A DNA stretch of 64,000 bases from Pirellulales bacterium (lineage in GTDB: Bacteria; Planctomycetota; Planctomycetia; Pirellulales; Lacipirellulaceae). The notes below the pieces were generated by a model. The model made no database searches. It saw only the letters and a program-made list of their open reading frames with translations, and was not told the origin of the DNA. Location of the stretch: NCBI GenBank assembly GCA_019636345.1, contig JAHBXQ010000001.1:835985-899984 (forward strand), written 5' to 3'. Position 1 is the stretch's first letter; every line of letters starts with the position of its first letter. The translations under genes were made by a program, and so were the position numbers. Shown here in pieces: positions 1 through 64,000 of this stretch.

Positions 1-57
1 CTGGTCGACGGCTCGCTGCAGCGAAATCCCGACGGCGGCGCCCGATTGGACGTTCAT
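1..57 (-). CDS. Partial ORF, N-terminus of unknown protein
   Basis: Reading the minus strand from an ATG at 57 gives 19 open codons (beginning MNVQSGAAVGISLQ) that run off the left edge of the window. The lack of a stop and the position upstream of another minus-strand gene make a real gene plausible, but 19 residues are too few to name a family. It would be the next gene downstream of the DUF6384-like gene, about 175 bp past its stop. Confidence 0.35.
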   Translation of the reverse strand, partial: MNVQSGAAVGISLQRAVDQ

Positions 58-232
58 CGCTGCGCCTCCGGCCGGGGCTTGCCGGGGCAGCTTGCGGATC
101 GCGCCGCAGCGCGCAACGGCAGGAAGGGGCGGCGCACCCTTGTCGTCAAGGCGGATCTCCCGGGTTGATGGTCGGTCACGGTTTCGTCAGCCCGGTGCGA
201 GGGGGGATGCCAGCAAGCAGCGGCGGTCAAAG

Positions 233-1255
233 TCAGTTTTCCCAGGACGTGATTTGTCCCATCCGCGGCATGGGCTGGCCGTTCGCTCCGGGAAGTTCGA
301 TTTGCAGGTCCTGGGCGCCGCGCGCCTTCGTCCCGAACAGGGTTTCGTCCAACACGCCGTCGGCTTGCTTGTCTTGGCGAAGTCGCTCGAAAACGTCTTC
401 GGGAACCTGCTCGGCCCAGCGGCTGGCGAGCACGGGCTTGCCTGTTTCGCGGTTGAGAACCGGCACGCGAACCAGGGCGCCCCGGGCGTCGCGGGCCTCG
501 ACGAACACGTAGTATCCCGACGTGCGACTGCCGGTTTCGTCGGTGAAGACGCGTTCGACCGCCGACGGTTCCCCCTCGCCCGACACGATGCGGAGCGTGT
601 AGTCCTGCATGAGCGTCGCCGCCAGGGCGTCGACCTCGGCCAGCACCTTCTCGATCTGGTTGAAGTCGCGGCTCTCGGCCGCCGCTTTCGCCGTGGCGAG
701 CGCGGCGGCGGCCTTTTCCTTGGCCGCGGCGTCGAGGGCGACGGCGTCGACCGCGGCGACCGCCTTCTCGACGGCCGACAGCCGCTCTCCGGCGATCATC
801 GCATCGCGGCGGGCGCCCGGCAGCAGGCCGCCCCAGAACATGCTCCACAGAATCGCGGCCCCGATCGCCGCCGCGGCTGCAAGTCGAAAGATCGTCCGCC
901 GCCGAACCCACACGTGGGCGACCCAGGTCCGCCAGCCCTGCTTCGGCTCGGCGAATTCATGGAGCCGGTCGTAATACTGTTCGACCGCCGCGTCCACCTC
1001 GGCCTCAGTGACGGGATCGCCGCTCACCCGGGCCGCCTCCAGCAGCCGTTCGCGCAGCTTCGCCTTGATCTCGTGGATGTTCAGTTGCTGCTCGACCAGC
1101 GCCCGTTCCTTGCGGAACGTCGTCGCCACGTCCATGATCCGCGACATCTCCTCCAGGCTCAGCTTGTCCGCTTCGGGGAGTTCGGCAAGCAGTTCCTGGA
1201 CGGTCCGCAGGTCGGCCTCGTCGGGCGGAGCGGTTTGAATTTGCTGAGCGGACAT
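233..1255 (-). CDS. DUF6384-like single-pass membrane protein
   Basis: 340 residues from an ATG at 1255. The first 110 residues are acidic and helical, with a run of charged residues likely to form a coiled coil. One membrane segment follows (about 122-144, flanked on the N side by RRR), then an Ala/Lys/Glu-rich helical stretch (150-210) and a beta-rich C-terminal domain containing GYYVFVEARD and VPVLNRETGKPV. The architecture fits the family I know as DUF6384, though I could not check this. The C-terminal domain probably lies on the far side of the inner membrane. It is divergent from the coiled-coil gene at 1498, with 242 bp between, which suggests a shared regulatory region and a linked function. 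An upstream in-frame start near 1540 exists but would overlap the neighbour's start region, so it was not used. Confidence 0.75.
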   Translation of the reverse strand: MSAQQIQTAPPDEADLRTVQELLAELPEADKLSLEEMSRIMDVATTFRKERALVEQQLNIHEIKAKLRERLLEAARVSGDPVTEAEVDAAVEQYYDRLHEFAEPKQGWRTWVAHVWVRRRTIFRLAAAAAIGAAILWSMFWGGLLPGARRDAMIAGERLSAVEKAVAAVDAVALDAAAKEKAAAALATAKAAAESRDFNQIEKVLAEVDALAATLMQDYTLRIVSGEGEPSAVERVFTDETGSRTSGYYVFVEARDARGALVRVPVLNRETGKPVLASRWAEQVPEDVFERLRQDKQADGVLDETLFGTKARGAQDLQIELPGANGQPMPRMGQITSWEN

Positions 1256-1497
1256 GGCGATTGGCGCCAAGAGGGGCGAGTTCGGACGACACGAGCGGCC
1301 GGACCGCCAGTGTTGGCACGGCCGCGAAGCGTGGTAAGCTGAGTGACTCCGCCCATGCCCGCCGCTTCGTCGAGCGATTCGACGCGGCGTCCGGCGTGGT
1401 GCGGACGCCCAGTTTATCACACGCCCTTCTGCAATACAGCCGGCCGCCGTCCCGCGGGGAGTGCGCGGCAAGTCCCTCACTACCGGGAGCCCCGACC

Positions 1498-2715
1498 ATG
1501 GCCGCCGAAGCCGTCCAGTCTCAACCCGCTCGTCCCGCATACGATCAGCAGTCGACCCACGCCAAGAAGGCCAAGGGGTATCTCGACAAGGCGGTCGACG
1601 TGCTTGAGAAGTTCGGGCTGAAAGACGCCGAGGCCCCCCCCGCGGAGTTGATCCGCTTGCTGGAGGAAGTGCGGCACGTCGACGAGGCGCGCGCCCTGGC
1701 GATCGCCAACACGATCAAATACATGAGCACCTTCAACCAGTTGGTGCGCGACAACGTCGAGAACATCAACGTGGGGAATCGCTATCTGGAGATCAGCCAG
1801 ATGTTCGATTCCATCCGCGACGACTCGAAGAACCTCATCCACCAGCTCGACGACGGCAAGATCGGCGTCACCGAGAAGATCGCCAACCTGTGGATGCGGA
1901 TTCGCCGCGGGTCCCCTGCGGCGCGGTTCGACAAGATCGTCGACGTGTACAAGGACGTCTGCAAAGACACCAAGGACCAGCTCGAGCGCGAGCAGACGAT
2001 CATGGATGCGTACATCGACTTTCGCTTCGCGCTCAAGGAGGCGGAGATCTTGGGGCGCGAGCTCTTGGAAGCCCAGATGCCCCATCTGGACAAGGCGAAG
2101 CAGGCCCTGGCCGACGCCCAGCAGGCGGTCGACCAGTATCAGGGGGGAGACGCGAGCCAGCAGTCGCGACTGGAACTGGCCCGCGACGAGGCGAACACGA
2201 AGCTTCTCAAGGAAGACCGCACGTACCAGCTTCTCAAGGACATCGCCGAGAACCTGTCGATCGGCTACGACGTGGGCGAGACGCTCGTCACGAAGCTCAA
2301 GCAGACTCACGACGTGAAAGACCAAGTCTATCGTCGGGCGGTGACCTTCTTCACGACCAACGAACACGTCTTCACGATCCTGGGGACGGTCTACACCTCG
2401 CAGCAGGGACTCAACGAGGCGACCCAAAGCACCGAGGCGCTCAAGGCGGGGGTGAACAAATCGCTCGAGGACGTCGCCGACTTGGGGCGCGAGCTGGAAC
2501 GGGCCGCGCTCAAGGCGGGCTACGGTTCGACGATCAGCCCCGAGTCGCTCGAGAAACTTGTCACGGCAATCAGCGACTACCAAGTCGAGTCGCTGCAGAT
2601 GATCGCCGAACTGCGCAAAGAGAGCGAACACAACGCCAAGGAAATTCGCCGCGTCGTCGAGGCGGGGAAGAAGCGGTATCAAGAGACGCTGGAGAAGTTT
2701 GCGCGGGGGGAATAG
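1498..2715 (+). CDS. Cytosolic coiled-coil protein, divergent partner of DUF6384-like gene
   Basis: 405 residues from an ATG at 1498. There is no signal peptide and no membrane segment. The protein is almost wholly alpha-helical and highly charged, with long heptad-like stretches (residues about 130-240 and 310-400) and a C-terminus rich in Lys/Glu. It has some resemblance in style to TelA-type toxic-anion-resistance proteins and to PspA-like coiled coils, but I see no diagnostic motif for either. It is transcribed away from the membrane protein at 233-1255, so the two probably share a control region and may form a membrane-associated complex. That role is inference. Similar genes are sometimes labelled 'cell surface protein', which the lack of an export signal does not support. 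Confidence 0.8.
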   Translation: MAAEAVQSQPARPAYDQQSTHAKKAKGYLDKAVDVLEKFGLKDAEAPPAELIRLLEEVRHVDEARALAIANTIKYMSTFNQLVRDNVENINVGNRYLEISQMFDSIRDDSKNLIHQLDDGKIGVTEKIANLWMRIRRGSPAARFDKIVDVYKDVCKDTKDQLEREQTIMDAYIDFRFALKEAEILGRELLEAQMPHLDKAKQALADAQQAVDQYQGGDASQQSRLELARDEANTKLLKEDRTYQLLKDIAENLSIGYDVGETLVTKLKQTHDVKDQVYRRAVTFFTTNEHVFTILGTVYTSQQGLNEATQSTEALKAGVNKSLEDVADLGRELERAALKAGYGSTISPESLEKLVTAISDYQVESLQMIAELRKESEHNAKEIRRVVEAGKKRYQETLEKFARGE

Positions 2716-3398
2716 CGTCACGTCGAGGGACGCGGAAGACACGGATTGGCTAGAATAGATATCGTCAGGACAGACCAACTTTCCAGCCAACTTGCGATAC
2801 GCTGTCGCTGAGCCATTGCCAGTCATCGTGCTTACGGATCGGTGGGGCAGCGAGCCGCGAACTCGGCGGGGATGACGTACCCGAGCGATCTGTGCGGTCG
2901 GTGGTGGTTGTAATCCTCTCGCCAGGCGCGGGCTAGCGTTCTGGCCGCCGGCGTGGCGACCATCGCTGCGTTCAAGACTGATTCTCAGGGCTGGGGAGCG
3001 ATGCAACCGACGCAGATTCACGGCTCTCAAGTGCATCCCAGGTTGGTCACGCTTCTGCGCTCCGCGCTTGGTCCCCTCTGATCGCCGCTGCTTGTGCGCT
3101 AGGGACGCGGAGTAGCCCATCGGGCCAATCCGATTCTGCGGGGGGTTCTTTGCAGGTTGCCATCCCCTTGACTAAACTACGACTGTTCGGTGACTTCGAC
3201 GGGCAGCCCTTCCATTCTCTGTGACGACGTAACTACTACTCAACGCTTCACTAACGAGACGGGACCGACTGGCTAGCATCGTGACAATTCCCAGCCGTGT
3301 AGCAATGCTCTGAGAATCACTTCTCTTACCTCGTAATGGACTGCGCGACGACTGCGAGTCCGGCGGTTCGACAAGAGTTCAAGTAGGACACACGGTGA
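2716..3398. other. AT-richer intergenic stretch with IS3 remnant
   Basis: 683 bases between the coiled-coil gene and the NxxGxxAF-repeat gene. Base composition by eye is less G+C-rich than the surroundings. Apart from the IS3 transposase tail at 2832-2984 no gene was recognised. No intact inverted repeats or target duplication could be defined. Confidence 0.6.
2832..2984 (-). pseudogene. IS3-family transposase (OrfB) C-terminal remnant
   Basis: Minus-strand reading gives 50 codons ending in TAA at 2832-2834. They contain WREDYNHHRPHRSLGY followed by VIPAEFAAR, the hallmark C-terminus of IS3-family integrase-core transposases (W-x2-YN-x2-RPHxSLGY-x-TPxEF). An in-frame stop at 2985-2987 cuts it off upstream, so the DDE catalytic core is absent and the gene is dead. 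It is a scar of an insertion element in the AT-richer patch that also holds the repeat protein at 3399. Confidence 0.88.
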
Positions 3399-4919
3399 AT
3401 GTTGCTCAAACAGGCCACTCTACTGAGCTTGCTGATTCTCTCACTCGCCAGCAACTGCCGAACCGCCGGCGCAGGAGGTCTTATTAGAGTCGTCGCTCTG
3501 GAGGGCGCGCCACTGCTGGGTAGTAGCGGCACCCTTAGTAGTTTCGATTCGCGCGATCCCTTGTTCAATAATGCTGGCGATGGCGCATTCACCGCCAGTG
3601 TGATCGAGCCGGGTTTTCGTTCTTCATTCGGGATATTTCGCGGCCATGAGCTCGACGGACTAGCGCAGATCGTCAGGTCTGGCGACATTGCGCCTGACGG
3701 CAATGGCAATTTCGACAGCTTCTTTGTGCCGTCTCTGAATGACAACGGCGCGGTTTCATTTCTGGCGTTGCTCGACGACACAAGCGGCGGGTCAAGCGAC
3801 GAGTTGGGGGTTTTTCGAGGAGACGGAGCGACTCTAACGGTGCAGATCGCGAGGACCGGCGCAACCGTGCCGGGCGGCGATGGCGTGTTCTTCGGGTTTA
3901 ACGAGCAAACGCTCAATAACGCCGGGCAGGTGGCATTTTCCAGTGATCTTTCCGGCACGCCGAACGACGCGGCAATCTACCTTGGAGACGGCTCGGCAAG
4001 CCTTGTGCAAGTTGCGCGAAAAGGCCAGCCCGCCTCCGATGGCAATGGCGCCTACAGTAGCTTTTCGGCCATTGGCCTGAACGATTCGGGGCAAGTCTTG
4101 TACAGCGCAGGCCTGCAGGGAACACATGGCGGTAGCTTCGACGATCACGGGCTTTTCTTGTTTTCCCCGGCGTCGGGACCAGAGTTGGTTGTTCGCGAGG
4201 GACAACAGGCCCCCGATGGGGTTAACAGAATCGGGGAAATTCTCGGGCCGTCCGTAAACAACGCGGGCCAAGTGGCGTTTCGTACGAGGAACCTCGGGAT
4301 ATTCCGAAACGATGGGCCGATCGGGCTTGTCCAGATTGTTCGCGAGGAACAAGTCGCGCCGGATGGCATGAGCTACTTCATCGATTTTGAGAACCCGGCG
4401 TTGAACGAAGCAGGGCAAGTTGCGTTTCGCAGCAGGTTGCGTAGCACAGCTACCGGCCATATCGACGGCGTCGGAGTTTATCGTGCTGACGGGTCCGGCG
4501 CCCCGATTCAGATTGCACGAACCGGTCAGTCGATTCTTGGTGGAGACTGGCTCTTCGCCAATTTTATCGGGGAACCTGCATTGAATGATGCTGGGCAAGT
4601 CGCATTTGCCGGTCAAGTCACGCATGCTTCAAGCGGCGAAGTTTCTGTCGGCATCTACCTCTTCAATGATAATAAGGGTCTAGTCGAGGTCGTGCGCCTT
4701 GGCGATGAATTCTTGGGTGGCCGTCTAATTGACCTAGGCTTCAACAGCGGCGTCGGGGCTCGTCGCAATGGCTTCACCGGCCTGAGCAACGGGGGTGATA
4801 TTGCATTTAGGTTTGGGCTTGACGATGGTCGCGAGGGATTAGCGATTGCAGTCATACCAGAGCCAAGCACCATCGCGTTGATCGCTATGCTGCTGGCGAT
4901 CGTAACCCGTCTGAAGTGA
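3399..4919 (+). CDS. NxxGxxAF tandem-repeat protein with PEP-CTERM-like tail
   Basis: 506 residues. A signal peptide spans about residues 1-25. The body is built from about eight copies of a repeat centred on LNNAGQVAF (variants include LNDSGQVLY, VNNAGQVAF, LNEAGQVAF, LNDAGQVAF), spaced roughly 50-60 residues apart and each followed by a segment like IVRxGDxAPDGNG. This matches the 'choice-of-anchor tandem repeat NxxGxxAF' proteins of planctomycetes and is probably a beta-propeller. The C-terminus, PEPSTIALIAMLLAIVTRLK, is a PEP-CTERM-type sorting tail: PEP, a hydrophobic helix and a basic end. It is probably exported and processed at the envelope, and its function is unknown. Codon use is less GC-biased than in its neighbours, suggesting more recent arrival or relaxed selection. 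Confidence 0.85.
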   Translation: MLLKQATLLSLLILSLASNCRTAGAGGLIRVVALEGAPLLGSSGTLSSFDSRDPLFNNAGDGAFTASVIEPGFRSSFGIFRGHELDGLAQIVRSGDIAPDGNGNFDSFFVPSLNDNGAVSFLALLDDTSGGSSDELGVFRGDGATLTVQIARTGATVPGGDGVFFGFNEQTLNNAGQVAFSSDLSGTPNDAAIYLGDGSASLVQVARKGQPASDGNGAYSSFSAIGLNDSGQVLYSAGLQGTHGGSFDDHGLFLFSPASGPELVVREGQQAPDGVNRIGEILGPSVNNAGQVAFRTRNLGIFRNDGPIGLVQIVREEQVAPDGMSYFIDFENPALNEAGQVAFRSRLRSTATGHIDGVGVYRADGSGAPIQIARTGQSILGGDWLFANFIGEPALNDAGQVAFAGQVTHASSGEVSVGIYLFNDNKGLVEVVRLGDEFLGGRLIDLGFNSGVGARRNGFTGLSNGGDIAFRFGLDDGREGLAIAVIPEPSTIALIAMLLAIVTRLK

Positions 4920-5098
4920 CCCAGTGACTTGTCCGAATAAGGAAGTTCAGATCCATCTGGCGGATTCGGATCAGCGGATTCACTCAAACCGTACTCTCAT
5001 AGCATGTGGTACAGGTTTTGGGGGCAGGCCAGTGGGACTGCGATAACTTGCGACTCTCGGACAACGACCAACAAGAAGCGACATAAGGAACGTTTCAC

Positions 5099-5587
5099 AT
5101 GACCCTCTCCGAACTGCTGCTTCCCGAATTTGACGAAGAGATGGTCCGCACGCGCAAGGTTCTGGCGGTGATTCCCGCCGAACAGATGGGGTGGCAGGCC
5201 AAGCCGGAGATGCGGTCCGTGGCGTGGAACGCCAATCATCTCGCCGAGATCGTCGGCTGGACGGCCGGGATCGTCGCCAGCGATTCGTTCGACGTTGCTC
5301 CGGTCGGCGGACCGCGGTACGAGACCCCCGACGAGCGCGATCCGGCCAAGGTGTTGGCCGCCTTCGATGCGCATGTCGCCGCGGCGCGCGAGGCGCTGGC
5401 CGGGGCGAGCGACGCGGTGCTGGCCGAGAGTTGGTCGCTGCTGATGGGGGGGCAACCGTTGTTCACGATGCCCAAGGGGGCGTGCCTGCGGACGTGGGTG
5501 ATGAACCACACGATCCACCATCGGGCGATCCTCGCCACGTACCTGCGGCTGTGCGGGGTCGACGTGCCGCCGGTGTTCGGCGCTTGA
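5099..5587 (+). CDS. DinB-like four-helix metal-binding protein
   Basis: 162 residues, close to the usual length of DinB/YfiT-like proteins. His47 (NANHLAE) plus His137 and His141 (MNHTIHHRA, an H-x3-H pair near the C-terminus) form the typical three-histidine metal site of this superfamily. A conserved Trp-rich helix precedes the second pair. Members include thiol transferases and proteins of unknown function, so the reaction cannot be read from sequence alone. It is cytosolic, with no signal peptide. The gene stands alone between the repeat protein and the ROK gene. Confidence 0.85.
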   Translation: MTLSELLLPEFDEEMVRTRKVLAVIPAEQMGWQAKPEMRSVAWNANHLAEIVGWTAGIVASDSFDVAPVGGPRYETPDERDPAKVLAAFDAHVAAAREALAGASDAVLAESWSLLMGGQPLFTMPKGACLRTWVMNHTIHHRAILATYLRLCGVDVPPVFGA

Positions 5588-5825
5588 CCCGACGTGCGGC
5601 GAGCGCTTGGCAGGACGAGAGGGACGGATTGCCTGCGGAGGGCCGGGAAGAAGACCTCGCGCAGTGGCGCGGAGGTCGCAGAGGACCCACGGACGACTCT
5701 CGCCTGATTCCCGCTGCTCGGGTAGATTGAAGCCGCTCGTTCGCAGCGGATCGATCCCGGCTTGGCCCCTCCCGGCTCAAGTCGCTTGCCTGCAAGTCCC
5801 TCGCCCCAAGCCCCCCGTTTGCACT

Positions 5826-6884
5826 GTGCCTCACTATATCGGCGTCGACGTCGGCGGGACCACTAGCACGCTTTCGGTCGGCGATGGCCGGCGGCGGGTG
5901 GTTCACGTCTCGCAGCAGTTTCCCACCACGCCCGATCTTGGGCCGCAGTCGTCGGTCGCGGCGATCGAGGCCGCGGCGATTGCGGCGATGGAGGAGGTCG
6001 GCTCGTCGCTGGCCGACGTGCGGACGGTGGGGCTCGCCACCCCCGGTCCGGCGACGATGGACGGGGTGCTGCTGTCGACCCCGAATCTCAACCGCGCGTT
6101 GTGGGACAACTGCCCGATCCGCGCGATGTTGGAGCAGGCCCTCAAGAGGCACAATGCGGCGATCGTCGTGCGCTACATCGGCGACGGGCAGGCGGCGGCC
6201 TTGGGCGAGTACGCGATCCGCAGCCGCGCGCTCCAGTGGGACCGCGTGCCGGCCGAGTCGCTTCCCGACGAGACGTTCCACTCGCTGTTCATGGTCATCG
6301 TCGGCACGGGACTGGGGGGCGGCTTCGTTCGCGACGGCAAGCCGATCCAGGGGAGCCAGGGTCGGGCCGGGCATGTCGGCCACATCCTGTTGCCGGCATA
6401 CGCGTTTCGGCACGAGCACGATCGGCAATTGCTCAAAGGGAACGCCTATGCGACGGCCGAGTCGGCGATTTCGCTGAGCGGGCTGGCGCACCAACTCGAG
6501 CATCGGCTGACGCTGCCCGAGTGGGCCGACCATCCGCTCAACAAGACCGACGGAACGGTTCGCGAGAAGGCGAAGCAGTTGCGCGAACTGGCCGCGGCGG
6601 GGGACGCGCTGGCGTGCCAGTTGTTCGACGATCAGGCCCGAGCGTTGGGAATTGCGATGTTGTCCGCGAATTACCTCGGCGATTTCGACCGGTTGGTCAT
6701 CGGCGGGGGCGTGTGCGACTTGGCCCCGGCGGTCCGCGAGCGCTACCAGCGGCTGGCCGAGGAAGAGTACCGTCGCCATGCGCTCGACGGCTTCCGCAAT
6801 TTGGATCGGCTGGAGTTCTCGGTCTGCCGCGACGAGGCGCCGGTGATTGGGGCGCTGGAGTGGGCGATCAGCGGGGCCGTGTGA
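5826..6884 (+). CDS. ROK-family protein (sugar kinase-like)
   Basis: 352 residues from a GTG at 5826 (VPHYIGVDVGGT). The open frame extends upstream to an ATG at 5607, but that part reads like intergenic sequence and is not typical of the family. The N-terminal phosphate-binding motif GVDVGGTTS is intact. The conserved sugar/catalytic region reads IGDGQAAALGE, where most family members have NDADAAALGE, so the Asp is kept but the surrounding residues are altered. GTGLGGG is the second phosphate loop. The Cys-rich zinc site of canonical ROK kinases is not visible. It may therefore be a divergent glucokinase or another ATP-dependent sugar kinase. There is no N-terminal helix-turn-helix, so it is not a NagC/XylR-type repressor. 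Confidence 0.85.
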   Translation: MPHYIGVDVGGTTSTLSVGDGRRRVVHVSQQFPTTPDLGPQSSVAAIEAAAIAAMEEVGSSLADVRTVGLATPGPATMDGVLLSTPNLNRALWDNCPIRAMLEQALKRHNAAIVVRYIGDGQAAALGEYAIRSRALQWDRVPAESLPDETFHSLFMVIVGTGLGGGFVRDGKPIQGSQGRAGHVGHILLPAYAFRHEHDRQLLKGNAYATAESAISLSGLAHQLEHRLTLPEWADHPLNKTDGTVREKAKQLRELAAAGDALACQLFDDQARALGIAMLSANYLGDFDRLVIGGGVCDLAPAVRERYQRLAEEEYRRHALDGFRNLDRLEFSVCRDEAPVIGALEWAISGAV

Positions 6885-7105
6885 CGCCCGTGCGCGCCGT
6901 GGTTCGCGCTGACGCTCTCACGCAAAGGCGCCAGAAGGCGCCAAGTCGCCGCGCCGTGTTCCGCCTGCCGTTGCTATTCCGGGATTGCCGAAGGCTTTAC
7001 AATGACAGTGCGGGCATTCACGGTGACGCCCACTGCAGCTTAGCGCCGTCGTGCCCTCGCGCTTGTTTGCGTAACAAGTCACGTCGCTTCCCAGTTCGAC
7101 ATCGC

Positions 7106-7618
7106 ATGACCAATTTCTTTCGCAAGACGGCTTCCGGAGCCTACATCGCCAACACGGCGACCGTGTTGGGGGACGTCGTGCTCGGCGCCGGGGCAAGCGT
7201 CTGGTTCTCGGCGGTCGTCCGCGGCGACGTGGCGCCGGTCACCATCGGCGAGCGGGTCAACATTCAGGACGGGGCCGTGGTCCACTGCGACACGGGAATT
7301 CCCAATCGCATCGAGGACGACGTCGCCATCGGCCATCGGGCGGTCGTCCACGGGGTGCGGGTGGGGCGCGGCTCGCTGGTGGGGATGGGGGCCGTCTTGT
7401 TGGGACGCACGGAGATCGGCGAGGAGTGCCTGATCGCCGCCGGGGCGGTCGTCCCGCCGGGGCTCATCGTGCCGGACCGGTCCCTGGTCGTCGGCGTGCC
7501 GGGCAAGATCGTGCGCTCCGTCAATGCCAAGGAGCACGAGTACCTGCGTTGGCTCAGCCGACGGTACGTCGACCTGTGCGCGCGGTTCGAGGCGGGCGAG
7601 TTCGAGTCGGTCGTTTAG
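7106..7618 (+). CDS. Gamma-class carbonic anhydrase-like protein (left-handed beta-helix)
   Basis: 170 residues with repeated hexapeptide signature (for example VVLGAG, VTIGER, VGRGSL, TEIGEE), forming a left-handed beta-helix with a C-terminal helix, as in the YrdA/PaaY/CamH group. The zinc ligands are present with the right spacing: His60 (VVHCD), His77 and His82 (IGHRAVVHG). It is likely a trimeric metal-dependent hydratase, though many YrdA-like members show little carbonic anhydrase activity. The ATG at 7106 follows a 221-bp gap and gives the standard N-terminus. Its TAG stop overlaps the TAA stop of the convergent gene at 7615. Confidence 0.9.
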   Translation: MTNFFRKTASGAYIANTATVLGDVVLGAGASVWFSAVVRGDVAPVTIGERVNIQDGAVVHCDTGIPNRIEDDVAIGHRAVVHGVRVGRGSLVGMGAVLLGRTEIGEECLIAAGAVVPPGLIVPDRSLVVGVPGKIVRSVNAKEHEYLRWLSRRYVDLCARFEAGEFESVV

Positions 7619-9213
7619 CGGGTTCTCGTTCTGCCCGCGCGGCGACCAGCGACGCAAAGACCGCCCAAGAGCAGGGCGACTGCGGTCGGCTCGGGGACGG
7701 CATTGGAGGAGGCGGTCAGGGGGAGATTGAGCGCGCTGTCGCCGTAGTTTCGCTGCCAGAGCAGGAAGTCGCGGCCATCGACGTCGCCGTCTCCGTTGGC
7801 GTCGCCGTTGCCCGCCGAGGCGCCGCCGCTGGTCCCGAAGCCGGCGAGCCAGATCGCCAAATCGTCGTCGTCGACGCTCGCATCGGCGTCGAAGTCGCCC
7901 GGGACGAGCGCATTCGTCCTTATGCGATAGATGCTGCCCGTGGCCGAGCTGAAGGAGCCGAAGTTGACGATGTAGAGATTCCCCACGGCGTCCTCGCCGA
8001 ATGACACGGGCGACGTCAGCGAGCCGACGTCGGGAATGAGCATGCCGCTGATGATCTGTCGGGTCCCGATCGGGTCGGCCGGATCGAACATCCAATAGCG
8101 TCCCGAGCCGTAGTCGCCGAAGATGTACTTGCCGCGCAAGGTCGGGTCGGGGCCGCGGTAGATGTACCCCCCCGTGACCGAGGTGCCGGCGAAATCGGAG
8201 CCGGTGCGCGGGTACTCGTAGACCGGATCGGTGGCGCCGGGCGCGGAACCGCCGACTCCGCCGGACGGGGTGGCGATCGTCCCTTCGCGCAATCGCCAGC
8301 CGTAGTTGATTCCCCCGGGCGCGCCGGCCGGGTGAACGTTGATCTCCTCCCGGGCGGTTTGACCGACGTCGCCAATCCAGAGATCGCCGGTCGCTCGGTC
8401 GAAACTGGACCGCCAGGGGTTCCGCAGGCCGTAGTCGAAGATCTCGTCGTCCCCCGTGATCCCCACGAAGGGGTTGTCGGCAGGAATCGCATAGTTGCGA
8501 TTCGCGTCGTCGGGAAAGTCGTCGCCGTTCACGTCGATCCGCAGGGCTTTGCCCAAGAGATTGTTGGTGATGTCCTGCGAGTTGCCTGTGCCGGACGTGT
8601 GGCCGTTGCCGATATCGTTCGATCCCCCGCCGTCGCCCGACATGATGTAGAGATAGTTGTTGACCGGGCTGAACCCGATCCAACCGCCGTTGTGATTGTC
8701 CTGAGGCTGGACGTAGCTGAGAACTCGATTGAAGCTCGTCCCGGCGACATTCGGGTTGGCCGTGACTTGGTACTCGCGGATCTCGTTGCTAAAGGGGGAG
8801 ACGGCTCCGCCGAGGTTGATTCCGCCGTTGTCGATCGTGACGTTGACGTAGAATTTGCCGTTGTCGGCAAAGTCAGGGTGGAAGGCGAGCCCCAGGAGCC
8901 CCCCTTCGCCTACGGCGTCGGTTCCCGAAATGGACAAAAACGGGGTCGGCAACAGCGTCTTCGTCGCGACGTCAATGATGCGAATCTGTCCCCCCTTGGT
9001 GAGGACGAACAATCGGTCGCGATCGCCGGGGGCGTGCGTGACGTAGACCGGTTGCGCGAGGCCCGTCGCCATTCGCTCGGCGCCGACGATGGCGGCCTGC
9101 CCGGTCGGCACGGCGACAAACAGCGGGGCGGCGGCAAGGGCGATCAGAAAGCAGAAGGAGCGGAGGAGTCCGCGGCAACCCGGCAGGTTGCAGATTCGAA
9201 AGCAAGCGGCCAT
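7615..9213 (-). CDS. PQQ-dependent sugar dehydrogenase with dockerin-like and PEP-CTERM tail
   Basis: 532 residues from an ATG at 9213. The longer open frame upstream lacks a signal peptide at its start, whereas this start gives one ending near GQA-A (about residue 40). Residues about 45-430 are a glucose/sorbosone dehydrogenase beta-propeller containing LGLAFHPDF and the catalytic-type His174 in QDNHNGGWIGF. A dockerin-like Asp-rich pair follows: GDFDADASVDDDDLAIW and GDANGDGDVDGRDFLLW. The end, VPEPTAVALLLGG plus an Arg-rich tail, is a PEP-CTERM-type anchor. It probably oxidises sugars outside the cytoplasm using PQQ, with calcium bound by the dockerin-like loops. It converges on the carbonic anhydrase gene, their stop codons sharing bases. 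Confidence 0.9.
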   Translation of the reverse strand: MAACFRICNLPGCRGLLRSFCFLIALAAAPLFVAVPTGQAAIVGAERMATGLAQPVYVTHAPGDRDRLFVLTKGGQIRIIDVATKTLLPTPFLSISGTDAVGEGGLLGLAFHPDFADNGKFYVNVTIDNGGINLGGAVSPFSNEIREYQVTANPNVAGTSFNRVLSYVQPQDNHNGGWIGFSPVNNYLYIMSGDGGGSNDIGNGHTSGTGNSQDITNNLLGKALRIDVNGDDFPDDANRNYAIPADNPFVGITGDDEIFDYGLRNPWRSSFDRATGDLWIGDVGQTAREEINVHPAGAPGGINYGWRLREGTIATPSGGVGGSAPGATDPVYEYPRTGSDFAGTSVTGGYIYRGPDPTLRGKYIFGDYGSGRYWMFDPADPIGTRQIISGMLIPDVGSLTSPVSFGEDAVGNLYIVNFGSFSSATGSIYRIRTNALVPGDFDADASVDDDDLAIWLAGFGTSGGASAGNGDANGDGDVDGRDFLLWQRNYGDSALNLPLTASSNAVPEPTAVALLLGGLCVAGRRAGRTRTR

Positions 9214-9362
9214 GATTCTCTCTGTTCCGGTGACAACGTGCGGCGACAGGTCGCGAGCAATCGTGGCGGCGTCGCGACCGGTCCCTCCAAGATAACGCCA
9301 TGTCGCGCGGGGCGCCAAACCTTTCTGCTCGTCGTTTCGCTTCACATTCACTCGCTGAACGC

Positions 9363-10385
9363 ATGATTGCTGATTTGCGCAATAAACTTGCAGAGATCCC
9401 GCGAATCCGACTCGGCAATTTGCCGACGCCGCTAGTGGATTTGCCTCGGATCGCCGCCGAATACGGCGGGCCGCCGCTGGGGATCAAGCGGGACGATCTG
9501 ACCGGCTTGGCGACCGGAGGAAACAAGACCCGCAAACTTGAGTTTCTCGTCGCCGACGCAGTCCGGCGCGGGTGCGACTGTCTGATCACCGCCGGGGGGC
9601 CGCAATCGAACCACTGCCGGCAAACCGCCGCGGCGGCGGCGATCGCGGGGCTCGAGTGCCATCTCGTCCTCGGGGGCGAACCGCAACCGCGGGTCGGCAA
9701 TCTGCTGCTCGACGAGTTGCTGGGAGCGACGATCCACTGGACTCCCCGCGAGCGACGAACAGCGCGAATGGAGGAGCTTGCCGCCGAGTTGATCCGCGTC
9801 GGGCGCTGTCCCGACGTCATTCCGGTCGGCGGTTCCAACGCCCGCGGGGCGCTGGGTTACGTCGCCGCGATGGCCGAGTTGGTCGAGCAGCTTCCGGCTT
9901 GCGGGTCGAGAGCGCCGCACCTCGTGTTTCCGACGAGCTCCGGCGGGACGCAGGCGGGGATCGTGTTGGGGGCCAAGCTCGCGGGATTCGCGGGACGCAT
10001 CACCGCGATCAGCGTCGACCAGATTCCCGACGAGCATGTTCCCGACGAGCGAGCCGAGGAACGCTTCCTGGCTCATGTCGCCACAGTGGCGAACCAAGCG
10101 GCGGCGCTGCTGGGCGTTCCGTCTGTGCTGACGGCCGATGATTTCGCGACGAATTACGACTATCTCGGCGCCGGTTACGGCGTCGTCGGCGACCTGGAAC
10201 GCAAGGCGATTCGGCTGCTGGCGCGACGCGAAGGGGTCCTCGTCGGGCCGGTCTATTCGGGGCGGGCGTTCGGGGCGCTGTTGGACATGGCGCGCCGCGG
10301 CGCGTTCGCGGAAGACGAGGCAGTGGTATTCTGGCACACGGGGGACGAGTCGGCGCTGCACGCCTACGCGGCCGACTTGGCGTGA
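9363..10385 (+). CDS. D-cysteine desulfhydrase / ACC deaminase-like PLP enzyme
   Basis: 340 residues from an ATG at 9363 (MIADLRNKLAEIPRIRLGNLPTP begins the usual family N-terminus; an earlier ATG at 9300 adds 21 atypical residues). The PLP Schiff-base lysine is Lys55 in TGGNKTRKLEF, and the substrate loop is GPQSNHCRQTAA (about 80-90). It is a fold-type II PLP enzyme, cytosolic. Known members degrade D-cysteine to pyruvate, H2S and ammonia, or deaminate 1-aminocyclopropane-1-carboxylate. Sequence alone does not choose between these, though bacterial members of this sub-length are more often D-cysteine desulfhydrases. Confidence 0.88.
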   Translation: MIADLRNKLAEIPRIRLGNLPTPLVDLPRIAAEYGGPPLGIKRDDLTGLATGGNKTRKLEFLVADAVRRGCDCLITAGGPQSNHCRQTAAAAAIAGLECHLVLGGEPQPRVGNLLLDELLGATIHWTPRERRTARMEELAAELIRVGRCPDVIPVGGSNARGALGYVAAMAELVEQLPACGSRAPHLVFPTSSGGTQAGIVLGAKLAGFAGRITAISVDQIPDEHVPDERAEERFLAHVATVANQAAALLGVPSVLTADDFATNYDYLGAGYGVVGDLERKAIRLLARREGVLVGPVYSGRAFGALLDMARRGAFAEDEAVVFWHTGDESALHAYAADLA

Positions 10386-10575
10386 TCGCCCGCTTCGTAC
10401 GCGGCGCCGGTTGTCGGCCGCCTGCCGCGCTTGGCCAGCCGTTCAACTTTGCCTAACTGGCGTCATCGGGCCAATTTGCACGATGTGCGCCTCGTACGGG
10501 CTTGACGCCCGATACTGGCGATGTGGCGCACTGGATGCGCTTGCTTGCATTCATGAACCCTCGCGGAGCCCACGG

Positions 10576-11535
10576 ATGGGAACTGCCCGACGCTACGCGC
10601 CGTTTTTGTTGGTCGGCTGTTGCGCCTTGGCGTCAGGATGCGGGCTCAACACGGCGGTCATCCAAAAAGGGGGCAACGGCCGCCAAGGCGTGCTGTTGAA
10701 CTACTCCTGCGGCGCCGGGGTCTGCGACCCGATCGACCCAGCCAAGCCCACGATCGTCATTACGCACGGGTGGAACCCGCTTCCCAACCGAATCCATACG
10801 ACCTTTGCCGAGTCAGGCGCCCGGGCCCTCCGCTGTCGCTGCGGAGACAGCTACAACATTCTCAGTTGGGACTGGAACGGCGTGCGGGTCAAGGCCCTGA
10901 ACAACGAGCCGGTGCGCATCGGCCGCGAGCAGGGTCGGATGATGGCCGCGGCGCTGATGAGTCGCGGGGTCGACCCGGGCCGCACGCAGATCATCGCCCA
11001 CAGCTTGGGGACGCTCGCCGCAACCCAGGCTGCCGTTTGTCTCGCCCATTCCACGGGAGCCCGAGTTGCGCAGTTGACGCTGCTCGATCCTCCGAAGCAG
11101 TTGCATGAGGAGATCTTCGACAAGCTGTGCGCCACCGGACACGCGCGGTGCGTCGAGAACTACTGGTCGCCCGGGGTGAGCGGCTACGGCGACCATGTGA
11201 GCCGCCCCGGGGTGCAGAACTTCGTGGTGCGCGGCACGACGCCCGTCCGCGGGATCGTCGACCTGAGCATCTCGAACCACGTCTACGTGATGCGCTGGTA
11301 TTACGAGACGATGCGCTGCCCGCAGATGAAGTGCGGATTCCAGAACAGCGTGTTCATCGGCTGCTGCGGATCTCGGGCCTGGCGCGGCGAGTACGCCGAG
11401 GACCAAGCAGAACCGTCCGAGGCCGGCGAACTTGCCGTGCAGGACAAGGCGGGGGCCGTCGACGACGAGCGCCGCGCCGCAGCGGATTCCCCCGTTTACA
11501 CCGCGGCGACGTCGGCCGGGTCTCGGAAGCGATAG
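10576..11535 (+). CDS. Lipase-like alpha/beta-hydrolase lipoprotein
   Basis: 319 residues. A lipoprotein signal ends at LASGC, placing the lipidated Cys at position 22. The rest is an alpha/beta hydrolase: oxyanion region ITHGWNP (62-68), nucleophile elbow AHSLG with Ser143, likely acid Asp171 (LLDPP) and likely catalytic His235 (SNHVYV). This arrangement recalls the pancreatic-lipase group. It is probably membrane-anchored and acts on lipid or ester substrates outside the cytoplasm. The protein has many cysteines. Its C-terminal 40 bases overlap the 3' end of the convergent phoB gene, and the last residues (Ala/Glu-rich, ending SAGSRKR) look unconserved. Confidence 0.82.
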   Translation: MGTARRYAPFLLVGCCALASGCGLNTAVIQKGGNGRQGVLLNYSCGAGVCDPIDPAKPTIVITHGWNPLPNRIHTTFAESGARALRCRCGDSYNILSWDWNGVRVKALNNEPVRIGREQGRMMAAALMSRGVDPGRTQIIAHSLGTLAATQAAVCLAHSTGARVAQLTLLDPPKQLHEEIFDKLCATGHARCVENYWSPGVSGYGDHVSRPGVQNFVVRGTTPVRGIVDLSISNHVYVMRWYYETMRCPQMKCGFQNSVFIGCCGSRAWRGEYAEDQAEPSEAGELAVQDKAGAVDDERRAAADSPVYTAATSAGSRKR

Positions 11536-12200
11536 CCGACGCCCCGGACCGTCTGGATGAGATCGGCGTGGGAGTCGAGCTTCTTCCGCAGGGCGCGGAT
11601 GTGGACGTCGATTGTCCGCTCGAGCACGATCGCATCGTCCCCCAGCGCGACGTCGATAAGCTCGGCTCGCGAGAAGACCCGGCCCGGCTGCCGCAACAGC
11701 GCCGCCAGCAGGCCGAATTCGCTGGGGGTGAGATCCAGCGGGTTGTCGCCCACCGTGACGCGGTGTCGGCGGCGATCGATCATGATGCCTTGGCTGACCA
11801 GCACGTCTCGGTCGCCGCTCCCCTGCTCTTTTCGACGCAGCAGCGCCTGGATGCGCTGCAGCAGCACCTTGACGCTGAACGGCTTGGTGACGTAGTCGTC
11901 GGCGCCGACGGAGAATCCGACGAGTTCGTCGGTTTCCTCGCTGCGGGCGGTGAGCATGAGCACCAACACGTCCTGCAGGGCGAGGTCGGCGCGGATCTGA
12001 CGGCAGACCTCCAAGCCGTCGATCATCGGCAACATGAGGTCCAGGAGGACCAGCTCCGGTACGCGCAAGCGCGCTTCGCGCAGCCCCGACTGCCCGTCGC
12101 GGGCGACCTGGGTCTCGTACCCTTCTTGGCGCAGGTTGTAGTCGAGGACCTCGGACAGCGAGGCGTCGTCCTCGATAATCAGAATGCGGGCTTTTGGCAT
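11496..12200 (-). CDS. phoB: PhoB-type response regulator of phosphate regulon
   Basis: 234 residues from an ATG at 12200. The receiver domain (1-120) has the acidic pair Asp11/Asp12, phospho-acceptor Asp54 (LLDLMLP) and the TAR...KPF switch residues. A winged-helix DNA-binding domain of OmpR/PhoB type follows (about 140-230), with LTPSEFGLLAALL, RAELIDVALGDD and the recognition region RTIDVHIRALRKKL. It is assigned as PhoB because it closes a run of phoR, pstSCAB and phoU on the same strand. It lies 4 bp after the phoU stop, so it is co-transcribed, and it should bind the repeat upstream of pstS. Confidence 0.93.
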   Translation of the reverse strand: MPKARILIIEDDASLSEVLDYNLRQEGYETQVARDGQSGLREARLRVPELVLLDLMLPMIDGLEVCRQIRADLALQDVLVLMLTARSEETDELVGFSVGADDYVTKPFSVKVLLQRIQALLRRKEQGSGDRDVLVSQGIMIDRRRHRVTVGDNPLDLTPSEFGLLAALLRQPGRVFSRAELIDVALGDDAIVLERTIDVHIRALRKKLDSHADLIQTVRGVGYRFRDPADVAAV

Positions 12201-12204
12201 GTCT

Positions 12205-12873
12205 TCAAATCGCGACGTTGTCGCCTCGGTGGCGGGCGATTTCGCCTTCGACCAAATAGATGACGTCCTCCGCAATGTTCGTGGCATGATCGCCGATCCG
12301 TTCGACGTGCCGTGAGGCCGAGTAGAAGTGGAGCGCCGGCTCGACCTCCGACGGGTTCGCGGCGATCAGGTCGTACATGTCCGCAATGACCTGCCGATTG
12401 AGCCCGTCGACTTCATCGTCGCGGAGACAGACCTCGCGGGCCGCCTCGACGTCGAGACGCACGAAGGCGTCCAACGCGTCTCGGACCATCGAGATCGCGA
12501 TCTCGGCCATTTGGTCGAGGTTGGCGGGGGGGTCGAACTCGGGGTGCATCACCAAGCTGCGGGCCCGTTCGCCGATGTTGACGGCGAGGTCGGCGATCCG
12601 TTCCAGGTCTGTGTTGATCTTCATCACCATCGCGACGCGGCGCAGGTCGACCGCGACCGGCTGGTGGAGCGCGAGGATCTTCAGGCAGTCTTCCTCGATC
12701 TGCACCTCGCGGCGATTGACCTGTTCCTCGTCGGCCATCACTTCGCGGAGCCCGTCGGTGTTCAGTTCTCGCAGCGCCTCGCATGCGCGGTAAACCATCT
12801 GCTCGACGACCGCCGACTGGTCGAGGAGGCTTTGCTCCAAATCTTTCAGGTCGCGTTGCAGGTGCTTTGACAT
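12205..12873 (-). CDS. phoU: PhoU, phosphate signalling negative regulator
   Basis: 222 residues, the usual PhoU length. There are two three-helix bundles, each with the metal-binding signature: DLERIADLAVNIGERA in the first and HVERIGDHATNIAEDVIYL in the second. The N-terminus, SKHLQRDLKDLEQSLLDQ, is typical. In known systems PhoU links the PstSCAB transporter to the PhoR kinase and shuts off signalling when phosphate is ample. It sits between pstB (104 bp gap) and phoB (4 bp gap), all on the minus strand, consistent with a single operon. Confidence 0.95.
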   Translation of the reverse strand: MSKHLQRDLKDLEQSLLDQSAVVEQMVYRACEALRELNTDGLREVMADEEQVNRREVQIEEDCLKILALHQPVAVDLRRVAMVMKINTDLERIADLAVNIGERARSLVMHPEFDPPANLDQMAEIAISMVRDALDAFVRLDVEAAREVCLRDDEVDGLNRQVIADMYDLIAANPSEVEPALHFYSASRHVERIGDHATNIAEDVIYLVEGEIARHRGDNVAI

Positions 12874-12977
12874 ATGGCGGAGTCAGGGACGATGCGGTTC
12901 TTGGAGGACAGTTCGGGGGGAGGCGGAATCCAGGATGCACGCGGGGAGTGCGAGGCTCGAACGCCGGCTGAGCGAGA

Positions 12978-13901
12978 TCAACCGAACCGCCCCGTGATAT
13001 ACTCCTCGGTTTGCTTCTCTTTGGGCTTCGTAAAGATTTCGTTGGTCGGCCCGGCTTCGATGAGGCGGCCTTCGTAGAAGAAGGCTGTTTGGTCGGAGAC
13101 CCGAGCCGCCTGCTGCATGTTGTGCGTCACGATGACGATCGTGTAGTTGTCCTTGAGTTCAAAAATGAGATCTTCGACGCGAGCGGTGCTTTTGGGATCG
13201 AGCGCCGAGGCGGGTTCGTCCATCAGCAGCACGTCGGGGCTGGTGGCCAGCGCCCGGGCGATGCACAGCCGTTGCTGCTGGCCGCCGGAGAGTTGCAGCG
13301 CCGACGTATCGAGTCGGTCCTTCACCTCGTCGAACAGCGCTGCCTGCTGCAAGCAGCGTTCGACGATTTCGTCCAGCACCTCGCGGCGGCGAATTCCCGC
13401 CACCCGCGGGCCATAGGCCACGTTTTCGTAGATCGTCTTGGGGAAGGGGTTCGACTTCTGAAAGACCATGCCGACGCGCTTGCGGAGCTCGACGACGTCG
13501 GTCCGCGGGCGGTAGATGTCCTGATCGTCCAGCAGGATGGAGCCCTCGACGCGGGTCCCCTCGATCATGTCGTTCATGCGATTGAGACACCGCAGGAAGG
13601 TGCTCTTGCCGCACCCCGAGGGGCCGATGAGGGCCGTGACGTGTCGCTCGGGGACCGCCAGGGTGATGCCGTGCAGCGCCTGATGCTCGCCGTAGTAGAA
13701 GTTGACCCGCTCGGCGGTCACTTTCTTGGGGAGCTTCTTGATTTCCGCCGCGGTCGGCGGGGCGACATTGGAGTCGGTGCGCATCATCGGCGGGCGTAGC
13801 GGGGGCTGGCTCGACATCGTTTCGCTCATGTCGGATCGGCCGCGGAGGGCCGACTCCTGGCTCGCTGGCGCCGAATCGGCGGGTGGAAAGACTGTCGCCA
13901 T
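12978..13901 (-). CDS. pstB: Phosphate ABC transporter ATP-binding protein PstB
   Basis: 307 residues from an ATG at 13901. Walker A is GPSGCGKST, the PstB-typical stretch [10 protein letters not shown] follows, the Q-loop is [16 protein letters not shown], the signature is LSGGQQQR and Walker B is VLLMDEP, with the switch His in THNMQQA. The core is a full-length PstB. The N-terminal extension of about 50 low-complexity residues is longer than usual, and internal ATGs (for example near 13829) could be the real start. It powers phosphate import with PstA and PstC. Confidence 0.93.
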
Positions 13902-13935
13902 AGGGGTTCGTTCAATCCGGGCTCGGGACGAGCGG

Positions 13936-14820
13936 CTACCATTGGACACGCTTCCCGAACTTGTAACGCAAGTAGACCGCAAGCGCGTTCATCACGATCA
14001 GCACCGTCAGCAGGACGATGATCGCCGCGGCGGCGACCTCGTGAAACGCCTCGTCGGGCATGTCGGTCCAGTAGTAGATTTGCATCGGCAGGGCGGTGAA
14101 TTCGTCCTTGGCGAGGTTCTGGGGGACCTTGCGGACGATCGTCGCGGCCCCGATGGCGACCAGCGGAGCCGCCTCGCCCAGGGCTCGCGACAGCGACAAA
14201 ATGACCCCGGTCAGCATTCCCGGCAGGGCCGCGGGCAACAATTGCCGCCAGATGGTCTGCCATCGCGTCGCCCCCAAGGCGTACGAGGCCTGCCGAATGG
14301 TGTTGGGGACTGCCCGCAACGCTTCCTGGGCCGACAGGATCACGATCGGCAGCACGACGAGGCTCATCGTGAGGGCCCCCGCGAGAACGCTGCGGCCGAG
14401 GTTCAGTTGTCGCACGAACAGCCCCAGGCCGAGGATGCCGTAGACGATCGACGGCACGCCGGCCAAGTTGGCGATGTTCGTCTGAATGATCGTCCGCATC
14501 CGGCTGGGGGGAGCATACTCTTCAAGATAAATGGCGGCCCCGATGCCGGCCGGCACGGCGATCAGCGCGGTCAGCCCAATCAAGTAGAGGCTGCCGACCA
14601 GCGGCACGAGGATGCCGGTCCGCGCGGCCGCGTAGGAAGGTTTGCGTTGCAGAAACGACCAGTCCAAACGGTCCCAGCCGAACTGGAACGTCTTCCACAG
14701 AATCGCCGCCAGCATCAACAGGCAAATCGTCATGCACGTGCCGCACGCAATCGCGAACATCCGCGACAACAGCGGAGCGTACGGCCGGCCGGGGGCTTCG
14801 TAGGCGAGAGGTCGGGGCAT
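13936..14820 (-). CDS. pstA: Phosphate ABC transporter permease PstA
   Basis: 294 residues from an ATG at 14820 ([11 protein letters not shown]). There are six hydrophobic segments and the permease coupling motif [10 protein letters not shown] near residues 230-240, with the PstA-like [15 protein letters not shown] before it. An alternative ATG at 14952 overlaps the pstC stop in an ATGA arrangement and would add 44 residues. Those read as translated spacer (Pro/Thr-rich, no conservation signal), so I prefer the shorter form, but coupling to pstC would favour the longer one. It forms the membrane channel with PstC. Confidence 0.9.
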
Positions 14821-14948
14821 CGGGTGGAAGGCTTGAGGCGTAAGGACTGAGACTTGAGGGGCGAGGGGGAGCGTTGTTGCTGGAGGGGACTCAGGCGTCG
14901 TCAGTTCCGGCTCTTGACCTCTGACGCCCGCCCTCTCCCTCTCCCGCG

Positions 14949-15875
14949 TCATTCATACTTTTCCCGCATTCGGGAGAGGATCCACTGGGCCACGACGTTC
15001 AACAGCAGCGTGATCAGGAACAACGCCATGCCGACGGCGAAGATCGAGCGATGTTCGGGCGTGCCGGCCGCCGCGTCGCCTTGGCTGACCTCGACGATGT
15101 AGGCTGTCATCGTCTGGATGCTCTTGAGCGGATTGAGCGTCAACTGAGGCGTGGCTCCGGCGGCAAGGGTGACGGCCATCGTCTCGCCGATCGCCCGGGC
15201 GATCGCCAGCAGGAACGACGCCATGATTCCCGACAACGCCGCGGGAACGACCACGCCCATCGTGACGTCGAGTTTGGTCGCCCCCAGGGCGAACGCTCCC
15301 TCGCGCAGCGAGCGAGGCACCGATCGCAGCACGTCCTCGCTCAGAGAGGTGATCATCGGCAGGATCATCACCCCGACGACGATCGACGCGTTGAGAGCGT
15401 TGAAAAAGTCGGCCTCGGGGAACGCCCGGCGAATCAGCGGCGAGACGAACACGACCGCCACGTAGCCGAATACGACCGACGGGATGCCGGCCAGGATCTC
15501 CAAGAGCGGCTTGACGACGTGCCGCACCCCGGGGCTTGCATACTCGCTGAGGTAGATTGCCGTGCCCAGGCCCAGCGGGATGGCGATCAGCGCCGCTCCT
15601 CCCGACACCAGCGCCGTGCCGCAGACCAACGGGAGAATTCCGTACTGCGGCGGAGAGAACAGCGGCGACCACCGGGTCCCCGTGAGGAACTCCGTCAGCG
15701 AGACCTCGCGGAAGAACGGGATCGACTGGCTGAGCAGCACCAGCACGATCCCCGCGGTCGTCGCCACGGACGCTGCGGCGCAGGTCGCCAGCACGACGTG
15801 CATGAACGACTCGAACCACCGCCGGCGCGGGGCGTCGGCGACGGGAGACTCGAGCGTAGGCGCGGCGGACGACAT
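14949..15875 (-). CDS. pstC: Phosphate ABC transporter permease PstC
   Basis: 308 residues from an ATG at 15875; a GTG at 15896 would add seven residues. A hydrophobic N-terminal segment follows a short cytoplasmic lead, then PstC-typical TGTRWSPLFSPPQYGILPL, five further membrane helices and the coupling motif RAIGETMAVTLAAG. The region EYASPGVRHVVKPLLEIL is strongly PstC-like. It forms the phosphate channel with PstA. The gap to pstS is about 60 bp. Confidence 0.93.
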   Translation of the reverse strand: MSSAAPTLESPVADAPRRRWFESFMHVVLATCAAASVATTAGIVLVLLSQSIPFFREVSLTEFLTGTRWSPLFSPPQYGILPLVCGTALVSGGAALIAIPLGLGTAIYLSEYASPGVRHVVKPLLEILAGIPSVVFGYVAVVFVSPLIRRAFPEADFFNALNASIVVGVMILPMITSLSEDVLRSVPRSLREGAFALGATKLDVTMGVVVPAALSGIMASFLLAIARAIGETMAVTLAAGATPQLTLNPLKSIQTMTAYIVEVSQGDAAAGTPEHRSIFAVGMALFLITLLLNVVAQWILSRMREKYE

Positions 15876-15936
15876 GATCGGCGACTCGGCGGACACGCGA
15901 GGTTCGCAGGCGGAGGTCTTGATTCGAACAGGCCTG

Positions 15937-16875
15937 TTACGGGAGCGACGCTTTGAGCGTTGCCAAGTTCTGCTGTTGCACGTCGTCCGGAGGCTGGACG
16001 TAGCCCCGCGCCTTGGCGAAGTCGCCGCAGTTCTCGACGAAGAATTTGACGAAGGCGGCCGCTTCGGGGCGCTTGAGCGACTCTTTGTTCACGTAGATGA
16101 ACAGCGGGCGAGACAGCGGGGCGTAGGAGCCGTCGACCACGGTCTCGGTCGAGGGTTTGACGGGGCCGTTGCCGTTGTCGATCGCGATCAGCTTGAGCTG
16201 ATCCTTGTACTCGATGTAGTACGCGTAGCCGAAGTATCCCAGGCTTCCCTTCTCGCCCACAACACCGCGAACGAGCATGTTGTCGTTCTCGCTCATCGTG
16301 TAGTCGGAGCGGCTCTGCTTCGCTTTGCCGTTGATAACCTCGGTGAAGTAGTCGAAGGTCCCCGACGCGGTGCCGGCGCCGTACAGCTTGAGCGGTTCGT
16401 CGGGCCAGCCTTCGCTAATTTGGTTCCAATTCGTGACGGTCCCCTCGGCCTCGGGACGCCAGATCGCCTTGAGCTGCTCGACTGTAAGCGAATCGCACCA
16501 GTCGTTCGCCACGTTCGCCGTCACCGCCAAGCCGTCGTAGCCGATCGTGAACTCGACGTACTCAATGCCCGCGGCGGCAGCCTCTTGTTCTTCAGCCTCT
16601 GTGATCGGACGCGAAGCATTGCAGACGTCGATTTCCTTCTGCAGAAAGCGACTCATCCCAGCGCCGGTGCCGGTGATGGCGATCGACGCGCTGACCCCTT
16701 CGTTTTCATTGCTGAACTCTTCGCCCGCGACCTCGGTGATCGGCGCCACGGTGCTGGAACCGGCGATCTGAATCGTGCCGCTGAACTCGCCGCCGGAGCA
16801 GCCTGCGATTGTCGCGACGACGGTCACAAGTCCAGCCAGAGCCCGAAGGTCGCGACCGGCGTGGGAAGGAGACAT
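15937..16875 (-). CDS. pstS: Phosphate-binding lipoprotein PstS
   Basis: 312 residues. The signal peptide ends at a lipobox IAGC, with lipidated Cys26. The phosphate-binding loops are visible: AGSSTVAP near 38-45 and YGAGTASGTFDYF further on, plus the Ser/Asp-rich region SDYTMSENDN. This periplasmic protein captures phosphate and hands it to PstCA. It belongs to the PstS/SphX type with the EYVEFTIGYDGLAV core. It is the first pst gene after a candidate Pho box at 16957-16978, so it should be the most strongly induced gene of the cluster under phosphate limitation. Confidence 0.94.
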   Translation of the reverse strand: MSPSHAGRDLRALAGLVTVVATIAGCSGGEFSGTIQIAGSSTVAPITEVAGEEFSNENEGVSASIAITGTGAGMSRFLQKEIDVCNASRPITEAEEQEAAAAGIEYVEFTIGYDGLAVTANVANDWCDSLTVEQLKAIWRPEAEGTVTNWNQISEGWPDEPLKLYGAGTASGTFDYFTEVINGKAKQSRSDYTMSENDNMLVRGVVGEKGSLGYFGYAYYIEYKDQLKLIAIDNGNGPVKPSTETVVDGSYAPLSRPLFIYVNKESLKRPEAAAFVKFFVENCGDFAKARGYVQPPDDVQQQNLATLKASLP

Positions 16876-16956
16876 GAATTTCTGCTGGAATAGGATGCTG
16901 GGGCAGTTGGCCGTCGGCGGCCGCCTGCGGCCGCCGTGCCCAGAGGCTAGCAGGCT

Positions 16957-16978
16957 TCTGTGAAGAAAATGTTAAGAA
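16957..16978 (-). promoter_or_regulatory. Candidate Pho box upstream of pstS
   Basis: On the minus strand two adjacent 11-base direct repeats read TTCTTAACATT and TTCTTCACAGA, identical at 8 of 11 positions. Two 11-base direct repeats are the layout of a Pho box, and the TTAACA/TTCACA cores spaced 11 bases apart also match the PhoP-type TT(A/C)ACA repeats. A weak TAGCCT element lies 7 bases downstream and might act as the -10. The site is 82 bp upstream of the pstS start and downstream of phoR. Function is inferred from position and form. Confidence 0.7.
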
Positions 16979-17075
16979 ACGTGGGGCTTGTCCACCATCT
17001 GTCCAACCGGCACGAGCGACCATTTTGCCTGAATCGGCATGGAGTCGGCGGCCGGAGCGTCGCCTGTCGATCGGC

Positions 17076-18863
17076 CTAACCATCGACCAGCGGCAGCTTT
17101 ACGGAAAACAGGGCCCCTTTGCCCGGGACGCTCGTCACGGCGACGCTCCCCCCCATGATCTGGCTGAGGTGCTTCACAATGGCCAGTCCCAGTCCGGTTC
17201 CCCCAAGCTCTCGTGAGCGGGCCTTGTCGACCCGGTAGAAGCGTTCAAACACGCGGGCGTGGTGTTCCGGGGGTATGCCAGGACCCGTGTCGGAGACTTC
17301 GATCACGGCCATCTCGCCCTCGCGGCGAGCGGCGATGCCGACTCGCCCCCCCTCGGGGGAATATTTCACTGCGTTGTCGACGAGGTTGCTGAGGATCTGC
17401 CAAAGCGCTTCCTCGTCGGCGCGCACATTCAGTTCCCGATCCCCGGCGTCGTTGACGAGGGCGACCGATTTGGACTTGGCCTGCGTTTCGTAATCCAGGA
17501 CGCACCGCTCAGCGACCTTAGCCACGGAGACCGTCGTGAGTTCGAGCGTCGTCTGCCCCGACTCGATCCGAGCGAGGCTCAACATGTCGCGCACCAGTTG
17601 ATTCAGCCGATCGCTCTGTTCGTCGATGCGGCGCAAGAATCGCTCGGCGTTGTCGGGATCGTGCAGCGCGCCTCCCAGCAACGTCTCGGCGTAGGCTTTG
17701 ATCGAGCTGAGCGGGGTCTTCAACTCGTGCGACACGTTGGCGATGAACTGTTGCCGCAGGCCTTCCAGACGTTTGAGTTCCGAGATGTCGCGAATCACCA
17801 AGACGGCGCCGGGGCACGGGTCGCCGGGCAGCGGCGAGGCTCCCGCCTCGAACGTCCGCGGCTTGCCGGCGCGCCACACCAGTTCGCGCTCCTGGAACTC
17901 CCCGGTTCGCATCGCGTGTTGGCACGCCTCGCGGAGCTCGTGACTGCGGACCGCCTCAAGCAACGTGCGCCCCTCGACCGCCTGAGCGTTGAAGCCTAAC
18001 GCCGTTCCCGCCGAGCGATTGGCGAACAGGATCCGTTCGTTCGCGTCGACGGCGACGACCCCCTCGGCCATTCCTTCGAGCACCGTCGCTTGGGTCTGCC
18101 AGTTGCGGTGGAGTTGGTACTCGCGCTTGGCGAGTCGCTTGCCGATTTCGGCCAGCGACTGGCTGAGCGAGGCAAGGTCGTCGTTCACCCGATTTGACAC
18201 GACGATTCGCTGGTCGTAGTCCCCCCCCGCCATGGCGCGGGCGGATTGCGCCAGGTCGCGCAGGGGCCGAGTGGTTCGGGCGAGGATCAACAGCAGCCCC
18301 GCAGAGAACGCCGCTGTGGCGATCCCGCCCAGCTTCCACGCTGCGAGGCGCCGCTGGTCGGCGTCGTCATCGATATGTTCTGCCAGGGCGGCTAGGCGGA
18401 CGAAGCCGACGATCTCCTTGCCCCGGTTGATCCGCACGGCCCGGTAGCGGAAGCGCTGGCCGAAGGTGGAACTGACTCGCGTGGCAAAGGCGGCGCCGCT
18501 GCGGCGGGCCTCGACCAATTCGACGCGATTTCGGTGGTTTTCCAGCTTCCGGACCGATTCCAGCGACCGAAGCTGCGATTCGCCCACGACGCGCCCTGCG
18601 GAGTCGACCAGGGTCGCCCGCAAGTCGGCGAACTTGTCGATCGTGACGGCGAGATCCTGGGACGCGGCGTCGAGTTCTCGGGGCCAGGAATTCAGCAGCA
18701 ACGCCGCCGCCCCGTCGGCTGCCGCGTCAAGCCGTTCGTCCCAGGCGTCCCGTGCCGCTTCTCCCTGCCTCTGGGCGAACCAGCCCGTCAGCAATGCCAG
18801 CGCAATCGCCGACAGCAGCACCGCGGGCAACACGAGGCGATGCAGCATGGCGATGCGTGGCAT
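17076..18863 (-). CDS. phoR: PhoR-like sensor histidine kinase
   Basis: 595 residues. A transmembrane segment at about 10-30, an extracytoplasmic sensor of roughly 150 residues, a second membrane segment (about 178-197), a HAMP linker (198-250, TTRPLRDLAQSARAMAGGDYD), a PAS domain (about 255-365), the HisKA dimerisation domain with phospho-His379 (NVSHELKTPLSSIKAY) and the ATPase domain with N box (NLVDNAVKYS), DTGPGIP and GTGLGLAI. This is the standard PhoR layout, though with a longer sensor than the E. coli form. It is encoded just upstream of pstS on the same strand and is separated from it by the candidate Pho box. It should phosphorylate the PhoB-type regulator. Confidence 0.9.
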   Translation of the reverse strand: MPRIAMLHRLVLPAVLLSAIALALLTGWFAQRQGEAARDAWDERLDAAADGAAALLLNSWPRELDAASQDLAVTIDKFADLRATLVDSAGRVVGESQLRSLESVRKLENHRNRVELVEARRSGAAFATRVSSTFGQRFRYRAVRINRGKEIVGFVRLAALAEHIDDDADQRRLAAWKLGGIATAAFSAGLLLILARTTRPLRDLAQSARAMAGGDYDQRIVVSNRVNDDLASLSQSLAEIGKRLAKREYQLHRNWQTQATVLEGMAEGVVAVDANERILFANRSAGTALGFNAQAVEGRTLLEAVRSHELREACQHAMRTGEFQERELVWRAGKPRTFEAGASPLPGDPCPGAVLVIRDISELKRLEGLRQQFIANVSHELKTPLSSIKAYAETLLGGALHDPDNAERFLRRIDEQSDRLNQLVRDMLSLARIESGQTTLELTTVSVAKVAERCVLDYETQAKSKSVALVNDAGDRELNVRADEEALWQILSNLVDNAVKYSPEGGRVGIAARREGEMAVIEVSDTGPGIPPEHHARVFERFYRVDKARSRELGGTGLGLAIVKHLSQIMGGSVAVTSVPGKGALFSVKLPLVDG

Positions 18864-18948
18864 GAAGGTCGAGTCCTTTCAGCGGGGCGGGCGCTGCCAA
18901 TGTCCTCGCTTCGCGCCGCACGAGCCGTTCGCAGTCATCGCCGCGAGT

Positions 18949-20253
18949 TCAGGTGTACCGCACGCCGCGATGCTCCGGTTCGAAGAACGCGGGAAGCAGG
19001 CCATCGACTTGCAGCAGGCCGGCGCGGGTCAGTTCGATCCGCTCCGGCGAGATCGTCGCGTAGCCGGCGGCTGCATATTCGTCCCATGTCTCGCGCCATT
19101 CGGCAAGGACGTCGACGCCGAATTTTTGGCGGAAATAGTCCGGCTCCAGATATCCCCGTTTGAGTTGCAGGATCAGTTCCCGGACGAGGGCCTGATGGGG
19201 GGTTATCCGCAGCGCCCGGCCCAGCGGCAGCTCGCCCGACTCCAGCGATTCGCAGTACTGCTGCCACTCCGGCAAGTTTTGATAGTGGACCCCCGACGCA
19301 TGGCCGAAACTGGCGATCCCGGTGGCCAGCAGGTCGCTCCCCCGCCACAGGTTGTCGCGGTAGCTGAAGTTCACTTTGTGCGTGTCGCGGACCATCGTAT
19401 ATGCGCTCGAGACGCCGTACCCCGCGGCGGCGAATTGGTCGAAGGCGTAGTCGACCCAGGCCCGCTTCTGCGGCCAATCGGCGACCGGCGTCTCGATCTT
19501 GTTGCCCAGGATGTCCTGCGAGTAGACCGTGTTGAACGGCAGCTCCATCTGGTAGATCGTGACGCTGTCGGGCTGCAGTTCCAGGGCCCGGCGGACCGTG
19601 TGACGCCACTTGGCTTCGGTCTCGCCGACCATGCCCGAGATGAGGTCGATGTTCACGTTAGGAAATCCAGCGGCCTTGATCCAAGGCCACGCGCGGTCGA
19701 TCTCGCCCGACTCGTGGGCCCGACCGTTGTCGCGGAGCACTTCGTCGTCGAAATGTTCGACCCCCAGGCTCAGCCGCGTCACGCCCAGGTCCCGCAGGGC
19801 GTGGACCTTCGGCTCGCTGAGCGTGCCAGGCTCGCACTCGAACGTGACTTCCTCGGCCTTATCCCAGCGGATGTTCGCTTCGAGCCGTTCGACCAGCCGG
19901 CGCAGTTGCTTCTCGCTGAGAAAGGACGGCGTCCCCCCGCCAAAGTAGACGAATCGGAACGGCCGATCCCCCATGACGGGAAGCCGGCTCACCAGTTCAA
20001 TCTCCCGCGACAACGCGGCCAAGTAGCGCTCGACCTCGGGGGCGTTCTTGTCGGTGAAGACTTTGAAGTAACAGAACTTGCACCGTTTGCGGCAGAACGG
20101 AATGTGCAAGTAAAGACCCAGCGGTACGTCGGCCGGAGGCGCGGCGAGCGCCGCTCGAGCATCGTCCGTACCGTCCGCCGACCATCGCGAAAACGGAGGA
20201 TAGTTGCTGATGAAGTAGCTGCCGACTTCAGTCTTGGTCGAGGTCTCGGGCAC
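18949..20253 (-). CDS. HemN/HemW-like radical SAM protein
   Basis: 434 residues. The radical SAM cluster motif is C54-x3-C58-x2-C61 (CRKRCKFC), followed by the SAM-binding GGGTPSFLS and a TIM-barrel core with typical EVTFECEPGT and RLSLGVEHFDD. The domain order matches oxygen-independent coproporphyrinogen oxidase-like proteins, including the C-terminal HemN-type segment (ELILQLKRGYLEPDYF). Whether it is a true coproporphyrinogen oxidase, a heme chaperone (HemW) or a heme-degrading HutW-type enzyme cannot be settled by reading. The N-terminal 45 residues are longer than in HemW. It is cytosolic and probably not part of the phosphate regulon. Confidence 0.85.
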   Translation of the reverse strand: MPETSTKTEVGSYFISNYPPFSRWSADGTDDARAALAAPPADVPLGLYLHIPFCRKRCKFCYFKVFTDKNAPEVERYLAALSREIELVSRLPVMGDRPFRFVYFGGGTPSFLSEKQLRRLVERLEANIRWDKAEEVTFECEPGTLSEPKVHALRDLGVTRLSLGVEHFDDEVLRDNGRAHESGEIDRAWPWIKAAGFPNVNIDLISGMVGETEAKWRHTVRRALELQPDSVTIYQMELPFNTVYSQDILGNKIETPVADWPQKRAWVDYAFDQFAAAGYGVSSAYTMVRDTHKVNFSYRDNLWRGSDLLATGIASFGHASGVHYQNLPEWQQYCESLESGELPLGRALRITPHQALVRELILQLKRGYLEPDYFRQKFGVDVLAEWRETWDEYAAAGYATISPERIELTRAGLLQVDGLLPAFFEPEHRGVRYT

Positions 20254-20370
20254 GGTCGTTTGCCGATCTTTCTGGAGGGAATCGCAACGAACTAGCGCCT
20301 TGTCAGCCCGAAATCTAGCCTGTCTTTTAGATAACCGACGAGCTAGAGCCGTCGCGGCGTCATGCGAGCG

Positions 20371-21516
20371 CTACTCAGGGACGCCGATGCAGTACAGCGT
20401 ACCATCGGTGTTGCCGACGACCAACCGACCGTCGCTGACGGCGGGCCACGCGATGAAGCTGCCGCCGGCGTCGTATTGCCACAGCTCCTCCCCGTCGGCG
20501 AGGTTCACGGCGTAGAGCCGGCCTCGATTGGTGCCGAACAGCGCCGCGTCGCCGGCGATCGTCGGCGAGCTCGTGGCCCGACTCCGGGCGGCGAACTCCC
20601 ACCGCGGTTCGCCTGACTTCACGTCAAGGGCGACCACCTGCTTTTGGTGCGTGGCGTAGACGACCAGCCCCTGCGCGATCGCGGGGGCGTGCAACTCTTG
20701 ACCTTGCCCCGGCGTGCGATGGCGCCACCGTTCCTCAAGCGTCTTGGCGTCGATCGCCAGAAACGAGCCGCCGGCCGTGCTGAAGTAGAGCCGCCCGTCG
20801 AGAAAGGACGGGACCGAGTCGGGACGGTCGCCGAAGTCGACGACCGAGACTTCGTTTCCGGTTGCGAGGTCGATGGCATGGAGCTTGCTGTCGCAACCGG
20901 TGATCCAGGCTCGCCCCTCGGCGACGGTCGGCCAGCAGCGGAGCGGCTCCTCGATTTTGAACTGCCAACGTTCGTTGCCCGTTTCCAGCTCAAGCGCGAA
21001 CAGCCGTCCTCCGTCGGTCGTCACAAGGACAAGGCCCCCGTGGACGTTGGGTGGCGCATACAGCTCGCTCTGGGCCTCAAATCGCCAGGCTTCCCGGCCC
21101 GTCGCCGCGTCGAGCCGGCGCAGGACGCCGTTGTAGTCGACGACCAGGAGCGCTCCGTCGACGACCGCCGAACCGGCGACGAATCCTGTGTCGGGGAAGG
21201 CTTGCCTCCAGACCTCCGTACCGTCGCTCAGGTTCAGCGCGTAGAACGTCCCGTCGATGTCGCCGACGTAGACGACCCCGTCGACGATCGACGCAGTCGC
21301 CTCGAAGCCGGAGTTCTTCACGGAAAAGGTCCACAGCACGTCAAGATTCTCGATGTCGCCGAGTCCGGCGGCGACGGCGCCCGTGGCGTGAGCGTCGCCG
21401 CGAACCAGCGGCCAGTCAGCTTGACACGGTCCGGCGAACCCCCACACGATCGCTGCAGCAGCAGTTGTTGCGAGCACTCGCCGGAGCGAACGGCAATGGA
21501 GAATTTCGGAACACAT
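20371..21516 (-). CDS. Exported PQQ-binding-like beta-propeller protein
   Basis: 381 residues with a signal peptide ending near CQA-DW (about residue 34). The body is seven or so repeats of the PQQ-propeller type: a blade strand like VVYVGDIDGTFYALNLSDGTEVW, with the A-x-D/N-x2-TG/DG-x2-x-W pattern recurring through the protein (ALNLSDGTEVW, RLDAATGREAW, ALELETGNERW, AIDLATGNE, AVNLADGEELW). No catalytic domain is attached. It is likely a periplasmic or surface scaffold, similar in form to BamB. The gene is on the same strand as, and 117 bp upstream of, the radical SAM gene. Confidence 0.88.
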   Translation of the reverse strand: MCSEILHCRSLRRVLATTAAAAIVWGFAGPCQADWPLVRGDAHATGAVAAGLGDIENLDVLWTFSVKNSGFEATASIVDGVVYVGDIDGTFYALNLSDGTEVWRQAFPDTGFVAGSAVVDGALLVVDYNGVLRRLDAATGREAWRFEAQSELYAPPNVHGGLVLVTTDGGRLFALELETGNERWQFKIEEPLRCWPTVAEGRAWITGCDSKLHAIDLATGNEVSVVDFGDRPDSVPSFLDGRLYFSTAGGSFLAIDAKTLEERWRHRTPGQGQELHAPAIAQGLVVYATHQKQVVALDVKSGEPRWEFAARSRATSSPTIAGDAALFGTNRGRLYAVNLADGEELWQYDAGGSFIAWPAVSDGRLVVGNTDGTLYCIGVPE

Positions 21517-21795
21517 TTGGCAGGAAATGCGAGGGACTGATCAGGAGTTTCGGTTCAGAATCTGCCTGTGCGTGCGTCGGTGCTTGCTCGAATTCCGAGC
21601 ATTCACGAACCGCAAGACTCTTGATCGTGAAGCAAAGCATGCGTCACGGCAGGGCGCCTGGGCTCGTCGCGCAGCGAAGCCCCCAGGTCTTCAGCGGAGG
21701 GCTCGCAATGTTCGATCCCAGCCACGCACGACTGGGGCATCCGGCATCGCTTCCGATATCCGTGTGATTCGTAGGTCTCCCTTTGCGCCGTCGTA

Positions 21796-22953
21796 CTAAA
21801 ACGCCAATTCGTACAGCTCCAGGAAATCAGATTCGGCCAGCGGCAGCGGGTTGAACGTACCGGTCCACTGCTTCGTCGCGTCGACGGCCAAGGCGGAGAG
21901 TTGGTCGCGCGGGATCTCGACGTCACGCAATCGCACGGCTAGGCCCGCCTCGGACAGCAATTCGCTCACGAACGCTGCCAGATGCTCAACCGACTCGGCC
22001 GGTTCGCGGCCGCGCGGATAGCTAATCATTGCGTCCGCTTCCTGATAGGCCAGCGCCGCCCCGTCGGCTGCGGCGTTCTTGCGGAGGACGTGGGGCAACA
22101 TCAGCCCGACCGCTTCGCCATGGGGGACTCCGAAGGCGGCCGTCAGCGGGTTGGCCAGGGCGTGAGCGGCGCCCAGCATCGAGCACTCGATCGCCAGCCC
22201 CGCGTAGCACGCCCCCAACTGCATCCACGACCGGGCCGCGAGGTCGTCGGGCCGCGCCAACACCCGCGGGAACCCCTGCGACAGCAACCGCCACGCTTCG
22301 CGGGTGAACGCTGCGGACATCGGGGTTCGAGCGGTCGTGACCAACGTTTCCAATGCGTGCGCGACGGCGTCGATTCCCGTGAGCGCCGTGACGCGCCGCG
22401 GTTGAGTCAGCGTGAGCTCCGGGTCAAGCAGCGCCACGCGAAACGCGGCTCGTTTGTCGCCGCAGGCCATCTTTCGGTGCGTGGCGGCGTCGGAGATTAG
22501 GGCGAACGATTGCGTCTCGCTCCCCGTGCCGGCGGTCGTGGGGACGGCGATCATCGGCAGCATCGGCCCGGTCGCTTTGCCGACGCCCCAGTAGTCCTCC
22601 ATCCGCCCGCCGCAGCTATACAGAAAGTTGATCCCTTTGGCGCAATCCATGCTGCTGCCGCCGCCGACGGGGACGATCGCTTGCGGCCGAAAGTCGTGCG
22701 CGACGGCAAGCCCCGCGTCGACATGGTCCGTGGTCGGATTCTCGCGTAAGCCCTCGAACAGCCGCGTCTGCATCCCGGCCCGCTCGAGCGCGTCGATCCC
22801 GCGCTGAGCATGCCCCGTGGCGACGACCCCGGGATCGCTCACCACGAGCACGCGCGATACGTCCCCCAGCGAACGCGCAAGCTCTCCCAACTCCGGCAAC
22901 CGGCCGGGGCCGAAGACGATTCTCGTGGGGAGGTGGAAGTTGAAGGAATTCAA
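21796..22953 (-). CDS. Iron-containing alcohol dehydrogenase
   Basis: 385 residues, the usual length for group III alcohol dehydrogenases. The NAD-binding motif is GGGSSMDCAK (97-106), the conserved PTTAGTGSE follows, and metal ligands are present in DAVAHALE and in AAHALANPLTAAFGVPHGEAVGLMLPHV. It probably oxidises or reduces a small alcohol/aldehyde with NAD(P). The atypical aldehyde dehydrogenase gene lies 75 bp upstream on the same strand, suggesting an alcohol-aldehyde two-step pathway. The true substrate is unknown. Confidence 0.92.
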   Translation of the reverse strand: MNSFNFHLPTRIVFGPGRLPELGELARSLGDVSRVLVVSDPGVVATGHAQRGIDALERAGMQTRLFEGLRENPTTDHVDAGLAVAHDFRPQAIVPVGGGSSMDCAKGINFLYSCGGRMEDYWGVGKATGPMLPMIAVPTTAGTGSETQSFALISDAATHRKMACGDKRAAFRVALLDPELTLTQPRRVTALTGIDAVAHALETLVTTARTPMSAAFTREAWRLLSQGFPRVLARPDDLAARSWMQLGACYAGLAIECSMLGAAHALANPLTAAFGVPHGEAVGLMLPHVLRKNAAADGAALAYQEADAMISYPRGREPAESVEHLAAFVSELLSEAGLAVRLRDVEIPRDQLSALAVDATKQWTGTFNPLPLAESDFLELYELAF

Positions 22954-23028
22954 TGGGACTGCCTTTGCCGATTCGCCTCTGAATTCGATCTGATGTGTCG
23001 CGCAACCCGCTCTCTGCGTTCCCTTGCC

Positions 23029-24447
23029 TCACCCCGTTTGCAGCGCTCGGCTCCGATACAGAAACTCAATGAGGTTCCCTTCGTGCGGCTGCAGCCAGTC
23101 GAGTTGCGGGGTCGGGATCGGGCCCAGGTTCAAGCGGTCGATGTCGGTCGAGGCGATCAGGTCGCGGCGAAACGATTCGTCCTCCGTGATTGCCGTGGCG
23201 ACCAGCGTCGGGCCGATCGCCCCGAGCATCTTCGCCTGGGAGCACTCGACGACGCTGACCGCAGGGAACATGTATTCCTTGTTCGCCGCAGGGGCCCCAG
23301 GGCTTTGGCAATGGAGCACCACCGGCCGCAGATAAGCCACCGGCGGTCGCTCCACGAGTCGCGGGCCGAACGTCTCGGTCATATGCGTCGTTTGCGGGTC
23401 GGCGAAATCCCGTTCCAGCGCTTTCCAGATTGCGGCAGCGGCTCCTTCCATCGTGAACGCGGCGAGTCCCGCGTCGGGATCGTCGGGAGGGAGGACGTCG
23501 ATCGGACCGAGTCGCTCGGCGAGCGCTGCAGCAATTTCGCGCGTGTGCCGCGACGCGTAGATGCTGCTGGCGTTGATGCAACTTCGCCCGCCGTTGCGGG
23601 AGACGCTGTCGACCATCAGATCGAGATGATCTTCCCAGCGATCGACGCAGTCGTCGCCGAACAGGATCTTGCTGAATCCGGGGCCGTGCACCTGCACGCC
23701 GGGGTTGCCGGCGTACTGCCGGACGGTTTGCGGGCCGCCGAAGATCATGCTGCGACGGCAGGCGCCCAGGATCGCCCCGCCGATGTCCCCCCCGGCGCCG
23801 GGGTACAGGCAAAACGCTTCGCGTGGAATGCCCGCTTCAGTCATCGCGGAAAACACGCGGTAGGGAGTCCACGGCTCACTGCTCCCCGGCTTCAACACCA
23901 GCCCGATTTGCAGCGCGATCACCGGCAGCCACAGCGTGTGAACCCCCGGCGAGTTCGACGGCAGCACGGCGCCGAGCGCGTCGCATTGTGCCTGATAACT
24001 GACGGTCACTCCGCGGCCTTCTTCGCCGTAGCCGCGGGCGAGGATGTTCAGGTCGAGTCCGCGCGTGAGCGCATCAAGGATCCTGTCGATGTTCTTCAGG
24101 ACGAACGCATTCTTCGTCACATTCGCCGCGCACATGGCGAGCGGCATGCCGGTGGTCGCCGATTGCAGCTCGATGAAGTCGCGGGGCGATTGCTGCGCGC
24201 TGCCCACCGACAACGTGCCGGATTCGAACGCCTCGCCCGCTGTTTTGCAACGAGCGATGAGTTCGGCGGGCGAGAGCGCTTGCAGCGCCCGGCGGGCGAG
24301 GACCGCCTTCTTGGCGTCGCGGTTGATCAGTCCGGAGCCGACGGAGTGGATGCGCGCAACCGGCTCGCCGGTCATAAAGTGTTTCACCTCGTCGACTTCG
24401 AGCGATTCGTACGGTTCGCCCCAACGGATGGCGGGCAGTTCGATCAT
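23029..24447 (-). CDS. Atypical aldehyde dehydrogenase-superfamily protein
   Basis: 472 residues from an ATG at 24447. The NAD-binding region NSPGVHTLWLPVIALQIGLVLKPGSSEPWTPYRV lies around 165-198, written here only by its ends: NSPGVHT and KPGSSEPWTP. The catalytic thiol is Cys290 in NGGRSCINAS. The usual ELGG motif with the general-base Glu is not visible; at that place the protein reads HGPGFSK (254-260). This resembles CoA-acylating or acyl-CoA-reductase-type members rather than ordinary NAD-ALDHs. It lies just upstream of the Fe-alcohol dehydrogenase, as ALDH-ADH pairs do in ethanolamine or propanediol use, but no microcompartment genes are nearby. Confidence 0.8.
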   Translation of the reverse strand: MIELPAIRWGEPYESLEVDEVKHFMTGEPVARIHSVGSGLINRDAKKAVLARRALQALSPAELIARCKTAGEAFESGTLSVGSAQQSPRDFIELQSATTGMPLAMCAANVTKNAFVLKNIDRILDALTRGLDLNILARGYGEEGRGVTVSYQAQCDALGAVLPSNSPGVHTLWLPVIALQIGLVLKPGSSEPWTPYRVFSAMTEAGIPREAFCLYPGAGGDIGGAILGACRRSMIFGGPQTVRQYAGNPGVQVHGPGFSKILFGDDCVDRWEDHLDLMVDSVSRNGGRSCINASSIYASRHTREIAAALAERLGPIDVLPPDDPDAGLAAFTMEGAAAAIWKALERDFADPQTTHMTETFGPRLVERPPVAYLRPVVLHCQSPGAPAANKEYMFPAVSVVECSQAKMLGAIGPTLVATAITEDESFRRDLIASTDIDRLNLGPIPTPQLDWLQPHEGNLIEFLYRSRALQTG

Positions 24448-24614
24448 GGCAAGCGGCGGGGATGCAAGAGGAAAGCCAGCGACGAAGCGTCCGAGCCAAC
24501 CGAGCGGCGGCTCCGAATTGTAACAAGAACCGCGCTTGCGCGCAGGGACCGCGACCAGAGCCTGTCGTCCTGCGCCGCGCAGGGTGTAGCGCAGGTCACC
24601 GAGGCCGGCAAGAG

Positions 24615-25745
24615 TCAAGCGGCGCGGCGCTGCTCGACGGCAGGCGCGTCGCCGGTGAGGACGCGGTCGAGTTCGGCGAGAATCGACTCGAAGTCGTCCA
24701 GGTCGCTACGAATCACCGCGTCGGCGGCGCGCTTCAGCCGGCCTGGAATGCGCTCGTCGGGGCCGGCGATGAGCAGGCGACTGGCCCGCGGATGACAGAA
24801 CGCGCCGCTCGACCCCAGCAGCAACTCGACCTCGGGTTCGTCGCCCGCAGGCAAGAGGCCGGCGAGAGCCGCGGCTCGCAACTGCAAATTCGGCGAGCCG
24901 GCAGTGACCGCCATGGGCACGTCGGCCAGATCGCGCTCGGCGAGCCCCGACAGGCAGCGAGTCAAACGCGCGGGACGCTGATAGTACGCCACATTGGCGC
25001 CGTCGCTCCACACCGCGGGGGTCGTGCTGTGCGGTGCGTGCCACAGGTGATACGCAACCGTGCGATGCAGAATCGAGGCAATCCGTGCTCCGCTGCGACG
25101 CAACCGCGCAGCGAGGTCGTCGTCCTCGCAGCCCCAGCCGACGAACCGTTCGTCGAAGCCGTTGATCGCTTCCAGTTGCGACTTCCACGCAGCAATATTG
25201 CAACCGACGAGCTTCGGCCGCACGGGGTGTCGGATGAGTTGATAGAACGGCGCCCGCCAGCGGGCCGAACGGATCCGCGACCAATCCTCAGCCTCGCGAC
25301 TCAGACGCACGAACGAACCGTCGGCGATTTGCTCGGGGCCGATCGCGGCGCTGACGGCTTCCTCGAGCCGCACGCAGTCCCCGGCGCGGACCACGCCCGG
25401 GCGTGCCGCGGCGAGATGCCGTTGCAGGTGCTCGGCGGGAAAGATGCAGTCGCCGTCGGTGAACAGCAAGTAGGGAGCTCGCGCGAGCCGAATGCCCGCG
25501 TTCCGGCACTTGGCAAGCTGGAAACCTGCGTGCGGATGGGTGGCGAACTCAACGCGAAACGGCGCCGAGGCGGCGAACTCCGCGACGACTTGCGGGGTCT
25601 CGTCGCGCGAGCCGTCGTCGACGACGATCGCCTCGAACCGTCCTTCGACGCCGCGCTGCGCGGCGAGCGAAGCAAGCGACCTCCGGAGATGCCCCGGGCG
25701 CTGGAACGTCGAAACGATCACTGCAATCTCAGGGGCGCCGGCCAT
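24615..25745 (-). CDS. Family 2 glycosyltransferase with GT27-like C-terminal part
   Basis: 376 residues. The GT-A nucleotide-sugar fold begins at once with VIVSTFQRPGHL and VVDDGS (41-46); the metal-binding DxD-like motif is DGDC (97-100). Near 203-220, GWGCEDDDLAARLRRSG is the acceptor-side motif typical of polysaccharide polymerase or chondroitin-synthase-like transferases (GWGxEDxE/D-L-x-x-R). It probably adds a sugar to an envelope glycan or lipid. No membrane segment is seen. It is followed by the methyltransferase at 25841 on the same strand, which also fits surface-glycan modification. Confidence 0.88.
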   Translation of the reverse strand: MAGAPEIAVIVSTFQRPGHLRRSLASLAAQRGVEGRFEAIVVDDGSRDETPQVVAEFAASAPFRVEFATHPHAGFQLAKCRNAGIRLARAPYLLFTDGDCIFPAEHLQRHLAAARPGVVRAGDCVRLEEAVSAAIGPEQIADGSFVRLSREAEDWSRIRSARWRAPFYQLIRHPVRPKLVGCNIAAWKSQLEAINGFDERFVGWGCEDDDLAARLRRSGARIASILHRTVAYHLWHAPHSTTPAVWSDGANVAYYQRPARLTRCLSGLAERDLADVPMAVTAGSPNLQLRAAALAGLLPAGDEPEVELLLGSSGAFCHPRASRLLIAGPDERIPGRLKRAADAVIRSDLDDFESILAELDRVLTGDAPAVEQRRAA

Positions 25746-25840
25746 AGCTGTTTCGTCCCCGTCCCTGGGGATGCAAGGCGTGAATCAAACCGCTCTGCTA
25801 TCTTCGGCGCCCAGGGGAGCGGAACTTGCAGGCAAAGTGG

Positions 25841-26605
25841 TCACGCGACCTGACGCTGCCAAGTCTCCGAGTCGATCCGTTGATGTGGAACCATCGACCG
25901 GAGCATCCGATAGTGCATTTTTCGCAGCCAAGTCGGCTGCAGCTCGCTGTGGAACTGCTGCAAACGGCGCAGCTGGCGTTGCAGGCGTTGCTTGCGTTCG
26001 GCGAAGACCCGCGCGTCGGCGGCGTGGCTGTGGAACTGGGCCCAACCGATCGAACCGACCATGCCGCAGGCGCCGAAGTTCTCGTCGCCAAGGATCCCTT
26101 CGGTGAACACGAACACCCGCTCGCCCGAGAGATTCAGCACGTCGTGAAACGCGACAATCGCCCCGTCGGCCAGCCAGCGTCGCGCCCGGGCGACGTCGTC
26201 GGCAACTGTGGCCGTGTCGTTGGCGCCGTCGTGCCAGAAGAGCCTCAGCGGGGCGTTCCAGACCGCAAGCGCCTGAGTCGACGGCATCGTGAGCGTCCGC
26301 ACCCGACCGGCGACGCCGGCCCGGAGCAGATTGGCTTGCAGGGCCGAGGACCCCTCGATGTCGACGGTCGTCACGCGCGCCTCGTCCGACAGCGCCGCCC
26401 CGCGGGCCAGCGCGATCGCCGACTTGCCTTGATAGGATCCCAATTCCAGGATCTCGCCCTCGGCGGTCGGCAGCGCAGCGGCTTGCAGCAAGAACGCCGC
26501 TTCGCGATCGCTTAGCCAGCCCTCCACAGAGGCCAACAGCGGAAGCGTCTCGGTCACGCACGCCTCGATGCGGAACGAGGAAGCGGTTTCTGTCGTGCTA
26601 GCCAT
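25841..26605 (-). CDS. Class I SAM-dependent methyltransferase (Methyltransf_24-like)
   Basis: 254 residues from an ATG at 26605. The SAM-binding motif I is EILELGSYQGKSAIALA (51-67), followed by TTVDIEG and a DGANDTATVADDV acidic loop; HDVLN is the later motif. The pattern matches the Methyltransf_24 group often found beside glycosyltransferases. The substrate is not evident. The C-terminal 60 residues are basic and helical. The gene lies 95 bp upstream of the glycosyltransferase on the same strand. Confidence 0.85.
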   Translation of the reverse strand: MASTTETASSFRIEACVTETLPLLASVEGWLSDREAAFLLQAAALPTAEGEILELGSYQGKSAIALARGAALSDEARVTTVDIEGSSALQANLLRAGVAGRVRTLTMPSTQALAVWNAPLRLFWHDGANDTATVADDVARARRWLADGAIVAFHDVLNLSGERVFVFTEGILGDENFGACGMVGSIGWAQFHSHAADARVFAERKQRLQRQLRRLQQFHSELQPTWLRKMHYRMLRSMVPHQRIDSETWQRQVA

Positions 26606-26831
26606 GAGCCTGGGTCCCCGGACAGCCCTCGCCCGCATCGTCCATCCGCGGAAACGGGGCCGGGCGGGGAGGATAGGAATCGCCTCGCGGGGCGTCAAGG
26701 CGACTCGCCGAGCCGGGAAATCTCACGCACACCGCAGCCGCCGACCGATAAGCCAGATTGACGCACGTGGCACAACCCGCAGTTTCGCCAAACTCGCGCG
26801 TCACCGATCCAGTTTCTTTGAGGGGGGAATC

Positions 26832-28070
26832 ATGGAACGGCATGATCGCCGTACGCGCTGCTGGCGCCTGTCGGGCGTCGCGGCCGCGATTTGTTGCTCG
26901 CTTGTCGTCACGGGGGATCGCTGCGCTCGCGCTGAGTGCGCCGAAGAGTTCGGCTGCGGCGCCTGCGTGTCGAGCCCGGGGAGCCGCTTCTGGTTGCGGG
27001 CCGATTACTTGGCTTGGCAGCTCAGCGGCACAGACTTGCCTGCGCTGGTGACCTCCAGCCCTGGCGGAACCCCCAACGCCACGGCCGGCGTTCTCGGCCA
27101 GTCGACGACCGCCGTTCTCGTAGGCAACGAGCAGGTGGGCGATCGTTACCGCAGCGGGTTCATGGTCAGCGGCGGTTACTGGCTCGACGACTGCGGTTGT
27201 ACCGCGATCGTGGCCGATTACTTCGACGCCGGCCGCGACGGCTACAGCGCCGTGTACGGCCCGAGCACGAGCGTCATCTACGCCCGGCCGTTCTACAACG
27301 CCGAGGAAGACCAGCCTGACGCGCAGCTGGTGAACGTCCCCGACGACGTGTCCGGGACCGTGTCGGTGCGAAACTACAGCGACTTCCGCGGCGCCGGCGC
27401 CGCTTTGCAGAGTTGCTTGTGGTCGTGCGGCGATTGCTGCCGAACGACTGAGATCGCCTTTCTCGGCGGTTATCGCTATTACCGCCACGACTCCGAGTTG
27501 GCGATCAACGAGAACCTGACCGCGCTGACCAACACGACGACCCCGTACATCCCGGGGACGAACATTGCCGTCATGGACCGCTTCGCCGCTCGGAATGAGT
27601 TCCACGGCGGCGAGATCGGCCTGCAAGGCCGCATGCAGCGGGCCGAGTTCTGGATCGACGGCGCCGCAATGCTGGCCGTCGGCGGCCATCGTCGCCGGGT
27701 CGTCGTCGACGGCAGCACCGACGTCACGGTTCCCAACGTCGGCTCGTCGTCGTCCAGCGGCGGCATCCTCACGTCGACCGAGACGAACATCGGCGCTTAC
27801 AGCGACTCGCAGGCCGCCGTCATTCCGCGGTTCCGATTGGGCGCCGGGTGCCAACTCACGGAGCGGCTGAGCGTGCGAGTCGGCTACAACGTCATCATCT
27901 GGGACGACGTCGTCCAAGGCGCCAACGCGTTGCCGCCGGGCTTGCGCACCGATCCGCGCAACTGGCCCCCGGTCACCGCGGGCGGCGGGCCTGACCCGGC
28001 GTTTCCGGGGATCGTGGGCGACACGTTCGTCGCCCATGGGGCGGATGTGGGCTTGCAGTTCGATTACTGA
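26832..28070 (+). CDS. BBP7-type outer-membrane beta-barrel protein
   Basis: 412 residues from an ATG at 26832, preceded by a strong AGGGGGGAA ribosome-binding site. The signal peptide ends near residue 35 (DRCARAE). The hallmark of BBP7 proteins is present: FWLRADYLAWQLSGTDLPALVTSSPGGTP, seen as FWLRADYLAW plus LPALVTSSP. The body alternates hydrophobic and polar residues as in a beta barrel (YRSGFMVSGGYWLD, RFRLGAGCQLTERLSVRVGYNVIIWDD) and ends with an aromatic residue, LQFDY. It contains several Cys near the N-terminus. Function is unknown; these barrels are abundant in planctomycetes. Confidence 0.93.
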   Translation: MERHDRRTRCWRLSGVAAAICCSLVVTGDRCARAECAEEFGCGACVSSPGSRFWLRADYLAWQLSGTDLPALVTSSPGGTPNATAGVLGQSTTAVLVGNEQVGDRYRSGFMVSGGYWLDDCGCTAIVADYFDAGRDGYSAVYGPSTSVIYARPFYNAEEDQPDAQLVNVPDDVSGTVSVRNYSDFRGAGAALQSCLWSCGDCCRTTEIAFLGGYRYYRHDSELAINENLTALTNTTTPYIPGTNIAVMDRFAARNEFHGGEIGLQGRMQRAEFWIDGAAMLAVGGHRRRVVVDGSTDVTVPNVGSSSSSGGILTSTETNIGAYSDSQAAVIPRFRLGAGCQLTERLSVRVGYNVIIWDDVVQGANALPPGLRTDPRNWPPVTAGGGPDPAFPGIVGDTFVAHGADVGLQFDY

Positions 28071-28084
28071 GCCCGATGGTCGCG

Positions 28085-28117
28085 ATCGAGCGTCAGCTTC
28101 GCTTGGCGCTCGATTTT
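28085..28117 (+). terminator. Rho-independent terminator for BBP7 gene, inside convergent CDS
   Basis: An 8-bp perfect stem ATCGAGCG / CGCTCGAT (28085-28092 with 28107-28114), with a 14-base loop that can itself pair AGC/GCT, is followed by TTTT. It lies 15 bases after the BBP7 stop. Bases from 28093 on are also coding sequence of the convergent gene, so the signal is embedded in that gene's last codons. Confidence 0.6.
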
Positions 28118-28779
28118 CGGCGACCTGCCAACGATCGCCAGCCGGCCAGCGCCGCGACGGCCAACGCCGCCCCGGTCGGCTCGGGGACGTCGGCTGGCGT
28201 GAACGTCGGCGTCGGCGTAAAGCTCGGCGGGTTGGCCGTGCCCATAAGCTGCCGCTTCGAGACGTACGCGGGGGCGAGTCCCAACTCGCCGAAGTTGTAC
28301 AAATCGCCCCGCGAGTTCGCCGGCAGCAGGATGTTCGTGAAGATGTCGCCGACCGAGTCGACGGCCGTCGTGCCGATCGAGGAGCCGACGGGATCGAGAT
28401 TCATCGTGATCGCGTCGCGAATTTGGCCGAGCGACGCCAAGCCGTTGACGTACTCGACCGGCTGCACCTGCCGAAGCGAGTAGGTCCCCGGGGCGAGGTT
28501 CGCGAACGAGTACATCCCCATCGCGTCGGTGACGGCGGTGTCGAGCGGCGCCCCGGCGACCGCTCCGGCGAACAGTTGGATCGTCACCCCGGGAATAATC
28601 AGCTCGGGATGCAACTGGTCGTTGAACGCCAGCAATCCGTCGTTGTTGCGGTCGATGTAGACGTAGCCCGAGAGCGTGACGTTCTGCGCGCGGGCGACCG
28701 ACGCCGCCAGCGCCACGCAAGCCAAGAGCGCAGAAATTCTGCCCGGCGCGCACAGGCGCGCCACTCGTGAGAGCCGCAT
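28093..28779 (-). CDS. SdrD-B-like domain protein with PEP-CTERM tail
   Basis: 228 residues with a signal peptide ending near ARA-Q (about 32). The single beta-sandwich domain of SdrD/CNA-B type shows its signature: GYVYIDRNNDGLLAFND (calcium-type loop), GVTIQLFAG, MGMYSFANLAPGTYSLRQVQP. The C-terminus is a linker rich in Thr/Pro, then VPEPTGAALAVAALAGW and a basic end, a PEP-CTERM-type sorting tail. It should be exported and surface-anchored, possibly by an exosortase encoded elsewhere. The BBP7 gene ends 22 bp away on the other strand. Confidence 0.85.
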   Translation of the reverse strand: MRLSRVARLCAPGRISALLACVALAASVARAQNVTLSGYVYIDRNNDGLLAFNDQLHPELIIPGVTIQLFAGAVAGAPLDTAVTDAMGMYSFANLAPGTYSLRQVQPVEYVNGLASLGQIRDAITMNLDPVGSSIGTTAVDSVGDIFTNILLPANSRGDLYNFGELGLAPAYVSKRQLMGTANPPSFTPTPTFTPADVPEPTGAALAVAALAGWRSLAGRRKSSAKRS

Positions 28780-29131
28780 AGTTGCCGATCCTGTTGCGAA
28801 AAGCGAAACAGGCGTATCGCGCGCAATCCTGTGAGCGAGCGCTCGCCTGCGATGACGCGGCGCGAGCGGACCGCCATGGTCGCCCGGCCGAGGACGTCAA
28901 GCGCCTCGTCCGATGGAGGCGCGGGGAGGGGAGTAAGCCGTCGGCATGCGCCGCCGGCCCTAATTTCACCCTAATTGGGCGTCCGGCCGAATCAAGAGAA
29001 ACTCGCCCCGCGGGAAGAAAGGCCGAAAAGTGTTGAGATTCCCGCCCCGCAGCACCCTTACAACCGACCCCGGGGGGGCGAGGCTCAGGCGAGCCGAAGG
29101 AAGGTCGTTTCTTTGGAGCTCGATTTGGAGG
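28780..29131. other. Intergenic region with CCCTAATT direct repeat
   Basis: 352 bases between the start of the SdrD-B-like gene and the stop of the methyltransferase, both on the minus strand. At 28958-28976 CCCTAATT occurs twice with an 11-base period, inside a small GC-rich palindrome-like area. No gene was recognised. The repeat could be an operator, about 180 bp upstream of 28779, but this is a guess. Confidence 0.4.
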
Positions 29132-29725
29132 CTATGCCAACGAATCGGTGTGAAGCGACGCTCCGAGGACGTTGGCAGGCTGCTCAGACGCGAACGCAAG
29201 CCCGTAATGCCATGGTGGGAGATCGATCACAGCTCCGACTGGTCTCAGGCCCGCTTTGGCCGCCCAAAGGACGACTTGCTCCGGACGCGGTCGAATGTCG
29301 AGGTTCGGTCCGCGCGGCGTTTTGTCGTGTCGCCAGTGAATTGCCAGCACGCGACCGTCGGCATTCAGCGATTCCGCAGCGTGCCGAAGCAGGGCGACGG
29401 GCTGCTCGCAATGCAGGATGTTGAAAAGAAGCACAGCGTCGGCTCGGACGCCGAATCCAAGTTCGACGACATCGCGCACACTGCACACGATAGGCAGACC
29501 CGCGGCCCGCTCAGCGGTTCGTGCAACCATCTCGGGGTCGACGTCGAAAGTGTGAAGAGTCCCAGAGATTGCCGATGCCACGGGAATCGAGAACGTGCCG
29601 TAGCCGCATCCGAGTTCGATCACGTCGCGATACGTGTCGATGTTCAATCGGTCAAGAATCAGGGGGACGTCGAAGAGCGATTCCCAATACGCTTCCTCTG
29701 GCATCCCGCTGTCGCGTATCTTCAT
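29132..29725 (-). CDS. Class I SAM-dependent methyltransferase
   Basis: 197 residues. SAM motif I is VIELGCGYGTFSIPVA (35-50), motif II TFDVDP and motif III VLLFNILHCEQP, giving a compact Rossmann fold without extra domains. It resembles the small Methyltransf_11/25 group. Substrate is unknown. The gene stands alone. Confidence 0.85.
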   Translation of the reverse strand: MKIRDSGMPEEAYWESLFDVPLILDRLNIDTYRDVIELGCGYGTFSIPVASAISGTLHTFDVDPEMVARTAERAAGLPIVCSVRDVVELGFGVRADAVLLFNILHCEQPVALLRHAAESLNADGRVLAIHWRHDKTPRGPNLDIRPRPEQVVLWAAKAGLRPVGAVIDLPPWHYGLAFASEQPANVLGASLHTDSLA

Positions 29726-30359
29726 CGGCTTGGTTCTTCAATGAATCCAGCTTCTTGACTGTCGCCGAGCCGCTCGCGGCCGGCGAGCAGATCGTCTGCA
29801 TCGAGGAACTCGGCGGCGTGCTCAAGAGGTACGAACGCCGCGCGGCTTGAGGGCGTAGTCGATTGCTTTCTTGTGGACACTCGCCAAGCCGCGAGCGAAC
29901 GGCGACTCTACGCGCGTCGGTCGGTATTCTCACCAGCGACGGCTTCGGCGAAGTCGTGCATGGTTGGGCGACGACAATTTGCGATAGCTCAGGACTTTCG
30001 GACAGCGCGTTCCGCGACGTGCCTGGAAATGCAATCGACTCGGCGGCAGCCGCGGCCATGGCTGGCGTGCTCCTGGGATTGAAGCGGTTCGTATGCAAGC
30101 CCAGTTCAACCCAAGCGCGCCGTATTCTTCAACTCAGGGCCGTTCAATGCGTTCGGCTAAATCTCCATTGTGAAATCGAGTTGCTCTGCGGCAGCGAAAG
30201 GGCCGACAGCCTGACCGAGGGAGACAATCGGACTCCTTCACGACTTCGATCGGCATGATAAGCGATTCCGGGTCTTGCAGCCAGCACGGGCTCCGGCGTC
30301 CCCTGCATGGACAGGCGTGATAGAGCACCGGCGTGCTGAGGAACGACCGTCGCGGACCG
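29726..30359. other. Long intergenic stretch with possible IS remnant
   Basis: 634 bases with no recognisable complete gene. A plus-strand frame at about 29731-29850 ends IVCIEELGGVLKRYERRAA, which looks like the C-terminus of integrase-type transposases that end ...GG(L/V)xx(R/H)Yx(R)RAA. Upstream of it the frame overlaps the methyltransferase gene and does not look like a transposase. Several other short open frames here show no pattern. Confidence 0.35.
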
Positions 30360-31421
30360 CTACCACCGCTTCTCGAACGACAGTCCGGTGAAGCCTTCAG
30401 GGGAGGTTTGGAGCACGGGCTGAACGGCAAAGTCCAGGTCGACGAACGCCACCGAGCGCGTCGCCAAATACGCCATCCACCACCCCATGATCACCTGCGA
30501 AGCGTAATGGTGGTTGTCGTTCACGCGCGAGAGCCCGGCGAGCGTTGAGCCGGCGTAGAGTCCGGACCTCAGCCATCGGTTCTCGGTCAGCTGCGCGGCG
30601 GTGAGAAACGGGACGGCGCCCATGAACGAATGGCCGCTGACGCCGTTGTCGTCTTGGAATGGCTGCCAATGCGATCCGGACGAACTCTCGTGCGGGCGCG
30701 AGGCGCCGATGAGACGCTGCATCGCCAGCATTGGCGGCGCGCCGACGAGCACGGCGCGAAACGATCGCTCGCCCCACTCCCCGATCTCGCCCGCCGCTCC
30801 TTCGCCGTCGGTCCACCACCCGCCGGCGATCGCGGCGGCGTAGATTGGCAGGGCGTACGTTCCTTCGCCGAAGACCTTCATCGAGTGAATGCCTTCGTAG
30901 AATTCATCCGTTCGTGCGTTCCGAATCGACTCTTGATACCAATCGTTGCCGATCCAGTCGTCGGCCCGCGAATTCGCCAACCCCGCCGTGACGCCGGCGC
31001 CGAGCGCTAGCCAGCCGAGATTGTCGACGGAATAGTACCGGCGATGATCGGCGACGACCCTCTCCCACAGGCTGGGCGAACCAGTCGGCAGGTCGCGAAG
31101 CTCCAGCCGATCGCCGGGCGCGTACGGCGCGAACTCGATTGATTCCAGCCGATCGGAGGGCGAAGAGTCGAACTCGCAGTCCGCACACCAATCTTGCGAA
31201 AATGTAAGGTGAAAATCGCCCTCGGAATCGGGGTCGCCCTCGAGCAGCGGCGCCACGGCAAAGTCGACGGGCGTCGTCGCGACGGCAGGCGCGATCAACA
31301 GAGCAAACGCGGTCGCAACGCACGCCAATCTCCTGCTGCGGCGAATCGTCGGGGCTTCGACGAGGTCTCGTCGCCATCCGCCGCAGCCGAGAATTTCCGA
31401 AGAATTCGAACGATTCATCAT
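30360..31421 (-). CDS. PAP2-family phosphatase
   Basis: 353 residues from an ATG at 31421. A hydrophobic signal or membrane segment lies near residues 31-50. The three PAP2 motifs are visible: RLIGASRP (motif 1, K/R-x6-RP type), SGHSFMG (motif 2) and SRVNDNHHYASQ (motif 3, in which the usual final Asp is Gln). It probably removes phosphate from lipid phosphates such as undecaprenyl diphosphate or phosphatidate at the membrane or in the periplasm. The N-terminal region before motif 1 is longer than usual (about 230 residues), with a Cys pair at residues 79-82 (CADC). Confidence 0.88.
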   Translation of the reverse strand: MMNRSNSSEILGCGGWRRDLVEAPTIRRSRRLACVATAFALLIAPAVATTPVDFAVAPLLEGDPDSEGDFHLTFSQDWCADCEFDSSPSDRLESIEFAPYAPGDRLELRDLPTGSPSLWERVVADHRRYYSVDNLGWLALGAGVTAGLANSRADDWIGNDWYQESIRNARTDEFYEGIHSMKVFGEGTYALPIYAAAIAGGWWTDGEGAAGEIGEWGERSFRAVLVGAPPMLAMQRLIGASRPHESSSGSHWQPFQDDNGVSGHSFMGAVPFLTAAQLTENRWLRSGLYAGSTLAGLSRVNDNHHYASQVIMGWWMAYLATRSVAFVDLDFAVQPVLQTSPEGFTGLSFEKRW

Positions 31422-31657
31422 CAACAGCGCGAAGATGACCTGCAGGAGTCGGACGTGCGCTCGAATTGGCGCCGGGCGACAGAGGGTCGCCAACGGTTCC
31501 GCGGGATCCCTTCCCGCCGATGAGCAGGAAGGCTCCCGAGGCGCGCGGGGATATAGGCATCCCGCACGCAGGCTGCAAGTCCAGTCGCAAGATCTCGGCG
31601 CCAGCAACGGCGGCTCAAGAGAGTCGAGCCGCCGTCGACGACTTGCGGACGCACTCG

Positions 31658-33364
31658 CTACGCAGCCTTGTTCTTCGCCTCGTCGGCTGGGGTGTCCTCA
31701 GGCGTCTCGACCTCGCGCTCTCGGCCGAGCGCGTCGTCGTAGAACTTAATGAGATCGGATCGCAACTTGGCCAACGAGGGTTCGTGAGCGTACATCATGT
31801 GCCCCCCCTCGTAGTAGGCGGTCGTGAAATTGGCGCGCAGCTCCGCGGGGAGTCTCAGGTGGTCGCGCGTGTATTCCATGGCGAACGCCGGCGTGGCGAG
31901 ATCGTAGTATCCGCACGCGGCGAAGACCTTGAGGTACGGATTGGCCGCCATCGCGGTGCGGAGCGCGTCCTCGCTGCTGACGTAATTGTTGACGAACCGG
32001 TCGTAGTTCCAGGGTTGCACGCGGTCGGTCAGGATCTCGTACACCCCTTCGTCCTCGACCTTCAGGTCGTCGCGCAGGTACTGGTTGATCGCCGAGGTGA
32101 ACAGGCCGAACACGGCGTCGGCGCTCGGGTCGCACTCGGTCGTTTCGCCGATGTGATCGGGGTCGACGCCGAGGTACCGGCCGTCGAACCGGCCGACGAC
32201 CTGACCGCGCTTGCGGAGCAGTTCCTTGCCGAACTGCCACATGACGACCCGCAGGTTGGCGCCTTCAATGTACTCGGGCGAGAGACCTGTGAGCTCGGCC
32301 ATGCGGGCGACGACGTTCTCGTGCTGCTCGGCCGGCAGGTCGGCGCCCGCGGCAAGCGCCCGCAGGTAAGGGCCGCGGGCGAATCGGCGCGCCGCTGCGA
32401 AGACGTCTTCGACCGGCCTGTCGAGCCACTTGTCGTCGAGCGCCCCGTGATACCAAGCCGTCGCGGCGTAGCTAGGCAAAAACAACACGTTCGCCAGATC
32501 GTTCCCGCCGCCGAACGCGATCGTGCGGAAGTCGACGACTGCCGAGACGAGCACGACCCCGTTGAGATCCATGCGATAACGCTGCTGCAAATGTCCGGCG
32601 AGTCCCGCGGCCCGCAGGCCGCCGTAGCTCTCGCCCAGCACGAATTTGGGCGAGCCCCACCGGCCGTACTTGGTCGTGAAGTCGTGAATGAACTGGCCGA
32701 CGCTGTGAAGATCCTCGCGGTAGCCGTGGAACTGCGACTTGTCCTCGCCGTCGGCGGGCCGGCTGAATCCCGTGCTCACCGGATCGACGAACACGAGGTC
32801 CGTGACGTCGAGCAGCGAGTAGGGATTGTCGATCAACTCGCCCGGGGGCCGCTGGGGCTTGGCGTCGCTGTCAAGCTTCACCCGCTTGGGGCCGAGCATC
32901 CCCAGGTGAAGCCACACCGACGAACTTCCGGGACCGCCGTTGAAGCAAAACGTGATTGGCCGCTCGCCCGGCTTGGCGCCCTCCTTCGTGTACGCGACGA
33001 AGAAGACGCGGGCCTTGGGCTTGCCGTCTTCGGATTTCAGCAGCAGCTTGCCTGCGGTGGCGGTGACGGCGATCGACTGGCCGTCGATTTCGACCGTGTG
33101 GGACGTCACGGCCGGTTTGCCGGCGTCCTTGACAGATTTGTCGTCGTCTTTGGCGGATTTCTGCCTGGAGGCTTTGGTGGCGTCGTCGGCTTTGTCCGCT
33201 TTCGCTGCGGGCTGATCTGCCTGTTCGGCGGCCGACACGGGCGGAGCGGCGCTTGCCGAGAGCCCAAGCAAGAGCGCCAAGCTTGCCGCCCAGCAAGTCG
33301 TATTCGTGCGGAGCGGCGACGCTGCCGCGGGGCTGATCGATTGGGTCACGGTCGTCCTCGTCAT
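31658..33364 (-). CDS. Exported S10-family serine carboxypeptidase-like peptidase
   Basis: 568 residues from an ATG at 33364. The signal peptide ends near VSA-AE (about 45), followed by a Lys/Asp-rich linker (50-85). The peptidase S10 core has FNGGPGSSS (141-149), the nucleophile Ser246 in LGESYGG, a likely Asp in CGYYDLATP and a likely His in EGGHMMY. It should act as a periplasmic or extracellular carboxypeptidase. Members of this bacterial group are common in planctomycetes. A perfect TATAAT lies on the minus strand 149 bp upstream of the start. Confidence 0.92.
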   Translation of the reverse strand: MTRTTVTQSISPAAASPLRTNTTCWAASLALLLGLSASAAPPVSAAEQADQPAAKADKADDATKASRQKSAKDDDKSVKDAGKPAVTSHTVEIDGQSIAVTATAGKLLLKSEDGKPKARVFFVAYTKEGAKPGERPITFCFNGGPGSSSVWLHLGMLGPKRVKLDSDAKPQRPPGELIDNPYSLLDVTDLVFVDPVSTGFSRPADGEDKSQFHGYREDLHSVGQFIHDFTTKYGRWGSPKFVLGESYGGLRAAGLAGHLQQRYRMDLNGVVLVSAVVDFRTIAFGGGNDLANVLFLPSYAATAWYHGALDDKWLDRPVEDVFAAARRFARGPYLRALAAGADLPAEQHENVVARMAELTGLSPEYIEGANLRVVMWQFGKELLRKRGQVVGRFDGRYLGVDPDHIGETTECDPSADAVFGLFTSAINQYLRDDLKVEDEGVYEILTDRVQPWNYDRFVNNYVSSEDALRTAMAANPYLKVFAACGYYDLATPAFAMEYTRDHLRLPAELRANFTTAYYEGGHMMYAHEPSLAKLRSDLIKFYDDALGREREVETPEDTPADEAKNKAA

Positions 33365-33808
33365 CTGATGTTCGACGTCGGTTCGTCTTTGCTGCCAACG
33401 TTTGCGAGTTTGATGCGGCTGAGGGGGCGCGCGGCAACGATTCCAGACACCCTCTGCGCAAGCAGGCAACACCCATTTACGCCGACTCTCGGCTGGATCC
33501 GGCAGAGGACTAATTATACGTCAAGATCCGAGACGTTGCGGGGGGCAAAACTGGGCCAGCGACTCGCCAGAATCGGACTGAAGTGCGAGCCGCCGCACAA
33601 AGGCGAATCGTCGCATCGCACCGGCGCCCCGTTCCATGCACGCCGCCCCGCCGAAAGCTTGCCGAGCGAAAACGTTCGACGCCAGGGCTGGTCGGCGCGG
33701 TTCTCTCCATGCCATCATGCTGGTCTGGAATTCGTCCGGCACGCTGAACAGTGCGTCCGCGCTTCGCGAACGCTGTTTCGGTCACTTCGATGTTCGCTTT
33801 CCCGCGCC
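33365..33808. other. Divergent intergenic region (S10 peptidase / ABC ATPase)
   Basis: 444 bases between divergent genes. It holds a TATAAT on the minus strand (33513-33518). No small gene or RNA was recognised. The right half is moderately GC-rich and contains no convincing -35/-10 pair for the ABC genes. Confidence 0.4.
33513..33518 (-). promoter_or_regulatory. Possible -10 element for S10 peptidase gene
   Basis: TATAAT exactly on the minus strand. At 17 bases upstream no good -35 hexamer was seen. The distance to the start codon at 33364 is 149 bases, so it would leave a long leader. Weak evidence only. Confidence 0.25.
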
Positions 33809-34534
33809 ATGGCAACTGTCGATCTGCCCGTCGAACTCGGAGACGCGATCGTCCGCGCCCGGGGACTCACCCGCTCGTACCAAGTCGGCGAGTCGGTCGT
33901 CCACGCCCTGCGCAGCGTCGATCTCGACGTCCTGCCGGGCGAGTTTCTGGGAGTCGTCGGCGTGAGCGGTTCGGGCAAGAGCACGCTGTTGCACGTGATT
34001 GGCGGGCTTGACGCGCCGACTTCCGGCGACGTGACCGTGGCCGGAGCCGCGCTCGGGGCAATGTCTCGCAAGGGGCGATCGATGTATCGCCGCAATACGG
34101 TCGGGTTCGTCTTTCAATCGTTTTACTTGATCCCCGCGTTGTCGGCGCTGGGCAATTTGAAGTTGGCGCTCACGCTGCAAGGAGTCTACGGCAAGTCGCG
34201 CGACGAACTGGCCTGGGCGGCGCTCGAGCGCGTCGGGCTGGCCGATCGGGCCGAGCATCGCCCGGGACAACTCAGCGTCGGGCAGCAGCAACGGGTCGCG
34301 GTGGCGCGGGCCTTGCTGCATCGGCCTCCGCTGCTGCTTGCCGACGAGCCGACGGCCAATCTCGATCGGACCAACGCGATTCACCTGATGGACATGCTGG
34401 CGGAGCTTCGGGAAGGGCTCGGTACGACCGTTGTGATGGTCACGCACGACCAGGCGCTCGCCCAGCGCTATTGCACGCGGACCGTCGCAATGGCTGACGG
34501 GCGCCTCGAGCCCGGCGGAGAGAACGCGCCATGA
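33809..34534 (+). CDS. ABC transporter ATP-binding protein, MacB/LolD type
   Basis: 241 residues. Walker A is GVSGSGKST (51-59), Q-loop VFQSFYLIPALSALGN, the signature is LSVGQQQR (Val in place of the usual Gly), Walker B LLLADEPTANLD and the switch His is in MVTHD. The LolD/MacB-like Q-loop and the overlapping ATGA junction with the permease gene at 34531 show a two-gene exporter. It probably works on a periplasmic substrate such as a lipoprotein, peptide or drug. Confidence 0.92.
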   Translation: MATVDLPVELGDAIVRARGLTRSYQVGESVVHALRSVDLDVLPGEFLGVVGVSGSGKSTLLHVIGGLDAPTSGDVTVAGAALGAMSRKGRSMYRRNTVGFVFQSFYLIPALSALGNLKLALTLQGVYGKSRDELAWAALERVGLADRAEHRPGQLSVGQQQRVAVARALLHRPPLLLADEPTANLDRTNAIHLMDMLAELREGLGTTVVMVTHDQALAQRYCTRTVAMADGRLEPGGENAP

Positions 34535-35859
34535 GGGTCTGGGAGCTGTTCCGCCAGGCGATGATCGGCGCGACGCGGGCACGGCTGCGGTCGACGCTCA
34601 CGGCCGCAGGGATTGCCATCGGCTGCGGCGCCCTGGTCACGATGGTGGCGTTCGCGTTGGGATTGCAGCAGCAGATCGAGTTGCCGTTCAAGAAGCTGGG
34701 GCTTCTCAACGAGATCCGCGTGAGCGTCTCCCGCGGCGAATCGCCGAACTCCGCCGTCGACGAGTCGCAGGCTGCCGAGTCCCGTCGACTGAACGAGGAG
34801 GCGCTGGAGGGCTTTCGCAGACTTCCCGGCGTGAAGTACGCCTATCCGGACTTGCGGATGACCAGCGTCGGCGTCGAGTACGAAGGACGCAAAGAGTCGG
34901 TGTTGGCGCTCGCGGCTCCCCGCGAGGCGGGGTTTTCGGAAGAGATGCGTTCGCTGCTCGTCAGGGGCGAGTTCTTTTCGCTCGACGACTCGCCGCAGAT
35001 CATCCTTAGCGAGGAGTTGGTTCGCCTCCTCGGTTTTAAGGACCCGACCGACGCGATCGGGCGCACCGTGGTCGTCTCCGCCGCAGGATTGTCGGCCCAG
35101 AAGGACGCCGGGAAGTTCGAGTTCGAGAGCAAGCAGGTCGAGGTCCGCGTCATCGGCGTCTTCGGAACGACGGGGTTCGGACCCTTCGCCGCGGACCGCC
35201 GCGGCGGGGCGGCGCTGATTCCCGTCGATCTGATGCAGCACTTGCCGGGGCTCGTCGAGTCGCAGTTGGAAATGATGCGGAACTCGGGCAACGCGTCGGC
35301 CGCAGGGTACCGTCAGGTCGTCGTCCGCGCCGAAAGTCCCGCCGACGTGCAGCGCATCGCCGAAGCGATCGAAGAGCAGGGGTTCCGCGTTCGCACCATG
35401 GTCAGCCGGCTGCAGGACGCGCGCACGGCGTTTCTGTTCCTCAAGTCGCTGCTGACGCTCGTCGGTTCGGTGGCGATGGTGATCGCCGGGCTGGGGATCG
35501 CTAACACGCTGTTGATGACGGTGCTTGAACGGTACGAAGAGATCGGCCTGTACAAAGCGATCGGCGCCACCGACGGCGACGTCCGATTTCTGTTTCTGTC
35601 CGAGGCGGCCGTTCTCGGACTTGTCGGCGGGCTCATGGGGTTGGCCCTTGCGGGGGTCGTTTGCTGGGGGCTGCAGTGGGGGCTGACCGCGTATCTGGCC
35701 AATCAGGGCGTAGACCGGGAGGTCGATGCCTTTTTCTTCCCCTGGTGGCTGCTGGGGGGAGGGCTCGCGTTCTCGCTGGCGGTGAGCGTCGTCAGCGGGC
35801 TGTACCCCGCCTCGCGAGCAGCACGAGTCGAGCCGATCGAAGCGCTCCGGCGCGGTTGA
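34531..35859 (+). CDS. ABC transporter permease, MacB/FtsX type
   Basis: 442 residues. One membrane segment near the N-terminus (about 20-45), a large periplasmic MacB-type core (about 50-290), then three membrane segments in the C-terminal FtsX domain. This is the standard topology of MacB and LolC/E permeases. LERYEEIGLYKAIGAT is the signature coupling helix and VEPIEALRRG the conserved C-terminal end. Its start overlaps the ATPase stop by four bases (ATGA), so translation is coupled. No membrane fusion protein or outer-membrane channel is adjacent. Confidence 0.92.
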   Translation: MRVWELFRQAMIGATRARLRSTLTAAGIAIGCGALVTMVAFALGLQQQIELPFKKLGLLNEIRVSVSRGESPNSAVDESQAAESRRLNEEALEGFRRLPGVKYAYPDLRMTSVGVEYEGRKESVLALAAPREAGFSEEMRSLLVRGEFFSLDDSPQIILSEELVRLLGFKDPTDAIGRTVVVSAAGLSAQKDAGKFEFESKQVEVRVIGVFGTTGFGPFAADRRGGAALIPVDLMQHLPGLVESQLEMMRNSGNASAAGYRQVVVRAESPADVQRIAEAIEEQGFRVRTMVSRLQDARTAFLFLKSLLTLVGSVAMVIAGLGIANTLLMTVLERYEEIGLYKAIGATDGDVRFLFLSEAAVLGLVGGLMGLALAGVVCWGLQWGLTAYLANQGVDREVDAFFFPWWLLGGGLAFSLAVSVVSGLYPASRAARVEPIEALRRG

Positions 35860-36242
35860 ACGAGGCTACGTCGCCGCTTGCGCGTCGGGGCGGCCTGGGG
35901 AGTGTCTTGCTCTCCGTCTTGGCGAGCAAGCCTTGAACAGAGAGGCATGCGGGGCACGGCGATTACGGAGGTCCGCCAGGATGCTCCGAGAGTCTTCGGC
36001 GGACTGTGCGGCGAAATCCCAGGCTTTGAGGACCCTGTGCAGTCACGCCCCGGGGCCGATCGGGAGCCGCAGCCGGCAATCCGTCCGGGATTCGCCCCCG
36101 CGACCGCCCATCGCCAAGGCGTCGGCGATCCACTAAAATGCTCGGTTTTCCTGCCACGGGGCGAGTCAGAGCGAACTCCCCTGCCCCGCCCCTGGTCCCT
36201 GCGGGGACGACGTGCCGAGAACCGCTTAGGAGTGCGACTGCC
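35860..36242. other. Intergenic region before serC
   Basis: 383 bases between the ABC permease and serC, both on the plus strand. No gene or RNA was recognised. Just before serC, AGGAG lies about 14 bases upstream of the ATG, a rather distant ribosome-binding site. Confidence 0.4.
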
Positions 36243-37364
36243 ATGGCCCAACGGGTCTTCAATTTTTCCGCCGGGCCGGCCGTCATGCCGGTCAAAGTGC
36301 TCGAGCAGATTCAACGCGAGATGCTCGCCCTGCCCGGAGTCGGCGCCTCGGTCATGGAGATCAGCCACCGCAGCGGCACGTTCATCGCGATCGCCGAGCA
36401 GGCGGAGAAGAACCTCCGCACGTTGCTTGGCATCGGCGACGACTACGCCGTGCTGTTCGTCCAAGGGGGGAGCCGGTTGCAGTTCTCGATGATCCCCATG
36501 AACTTGTTGGGGCCGGGGCAGATCGCCGACTACGTCCTCACCGGGTCGTGGGGCAAGTACGCTTTGGACGAGGCCAGGAAGGTCGGCCAGACCAACGTCG
36601 CCTGGGACGGCAAAGCGACTCGCTACGATCGCCTCCCTGAGCGCGGCGACCTGAAGCTCGAGCCGCAAGCGGCGTACTGCCATTACACCTCGAACGAGAC
36701 GATCCAAGGGGTGCAGTTCGCCAGCGAGCCCCAGGTCGGCGACGTGCCGCTGGTCTGCGACGCGTCGAGCGACTTCCTGAGCCGGCCTCTCGACTTGCGC
36801 AAGTACGGCCTGCTGTACGCCTGTGCTCAGAAGAACGCCGGCGTCTCAGGCGTCACTGCGGTGATTATCCGTAAGGATCTCCTCAAGCGAAGCGATCCCA
36901 AGCTGCCCGGGTATCTCAATTACGACGTCCACGCGCAGAACGACTCGATGTGGAACACGCCTCCCACTTTTGCCGTCTACGTGCTGGGGCTTGTGACGCA
37001 GTGGCTCATCGAGGACTGCGGCGGGTTGGCGGGGATTGAAAAGCTGAACCGCGAGAAGGCGACGCTGCTCTACGACGTGCTCGACCAGAGCCCCGAGTTC
37101 TACCAGGGGCACGCCCGGCCGGAGGTTCGCTCGCAGATGAACGTCACCTTCCGGCTCCCCAGCGACGAACTGACTGACAAGTTCGTCGCCGAGGCGAAGT
37201 CTCGCGGGCTCACCGATCTCAAAGGCCATCGCAGCGTCGGCGGCATTCGGGCGTCGATCTACAACGCGATGCCGCTGGAGGGAGTCGAGCGGTTGCGCGA
37301 CTTCATGACCGAGTTCCGCGACGCGAACGTCGGTTCGGCCCGCCAAGCCGTAGCGGCGAAGTGA
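36243..37364 (+). CDS. serC: Phosphoserine aminotransferase SerC
   Basis: 373 residues. The N-terminus FNFSAGPAVMP is diagnostic for SerC, and the PLP lysine is Lys197 in CAQKNAGVSG. The active-site elements HRSGTFI and GGSRLQFSMIPMNLL are also present. It transaminates 3-phosphohydroxypyruvate with glutamate to O-phosphoserine, the second step of serine synthesis. An upstream in-frame ATG at 36138 would add 35 atypical residues. serA follows 78 bp later on the same strand, so the two catalyse consecutive steps. Confidence 0.96.
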   Translation: MAQRVFNFSAGPAVMPVKVLEQIQREMLALPGVGASVMEISHRSGTFIAIAEQAEKNLRTLLGIGDDYAVLFVQGGSRLQFSMIPMNLLGPGQIADYVLTGSWGKYALDEARKVGQTNVAWDGKATRYDRLPERGDLKLEPQAAYCHYTSNETIQGVQFASEPQVGDVPLVCDASSDFLSRPLDLRKYGLLYACAQKNAGVSGVTAVIIRKDLLKRSDPKLPGYLNYDVHAQNDSMWNTPPTFAVYVLGLVTQWLIEDCGGLAGIEKLNREKATLLYDVLDQSPEFYQGHARPEVRSQMNVTFRLPSDELTDKFVAEAKSRGLTDLKGHRSVGGIRASIYNAMPLEGVERLRDFMTEFRDANVGSARQAVAAK

Positions 37365-37442
37365 CAATTCGCGTGGCGTCGCCGGCGAGTTTGAACTCGC
37401 GGCTCATGTCGATTCCCTCACCCCTCGCATTTCGCCCCTGCC

Positions 37443-39074
37443 ATGCCCTCCGTAATCGTCCTGGATACGCTCTCGCCCGAAGGTCTCGCGCTGCTCGACG
37501 CGGCCGAGGGGATCACCTACGAGGTTCGCACGGGACTGAAGGGGGCTGAATTGCGCGAGGCGCTCGCCCAGTTCGACGGGGCGATCTGCCGCAGCGGGGT
37601 GAAGATCACTGCCGAGTCGCTCGAAGGCAACCGCCGGCTCAAGGCGATTGTGCGGGCCGGCGTCGGGACCGACAACATCGACAGCGCCGCCGCCACCCGC
37701 GCCGGCGTTGTCGTGATGAACACCCCCGCGGGGAACACGATCAGCACGGCCGAGCATGCGTTCGCGCTGCTCTTGGCTCTGTCGCGCAATATCGCCCCGG
37801 CGTACCAGGGGCTCGTCGAGCATCGCTGGGATCGCAACAAGTACATGGGCGCCCAGGTCTCAGGCAAGACGCTGGGGGTCGTCGGTCTGGGACGCATCGG
37901 GCTGGCCGTCGCCAAGCGCGCCCTGGCGTTCGAGATGAAGGTGCTCGGGTTCGATCCGTTCATGTCCAAGGATCGGGCCCGCGATCTGGGGATCGAACTG
38001 GTCGACACGGTTGACGAGATGCTTCCCAAGATCGACTATCTGACAGTCCACACCCCGCTGACCGACGAGACGCGGAACCTGATCGACATGCCGCAGCTTG
38101 AGCGGATCAAGCCGGGCGTGCGGCTGGTGAATGCGGCTCGCGGCGGGATCTACAATGAGGCTGCGCTGATCGAGGGGCTCAAGAGCGGGCGGATCGCAGG
38201 GGTCGCTCTCGACGTCTACGCCAGCGAGCCGTGCACCGACAGCCCGCTTTTCGGCATGCCGGGCGTGGTCTGTACGCCTCATCTGGGAGCGAGCACCGAG
38301 GAAGCCCAAACGCAAGTGGCCGTCGAGGCGGTCGGGCTGCTGACCGACTATCTGCTGCACGGGCAGATTCGCAATGCGGTCAACGTATCGCCGCTCGACC
38401 CGGCGACGATCGCCTCGTTGGGCGGTTATCTGGACGTGGCGTACCGGCTGGGCCGACTGGTCGCAGGACTGCAGTCGCGGGGGCTGAACACGATCCGGCT
38501 CAACTACCGCGGCGAGATCGCCTCCCGCGACACGAAGGTCCTCACCGCCGCGTTCGCCTCGGGGTTGCTCGAGGGCGCCCTCGATCAGGAGGTCAATCTG
38601 GTCAACGCCGCCGTCCTGCTCGCCGAGCGGGGGATCGAGCTCGCCGTGCAAAGCTGCGGCGACATGGGGGCGTTCCGCTCGTCGATGAAGGTCGACGTCG
38701 ACCTAGCCGACGGCAAGCGCCATTCGGCCACAGGGGCCGTGTTCGGGCAGTCGATGCCGCGGCTTGTGGCGATCGACGGCTACCGACTCGAAGCGTATCT
38801 CGACGGGTGCATCCTGATCTTCTCGCACAAGGACGTTCCGGGGATCATCGGCGCCGTCGGGACGATCTTCGGTCAGCACGGCGTGAACATCGGTCAGATG
38901 GCGGTCGGCCGCGCCGGCGATCAGCCGGGGGGGGACGCCGTGGGCATCCTCAATCTCGACGGCGAACCGTCGGCCGAGGCGCTCGACGCGATGCGGGCCC
39001 TTCCCGCGATCACCGGCGCCACGGTGATCCATCTCCCCCCGCCGGGGACGCGCCCGGCTTGGATGGGGGCGTAG
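37443..39074 (+). CDS. serA: D-3-phosphoglycerate dehydrogenase SerA
   Basis: 543 residues, the length of the long (type I) form with an intervening domain and a C-terminal ACT domain. The NAD-binding motif is VVGLGRIG (147-153). The catalytic Arg is in NAARGGIYNE, followed by the Glu region and the catalytic His in CTPHLGAST. The ACT-type region begins near residue 460 (ILIFSHKDVPGIIGAVGTIF), which binds serine for feedback inhibition in known members. It oxidises 3-phosphoglycerate to 3-phosphohydroxypyruvate, the first step of serine synthesis. Confidence 0.96.
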   Translation: MPSVIVLDTLSPEGLALLDAAEGITYEVRTGLKGAELREALAQFDGAICRSGVKITAESLEGNRRLKAIVRAGVGTDNIDSAAATRAGVVVMNTPAGNTISTAEHAFALLLALSRNIAPAYQGLVEHRWDRNKYMGAQVSGKTLGVVGLGRIGLAVAKRALAFEMKVLGFDPFMSKDRARDLGIELVDTVDEMLPKIDYLTVHTPLTDETRNLIDMPQLERIKPGVRLVNAARGGIYNEAALIEGLKSGRIAGVALDVYASEPCTDSPLFGMPGVVCTPHLGASTEEAQTQVAVEAVGLLTDYLLHGQIRNAVNVSPLDPATIASLGGYLDVAYRLGRLVAGLQSRGLNTIRLNYRGEIASRDTKVLTAAFASGLLEGALDQEVNLVNAAVLLAERGIELAVQSCGDMGAFRSSMKVDVDLADGKRHSATGAVFGQSMPRLVAIDGYRLEAYLDGCILIFSHKDVPGIIGAVGTIFGQHGVNIGQMAVGRAGDQPGGDAVGILNLDGEPSAEALDAMRALPAITGATVIHLPPPGTRPAWMGA

Positions 39075-39389
39075 CGCACCGTCCGAATAAGGACGATTGC
39101 GATCACGATCGCGGCGGATTTCGGCACGTTGCGTCACGGACGGCGGTCTCTTGCGCCCGTCGGCAAGCGGTCGGCTTCGCGCCCTCGCGGCGAAGTTGCG
39201 GCCATTCCCCCGCAGAGGCGGTACAGGCGGCACGGTCCGAATTCTGCCTCGTATTTTTCCTATTCGGCACGCCGCGCAGGCCACGCCGCGTGCGCAACCT
39301 TGGCCGATAATTCCTCAGGCCGTCGCGGCGCTCGCCAGTGCAATCGGCTCTCCATCTCGCCCTCGCCACCCTCCCGGTCGTTACAAGCC
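39075..39389. other. Intergenic region between serA and the BON gene
   Basis: 315 bases with no recognised gene or RNA. A short near-palindrome GCGATCACGATCGC lies close after serA. No terminator with a T-run was seen. Confidence 0.4.
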
Positions 39390-39614
39390 ATGGAAGCCGT
39401 CGTCCCCCCCTGCGCATTGGTCGATCGTGTTCACGGACTGCTCACCCAGAGCCCCCATCTGGCCCCCCGCGACCTCGAAGTCGTCGCCGCCGACGGGGCC
39501 GTGCGGTTGCACGGCACGGTCAAGAGCTTTTTCCAGAAGCAGATGGCCCAGGAGATGCTTCGCCGCGTCGACGGCGTCCAGCGAATTGAGAACCTGCTGC
39601 AAGTGAACTGGTAG
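39390..39614 (+). CDS. Small BON-domain protein
   Basis: 74 residues from an ATG at 39390. It has the BON-domain pattern: LTQSPHLAPRDLEVVAADGAVRLHGTVKSFFQKQMAQEML, read as VEV/DGxVxLxGxV and RRVDGVQRIENLLQV at the end, which is the typical GV-x-x-V-x-N finish. There is no signal peptide, unlike the OsmY-type BON proteins. Its role is unknown; it may bind phospholipid or act as an accessory subunit. It is conserved in length with the single-BON proteins of planctomycetes. Confidence 0.82.
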   Translation: MEAVVPPCALVDRVHGLLTQSPHLAPRDLEVVAADGAVRLHGTVKSFFQKQMAQEMLRRVDGVQRIENLLQVNW

Positions 39615-39781
39615 CAGTCAATTCTCGCAGCACTCCGCTGGCCGGCGTGCCGCCGACGAGCGTTCGCGGCAGGCCTTCGCGTCGTTTCTTGGCAGGCTTC
39701 TCCCTCCTGCGATACACTCAGCGTCTCGTCTCGCGCCGTCGGCGGCGCGGTCGATCGTCTTCTCGCTGAGGGTTTCACCGC

Positions 39782-40750
39782 ATGTTCGCTTCGTGCTCCC
39801 GGTTTGTCGGAATGTTTGTCGATCTTCGGAAACTCGCCTCGACGGCAATCGTCGGAGGACTGCTCGTGCCCGCCGCTGCTCGCGCCGACGGCTTGGACGA
39901 GATTGGTCCCGCGGGGGAGATCGTTCGCGTCGCCACGGCCTTCGGCTTCACCGAAGGCCCCGCCGCCGACGGACGCGGCAACGTCTATTTCACGGATATT
40001 CCGAACAAACGGATTCACGTGCTCGACCCCGCGGGAAAACTCAGCTTGTTCACCGACGAGTCCCGCAGCGCCAACGGCCTGATGTTCACGCGGGGGGGCA
40101 AGCTCGTCGCTTGCGAGGCCGACGACGGAGCGGTCGCCGAGTGGGACGTGGCGACCAAAACGCGCCGCGTCCTTGCCGCCGTTCATGACGGCAAGCGGCT
40201 GAACGCCCCCAATGACTTGACGCTCGACGCGCACGGCGGGCTCTACTTCACCGATCCTCACTACAACGCTCCCCGGCCGCTGCCGCAGGAGACGCGCGGC
40301 GTCTACTACTTGGCGGCCGACGGCGCGGTGACGCGCGTCGTCGAGAACCTGCCGGCTCCCAACGGAATCATGTTGTCGATCGACGGACGCACCCTGTACG
40401 TCGCCCCCACCGAATCGGATTCGATCCGCGCCTATCCGGTCGAGTCTCCAGGTCGGATCGGCGCCGAGCGGGTGCATGCCAAGCTGAGGACGAAAACCGG
40501 CGAGGCGATCGCCGGGTGCGACGGCTGCACGCTCGACGAGCGCGGCAATCTGTACGTCACCACCTCGTTGGGCGTGCAGGTCGTCAGTCCGGCGGGCGAG
40601 TGGTTGGGGCTGATCGAATTCCCCGAGCAGCCGGCCAACTGCACCTTCGGGGGCGAACGGGGCGACGTCCTCTACGCCACCGCCCGCACGAGCGTCTACG
40701 CCGTGCCGATGCGAGTGCGGGGGAGCCGGCACGCGGACGCCGCCAAATAG
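39782..40750 (+). CDS. SMP-30/gluconolactonase-like exported protein
   Basis: 322 residues with a signal peptide ending near ARA-DG (about 35). The six-bladed propeller of the SMP-30/gluconolactonase/LRE family is marked by FTEGPAADGRGNVYFTDI, NGLMFTRGGKLVACE, APNDLTLDAHGGLYFTDPHY and APNGIMLSIDGRTLYV. Metal ligands of the family are present: Glu in TEGP, Asn in APND and Asp in PANC...-type turns. It probably hydrolyses a sugar lactone in the periplasm. It could work with the PQQ sugar dehydrogenase at 7615, but they are far apart. Confidence 0.9.
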   Translation: MFASCSRFVGMFVDLRKLASTAIVGGLLVPAAARADGLDEIGPAGEIVRVATAFGFTEGPAADGRGNVYFTDIPNKRIHVLDPAGKLSLFTDESRSANGLMFTRGGKLVACEADDGAVAEWDVATKTRRVLAAVHDGKRLNAPNDLTLDAHGGLYFTDPHYNAPRPLPQETRGVYYLAADGAVTRVVENLPAPNGIMLSIDGRTLYVAPTESDSIRAYPVESPGRIGAERVHAKLRTKTGEAIAGCDGCTLDERGNLYVTTSLGVQVVSPAGEWLGLIEFPEQPANCTFGGERGDVLYATARTSVYAVPMRVRGSRHADAAK

Positions 40751-40842
40751 GCGATGTCGCGTGCCTGAGCCGAGCGGCGCGAACCGCGAGCAATGCCAAG
40801 CTTGCTCTTCGGCGCCTTGCAAGGGGAACTCTCTGCTTGGCG

Positions 40843-41919
40843 CTACTCTCCGGGGGCGATTGTCGCGTAGCTCGCGATCATCGCCCCGACGTACGCGAGC
40901 AGCAACACCAAGCCGAATCCCCGCTTGAGCCGTTCTCCGGACGTCAACACGCCGACGCGGAAGACGACCAGCAGCCCGATCATCGCGGGGAACAGCACGC
41001 GGAAGAATTCCGGCGTCGCGACCAGCCCCGCGGGGGTCGCGGCCGCTGCCAGCCCCGCGACGAACAGCACGTTGAGGATGTCGGCGCCGATGACGTTGCC
41101 GACCGCCAGATCGCCGTGCCCGCGCAGCGACGCAGTGATTGCGGTGACGAGTTCCGGCAGCGACGTGCCGAACGCCACGAGCGACGCCGCAACGATCGCC
41201 TTGGGGACCCCTAGCCGCTCAGCGGCGACGCTGATCGCCGGGATCAGCAGGTGGCTCGCCAGCACGACCATCCCGACCGCCGCCAGCAACTTGGCGACGA
41301 CCGCCGGCAGCGGGGAGGCCAGATCGCCCGATTCCTGCTCGATCGCTTCAAGTTTGGCCGCGATTTCCTCGGGGTCGCTCTGCCGGGCCCAGCGAACATT
41401 GAGCCACAAGTAACCGACGAGCAGCCCCACGAGCAGGAACCCGGCGCGCTGCGACAGGCGTCCGCCGTCGACCAGCGGGCTGCCGCCGATCGGCCAGCAG
41501 AGCGCCACCAAGAGCAGCGCCGCGCCAAACTGCAGCCAACCTTGTCGGTTCACGATCCGCCGCGGCAACACGGGGGGCGCCACGAGGCAGGCGATCCCCA
41601 GGATCAGCCCCGTATCGCAAATGATCGACCCGACGGCGTTGCCCAGCGCCAAGCCGGGGTCCCCCTGCAGTGCGGCCAGCACCGACACGGCCGCCTCGGG
41701 CGAAGTGGTGCCGAGACTGACGATCGTCGCTCCGATGACCACCTTGGGCAGCCCGGAGCGTTCGGACACGACGACGGCCTCGCCGACCAGCTTGTCGGCC
41801 GCCTTGCCCAGCAGAAAGAGCAGTCCCGCCAACAGACCCGCCAGCGCCGCCGCGCCTCGCGCCTGATAGAAGTCGTGAAGGGCTTCCTCGCCAAGCACGG
41901 AAGTCAGAGCGTCGATCAT
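40843..41919 (-). CDS. Na+/Ca2+-exchanger family antiporter (CaCA, YrbG-like)
   Basis: 358 residues with about ten hydrophobic segments. The two alpha-repeats carry the ion-binding signature: IVSLGTTSPEAAVSV with GNAVGSIICD in the first and LVAFGTSLPELVTAI with GNVIGADILN in the second. The middle loop (about 185-215) is charged. It exchanges Na+ or H+ for Ca2+ across the inner membrane. Confidence 0.92.
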   Translation of the reverse strand: MIDALTSVLGEEALHDFYQARGAAALAGLLAGLLFLLGKAADKLVGEAVVVSERSGLPKVVIGATIVSLGTTSPEAAVSVLAALQGDPGLALGNAVGSIICDTGLILGIACLVAPPVLPRRIVNRQGWLQFGAALLLVALCWPIGGSPLVDGGRLSQRAGFLLVGLLVGYLWLNVRWARQSDPEEIAAKLEAIEQESGDLASPLPAVVAKLLAAVGMVVLASHLLIPAISVAAERLGVPKAIVAASLVAFGTSLPELVTAITASLRGHGDLAVGNVIGADILNVLFVAGLAAAATPAGLVATPEFFRVLFPAMIGLLVVFRVGVLTSGERLKRGFGLVLLLAYVGAMIASYATIAPGE

Positions 41920-42001
41920 GGCGGCAAGCGACTCCGGGCAAGAGCGGGCCTGACGCGCCGCGGGGCAACGTCGGTTCGCTCGATCTTGGCGAGGAAATGC
42001 G

Positions 42002-42430
42002 TTACTTTGCGGAACGCATCAGGCTGGCCGAGATGGCGTGGAACACGGGGCCGAGTTGTTCCAACTCCCGATCCTCGCCTTGGCACATGATCAGAAACAA
42101 CGACTGCGGCGAGCGATATCCGCGGAGCCACACCGTCACGATCAGGTCGAGGTAGATGAAGGTGACGTCGAATCCGTCGAGCGGTCGGCCGTCGATCATG
42201 TCGGTCGCCGGGGAGACCTCCATGCCGCGGTACTCTTTTCTCAAGGCGGAGAGGGCCTCGTCGAAGAGCGACTCGATATCGGCGTCGACCGGATATTGGC
42301 TCACCTGCCAAACCCCAGTGCCGGGACTGACTACGACGGCGTGGCCGTCTTCGCCGGTCGCGTCGTCGTCGATATCCCAGTTTTCGGGGTACTCGAATAA
42401 GGCGTCTCGCAGTTGGCAGACGGCTGGCAT
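42002..42430 (-). CDS. Conserved hypothetical protein (DcrB/DUF1795-like style)
   Basis: 142 residues from an ATG at 42430. No signal peptide. It opens with FEYPENWDIDD, continues with VVVSPGTGVWQVSQYP and has a long amphipathic helix (residues about 55-75). The style, a short beta-rich fold beginning 'PENW', recalls DcrB/PsbP-like proteins but I cannot assign the family. The gene is 82 bp upstream of the antiporter on the same strand. Confidence 0.65.
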   Translation of the reverse strand: MPAVCQLRDALFEYPENWDIDDDATGEDGHAVVVSPGTGVWQVSQYPVDADIESLFDEALSALRKEYRGMEVSPATDMIDGRPLDGFDVTFIYLDLIVTVWLRGYRSPQSLFLIMCQGEDRELEQLGPVFHAISASLMRSAK

Positions 42431-42748
42431 CGCGGCAGCTCTCCCTGGAGTTCTGAGTCGGAGCAAGCTAGCAAGGGCGAGCGCGGTTTCCCCCGAATTG
42501 TCCGTACTTCGCCGAAGCCGAGACTGGTAGCCTACCACGGTTTCCGAACGCGGCCTACCGCCAGCTAGCAGCCCTTGCGGCCGGCGTTGCCCGCCGGCGC
42601 CGGCGCCTGCTACGATCCCGCCCCGATTCTCGCCACTTTCCGCGAGCGCCGCGGCCCCCGGGCGTCGATTTCGCACAATGCACAAGCCAATCTCGGCCCG
42701 CATCGGCGAACATCAAGCCCTGTGAAGAGCGACCTCGACTGCGAGCGA

Positions 42749-43654
42749 ATGACACGGACCGGCCTCACGCTGTCGATCATTCTCGCCTCCGTCCTTGCGA
42801 CGGCGGGCGGCTGTGCGTCGCTGCGCAAATACAAAGAGGCCCCCGAGGCGCTGGCCACCTGTCGCACCTTGTCGCGCGAAGGGGTGGCGGCGATGGAACG
42901 GGGGGATTGCGGCGCCGCCTGCGACTTGCTGAACAACGCCGTGCGGACAAATCCGGCCGACGTCGACGCTCGTCGCCAGTTGGCCGAGGCGCTGTGGCGT
43001 CAAGGGAACCACGCGGCGGCGGTGAACATGATCGAATCGGCGGTCCGCATGGACGCCGAGCACGCCCCCACGCAGATTCGCGCCGGGGAGATGTTGCTCC
43101 ACACGGGCGCCGTCGACGAGGCGATCGCCCGGGCCGATGCAGCGATCGCGATTGATCGGTCGCTGGGCGGAGCCTGGGCCCTGCGCGGGGCGGCATATCG
43201 CCGGCACTCGCAACCCGAGCGAGCCTTGGCCGATTTCCACCAGGCTCTCCGCTACAGCCCTCACGACGTGCCGACGCTCCTGGCCGTGGCCGAGTTGCAG
43301 TACCAACTTGGTCGCCCCCAACGCTGCCTGGCGACAGTGCACCATTTGCTGGATTCCTACGGCCCCGGCGACGAGCCGCAGCGGGCGCTGTGGCTCGAAG
43401 GACTGGCCTACGCGGCGGTCGACCGCCCTGCGGACGCCGCGGCGAGTCTTTACGCCGCCACGGCTCGGGGGCCCGCCAACGCCGATCTGCTCGTGCAATT
43501 GGCCAAAGCCGAGGCGGCCGCCGGAAGACCCGTCGCGGCGGCGAGCACGGTGCGACGGGCGCTTGAGATCGACGCCAACCACCCCGAATGTCGGTTGCTG
43601 CTGGCCGAACTCGTCGACCGCCCGGGGGCAAGCGACGGCGTGATCCGCCGGTGA
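42749..43654 (+). CDS. TPR-repeat lipoprotein
   Basis: 301 residues from an ATG at 42749; a GTG at 42722 would add nine. A signal peptide leads to Cys22 (TAGGC), a plausible but imperfect lipobox. The body is about six TPR units (for example GVAAMERGDCGAACDLLNNAVRTNPAD, ALADFHQALRYSPHDVP, AASTVRRALEIDANHPEC). It should be a periplasmic or outer-membrane-anchored scaffold. No catalytic domain was seen. Confidence 0.85.
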   Translation: MTRTGLTLSIILASVLATAGGCASLRKYKEAPEALATCRTLSREGVAAMERGDCGAACDLLNNAVRTNPADVDARRQLAEALWRQGNHAAAVNMIESAVRMDAEHAPTQIRAGEMLLHTGAVDEAIARADAAIAIDRSLGGAWALRGAAYRRHSQPERALADFHQALRYSPHDVPTLLAVAELQYQLGRPQRCLATVHHLLDSYGPGDEPQRALWLEGLAYAAVDRPADAAASLYAATARGPANADLLVQLAKAEAAAGRPVAAASTVRRALEIDANHPECRLLLAELVDRPGASDGVIRR

Positions 43655-43824
43655 CCCGTTCCGATCGTCGCAACCGTCACGACCGGCATCGTCCGCTCGG
43701 CGACTTGCCGGGGGGCGGGGCGCGGGGGGCGTCAAACCCCGTCGGCTCGGGGGTTTGCGAGGTATCTTTTCGAGGCGGAATCACGCGCCGCCGCGCCATC
43801 CCCCTTTCGCCCAGCAGGTTACAG

Positions 43825-44076
43825 ATGAACGCCGCCGTCGCACCGCATCCCGTTCCTGTGCAGCCCGAACCGTTCGTCGATCGGCGCGCCCCGAACCGGG
43901 GAGGCGAAGCCGCGGTGATCGAGCGCCGTCAATTCGCCAACGAGTACGACGACTTGTCGCCGGAAGGGGCGGAGCTCGCCCGGGCGATCGACGGCTACAA
44001 GCTGCAGCATCGCCGGCGGTTCATCAACTGCGACGAACTGCTGGGGGTCGTCAAGGGGCTGGGCTACCGCAAATAG
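43825..44076 (+). CDS. Small conserved planctomycete-type hypothetical protein
   Basis: 83 residues from an ATG at 43825. The C-terminal half, LSPEGAELARAIDGYKLQHRRRF-INCDELLGVVKGLGYRK, is a highly charged helix pair of the type often found in planctomycete genomes (pattern LSPExxELAxAIDxYKxxHRRRFI-x-C-x-E-LLxVxKxLGY). Function unknown. The N-terminal 30 residues are Pro-rich and variable. Its stop is close to the convergent CNNM gene, with a GC-rich hairpin (GCCCCCGGC / GCCGGCGGGC) between but no T-run. Confidence 0.8.
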   Translation: MNAAVAPHPVPVQPEPFVDRRAPNRGGEAAVIERRQFANEYDDLSPEGAELARAIDGYKLQHRRRFINCDELLGVVKGLGYRK

Positions 44077-44103
44077 CCCCCGGCGATTGCCGGCGGGCGT
44101 TCG

Positions 44104-45078
44104 TCAGGCAATCGCCTCGGTGCGGAACAACGCCATCCGCAGTTCGCGCGTCGTGACGAATCCGATCGTCTTCCCTGCCGGCGAGACAACGTGCCCGAGC
44201 GCGTCTTCGGTCTGCGCCAGCTTGTTGAGCGCGGCAAGAAACGTTTCGCCGTCGCGGATCGTCGTCAGCGGCCTCGTCGGCGGCAGTCCGTCCCCCTCGT
44301 GCAGGGCCAAGTCGATGGTTCGCACGTAGCCGACGAGTTTGCGCTGCTGCCGGGCGTCTTCCAGCGGCAGCAAGGTCCGGCCGTGCCGCTGGGCGATCCG
44401 CAGCATCTCGCTCTTGGACATCTCGGTCGTGACGCGCACCACTCGTCCGGCGGGCGACGCGAAGTTGCGCACCGGCTGGCTGGCGGCCGCCAGCATCCGC
44501 TGCGTCAGCGTGCGCTGGACGGGCAGCAGGATGCCCGCTTCGTGACCTTCGTCCAGCAATTCCGCGATCTCGCGGCGGGCGAGCGAAACCCGCGCCTCTT
44601 GCGGAGTGCGCCGGGTGACGATTCGGGCCAACTGGTTCACCAGCCACAACGTCAACGTCACCGGCGCGAACAGCACGACGCAGGTCGCCACGACCGGCGC
44701 CCAGCGGCGCATCAACCGGTGGGGAGCGCCGAAAAACAAGTTCTTGGGGAGCAGCTCGCCGAAGATGAACAGCACCGGCGCCAGCGCCACGGGCCCGAGC
44801 AGTTCGCCGGTCACGCCGGAATCGGGAAACAGGCGGTACACCCCCATCACCACGGCGAGCGAAACTAGGTAGTTGGCCACGTTATTGCCCACCAGCGCCG
44901 TGGCGACGAACAGCGACGGCTGATTGACCAGTTTCAACAGCAGTTGAGACGGCTTGTCGCCGCTGAGGGCGTCCATGACCAGCCGCAGCCGCGTCAGCCG
45001 GTAGAAGCCCGTCTCCGAGCCGCTGAAGAAGGCGCTCATCGCCAACCCCACGGCGAACAACAGGAGGATCGGAATCAT
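44104..45078 (-). CDS. CNNM/CBS-domain transporter-like protein (second of pair)
   Basis: 324 residues from an ATG at 45078. The CNNM membrane domain occupies about residues 1-190, opening with the typical SAFFSGSETGFYRLTRLR and LVGNNVANYLVSLAV, then FGELLPKNLFFGAPHRL. The C-terminal CBS-type pair (residues about 200-320) is shorter than usual, and the CorC/HlyC domain is missing. These proteins are implicated in Mg2+ or other cation transport. It overlaps the stop of its neighbour by four bases (ATGA), so translation is coupled. Confidence 0.88.
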   Translation of the reverse strand: MIPILLLFAVGLAMSAFFSGSETGFYRLTRLRLVMDALSGDKPSQLLLKLVNQPSLFVATALVGNNVANYLVSLAVVMGVYRLFPDSGVTGELLGPVALAPVLFIFGELLPKNLFFGAPHRLMRRWAPVVATCVVLFAPVTLTLWLVNQLARIVTRRTPQEARVSLARREIAELLDEGHEAGILLPVQRTLTQRMLAAASQPVRNFASPAGRVVRVTTEMSKSEMLRIAQRHGRTLLPLEDARQQRKLVGYVRTIDLALHEGDGLPPTRPLTTIRDGETFLAALNKLAQTEDALGHVVSPAGKTIGFVTTRELRMALFRTEAIA

Positions 45079-46340
45079 GCGAACGGACCCTCCTGGGGCT
45101 CCTGCGAGAGCTCGACTCGCAGGGCGCCGTCGTCGCGTCGTTCCAAGACGCGAAAGCGGAGCCCGCTCCATGCGACCTCGTCTTCCGGTTCGGGCAGCCG
45201 ATGAAGCTGTTCGTGCAACACGCCGGCGACAGTCGCGTGGTGGGTCGGCTGCAGTTCGATCGAAAAGTGCCGTTCCAGCCGTCGCAGGCCCGTCATGCCG
45301 GTGACTTCCCACAACCCCTCGCCGCGAGGGGCGATCGACGCGGTCGCCAGCAGCCGCGCGCTCCGCGACGACTGCTCCTCGAAGATCGTCGCCAGCAGGT
45401 CTTCGAGCGTGACGATGCCCACCGTCTCGCCGAATTCGTTGACGATCGCCGCCACCTCGCGCTGTTGGCGGTGAAGCTCCTGCAGCACCACGGCGCCGGT
45501 GGCGCACCACGGCATATACACGACCGGCTGAGCGTAGTGCTCCAAGTGCGATTTCGGGGCCGTGGGGAGCAGCTTCAGCGGGATCGCCGCGGCCACCTCC
45601 TCGGAATCGGGCTCCGAGACGAGTACGTATCCGGTGCGGGCGATTTCGGGGCTCAGATCCGCCAAGTGGACCGGAGGCTGATAGCACTCGTACAACGGAC
45701 GCGGTTGCATCAACTCGTCGGCTTGCAGTTCCGACAGCGACACGATGTTCTGCAGCGCACTCCGCTCGGCGTCGGCCAGTTGCTGCGATCCGCCCGACAG
45801 GGCCAGGGCCTTGTCCAGGTCCTGCAGCTCGAGATACGGTTCGCGCCGGAAGTTGGGAACCAGAAGCCGCTGCGTCAAGCGATTGATTTGCGTCAGCAAC
45901 GGGACGACGGCGTCGCTGGCCCGGACCGTCGCTGACAGCGGCAACGCGAGCACCCCGGCGAGAATTCGCGGAAACTGGACCCCCAAGGTCTTCGGGGTCA
46001 TCTCCGAGACGATGATCAACAGCAGCAGCGAGGCGAAGGCCGTCCCCGCAGCCTCGGCCGAGCGCCCCGACCGTTGCAGTTGGATGCTGACGATCGACGA
46101 CAACGCGAAGAACGCCAGATTGACTAGGAGATTGAAGAACAGGATCGCCGTCAGAAGCCGCTCCGGGCGGACGAGCAGGTCGACCGCGGTGCGCTGAGCG
46201 GCGTTTCCTTTGGCCAGTTCGCGGCGGTCCTCGGGCTGCAGCGAGAACAACGCCGCCTCGGCGCATGAAAAAAACGCCGACGCCCCGGCCAAGGCCGCCA
46301 TGGCGGCGAAGATCGGCGCGAATTCGATAATGACGGTCAC
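45075..46340 (-). CDS. CNNM/CBS/CorC_HlyC-domain protein (first of pair)
   Basis: 421 residues. The CNNM membrane domain (about 1-180) opens with ASAFFSCAEAALFSL and contains LIIVSEMTPKTLGVQFP; the CBS pair (about 200-330) ends with the hallmark FGETVGIVTLEDLLATIFEE; the CorC/HlyC transporter-associated domain closes the protein (VAGVLHEQLHRLPEPEDEV). It is full length, unlike its downstream partner, and lies immediately upstream with coupled translation. The pair may act as a heterodimer in cation export or Mg2+ homeostasis. Confidence 0.9.
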   Translation of the reverse strand: MTVIIEFAPIFAAMAALAGASAFFSCAEAALFSLQPEDRRELAKGNAAQRTAVDLLVRPERLLTAILFFNLLVNLAFFALSSIVSIQLQRSGRSAEAAGTAFASLLLLIIVSEMTPKTLGVQFPRILAGVLALPLSATVRASDAVVPLLTQINRLTQRLLVPNFRREPYLELQDLDKALALSGGSQQLADAERSALQNIVSLSELQADELMQPRPLYECYQPPVHLADLSPEIARTGYVLVSEPDSEEVAAAIPLKLLPTAPKSHLEHYAQPVVYMPWCATGAVVLQELHRQQREVAAIVNEFGETVGIVTLEDLLATIFEEQSSRSARLLATASIAPRGEGLWEVTGMTGLRRLERHFSIELQPTHHATVAGVLHEQLHRLPEPEDEVAWSGLRFRVLERRDDGALRVELSQEPQEGPFA

Positions 46341-46457
46341 CAGAGGACCAGCTTTGCGAATGAGCGAGGGGGGGAATTCGAGACGCGAAGTCGCGCTTCG
46401 CGTGTCGGCCGGCGGAGTCCGGATCGGTCGAGTCGGCGGGGCGGCAAGCGCCGGCGA

Positions 46458-48329
46458 CTACAAGTCGTGCGCCGTCGTCCGGCCGGTCGTGACGTCGAAC
46501 TCGTAGATCGCGGGAATCAAGAGCGCCGCGGTGGCGAAACCGTAGGTCCCGGCGGCGACGAGGAACGCGGCGCCAAAGTCTCCCTTGAGGACGCTGGTGA
46601 TGCTGAAAAACGTGGCAATCGGCGCAAGGCCCGAAGCCCAGGCGATTGCCGGCGACTCGCGCCGAGCGCCCAGGGCGCAGTACAATCCGATCCCCCCGCC
46701 GACCATGAACGCCGCGAACGCCTGGAACTGGTTCTGGAACGACGTCTGAAACGCGACCATCATCCGCATGCAGACGGCGATCCCCAACAGCAGAAACAGG
46801 ACCGTCCCCAGACTCACGGCGACCGCCGAGCGGCTATTGGCGTAAATCATGCCGGAGTGGATCCCGAGCATCGCGGCGAAAGCGGTCAGCGTAAGCAGTC
46901 CGATCGACAGGAATGCGAAGTTTTCGCCGCTCAAATCCCCGCGCCACCACAGGGCCGCCCCGACCCCTAGCGGCAAGAGGATCATTTCCTTCGCGTTGTA
47001 GAACACGCCGCCGAGCTTGCCGTAGATGATTTCCTTGGGCGATAGATCGGTGACAAGCAGCAGATCCAGGGCTCGGCCGTCTCGTTCGTTGGTCAGCGAG
47101 GTGACCGCCAGGGCGTTGACGAGGACCAGTCCCAAGGCGCCCAAGGGGGCGAGCGCGGCGAGAAACCCGCCGGCGTCGACGGGGCGGCCGCTGCCGCCCC
47201 CGTTTCCCAGCCATCCCATCGCCGCGGCGCCGCACGCCAGCGCGATCGCCAGATACATTGCGCGGACGAACAAGATCTTTTTGCCGTAGGCCCAGGTGCA
47301 GATTTCGCGCCACAGGATCGGGTTGTCCCACACCTGGCGCGTCTTGGCGGGGTCGGCGTGGACGCGCACGTCTTGGCCTTGCGCGACGCCGACGATCGCC
47401 GCGGCCTCTCCGGGAGAATCGCTCCGTGCGGCGCCGGGGGCCTTCAGGGCCCGCGGGTCCCGGTGACCGACGCGATGTTCCTGCTCGTCGGGAGTCGCGG
47501 GCCGGGCTTCGCGCGAGGGGTTCCAGACCCGCACCAGTGCGATCGCCGTCAGGTTGAGCGCCGTCGCCAATCCGCCGGCAAGCGCCATGAACAGGACCGG
47601 AGCCGTCCCGAACTCGCCCCACTGGGGCCAGGGGACGGTCCCGTCCAGCGTGGGACGACTTGCCGCCAGGATTGCTCGCAGCGGGCTCACGGCGTCGGCC
47701 CAATGTTCGCAACGCACGCCTCGCAGTGCCGCGCCGAAAAACCCCGCTCCGATCGCCTCTCCGGCGAGCAGCCAGATCACCAGGGCCAGCGTCGTGAGGG
47801 CCAGCGTCTGAAACGTCTTCTCGCGCCAGAGGGCGACCATCGAACCGAGGCTGCCCGCGGCGATTGCGGCGCACGCGGTCACGCCGACCACGCGGGCAAC
47901 TTGGGCGTAGGACACCCCTCCCAACATCGTCAGCAGCATCAACAGGGGGATCCCGGCGAGCGCCATGACGATCACCGAGAGCATGGCTGCCAGCAGTTTG
48001 CCGAGCACCAACTCGCTGTTGTTCAGATTCGTCATCAGCAGCAGGTCGAGCGTCTTTCGGTCCTTTTCCTGGGCCACGGCCGCGGCGGTCAAGAGGGCCG
48101 AGAATCCCATCGCGATCGCCAACTGCACCGGGGCGACGAGCGAGAACGCGGCGGCGCCGAACCGGGCCAGGGCGTCGAGCGTGCGGACCGGCTGCGAGCC
48201 GATCAGGATCAGCCATGCCGTCAGGACCAGCCCGAACAGCGCAGCCACATAGAGGGCTCGCGAGAAGTAGAGTCGCCAGCTGCGCGGGGTCGTGGTGACT
48301 TCGCGGGTGAAGACCGGCCCTACGAGCAA
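46458..48329 (-). CDS. Fused two-half ABC-2-type permease
   Basis: 623 residues from a TTG at 48329, chosen because GAAGGA lies six bases upstream and no ATG gives a better N-terminus. There are about twelve to fourteen hydrophobic segments. The protein has two homologous halves, each with an ABC-2 coupling element: EKDRKTLDLLLMTNLNNSELVLGKLL in the first and NERDGRALDLLLVTDLSPKEIIYGKLG in the second (both shown here by their cores TLDLLLMTNL and ALDLLLVTDL). A hydrophilic linker near residues 305-365 joins them. No ATPase gene is adjacent, so the partner must be elsewhere. Confidence 0.85.
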   Translation of the reverse strand: MLVGPVFTREVTTTPRSWRLYFSRALYVAALFGLVLTAWLILIGSQPVRTLDALARFGAAAFSLVAPVQLAIAMGFSALLTAAAVAQEKDRKTLDLLLMTNLNNSELVLGKLLAAMLSVIVMALAGIPLLMLLTMLGGVSYAQVARVVGVTACAAIAAGSLGSMVALWREKTFQTLALTTLALVIWLLAGEAIGAGFFGAALRGVRCEHWADAVSPLRAILAASRPTLDGTVPWPQWGEFGTAPVLFMALAGGLATALNLTAIALVRVWNPSREARPATPDEQEHRVGHRDPRALKAPGAARSDSPGEAAAIVGVAQGQDVRVHADPAKTRQVWDNPILWREICTWAYGKKILFVRAMYLAIALACGAAAMGWLGNGGGSGRPVDAGGFLAALAPLGALGLVLVNALAVTSLTNERDGRALDLLLVTDLSPKEIIYGKLGGVFYNAKEMILLPLGVGAALWWRGDLSGENFAFLSIGLLTLTAFAAMLGIHSGMIYANSRSAVAVSLGTVLFLLLGIAVCMRMMVAFQTSFQNQFQAFAAFMVGGGIGLYCALGARRESPAIAWASGLAPIATFFSITSVLKGDFGAAFLVAAGTYGFATAALLIPAIYEFDVTTGRTTAHDL

Positions 48330-48832
48330 AATGAGTCCTTCAATTCGACCTGCAAGAAACGGCGGCGAGCGCGGGGGGCGACCGTGCGACCCCGGCGCTC
48401 TTGCTAACCTCTGCAAATATAGACGCCCCGCCCCTTGGCGTCGAGAAACCCCCGCGTTCAGTCAGGGCCGGTCGGGGCGTGCGCGGGACGAGAACCTGCC
48501 TGTCGGACGGATGGGCGGGGTCGTGTGCTGAGGGCGTGCGCTCCCCGCTCGCCTTTGGCGGGGGCGTTCCTCCCGCGGACGCGGCTTTCCAGGTCGCCGG
48601 GGCGGCGGCCGATTAACCGTCTCGAACCGAAAAGTCGGCCCGATCGACCGGGTCCAGGCGTCGTGTTTGCGGGAAGTCGGCGGCGGCCGCTGGGCAGCAT
48701 TCGGGGGTCCCGACTACAATCAACAATCTCAGGCCTGCTGAGTCGCGGCGACCTCTTCGGCTTGTTCCGAGCCTGCTCCCGCGGCGGCGGCGACTCGCAC
48801 ATCTGTCAACGACCTACCACATCGGGGTTCCC
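48330..48832. other. Divergent intergenic region (ABC permease / TPR gene)
   Basis: 503 bases between divergent genes. It is GC-rich with no recognised gene, RNA or clear promoter. Several open frames cross it but their composition is that of translated spacer (Arg/Pro/Gly-rich). Confidence 0.4.
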
Positions 48833-50290
48833 ATGAACTGCTCTTGGAATATCGCTCGCCAGCCCGCCGGGCGGCTGCTGTTGTTGGTTTGCGCGACTGG
48901 CTGGACGCTCGCAGCGTCGCGGGCCGGCGCTCAGGCCTCCACCGACGGGGCTACGACGGCGGAGACGCCGTCTTCAATCGCCAACGCCGGCGACGAACCG
49001 AACAACCCGCTGACGGTCGAGAATTTGGTCGGCAACGCCGTGTCGCTCTCGAACCAGAAGTACCCCGACGTCGAAAGCGCGATCAAGCGCTATCGCAACG
49101 GCGACGGCGAGGGCGCCTACGACTATCTCAAGATGGCCGTCGAGAAATCTCCCAAGCTGCCGCCGGCCGAGGTGATCCTCTCGAAGATGCATCTGCTGGC
49201 TCGCAACGGGGCTCTCGCCGCGCAGGCGCTCGAATTGGCCGCGATGCTCCATCCCGACGATCCCGAAGCGTACCTGTTGCTGGCGGATCAGGCGTTTGGC
49301 GCTGGTCGCACGGCCGAATCTGAGGCGTTGTTCGAGAAGGCCGAGACGTTGGTCGCCAAGTTCGACGCAAATGCAAAACGCAAACGCGACTTTGAAATCC
49401 GCGTGCTGGCCGGCAAGAGCGCCGTGCTCGAGCGTCGTCAGAAGTGGGACGCGGCCCTGGCGCTCTTGCAGAAGTGGAGCGAGATCGATCCCGACAGCGC
49501 CCCGGCCCGTCAGCGGTTGGGGGTCGTGCTGTTTCGGCTGGAGCGGGTCGCAGACGCCGTGAAGGAGTTCACCAAGGTCCGTGACTTGAACCCCGACGCG
49601 AATCACCCCTACGTCTTCTTGGGTCAGTTGTTCAACCAAACCGGCGACGCCAAGCAGGCCCGCGAGAACTTTGAGAAGGCCTACAAGGCTGAGTCCAACA
49701 ACGCGAACACCGCGGCGTCGTACGCCGAGTGGCTCGTCACCCAGGACGATCTGGAAACCGCACAAAAAGTCGCCTCGGCCCTCCGCAAGGGGAACCCCGA
49801 GTCGGTCGGCGCTCTGCTGCTTGACGGCATTATCGCCAAGCTCCGCAAGCAGCCGAAGCAGGCTGAGGAAGCGTTCACCAAGGTGCTGACGATCGACCCC
49901 TCGAACGCGCGGGCGACGGACATGTTGGCCTTGGTGCTGATCGAGAGCGACAAAGCCTCGGATCGCGAGAAGGCCTTGCGCTACGCCGAGATGAACGCCC
50001 AGCGATTCCAGAACAACGCGCAGGCGAACATCACGCTGGCCTGGGTGCTGTATCAGCTTGATCGGGCGAACGAGGGGAATCAGGCCCTGCAACAGGGCGC
50101 CCAGGCCTCGGGGGGGCAGCTTAACGCCGACTCGGCGTATCTCGTGGCCCGGATCATGCTGAAGCAAAACCAAAAGGAGCAAGCTCTCACCACGCTCAAG
50201 CAACTGCTCGAGCAGGCCAACTCGGGGCCGTTCCTGTACCGTTCCGAGGCCCAGAAGCTGCTGAAGCAACTCGAAGGGAGCGCCGGCTGA
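48833..50290 (+). CDS. Large exported TPR-repeat protein
   Basis: 485 residues with a signal peptide ending near AGA-QA (about 34). After an acidic linker come about nine TPR units, for example AYDYLKMAVEKSPKLPPAEV, ALALLQKWSEIDPDSAPARQRLG, AVKEFTKVRDLNPDANHPYVFLG, AEEAFTKVLTIDPSNARATDML and ALTTLKQLLEQANSGP. It should be a periplasmic protein-interaction scaffold. No enzyme domain was seen. Strong hairpins follow the gene at 50326 and 50527. Confidence 0.88.
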   Translation: MNCSWNIARQPAGRLLLLVCATGWTLAASRAGAQASTDGATTAETPSSIANAGDEPNNPLTVENLVGNAVSLSNQKYPDVESAIKRYRNGDGEGAYDYLKMAVEKSPKLPPAEVILSKMHLLARNGALAAQALELAAMLHPDDPEAYLLLADQAFGAGRTAESEALFEKAETLVAKFDANAKRKRDFEIRVLAGKSAVLERRQKWDAALALLQKWSEIDPDSAPARQRLGVVLFRLERVADAVKEFTKVRDLNPDANHPYVFLGQLFNQTGDAKQARENFEKAYKAESNNANTAASYAEWLVTQDDLETAQKVASALRKGNPESVGALLLDGIIAKLRKQPKQAEEAFTKVLTIDPSNARATDMLALVLIESDKASDREKALRYAEMNAQRFQNNAQANITLAWVLYQLDRANEGNQALQQGAQASGGQLNADSAYLVARIMLKQNQKEQALTTLKQLLEQANSGPFLYRSEAQKLLKQLEGSAG

Positions 50291-50325
50291 TCGCCGCCGG
50301 CAAGGGATCGCAAGGGCGCAAAAAA

Positions 50326-50363
50326 AGGTCGTGGCAAGCCGATCCGTCGTCTTGCCACGACCT
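50326..50363. terminator. Perfect 13-bp hairpin with A-run on its left
   Basis: AGGTCGTGGCAAG pairs perfectly with CTTGCCACGACCT across a 12-base loop. A run of seven A's precedes it on the plus strand, which is a T-run after the hairpin when read on the minus strand. It therefore looks like a terminator for minus-strand transcripts, and the stem alone may also stop the plus-strand TPR gene that ends 35 bases before it. Confidence 0.75.
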
Positions 50364-50526
50364 CTATCCTGAAGCAAAACACGACAAGTGCTTCGCCCTC
50401 CCGTTATCGTTGTAGTAGGTGTATCGGCTGCACGGAGCGACGGCCTCCAGGCGATTTCGGGAATTCTGCCCGCCTGACAAGCGCGGGCGGGCTCTCTCGG
50501 CAGTGGCGGCGGGCTCAATAAAATCA

Positions 50527-50558
50527 GGCGGGTGGACTTCAACCGAAGTCCACCCGCC
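50527..50558 (-). terminator. Perfect 14-bp hairpin, terminator of Cys-rich gene
   Basis: GGCGGGTGGACTTC pairs perfectly with GAAGTCCACCCGCC around a four-base loop. Read on the minus strand it is followed by TGATTTTATTG, a T-rich tail. It lies about 87 bases past the stop of the Cys-rich gene at 50645. A weaker 7-bp hairpin (GCCCGCC / GGCGGGC) lies further along near 50468. Confidence 0.75.
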
Positions 50559-50644
50559 CATCAGCGCGACAGGGCCTCACTCCCCAGTTGGCCCTGCCGC
50601 AAGTGGTTTGTCAGCGACTGGGGTCGCTGCAGTCGCCGCAGCCT

Positions 50645-51358
50645 CTAAAATCCGTAGCCGGGCAACGTCGTCGGCAGGGGTTGAACCTGCGGGGCGGGCA
50701 GCGCGGGCAGCGATATGCCGGCCGGCATTCCCGGCGCCGGCGCCATCCCCCCGCCGCCTCCGAACGGGGCCAAACCAGGCATTTGTCCGCCGCCGGCCAT
50801 CCCCATGAACGACGAGGCGAAGCTCGTCGCCGGCATTTGCCCCAGGACGATCCCTCCGGCGGGCTCCACGTTCGGCAATTCGCAAGCCGGGCAGTCCTGA
50901 CATCCTTCTGTCCAGCGGGCCGTCAGGCAGCCATGCCCCTGGTCCCACGGGCCGGCGTGGTCGCAATCGCGGCCGCACCCGCCGTGGCGACATCCGTGTT
51001 TCAGGCAACCCTGGCCCTTCTGCAACTGCAATGGCGAGCAACCGCAGTGCGACTTGTACGCATGGTCTCGCCACCGGTACCGGCAGGCGCCGTAGGGCGA
51101 GCAGTATCCATCATAGAGCGGATGGATGTTCCGGCAGGCGGCCGAGGTCGTCCGCGAGCTCTTGCACGTGCTCCACAGGTCGTACCGGCACGAATCGCAG
51201 TGCCGCGGCACGAAGTAGTCCTGGTTCGCGTTCCAGACGCAACCCCCGTCGGCGGCGCTGGTCGCCCCGTAGGTCTGCAGGAAGAGCCGAGCGTGGCTGG
51301 CCGCGGGCGCGAGAGCCAGCGGCAGCACCGCGACGGCGATGGCAAGGCGTGGTTTCAT
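50645..51358 (-). CDS. Cysteine-rich exported protein of unknown function
   Basis: 237 residues with a signal peptide ending near SHA-RL (about 23). The mature part up to about residue 170 holds 17 cysteines, often in CxC or CxxC pairs (CDSC, CGC, CQDCPAC) with many His and Gly. The remaining C-terminal part is Gly/Pro/Met-rich and probably disordered (GGGGGMAPAPGMPAG). The lack of enzyme motifs and the Cys/His richness suggest a disulfide-stabilised or metal-binding surface protein. I do not recognise a named family. A single start gives the clean signal. Confidence 0.82.
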   Translation of the reverse strand: MKPRLAIAVAVLPLALAPAASHARLFLQTYGATSAADGGCVWNANQDYFVPRHCDSCRYDLWSTCKSSRTTSAACRNIHPLYDGYCSPYGACRYRWRDHAYKSHCGCSPLQLQKGQGCLKHGCRHGGCGRDCDHAGPWDQGHGCLTARWTEGCQDCPACELPNVEPAGGIVLGQMPATSFASSFMGMAGGGQMPGLAPFGGGGGMAPAPGMPAGISLPALPAPQVQPLPTTLPGYGF

Positions 51359-51574
51359 GGACTGAGCGGGCGGGGAGCGCCGAAGCCGGCAGGGAGGGGA
51401 GTTTTCCGCTGCGTAAGCATGGAACGCAACCGCACGCCCGGCAACCTTATAGGCAAGACTTCCCCCGTCCCGAGAGTTTCCCGCTTCGCTACAATCGGCG
51501 TGTCCGGCGCGATCGGCCGCCGGCCCCGCCTGGGGCGTTCTCCGTCACTCCGTCCCCATAGGACTTTGGGCAGC

Positions 51575-52525
51575 ATGGCAGGCATCCTCGCGGCCTCCCC
51601 TGCCCTGTTCCGCTGGTTTGCCGCACTTGCTGCCGCGGCGACCGCGCTGGCTTGTTGGAGCGCGCTGCGGCGGTTCAGGGGGACCACCTTCGCCGCCCCG
51701 GTCGTCTGGGGAGCGGTCGGAGCCGGGACCGTTGCGGCGGTCGAGACGCTTCTGGCTGCGGGTGCGCTCGCGGACCGGTCGCTTGCCGCGTCGGTCGCCC
51801 GCTACGTGGCGGCTGCAGGGACGTTCTGCGGCCCCATGGCCGTGCTAGGCGCCAAGCGTCCGCAAGACCGCGGGTGGCAGTGGATTGTCGCCGCGTTGTG
51901 GTTGGTTCTGGCGCTCCCGGCACTGCAGGGCATTGTCACCCGCGCCGGGGAACGCGTGGAACTGGGGGGGCTGTGGGCCGCGTTTCTGCTGGTGCTGGCC
52001 GTGTACAGCACGGCCCTCAACTACGGCCCGACGCGATTCGCCTTCCCCGCGACGCTGCTCCTGGCCGCCCAGGGAGCGCTGCTTGCTCCGGCGACGCGGC
52101 GGGGACAAGCCGTCCTCTGGAGCGACGACCAGTGGACGGCGTTGGGAGCCGGATTGCTGTTCGCCGCAATCGTCGCGGCCTTCCGCCGGGGCCGCGTCGT
52201 TGGTCCCGGCTTTGCGGCGTCCGACGGCAATCACGCCGATCCTGCACTGCGGTGGCTCGCCTTCCGCGACGCCTTCGGGTTGTCGTGGGGCTTGCGCATT
52301 CAGCACCGGGTGAACGAAACGGCGCGGCTGGCCCGTTGGCCGGTGAGGCTGAGCTGGCGCGGGTTCGTCGCGGCGGATCCGGATTCGCCGTCGGCAGTTT
52401 CGCCCGACGCGCCGGCGGTTGCGCCGCCGCCGGATGCGAACGAAACCCTCGACACGCTCCTCCGCCGATTTGAGCGGAGCCGACCGCCTGAGCAAAAGCG
52501 TCCCACGGTTTCCGGGTTGGCATGA
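51575..52525 (+). CDS. Multi-spanning hypothetical membrane protein
   Basis: 316 residues from an ATG at 51575. About seven hydrophobic segments occupy residues 10-210, separated by short Arg-containing loops. The C-terminal 100 residues are soluble and end in a Pro/Ala-rich linker. No family motif was seen. Its stop overlaps a possible ATG (ATGA at 52522) upstream of the MgtE gene, suggesting coupled expression. The soluble part starts with DPALRWLAFRDAFGLSWGLRIQHRVNE, which resembles no motif I know. Confidence 0.75.
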   Translation: MAGILAASPALFRWFAALAAAATALACWSALRRFRGTTFAAPVVWGAVGAGTVAAVETLLAAGALADRSLAASVARYVAAAGTFCGPMAVLGAKRPQDRGWQWIVAALWLVLALPALQGIVTRAGERVELGGLWAAFLLVLAVYSTALNYGPTRFAFPATLLLAAQGALLAPATRRGQAVLWSDDQWTALGAGLLFAAIVAAFRRGRVVGPGFAASDGNHADPALRWLAFRDAFGLSWGLRIQHRVNETARLARWPVRLSWRGFVAADPDSPSAVSPDAPAVAPPPDANETLDTLLRRFERSRPPEQKRPTVSGLA

Positions 52526-52602
52526 ATGCACGGGGTTGTCATCATTCGAGACCAGTCAAGCAGCGGGCGGCGAGTCAGCACAACGAGCGGGAGAGCGGTC
52601 AG

Positions 52603-53601
52603 ATGATGGTCGAAGCAGGTTCCCTGGGAACGAATCTCAACGATCCCGTGACAAAGCACATGCGGACCGACTTCGCGCGGCTTCAAAGCAATCACACGGT
52701 GAAGCTGGCTCTAGCCGCGATCCGCGAGCGACCGCCGGAGGGGCGGATCATCTATTTCTACGTCGTCGACGAAGACAACCGCCTGCAAGGCGTCGTCCCC
52801 ACTCGGCGATTGCTCCTCAACGCGGACGCCACTTCGATCAAGGAGATCATGGTCGCCAGCGTGATCGCGATCCCCGCGTCCGCAACCGTGCTCGAGGCTT
52901 GCGAGTTCTTCCTGCTGCACCGGTTGCTGGCGTTTCCCGTCGTCGACTCCGACCGGCGGCTCTTGGGGATCGTCGACGTCGAACTCTACACGAGCGAGCT
53001 CTCCGACCTGGATCGCCGCGAAGGCAACGACGATCTGTTCCAATTGATCGGCGTCCACGTCACCGAGTCGCAACAGGCGTCGTCGGTGGCGGCGTTTCAG
53101 AGCCGGTTTCCGTGGCTCTGGGCCAACATCGCGGGGGGGATCCTGGCCGCTTTCTTGTCGGGAGTCTTCAAGGCGGAGTTGCAACAGACGGTGGCCCTGG
53201 CCCTGTTCATCCCCGTCGTGCTGGCGTTGGCGGAAAGCGTCAGCATTCAATCCGTCAGCTTGTCGCTGCAATCGCTCCGCGGCCGGCGGCCGACCTGGCA
53301 GAGCATCGTCTCGATGCTGCGTCGGGAATCGATGACCGGCCTCATGCTGGGTGCGGCCAGCGCGCTGAGCGTCGGACTTGTCGCCACTGTCTGGTTGCGC
53401 GAGTGGAGGGTGACGCTTTGCCTGCTGGGCGGAATCGCCGGCGGGGTGACGTGCGCTGCGCTGATCGGCGTCGCCATGCCGAGCATCCTCCGCCGACTCA
53501 ATCGCGAACCGCAAGTCGCGGCCGGGCCGATCGCGCTCGCTGCGACCGACATGGCCACGTTGCTGATTTACTTCACGCTCGCCCGCTGGGCGCTGAGTTG
53601 A
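52603..53601 (+). CDS. MgtE-type Mg2+ transporter-like protein without N domain
   Basis: 332 residues from an ATG at 52603; an ATG at 52522 would add 27 residues and overlap the previous stop. A CBS pair (about residues 10-150, VDEDNRLQGVVPTRRLLL and FPVVDSDRRLLGIVDVE) is followed by a membrane domain with five segments. The first segment (FPWLWANIAGGILAAF) and the last (TDMATLLIYFTLARWAL, holding the Asp expected for Mg2+ selectivity) match MgtE. The GNAGTQ-type motif of the central helix is not conserved: here AESVSIQSVSLSLQSL. The N-terminal MgtE_N domain is missing. Confidence 0.85.
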   Translation: MMVEAGSLGTNLNDPVTKHMRTDFARLQSNHTVKLALAAIRERPPEGRIIYFYVVDEDNRLQGVVPTRRLLLNADATSIKEIMVASVIAIPASATVLEACEFFLLHRLLAFPVVDSDRRLLGIVDVELYTSELSDLDRREGNDDLFQLIGVHVTESQQASSVAAFQSRFPWLWANIAGGILAAFLSGVFKAELQQTVALALFIPVVLALAESVSIQSVSLSLQSLRGRRPTWQSIVSMLRRESMTGLMLGAASALSVGLVATVWLREWRVTLCLLGGIAGGVTCAALIGVAMPSILRRLNREPQVAAGPIALAATDMATLLIYFTLARWALS

Positions 53602-53619
53602 GCGCGACGCGCGACTGCG

Positions 53620-55395
53620 CTACGCCGCGGGCAAATTGAACAGCCCGAACACTTCGTTGCGGCTCAGCCCGCGCTTGCCGCGTTCGTCAGGCCCGCCGAA
53701 GACGGCGTCGAACAGCTCGCGCTTTTCCTCGAGCACGCGATGGATCCGCTCCTCGATCGTGCCGACCGACAAGAATCGCGTCACGGTCACCGGCCCGGCG
53801 ACGCCGATGCGATGGGCCCGATTGATCGCTTGATCCTCGACTGCCGGGTTCCACCACCGGTCGAACAGGAACACGTACTCGGCGAACTGCAGGTTCAGCC
53901 CCACGCTGCCCGCGCCGTAGCTCATCAACAGGACGTGTCGGTCGGGGTTCGTCTTGAACTCCTGAATCACCCCGTCCCGGCGGGCCGAGGGGACGCGGCC
54001 GTGAAACTCGAGCGGGTTGTATCGCTCCAAACGCTTGGCAAGCTCTCCGATCGTTTCGACCCATTGGCTGAACACGATCGCCTTGCGACCGCTGGCGGCG
54101 CACTCGTCGAGATCGGCGGCAAGCTGCTCGAACTTCGCGCTGGCGCCCGTCGCGGGGTCGAAATTGCAGATTTGCTTGAGTCGCAGCACAAGCTCGAACA
54201 CGTGCTGGATCGTCAGTTCGGTCCCCATCTCGGACAGACGCACGACGCCGTCCTCTTCGGCTCGGCGATAGCTCGCAAATTGCTCGTCGGTCAGCGGCAA
54301 CTCGGCGTCGCGGATCATCTTGGGCGGCAAGTCGGCAAGCACCGCGTCTTTGGTGCGGCGCAGCACGTGGTCCTCGACGGCCGTGCGCACGTCGGCGGTT
54401 CGCATTTGCTGCCTCACGCGCCCCGGCGAAACGAATGCGAAGATCCCGGCCAGATCGTCGACGCTGTTTTCGATGGGGGTCCCGGTGAGAGCCCAACTGC
54501 GGCGTCGCGGCAGGGAGCAGATCGCCTGGTTCGTGGCGCTGCCGGGGTTCTTGATCCGCTGCGCCTCGTCGATCAGCACCAAATCGAACGACTCTCCGGC
54601 GGCGGCGAGCTGCCGGTCGCGCACCGCCAGCTCGTAATTAACCACCAGCACCCCTTGCTCGGCGCGTCGCCAGAGCCACTCGCGCGCGGCTTGGTCCCCC
54701 TCGACGATCGTCACGGGCAGTTCCGGCGCCCAGTGGGCCAGTTCCCGGAGCCAGTTGGTCACCAGCGGTTTGGGCGACACGAGCAGCGCTCGGCGAAGTT
54801 GCCCCTGAAATGCGAGCGCGCGCATCGCGACTGCCGCTTGCATGGTCTTGCCCAGGCCCATCTCGTCGGCCAGCACGGCCTCGTCGCGCGGCAGCAGGTA
54901 TGCGATCCCTTCCCACTGATAGGGAAACGGCGTCTGCGGCAAGGGGAGCGACGCCGAGGCGAGCAACTGTTCGAGCGGCGGTTGCAGCAGGTACTGCAGC
55001 CGGTCGGCGAACTTGACGATGTTGCGCGGCGGCGTAATCCGCGTGCTGCGCATCGGGAGGACCCGCACCGCGTGGGCGGAGTCGGGGCACGCGGAGTCGG
55101 TTTGCGCAGCGGGTCGTCGGCGTGCGAACCAGTCGATTTGCGGCCCGCACCCGGCTCCCGCTGCGAGGAACTTCCGGCCGGTGCAGCGGACCTCGAACCC
55201 GGGCAAGATCGCCCCGGCGACCTGCGGGATCGCGATGGTCTTGTCGTCGAACCGCCGCTGCGACGCGACCGTCAGCGGAAGCGCCGCCGCGTCGAGTGAC
55301 GTTGTTGCGATGCGCAGCAGGGCGTCTTTCCACGGCGCGCAAGTCCGCGGAACGACGCTTGTCGCTTCGGGTTCATGCAGCGCGGGATTCGCCAT
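53620..55395 (-). CDS. SNF2-family helicase
   Basis: 591 residues from an ATG at 55395. Residues 1-150 are not helicase-like. The SNF2 ATPase follows, with Walker A DEMGLGKT (177-184), DEAQ box LIDEAQRIKN, motif III LTGTPIEN, and motifs V and VI in SYGAGSVGLNLQ and DQAINRAHRIG. The spacing and the RTKDAVLADLPPK motif agree with bacterial SNF2 proteins, which remodel protein-DNA complexes. Its start overlaps the 3' end of the upstream gene by 23 bases, indicating a shared transcript with the small protein at 55373. Confidence 0.92.
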   Translation of the reverse strand: MANPALHEPEATSVVPRTCAPWKDALLRIATTSLDAAALPLTVASQRRFDDKTIAIPQVAGAILPGFEVRCTGRKFLAAGAGCGPQIDWFARRRPAAQTDSACPDSAHAVRVLPMRSTRITPPRNIVKFADRLQYLLQPPLEQLLASASLPLPQTPFPYQWEGIAYLLPRDEAVLADEMGLGKTMQAAVAMRALAFQGQLRRALLVSPKPLVTNWLRELAHWAPELPVTIVEGDQAAREWLWRRAEQGVLVVNYELAVRDRQLAAAGESFDLVLIDEAQRIKNPGSATNQAICSLPRRRSWALTGTPIENSVDDLAGIFAFVSPGRVRQQMRTADVRTAVEDHVLRRTKDAVLADLPPKMIRDAELPLTDEQFASYRRAEEDGVVRLSEMGTELTIQHVFELVLRLKQICNFDPATGASAKFEQLAADLDECAASGRKAIVFSQWVETIGELAKRLERYNPLEFHGRVPSARRDGVIQEFKTNPDRHVLLMSYGAGSVGLNLQFAEYVFLFDRWWNPAVEDQAINRAHRIGVAGPVTVTRFLSVGTIEERIHRVLEEKRELFDAVFGGPDERGKRGLSRNEVFGLFNLPAA

Positions 55396-55948
55396 GCAGT
55401 TCCGTCGTTTCCTGGGCCACGTCGTGGGCCTCGCGGAGCGCGGCGCGGATTCGCTCAAACGGTTCGGCGAGCGCCACATGTGCAGCCAACGGGGCCAGAA
55501 CCGCCGGGACGCACGCCTCGGCCGTCGTTCCGGGGCGCTCGATCTTCGTGGAAATAGGCGGCAACTCGTTGGGACTTGCGGCTTGAGGCGTCGGCGCCAG
55601 AGGCGAGCAAGCCGCGACCCCCTCGGCCGCGACGACGAACACAGGTTCGCGGCGGATTGTTGCGACTTGGGCCATGTCGGGCAGATCAGTCAAAACCGCG
55701 ACAACCGGCAAAGTCGCGTCGGCCAACAGCGTCCCCCCCAAGAGCTCGCCCAGCAGGTAAGGCCGCAGGGAAGCCCCGTACAGGATTTCCTGAGCCCGGC
55801 TGGGCCGTACGGGGGTCGTACAGCGGAATTCCAGCGGCCGGCCCTGCGGCGATAGCACCAGGTAACCCCCGTAGAATCCGCCCCCGGGCTGCTCGACCGC
55901 AGTCAGAAACCCGTAAGCGGTCAGGGGTTGAGTCGCGTCGGCGTCCAT
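55373..55948 (-). CDS. Unknown partner protein overlapping SNF2 helicase gene
   Basis: 191 residues. No signal peptide or membrane segment. The N-terminal 100 residues form a compact alpha/beta pattern with GFLTAVEQPGGGFYGGYLVLSPQGRPLEFRC shown by its ends (FLTAVEQPGGG and LEFRCTTPV); the C-terminal part is Ala/Glu-rich helix. I recognise no named domain. The stop lies inside the SNF2 gene's first codons, so the two are co-transcribed and probably work together. Similar small genes precede SNF2 helicases in other planctomycetes in my memory, which I cannot check. Confidence 0.75.
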   Translation of the reverse strand: MDADATQPLTAYGFLTAVEQPGGGFYGGYLVLSPQGRPLEFRCTTPVRPSRAQEILYGASLRPYLLGELLGGTLLADATLPVVAVLTDLPDMAQVATIRREPVFVVAAEGVAACSPLAPTPQAASPNELPPISTKIERPGTTAEACVPAVLAPLAAHVALAEPFERIRAALREAHDVAQETTELHGESRAA

Positions 55949-56286
55949 GCCTTCGGCGGCCTAAATCAGGCGTGTGCGGGACGAACAGGTGCGACGAAGC
56001 GACGCCGCGAAGCAAGTCCAAAATCGGGACACGGTCCTCCCGGACTTTAACCTCGCAGACTTCATGGAGGGCTTTGCCAACGACTAGAAAAAACCTCAAG
56101 TTCGATTAGACTGAACGAATCGATCGAGGTCGGAACGATGCCGTCTCGATCGATGCGAGCAGTGCTGGCGCGGAACCGCGTTTCCGAAGCCCGCCGGCCC
56201 GCCGAATCTTGCTGTCCGGCCCGCGCGAATTTGGCAACGGCTGCACGAGGCCGATCGAACTTGTCGAGAAAGGACACCGCCCCTCT
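55949..56286. other. Divergent intergenic region (SNF2 partner / small gene)
   Basis: 338 bases between divergent genes. An A-run and a moderately AT-rich patch occur near 56080-56130. No gene was recognised. Confidence 0.4.
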
Positions 56287-56748
56287 ATGTCGCATACTCA
56301 TCAGCCTTCGCTGAGCATGTATTCCCAAGTCGACGTCACGGCCGCTCCGACCAACCCGCAGTTGTTGGTGCACGCAGCGGGCGAGCAGACCGAGTTGCTA
56401 CGCGAGATGCTGACGGCTCAGGATCGCACGAACGAGCTGTTGGAAGAGTTGGTGAGCGTGATGGCCGCGGCGCACAAACAGCGCTCGCAAGAACTGCACC
56501 AGTGGAAGAACGCCAACCCAGAGTTGGCCGCCTCGTGCCGCGACGCCGCCGAGGCTCTCAGCCGCGTGCAGGTCGATTACCTCGAACGGATCACTGAGGA
56601 AATCCAGGACTCGGCCGACGACATGGTCTGCGGCGAGTTTCTGATGAACGAGTTCGTCGACCGCTTCGGCCCGCGGTTGGCTCATCTCAACGGCATGATC
56701 CAAGTGCTCGCTCAGTTGAGCAGCGCCCAGGCGAACGCCAATTCCTAG
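56287..56748 (+). CDS. Small helical hypothetical protein
   Basis: 153 residues from an ATG at 56287, with AAAGGA about 12 bases upstream. After a variable N-terminal 30 residues the protein is mostly helical, with a hydrophobic heptad run (EQTELLREMLTAQDRTNELLEELVSVM) and a second helix containing CRDAAEALSRVQVDYLERITEEI (shown only as fragments). No family motif was seen. It is probably cytosolic and oligomeric. The gene is isolated. Confidence 0.7.
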   Translation: MSHTHQPSLSMYSQVDVTAAPTNPQLLVHAAGEQTELLREMLTAQDRTNELLEELVSVMAAAHKQRSQELHQWKNANPELAASCRDAAEALSRVQVDYLERITEEIQDSADDMVCGEFLMNEFVDRFGPRLAHLNGMIQVLAQLSSAQANANS

Positions 56749-56983
56749 AGCGGATTCGCCGGCGGGATTGAGTTCTCGTTCGACGCCCGACGCAGCAGTT
56801 CGGCGATTTCTTCTTGCTCGCCAGTTCGCCAGCGAGGCGGATCGGTAGGTTGCCCCACGTTGGCGATCCTGCTCTGCTGCGCCGGCGTGTTGTTGCCGCG
56901 AGCTTCCTGCGGTATCGTCACCAGACGGGCCCCGTCTGCTGCTGCGCCCAGGTACGCACGTTCCTCCGCGATTCTCACTTGCC

Positions 56984-58111
56984 ATGTATCCTCCTCCGCA
57001 TACCCCTCCGACCGATGACGCTCTCGCCGCGGCCCGGGAGGCCCTCGACGCCCAGACTGTCGAGATGATGGCTTGGCACTTCAACGATTCGACCGGCTGT
57101 CCGTTTTGGCTCGAAAAGAAGCGGGAGCTGAAGTTCGACCCGCTGACCGAGGTCAAGTGCTACGACGATCTCAAGAAGTTTCCTCCGTTCGAGGACGAGT
57201 GGCTCCGCGGCGGGCCGGTGCGGCGATGGGTTCCTCAGGGGCTGGCCCACAAACCGGTCTACGTGTTCGAGACCGGCGGCACGACCGGGGTCCCCAAGAG
57301 CCGGATCGCGATGGAGGACTTCCGCACCGACTACTCGAACTTCAGCGAGACGCTGCCCGACGAGTATTTCCCCCCAGGAGCGAACTGGCTCATGCTCGGC
57401 CCCAGCGGCCCGCGGCGACTGCGGCTGGCGGTCGAGCATCTCGCTCAACATCGAGGCGGAATCTGTTTCTGCATCGACCTCGACCCCCGGTGGGTGATCA
57501 AGCTCATCAAGAACGGGTGGATGGAGCACCTTAACGCGTACAAGCTTCATTGCATCGAACAGGCGATCACCATCCTCGGCGCCGGGCACGACGTGAAGTG
57601 CATGTTCGGCACACCCAAGCTCATTGAGGCGCTGTGCCTGGAGTTGGAGAACCGCGGCACGAGCCTCGCCGAGACGGGCATCACCGGAATCTTTTCCGGC
57701 GGCACCGAGTTCACGCCCCAGTGGACCCGGTTTTGCGTCGAAGAACTCTTCGGCGGGCCCCCCGAGACGAGCGGCATTTACATGACCCCCACGTACGGCA
57801 ACACGCTGATGGGGCTGGCCTGCAGCGAACCGGTCACCGCGGCCAACGGTTACAAGATCACTTACCACGCCCCGCAGCCGCGCGCCATGGTCGAGGTCGT
57901 CGATTTCGACGACAACGACCGCGTGGTCGACTACGGCCAAACGGGCCGCGTCAAGCTGACGACGCTCACCCACGAGTTCTTCGTACCCGGCTTCTTGGAG
58001 CGTGATGAAGGCGAACGTGAACCCCCGTACGCCCGCTACCCCTGGGACGGCGTGAGCGGCGTGCGCCCCTTCCACAAACTGGCCGACGCGACGACGGTGG
58101 GGGTATACTGA
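56984..58111 (+). CDS. EhpF/phenylacetate-CoA-ligase-like adenylating enzyme
   Basis: 375 residues. The AMP-binding P-loop FETGGTTGVPKSR lies at 95-107. Later motifs of the ANL superfamily fit: MTPTYGNTLMG in the place of the A5 region and QTGRVKLTTLTHEF in the place of the A7 region. The protein is shorter than ordinary acyl-CoA ligases (about 375 versus 430-500), with no distinct C-terminal domain. The nearest known type is EhpF, an adenylating protein of griseoluteic acid biosynthesis in phenazine pathways, and the phenylacetate-CoA ligase group. No other phenazine genes are nearby, so the substrate is unknown. Confidence 0.82.
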   Translation: MYPPPHTPPTDDALAAAREALDAQTVEMMAWHFNDSTGCPFWLEKKRELKFDPLTEVKCYDDLKKFPPFEDEWLRGGPVRRWVPQGLAHKPVYVFETGGTTGVPKSRIAMEDFRTDYSNFSETLPDEYFPPGANWLMLGPSGPRRLRLAVEHLAQHRGGICFCIDLDPRWVIKLIKNGWMEHLNAYKLHCIEQAITILGAGHDVKCMFGTPKLIEALCLELENRGTSLAETGITGIFSGGTEFTPQWTRFCVEELFGGPPETSGIYMTPTYGNTLMGLACSEPVTAANGYKITYHAPQPRAMVEVVDFDDNDRVVDYGQTGRVKLTTLTHEFFVPGFLERDEGEREPPYARYPWDGVSGVRPFHKLADATTVGVY

Positions 58112-58127
58112 AGGGGAACGTTGCCCG

Positions 58128-58316
58128 ATGAAAGTCCGGGAAATCCTGCGTTTGCTCGCCGACGATGGCTGGAACCTCGTGCGTCAACGCGGCAGCCATC
58201 GGCAGTTTCAGCACAAGAGCAAGTCGGGAACGGTCACTGTTGCCGGCAAGCCGGGCGACGAATTGCACCCTAAAACCGCCGCGTCCATTCTGAAGCAGGC
58301 CGGCCTGCGCAGTTGA
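58128..58316 (+). CDS. hicA: HicA-family mRNA interferase toxin
   Basis: 62 residues, the normal HicA size. It has the double-stranded RNA-binding-like fold with Gly22 and catalytic His24 in RQRGSHRQF, and the conserved C-terminus PKTAASILKQAGL. It cleaves mRNA when free of its antitoxin. The antitoxin hicB starts six bases after its stop. The promoter is not obvious. The gene follows the EhpF-like gene by 16 bases and may be read through from it. Confidence 0.92.
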   Translation: MKVREILRLLADDGWNLVRQRGSHRQFQHKSKSGTVTVAGKPGDELHPKTAASILKQAGLRS

Positions 58317-58322
58317 AGATCC

Positions 58323-58595
58323 ATGCGATTCCTGGTCATCATTCGCCGTACGAGCACTGGCTACAGCGTCGACGTGCCGGATTTGCCGGGGTGCGTCGCG
58401 ACGGCGACCAACGTCGAACAAGCGCGGCAGATGATCGCCGAGGCGATCGAGATGCACCTCGAGCTCATGCGGCAGGCAGGGGAGGAGATTCCAACGCCGT
58501 CGTCCAGCCTGCAATTCGCCATCGATGCCGACGCGGCCGAGGAACTGTGCACATGGGTGGAGGTCGAAGTCGAAGTGCGCAGCGCGACCATTTAG
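58323..58595 (+). CDS. hicB: HicB-family antitoxin
   Basis: 90 residues. The partial RNase H fold of HicB is clear: FLVIIRRTSTGYSVDVPDLPGCVATATNVEQA, shown by DVPDLPGCVA, followed by the helix EAIEMHLELMRQAGE. After it the usual C-terminal DNA-binding ribbon-helix-helix or helix-turn-helix is not obvious; the tail is VEVEVEVRSA. It should bind and inactivate HicA. The pair is in the order toxin then antitoxin, as is common for HicAB. Confidence 0.9.
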   Translation: MRFLVIIRRTSTGYSVDVPDLPGCVATATNVEQARQMIAEAIEMHLELMRQAGEEIPTPSSSLQFAIDADAAEELCTWVEVEVEVRSATI

Positions 58596-58624
58596 CCCAA
58601 TGCTGAGTCTGAGAGCAGGTTCTC

Positions 58625-59146
58625 ATGGCTAGACTCGATCGCACAAGCCCCGCACCACGGCGAATACCTGTGTGGCGACCGCTGGCTGCGTGCTATGCGA
58701 GAATCTTCGCAGGCTTGGCGCTTACCGTGTTTGGCGGGCTGTACTCGGCGAATGGCCTTTGGGGTGCGAGTTGGCGAGCCGGCGTTTTACCAGCGGTATT
58801 CCTGGCGTTCACACATTGTTTGCCGCTCTGGTCATAGAATCGCAGTTTTGGCCTCAGGCTTCATCGCAACAGGCTAGAACGCAGAGTGACATGGTCCATT
58901 GCGTGCGGAGTGGGGATGGTCGTCGGATTTGCAATTGCCTGTTCGAGCATCGGGATTTGGCTGGGGGCTGAGCAATTCGATCGCGCAGGCCATCACTTTA
59001 TCGCGCCGATTCTTGGCATCGCTTGTGTCCTCGTTGTCGCCAATGCGTGGCAATACCTAGCGATCTGGATGATTGCTCGCCGAAACAGCGAAGACAAATC
59101 AGATAGGATTTCAGAAGAGTCGGGCAAGAAGAATCCTACTACGTGA
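58625..59146 (+). pseudogene. Membrane-protein ORF interrupted by in-frame TAG
   Basis: From an ATG at 58625 a frame of 70 codons, with one hydrophobic segment (IFAGLALTVFGGLY), ends at a TAG at 58835-58837. The same frame continues open after it to 59146 with two further hydrophobic stretches (GVGMVVGFAIACSSIGIWLG and LGIACVLVVANAWQYLAIWM) and a charged tail. Two readings are possible: one inactivated gene, or two separate short genes, the second with a GTG at 58886. No family is recognised. Confidence 0.4.
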
Positions 59147-59168
59147 ATATCGGATTCTCAGCGGTCAT

Positions 59169-59198
59169 ATCTGCGTTCATCCGCGTCCATCCGCGGTT
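59169..59198 (+). repeat. Three imperfect 10-base tandem repeats
   Basis: ATCTGCGTTC, ATCCGCGTCC and ATCCGCGGTT lie end to end. The same phrase type ('ATCTGCGTxCATCxGCGTxxATCxGCGGTTCC') recurs between genes of planctomycete and related genomes from memory. It is followed by CCTTTGATTCCTTTT. No function is known to me. Confidence 0.6.
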
Positions 59199-59240
59199 CC
59201 TTTGATTCCTTTTACCGCGCTGATCCGCGGCTGCTCAAAA

Positions 59241-60740
59241 ATGTCTATCGACTTAGCGACGCCCCGCCCGCGCACACTCGCCGAACTCCGCGACAGCGGT
59301 TGGCGCAGTCGCACGGTCAAGCAGGAACTGTACGACAACTTCCTCGCCAAGCTGCAGGCCGGCGAAGAGCTGTACCCGGGCATTATCGGCTACGACGACA
59401 CGGTGCTGCCGGAGTTGAACATCGCCTTGCTTGCACAGCACGACATGCTGTTTCTCGGCGAGAAGGGCCAGGCGAAGAGCCGGCTCATGCGGCTGATCTC
59501 CACCTTTCTCGACGAGTGGACCCCCTACATCGACGACCCGAAGATCCCGGTTCACGACGACCCTTACCGGCCGATCACGCGACGCGGGCTAATGATCGTC
59601 GCGACGACCCCGCCGGCCGACGTGCCGATCGCGTGGTGGTCGCGCGAAGATCGGTATGCTGAGCGGCTGGCCCCCGGCACCAAGTTTGCCGACGTCATCG
59701 GCGAAATCGATCCGGCCAAACTGGCCGCGGGGGTCAGCATGGGGGCGGAGGAGGCACTCCACTTCGGCCTCATCCCGCGAATGCACCGCGGCATCTTCGC
59801 GATGAACGAACTGCCGGAGTTGGACGAGTTGGTCCAGGTGGGGCTGTTCAACATTCTTGAAGAGCGCGACGTGCAGATCCGCGGCTACCCGATCAAGTTC
59901 GACATTGACGCGGTGATCCTCTTCAGCGCGAACCCGGCGACCTACAACCGCAGCGGCAAGGTTATCCCCCAACTCAAGGACCGGATCGGTTCGGTCATCC
60001 ACACGCACTACCCGCGGGAACGCGAGATCGGGGTGCGGATTCTTGAGCAGGAAGTGGACGAGAAGGCGGAAAAGGCAAGAGGGACGGCGGAGAAGGAATC
60101 GTCGACGTCGGATGCACCCGATCCTCCCCCTTCCGCTTGTCCTCCGTCGTCATTGCCTGTCGTCGTCCCCTACTTCATGAAGGAACTGATCGAGGAGATC
60201 AGCCGTGCCGCTCGCCTCAGCAAGTTCATCGATCACGAGTCGGGAGTGAGCGCCCGGCTGTCGCTGGCCAATTACCGCACGATGATCGCCTCGGCTCGGC
60301 AACGGGCGGCCGTGCTCGGCGAGACCCCGGCCGTGCCGCGGATCAGCGACCTCGGGCACCTGTACGCCTCGTCGCTCGGCAAGCTGGAGCTTGATCTGAT
60401 GGGGACGCATCAGATGAGCGAGCGGCAGGTCCTCGACGCGGTCGTGGCTGAGGCGATCGCCACCGTGTTCGCCGAGTACGTCGACAAGCACGGCTTGGCG
60501 GAGATCGCGCAGATCTTCAGCGAGGGAGTGAAGATCGAGGTCGGCGACATGCTGCCTTCGAGTCACTACGCCGAGCTCGTGCAGCGCGTCCCGCCGATTT
60601 GGGACAAGGCGTTCGAAGTCAATGCCAGTCAGGATCCGGCCGTTCGGGCCAGCTGCATCGAATTCGTGCTTGCCGGCCTCTACGCGACCGACCGCATCAG
60701 CCGCAGCCAGAAGCACGGGCGGATCGTCTACGACACTTGA
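59241..60740 (+). CDS. Orphan MoxR-type AAA+ ATPase
   Basis: 499 residues from an ATG at 59241. Walker A is GEKGQAKSR (73-81), with Arg in place of the usual Ser/Thr after the Lys-Ser pair; Walker B is near [13 protein letters not shown] (about 184-196) and the sensor motifs are [10 protein letters not shown] and [12 protein letters not shown]. Residues about 272-308 form a Glu/Lys- then Pro/Ser-rich linker. The C-terminal domain (310-499) is helical. Related ChlI/MoxR-like ATPases normally sit beside a VWA-domain partner gene, but none follows here. It probably remodels or assembles a metal-enzyme or envelope complex. Confidence 0.85.
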
Positions 60741-60818
60741 GACTTGATTCTTGCGAGGCAAGAGTGCGAGCCGCAATGACAGAAGTCGAGCCTCGCGAGT
60801 CCTCGAGCGCGTCGCAGG

Positions 60819-61805
60819 TTACGGAAGTCGCTTGAGTTTCTCGACGACGTCCCTCGGCGCCCAAAACGCCGTGCCGTGCCGTACGCCGGCGGGCATTTGC
60901 AGCTTGTCCGACTCGTCGGACCATTGCTCAAGGTCCGGCGACGTGACGACCCCGTACTTGTGTTCAGTATACTTGTCGAAGTAGACGAACCACTTGTCGC
61001 CGATGCGAACTGCGGTCGGGCCCTCCGCCCAGTATTTGCCGGTGATTGGCGGACTTGCCTTGCCGTAGGGACCCGCGGCCTTGTCGGCCCAGGCGACACG
61101 CAAGTTCTTTTCCGCCGGTCGCGGCCGGTCGGTCTCGTCCTTGAGGATCATGGCGTACCGATCTCCGAACTGGACGAGCGTCGAGTCGATCACGTTGAAG
61201 CCGGGTTCGTAGAACGACTCGGTCGGTGCGAACGCCTCGAAGTCGGCCGTGCTGGTGCAGTAAATTCGGTGGTCCCAACCAGGATCGTTCTGGTCGCGTT
61301 TGATCTGGCCGTCCGTCTCGGGGTATTTGCCGGGGATCGTGGTGGCCCAGAAGACGAGGAATCGCCTCGTGGCGGGGTCGTAGAACACCTCCGGCGCCCA
61401 GCAGTTGCGGGCCGTCGGTTCGTGTTCCATGACGGGCAGGAATCGCTGGGGCGACCAATTCAGCAGGTCGTCGGACGAGGCGTAACCGATTCCCCGTTCG
61501 TTCCAACTGACGGTCCACACCATGTGAAATCGCCCGTCGGGCCCGCGGACGATGCAGGGGTCGCGCATCAGTTTGTCCCCGCCCGCCGTCGGGGTCAGCA
61601 GCGATCGCCCCCCCGCGATCGGCTCCCACTGGTAGCCGTCCGAACTGTGCAGAAAGTGGAGCCCGTCCTCGCCGTTGCCCACGAAATAGGAGAACAACAA
61701 CTCGCCATCGGCGTTCAGCGTCGAATGGTCTGCGGTCGCCCTGCCGACGCAAGCGATTGTCGCAAACAACGCGGCACAGTGACAAACCGTCAATCGGCAG
61801 AACAT
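60819..61805 (-). CDS. Exported glycoside hydrolase family 43-like protein
   Basis: 328 residues from an ATG at 61805. The signal peptide ends near ATA-DH (about 25). The five-bladed propeller has the GH43-like markers RDPCIVRGPDGRFHMVWT, NCWAPEVFYDPATRRFLVFW and YWAEGPTAVRIGDKWFVYFD. These give an Asp near residue 82 and a Glu in APEVF as candidate catalytic residues, with the Glu in AEGP a second. It probably removes arabinose or xylose residues from a polysaccharide outside the cytoplasm. It converges with the MoxR gene. Confidence 0.85.
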   Translation of the reverse strand: MFCRLTVCHCAALFATIACVGRATADHSTLNADGELLFSYFVGNGEDGLHFLHSSDGYQWEPIAGGRSLLTPTAGGDKLMRDPCIVRGPDGRFHMVWTVSWNERGIGYASSDDLLNWSPQRFLPVMEHEPTARNCWAPEVFYDPATRRFLVFWATTIPGKYPETDGQIKRDQNDPGWDHRIYCTSTADFEAFAPTESFYEPGFNVIDSTLVQFGDRYAMILKDETDRPRPAEKNLRVAWADKAAGPYGKASPPITGKYWAEGPTAVRIGDKWFVYFDKYTEHKYGVVTSPDLEQWSDESDKLQMPAGVRHGTAFWAPRDVVEKLKRLP

Positions 61806-61937
61806 AGGTCGAAGTCTTTCATATAGGTCGTGGAGAGCGGCAAAGCGTGCAAGACACCGATTGTACACGCTTGCCCGGGCCGCGCCACGAGCCCGATATC
61901 CCCCGCTCGCCCTCGATTCCCCGCAGCGCGGACGTGA

Positions 61938-63401
61938 TCAAGTCCCGCTGGTTGCAACGAGGTAATCGGCGAGTTCCTGTTCGCGACGCTCGTCGCTCCA
62001 GCCGAGTTCCGCTTGCATCCAGCCGGCTGCCCGGCGGGCGACCTCGTGATGATCGGGGTGGTAGTACCGCCAACTCGTGCGGCGGATCATAACGTCGTCC
62101 AAGCGGACCGCCCACTCGCGCCGGCAGCAATCCGCGACGACCTCTTGCTCGACGGGGGGCGGCAGGATCCCGCTTGCGAGCGGCGGCGCGCCGTCTCCCG
62201 CGAGCGGCAACTCCGCCGTGCGACACTTGCCCTGCCCATCGCCAAGATATCGCGACACGTCGTCGAGCGTCTCCTGGGCCATCAGGCGGTACGTCGTCAG
62301 CTTGCCGCCGGTCACGTCCCACCAGCCCGGATGATTCATCGCGACCTCGTGCCGCCGCGAGATGTCCGACGGGTTCCCTCGTCGATCGGCCACGAGCGGG
62401 CGCAATCCCGCCCAGGTCGAGATGACGTCGCCGGCGCCGAGCCCGACCGCGGGAAACGACTCGTTGACGACGTCGAGCACGTACTGCATGTCCGAGTCGT
62501 CGCACGTCGGGGCGTCGAGCGGTCCCGAATAGTCGGTGTCGGTCGTCCCGAGTATCACACGTTCGCCCCAGGGAATCGCGAACAGAATCCGCTCTCCCTC
62601 GGCCATGACGACGGCGTCGGCGATCGGCAGCCGACTGCGATCAACGACCAAGTGGACTCCCTTGGTCAGCCGCAGCTCGGTGAGCGAGTTCGGCAGGCGA
62701 TCGGACCAGGGGCCCGTCGCGTTGACGACGCACCGCGCCGCGACGTCGAAGGTCGCCTCGCTTCGCAGGCAGCGAAGTCGGCACCGCCAAACGCCGGACT
62801 CGAACTCCGCATTGTCGAACCGGGCGTAGTTGGCGACCAGTGCACCGCCGGCTCGTGCCGAACGGAGCGTGTCGATCGTCAGCCGGGCGTCGTTGGTCAG
62901 CGCGTCGTAGTACCGCACCGAACCGGTGAGGCCGGCGGGCGACAACCCCGGGGCCAGCTCGCAAGTCCGCCGTGAATCAAGCACGCGGCTGCGGCCCAGG
63001 TTTCGCCCTCCGCAGAGCAGGTCGTAGAGCTTGACGCCCAGTCCCAGCTTCCAGCGCGGCCAACCCGAGCGGCGCCGCGTGGGAAAGACGAACGCCAACG
63101 GCTCGGCCAAGTGAGGCGCGATCCGGTGGAGCACCTTCTTCTCACGGCTGGCTTCGCGGACCAATCCGATGCGACCCTGGGCGAGATAGCGAATCCCGCC
63201 GTGCAGCAGCCGGCTCGAGCGCCCGCTCGTGCCGAACGCGAAGTCGCGCTGCTCAACGAGCGCCACGCGCAAGCCTCGGAGCGCCGCGTCGCGGGCAACC
63301 CCCGCGCCGACAATTCCCCCGCCGACAACCAGCAGGTCCCAGAGCCCGGCTTGCAGAGCCTCGGCCGGTTTCGCAATGTCGACGGCGGAAGCCTCGGGCA
63401 T
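61938..63401 (-). CDS. glpD: Glycerol-3-phosphate dehydrogenase (FAD), GlpD-like
   Basis: 487 residues from an ATG at 63401. FAD-binding motif GGGIVGAGVARDAALRG (27-43), then the GlpD signature LVEQRDFAFGTSGRSSRLLHGGIRYL, shown by FAFGTSGRSS. The substrate region RGNPSDISRRHEV and WDVTGGKLTTYRLMAQE also match. The enzyme oxidises glycerol-3-phosphate to dihydroxyacetone phosphate at the inner membrane and passes electrons to quinone. It is divergent from a glycerophosphodiester phosphodiesterase gene, giving a route from phospholipid head-groups to glycolysis. Confidence 0.94.
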   Translation of the reverse strand: MPEASAVDIAKPAEALQAGLWDLLVVGGGIVGAGVARDAALRGLRVALVEQRDFAFGTSGRSSRLLHGGIRYLAQGRIGLVREASREKKVLHRIAPHLAEPLAFVFPTRRRSGWPRWKLGLGVKLYDLLCGGRNLGRSRVLDSRRTCELAPGLSPAGLTGSVRYYDALTNDARLTIDTLRSARAGGALVANYARFDNAEFESGVWRCRLRCLRSEATFDVAARCVVNATGPWSDRLPNSLTELRLTKGVHLVVDRSRLPIADAVVMAEGERILFAIPWGERVILGTTDTDYSGPLDAPTCDDSDMQYVLDVVNESFPAVGLGAGDVISTWAGLRPLVADRRGNPSDISRRHEVAMNHPGWWDVTGGKLTTYRLMAQETLDDVSRYLGDGQGKCRTAELPLAGDGAPPLASGILPPPVEQEVVADCCRREWAVRLDDVMIRRTSWRYYHPDHHEVARRAAGWMQAELGWSDERREQELADYLVATSGT

Positions 63402-63470
63402 GTCGCGCCGGCTGAGATGAGCGCCAAGCAAGGAGCGGATTGAATGCGCCGCTGCGAGCGTCGCTTGCTC

Positions 63471-63495
63471 CTCGCGAAATGTTCACAATTGCGAG
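63471..63495. promoter_or_regulatory. Candidate operator between glpD and GDPD gene
   Basis: CTCGCGAAATGTTCACAATTGCGAG has 5-bp inverted ends (CTCGC / GCGAG) and contains AATGTTC, which is reminiscent of GlpR half-sites. It lies between two divergent genes of glycerophosphodiester use. The inner part is not a good palindrome. Inferred from position and a partial motif only. Confidence 0.3.
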
Positions 63496-63571
63496 TATAT
63501 TGGGACGGCGTTTTCAAGGTCAAGCTGCTCGGCAGCCGCAACCGTCCGCTTGCGTTCTCCGCGGAGAGATC

Positions 63572-64000
63572 ATGATGCATTTCGTCTCTGCCGGAATCCT
63601 CGTTCGCGCCGCGTTGTGCGTCGCACTCTCGTCAACACTGTTCGTCCGCTGCGTCGCCTCGGCCAGCGCTCAACTGATCGTGGCCCACCGCGGGGCCTCG
63701 GGCGAGGCGCCGGAGAACACCGGCGCGGCGTTCAAGTTGGCTTGGCGGCAGGGGGCCGACGCGATCGAAGGGGACTTCTATTTAAGCCGCGACGGCGAGA
63801 TCGTGTGCATGCACGACCGCACGACCGAACGCACAGCAGGGGTCAACCTGACGGTCGCTGAAGCGACTCTCGCCGAGTTGCAGCAGCTCGACGTCGGCGC
63901 CTGGAAGTCCCCGCGCTTCGCTGGCGAGAAGATCCTCACGTTGACGCAGGTGCTCGAGCTCGTGCCGACTGACAAGAAGATTTTCATCGAAATCAAGTGC
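63572..64000 (+). CDS. Glycerophosphodiester phosphodiesterase, N-terminal part
   Basis: 143 codons from an ATG at 63572 (preceded by GGAGAG), open to the right edge of the window. The signal peptide ends near ASA-QL (about 33). GDPD catalytic residues are visible: [14 protein letters not shown] gives His39, Arg40 and Glu48, IEGDFYLS gives Glu66 and Asp68, and [10 protein letters not shown] gives His81. It should hydrolyse glycerophosphodiesters to glycerol-3-phosphate and an alcohol outside the cytoplasm. The product is the substrate of the divergent GlpD enzyme. The C-terminal half of the protein is outside the window. Confidence 0.93.

Follow-up and report, generated by a model that had tools for sequence, protein, structure and literature searches.

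Chlamydiae carry an envelope that is cross-linked through the disulfides of cysteine-rich outer-membrane proteins. The wall of planctomycetes has been suggested to consist mainly of protein, and the cysteine-rich YTV proteins, described as known only from planctomycetes, occur in wall preparations (PMC8567305). Beyond these proteins the planctomycete envelope is poorly known. At the level of regulation, small RNAs of the Csr type have been described for many Gammaproteobacteria (PMC7652899), and an ANGGAX hexaloop placed directly on a stem constitutes a high-affinity site for CsrA/RsmE (PMC4005645).

Here we describe a locus of a Pirellulales bacterium (GenBank assembly GCA_019636345.1, contig JAHBXQ010000001.1) in which a gene for a cysteine-rich, exported-type protein is followed by a structured RNA. 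The features lie within a stretch of 64,000 nucleotides, hereafter the window (Table 1).

Table 1. Features of the cysteine-rich gene, its product and its surroundings, in window coordinates
Feature	Position	Strand	Evidence
Convergent TPR-protein gene flanking the RNA	48833..50290	+	Gene scan
Structured RNA, 84 nt	50323..50406	-	BLAST, folding, covariance model; 238 nt downstream of the Cys-rich CDS, same strand
Cys-rich exported-type protein CDS, 237 aa	50645..51358	-	ORF; single copy; homologues; purifying selection
Cys-free Gly/Pro/Met/Ala-rich tail, residues 175-237, unconserved	50648..50836	-	Alignment; composition
Conserved motif LPNVEPAGGIVLGQ (family form LPNVEP....LG), residues 161-174	50837..50878	-	Alignment
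Linker, residues 112-160, variable and rich in Cys (eight) and His	50879..51025	-	Alignment; only Cys 128 aligned to Cys in 14/16
Conserved mature domain, residues 24-111	51026..51289	-	Alignment; Cys 40/107 and 75/86 each lost together
Predicted signal peptide (residues 1-23), cleaved behind SHA	51290..51358	-	Sequence reading of alignment; pattern in 16/16
Block related by eye to the relatives' promoter-like element TTGCGTTTGCTC..CATGTTT	51409..51430	-	Comparison upstream of the gene
Divergent gene, hydrophobic protein without Pfam family	51575..52525	+	A homologue adjoins each of the 16 intact Cys-rich genes in divergent orientation

Read as an ORF, the cysteine-rich gene opens with ATG and ends with a stop after 237 codons; it is present once in its genome. 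Among the six closest of 120 pairs of homologues (63-67% identical), dN/dS is about 0.05-0.11 in the domain and about 0.10-0.28 in the remaining sequence, at dS values of 1.1-3.9 that are near saturation. Since dN lies well below dS, this is a genuine coding gene under purifying selection. An earlier, sequence-only reading had announced an exported protein with 17 cysteines and a Gly/Pro/Met-rich tail, and its description is borne out. The N-terminus resembles a signal peptide (MKPR, a hydrophobic run, then SHA ahead of R24), cysteines occupy positions 40, 54, 57, 65, 75, 86, 92, 105, 107, 118, 123, 128, 132, 144, 153, 156 and 159, and the 71 residues from 167 to 237 comprise 17 Gly, 12 Pro and 6 Met and no Cys. 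Relative to seven other window genes, hand-picked by us (34 Cys in 3227 aa, 1.05%), at least 17 Cys in 237 aa has a binomial P of about 1e-9. The 'dense CxC/CxxC pairs' of that reading do exist, in slightly smaller measure than the phrase implies (one CxC, 105-107; three CxxC, 54-57, 153-156 and 156-159), and its 'many His' amount to nine, a mild excess only (P about 0.01).

All 16 intact members of the family have, in our reading of the alignment, a hydrophobic run and [AVS]-x-[AG] directly ahead of R-[LH]-[FL]; signal peptides were called throughout by such reading or by a home-made rule. The domain that follows carries the motifs QTYG, WN.NQDYFVPR, CK, AC, HP.Y.GYC and YG.C.Y..RDH.YK..CGC, and is 56-76% identical to that of the window protein in the other 15 members, over 88-96 aa. 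Further on, the linker (about residues 112-160), in which C, H and G alternate in the window protein, differs among members in its length, its sequence and how many Cys it has. A tail rich in Gly, Pro and Met does not characterise the family: G+P+M content ranges from 18 to 57% across the 16 members, and more than two tail Met occur only in the window protein (5) and one relative (16, L010). AlphaFold models of the full protein and of the 88-aa domain had mean pLDDT values of 40.6 and 45.5, too low for a fold search. Ahead of the start codon in three relatives (L005, L009 and L038), a short inverted repeat, GGATT...AATCC, flanks a purine-rich box and might mask the ribosome site.

No family name had come to mind in the sequence-only reading, and the databases supplied none: the window protein has no family in Pfam, no match in NCBIfam and no relative in the PDB at E up to 10. 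A Pfam scan of all 16 members returned a single match, of one member to LTP_2 (E 0.025), which we take as chance. The family is thus unknown to the libraries searched, and no title listed in searches of the open-access literature concerned the protein or the neighbouring RNA. A protein search of 59 relatives, own genome included, gave 11 carriers, all of the same family, taken as Lacipirellulaceae by reference to Adhaeretor mobilis, which NCBI assigns to Lacipirellulaceae, Pirellulales, and which is among the 13 loci with a homologue in a collection of named genomes. With a profile of the 11 sequences, 17 of 43 family genomes matched (16 intact genes and a reduced one in G023), and a search of 296 genomes of the order returned the same 17. 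A draw of 392 genomes from the phylum gave two matches, the own genome and a weak one of 28 positions (E 0.008). The profile-detected remnant in G023 (L040, L053) keeps signal peptide and C-terminal motif, its Cys domain being gone; in G035 (L057) a local search of eight loci found only a weak C-terminal stretch (E 0.006). The gene has been lost more than once and, being absent from several relatives, is dispensable rather than essential.

Like the YTV wall proteins (PF07639), the window family is of exported type, rich in cysteine and known from planctomycetes alone. It differs in having one 88-aa domain in place of YTV repeats, and in its distribution (16/43 family genomes, versus YTV matches in 59/59 relatives including the own genome). 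That positive control also gave 13 YTV matches in the host genome; none was obtained in any of the 16 members (Pfam scan, E up to 1).

Behind the gene lies a stretch whose DNA, by BLAST, is 79-91% identical in other members of the family, the flanking proteins being far more diverged. Folding of 87 nt gave two hairpins, with a U run behind the second (z -6.4). The RNA reads 5' GGGAGG, hairpin 1, linker TTCAGGATA, a terminator hairpin around whose loop A[N]GGA[N] sits, and the U run. In an alignment of 35 distinct family sequences, from which a duplicate and the L037 row (5' part off pattern) had been dropped, 99.6% of pair cells are standard, and double changes fill 42 cells versus 9.4 in shuffles. 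A covariance model detected the RNA in 103/196 genomes of the order at E up to 0.01; in a phylum draw of 294 genomes it was found in three only, all Pirellulales. By BLAST, each of 78 carriers has it at one place. So does the own genome, a third match there spanning only 16 nt (E 0.59), and second covariance matches, among the matches listed, are mostly the opposite strand of the same hairpin. Of 81 sequences searched order-wide, 77 were hits at E up to 3e-9 (L204-L207 fell below). In these, 95.1% of cells pair and double changes affect 20/24 pairs; double-change cells number 226 versus 58.2 in shuffles (0/500 shuffles as high; slid controls at most 54), in an alignment fitted to the covariance model, which favours the structure.

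Rfam, searched with the window region and eight other loci, gave nothing at threshold and five sub-threshold matches in all, of which only mir-335 in L196 overlaps the RNA (22 bits versus 64). The RNA is structured, strongly conserved and, as far as searched, apparently undescribed. It could conceivably be identical to the Rhodopirellula-1 motif of 2010, entered in a table without an Rfam number, although that motif is given for Proteobacteria too (PMC2864571). A short ORF was considered and rejected; in our reading, a GTG frame can be followed through the family sequences, yet other families preserve neither its start nor its frame, and the sequence changes track base pairing.

The A[N]GGA[N] motif stands in the terminator half of all 77 RNAs, TCAGGA is present in 73, and GGA occurs within the first 12 nt of 70; there are on average 3.7 GGA per RNA versus 1.8 in shuffles. 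The A and the last N of the loop are able to pair in 52/75 sequences, which may shrink it to four nt in many of them. RNAs of the RsmZ type are likewise small and terminator-bearing; they have unpaired GGA, and A[N]GGA[N] crowning a stem, an arrangement that the window-type RNAs may share. As described in PMC4005645, RsmZ has eight GGA motifs, whereas window-type RNAs mostly have three to four, and the Csr/Rsm RNAs such as RsmZ come from a different phylum. With a loop motif that resembles CsrA sites, the RNA is a candidate Csr/Rsm-type sRNA. The presence of csrA is uninformative here, since the gene is universal in the order (196/196 genomes, RNA present or not; seven matches in the own genome, up to 14 elsewhere).

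What precedes the RNA in other Pirellulales was followed at 74 further loci, all from genomes without an intact window-type gene (the genus of one, G034, does have carriers). In seventy of them the sequence ahead of the RNA runs to 1200 nt or more, the four shorter ones being left out. In 45 of the 70, an exported-type ORF on the same strand ends within 350 nt of the RNA, compared with 4/70 on the antisense strand and about 2/70 in block shuffles; this count follows from the home-made rule alone, admits ORFs up to 370 aa and may include unrelated ones (L142 and L161 are doubtful). By the rule, 25/70 loci have no exported-type ORF. With hand curation, ORFs in this slot number 48/74 (L157, L158, L183 and L200 added by eye, twelve starts moved later, and the rule-found L142, L161, L167 and L179 not taken). 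Examples among L135-L208 are L151:2205-2741 (+), L168:2358-2783 (+) and L175:638-1390 (-). The slot ORF is consistent in families f12 (5/5), f19 (5/5), f13 (4/4) and f15 (9/10), and inconsistent in f14 (0/2), f8 (0/2) and f17 (5/11). Cysteine makes up at least 4% of 31/45 slot ORFs, in sequences unlike the window protein; the other 14 fall below, one of them having none, and in f18 and f16 the slot protein has 0-4 Cys.

Within the family, kinship to the window proteins extends to further genera: against seven of their slot proteins, profile-profile comparison gave 33.0 (best of 60 column shuffles 18.2), and these relatives share the GYC region and an EPAG...LG motif, in some genera as IEPAG...LG.LP, related to residues 161-174. 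Outside the family, group f15 scored 26.8, versus a null maximum of 24.95, over a match of the form C...[YW].GYC...CGC, which is marginal and no more than suggestive of homology. No homology signal reached the six remaining groups: f17 stayed within its null (13.65), and five others scored 11.6-19.7 (E 0.05-0.45, given without a shuffle null). The best hmmsearch match to a slot protein, L160, had 7.9 bits, less than the highest score among 1920 shuffled proteins (8.3). Probably, the window protein represents the form that a single clade has of an exported protein evolving fast; across the order, the slot claim rests mainly on position.

Turnover of this kind could also be the mark of a secreted weapon or recognition protein (a contact inhibitor, a bacteriocin-like protein or a phage-receptor decoy) diversified by an arms race. 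Unlike exported-type proteins do fill the same slot in different families, and loss is repeated within the clade. However, the domain is on average under purifying, not positive, selection within the clade, the gene is single copy, PADLOC has no defence model for the protein, and the four neighbours scanned with it give only generic TPR and SNF2-helicase similarity. We regard this explanation as unlikely.

The sequence-only reading had offered metal binding or heavy disulfide bonding for the cysteines, and had made their conservation in homologues the point to check. Conservation is found for eight of the 17 (40, 65, 75, 86, 92, 105, 107 and 128, each kept in 14-16 of the 16 members), and fails for the other nine, aligned in 1-10 members; most His are likewise unconserved. 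Seven of the well-kept cysteines sit in the domain, Cys 128 in a gapped region of the alignment. Cys 65 and 105 are invariant (16/16). Cys 75 and 86 are found in 15/16 members, both missing only in L037, and Cys 40 and 107 in 14/16, both missing only in L009 and L039; Cys 92, absent in L011 and L039, has no partner of matching pattern. In the tree, L009 is sister to L011, which retains 40 and 107 (support 96/91), L037 is sister to L036, which retains 75 and 86 (97/95), and L039 is a long branch placed apart from L009 and L037. There have therefore been three independent double losses, two of 40/107 and one of 75/86. Taken singly, the pairs have Fisher P values of 0.0083 and 0.0625, with 66 pairs compared (12 variable domain Cys columns). 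Two column pairs with identical patterns arose in 0.16% of 20,000 column permutations (P 0.0016), which ignore relatedness.

Since conserved cysteines vanish in pairs, the pattern favours disulfides over metal ligands. Bonds are predicted for 40-107 and 75-86, and the invariant 65 and 105 are likely the third pair. Several features speak for a secreted metal binder, either metallothionein-like or scavenging metal, with Cys and His of domain and linker as ligands: the nine His beside 17 Cys, the alternation of C, H and G in the window linker, H79 and H99 inside conserved motifs (kept in at least 90% of the 16 members) and the eight conserved Cys, linker Cys 128 (14/16) among them. Yet the remaining linker cysteines are aligned in 1-10/16 members, the linker of L038 has a single Cys, and the two domain pairs are lost jointly, as disulfides predict; of five neighbours scanned, only an MgtE-like gene two places off is metal-related. 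With a linker so variable, metal binding is not supported and appears improbable; of the two options, heavy disulfide bonding fits better.

Upstream of the gene, TTGCGTTTGCTC..CATGTTT is present in 13 of the 15 gene-bearing relatives and in both remnants, and in none of four loci without the gene, although its second half turns up in two of the latter when the pattern is relaxed. The window's own copy is too diverged to match the pattern and matches only its own letters. The element recurs at 15/74 other RNA loci, always on the sense strand and upstream of the slot ORF, and its spacing resembles that of a promoter. It was ruled out as a driver of the RNA, since it follows the Cys gene. Of the flanking genes, the divergent one has a homologue in 24/43 family genomes, among them all 16 in which the Cys gene is intact; at the 34 RNA loci with both flanks, that homologue is near 9 and the TPR gene near 13. 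The notion that the locus is conserved for its RNA, with the ORF as a dispensable, drifting passenger, draws on the RNA's presence in all eight genomes that have the divergent neighbour and lack an intact Cys gene (G009, G010, G015, G022, G023, G027, G034 and G035; the RNA is distant in G034 and on another contig in G010), and is very improbable given dN well below dS, residues conserved across 16 genomes and a promoter-like element that tracks the Cys gene, not the RNA.

We consider it reasonably probable that the gene encodes a Sec-exported, disulfide-locked protein of the envelope or surface, the version that one Lacipirellulaceae clade has of a fast-evolving exported slot protein. The gene, its family, the conserved cysteines with their paired losses and the locus are established here, whereas export, disulfides and surface location are inferred. 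After export by Sec, the signal peptide would be removed, and three or more predicted disulfides (65-105, 75-86 and 40-107) would lock the mature 88-residue domain; the variable Cys-rich linker and the flexible Cys-free tail may permit further cross-links or spacing. Export to an oxidising compartment followed by disulfide locking is the best-supported mechanism, with the wall, the surface or free secretion as possible destinations. The best reading likens the role to that of YTV wall proteins, of which the protein is not a member. With the chlamydial cysteine-rich outer-membrane proteins, which belong to a different phylum, it shares the concept of an envelope cross-linked by disulfides.

For an envelope whose proteins are so little described, the family offers a concrete, testable map of predicted disulfides, and does so in a named, completely sequenced relative, Adhaeretor mobilis HG15A2. 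More interesting than the protein itself is the locus, RNA included: exported-type proteins turn over quickly there, and the flanking RNA is nearly unchanged. As a tentative and still rather doubtful proposal, Pirellulales may possess a module in which a one-place Csr/Rsm-like RNA titrates CsrA and a hypervariable exported protein, mostly disulfide-rich, is encoded just upstream. If the RNA binds CsrA, it would provide control for an order where csrA is universal and usually multicopy, and Planctomycetota would have in it, as far as we know from the open-access literature, their first decoy RNA of the Csr type. The slot would then be the site at which families develop surface proteins of their own under shared control.
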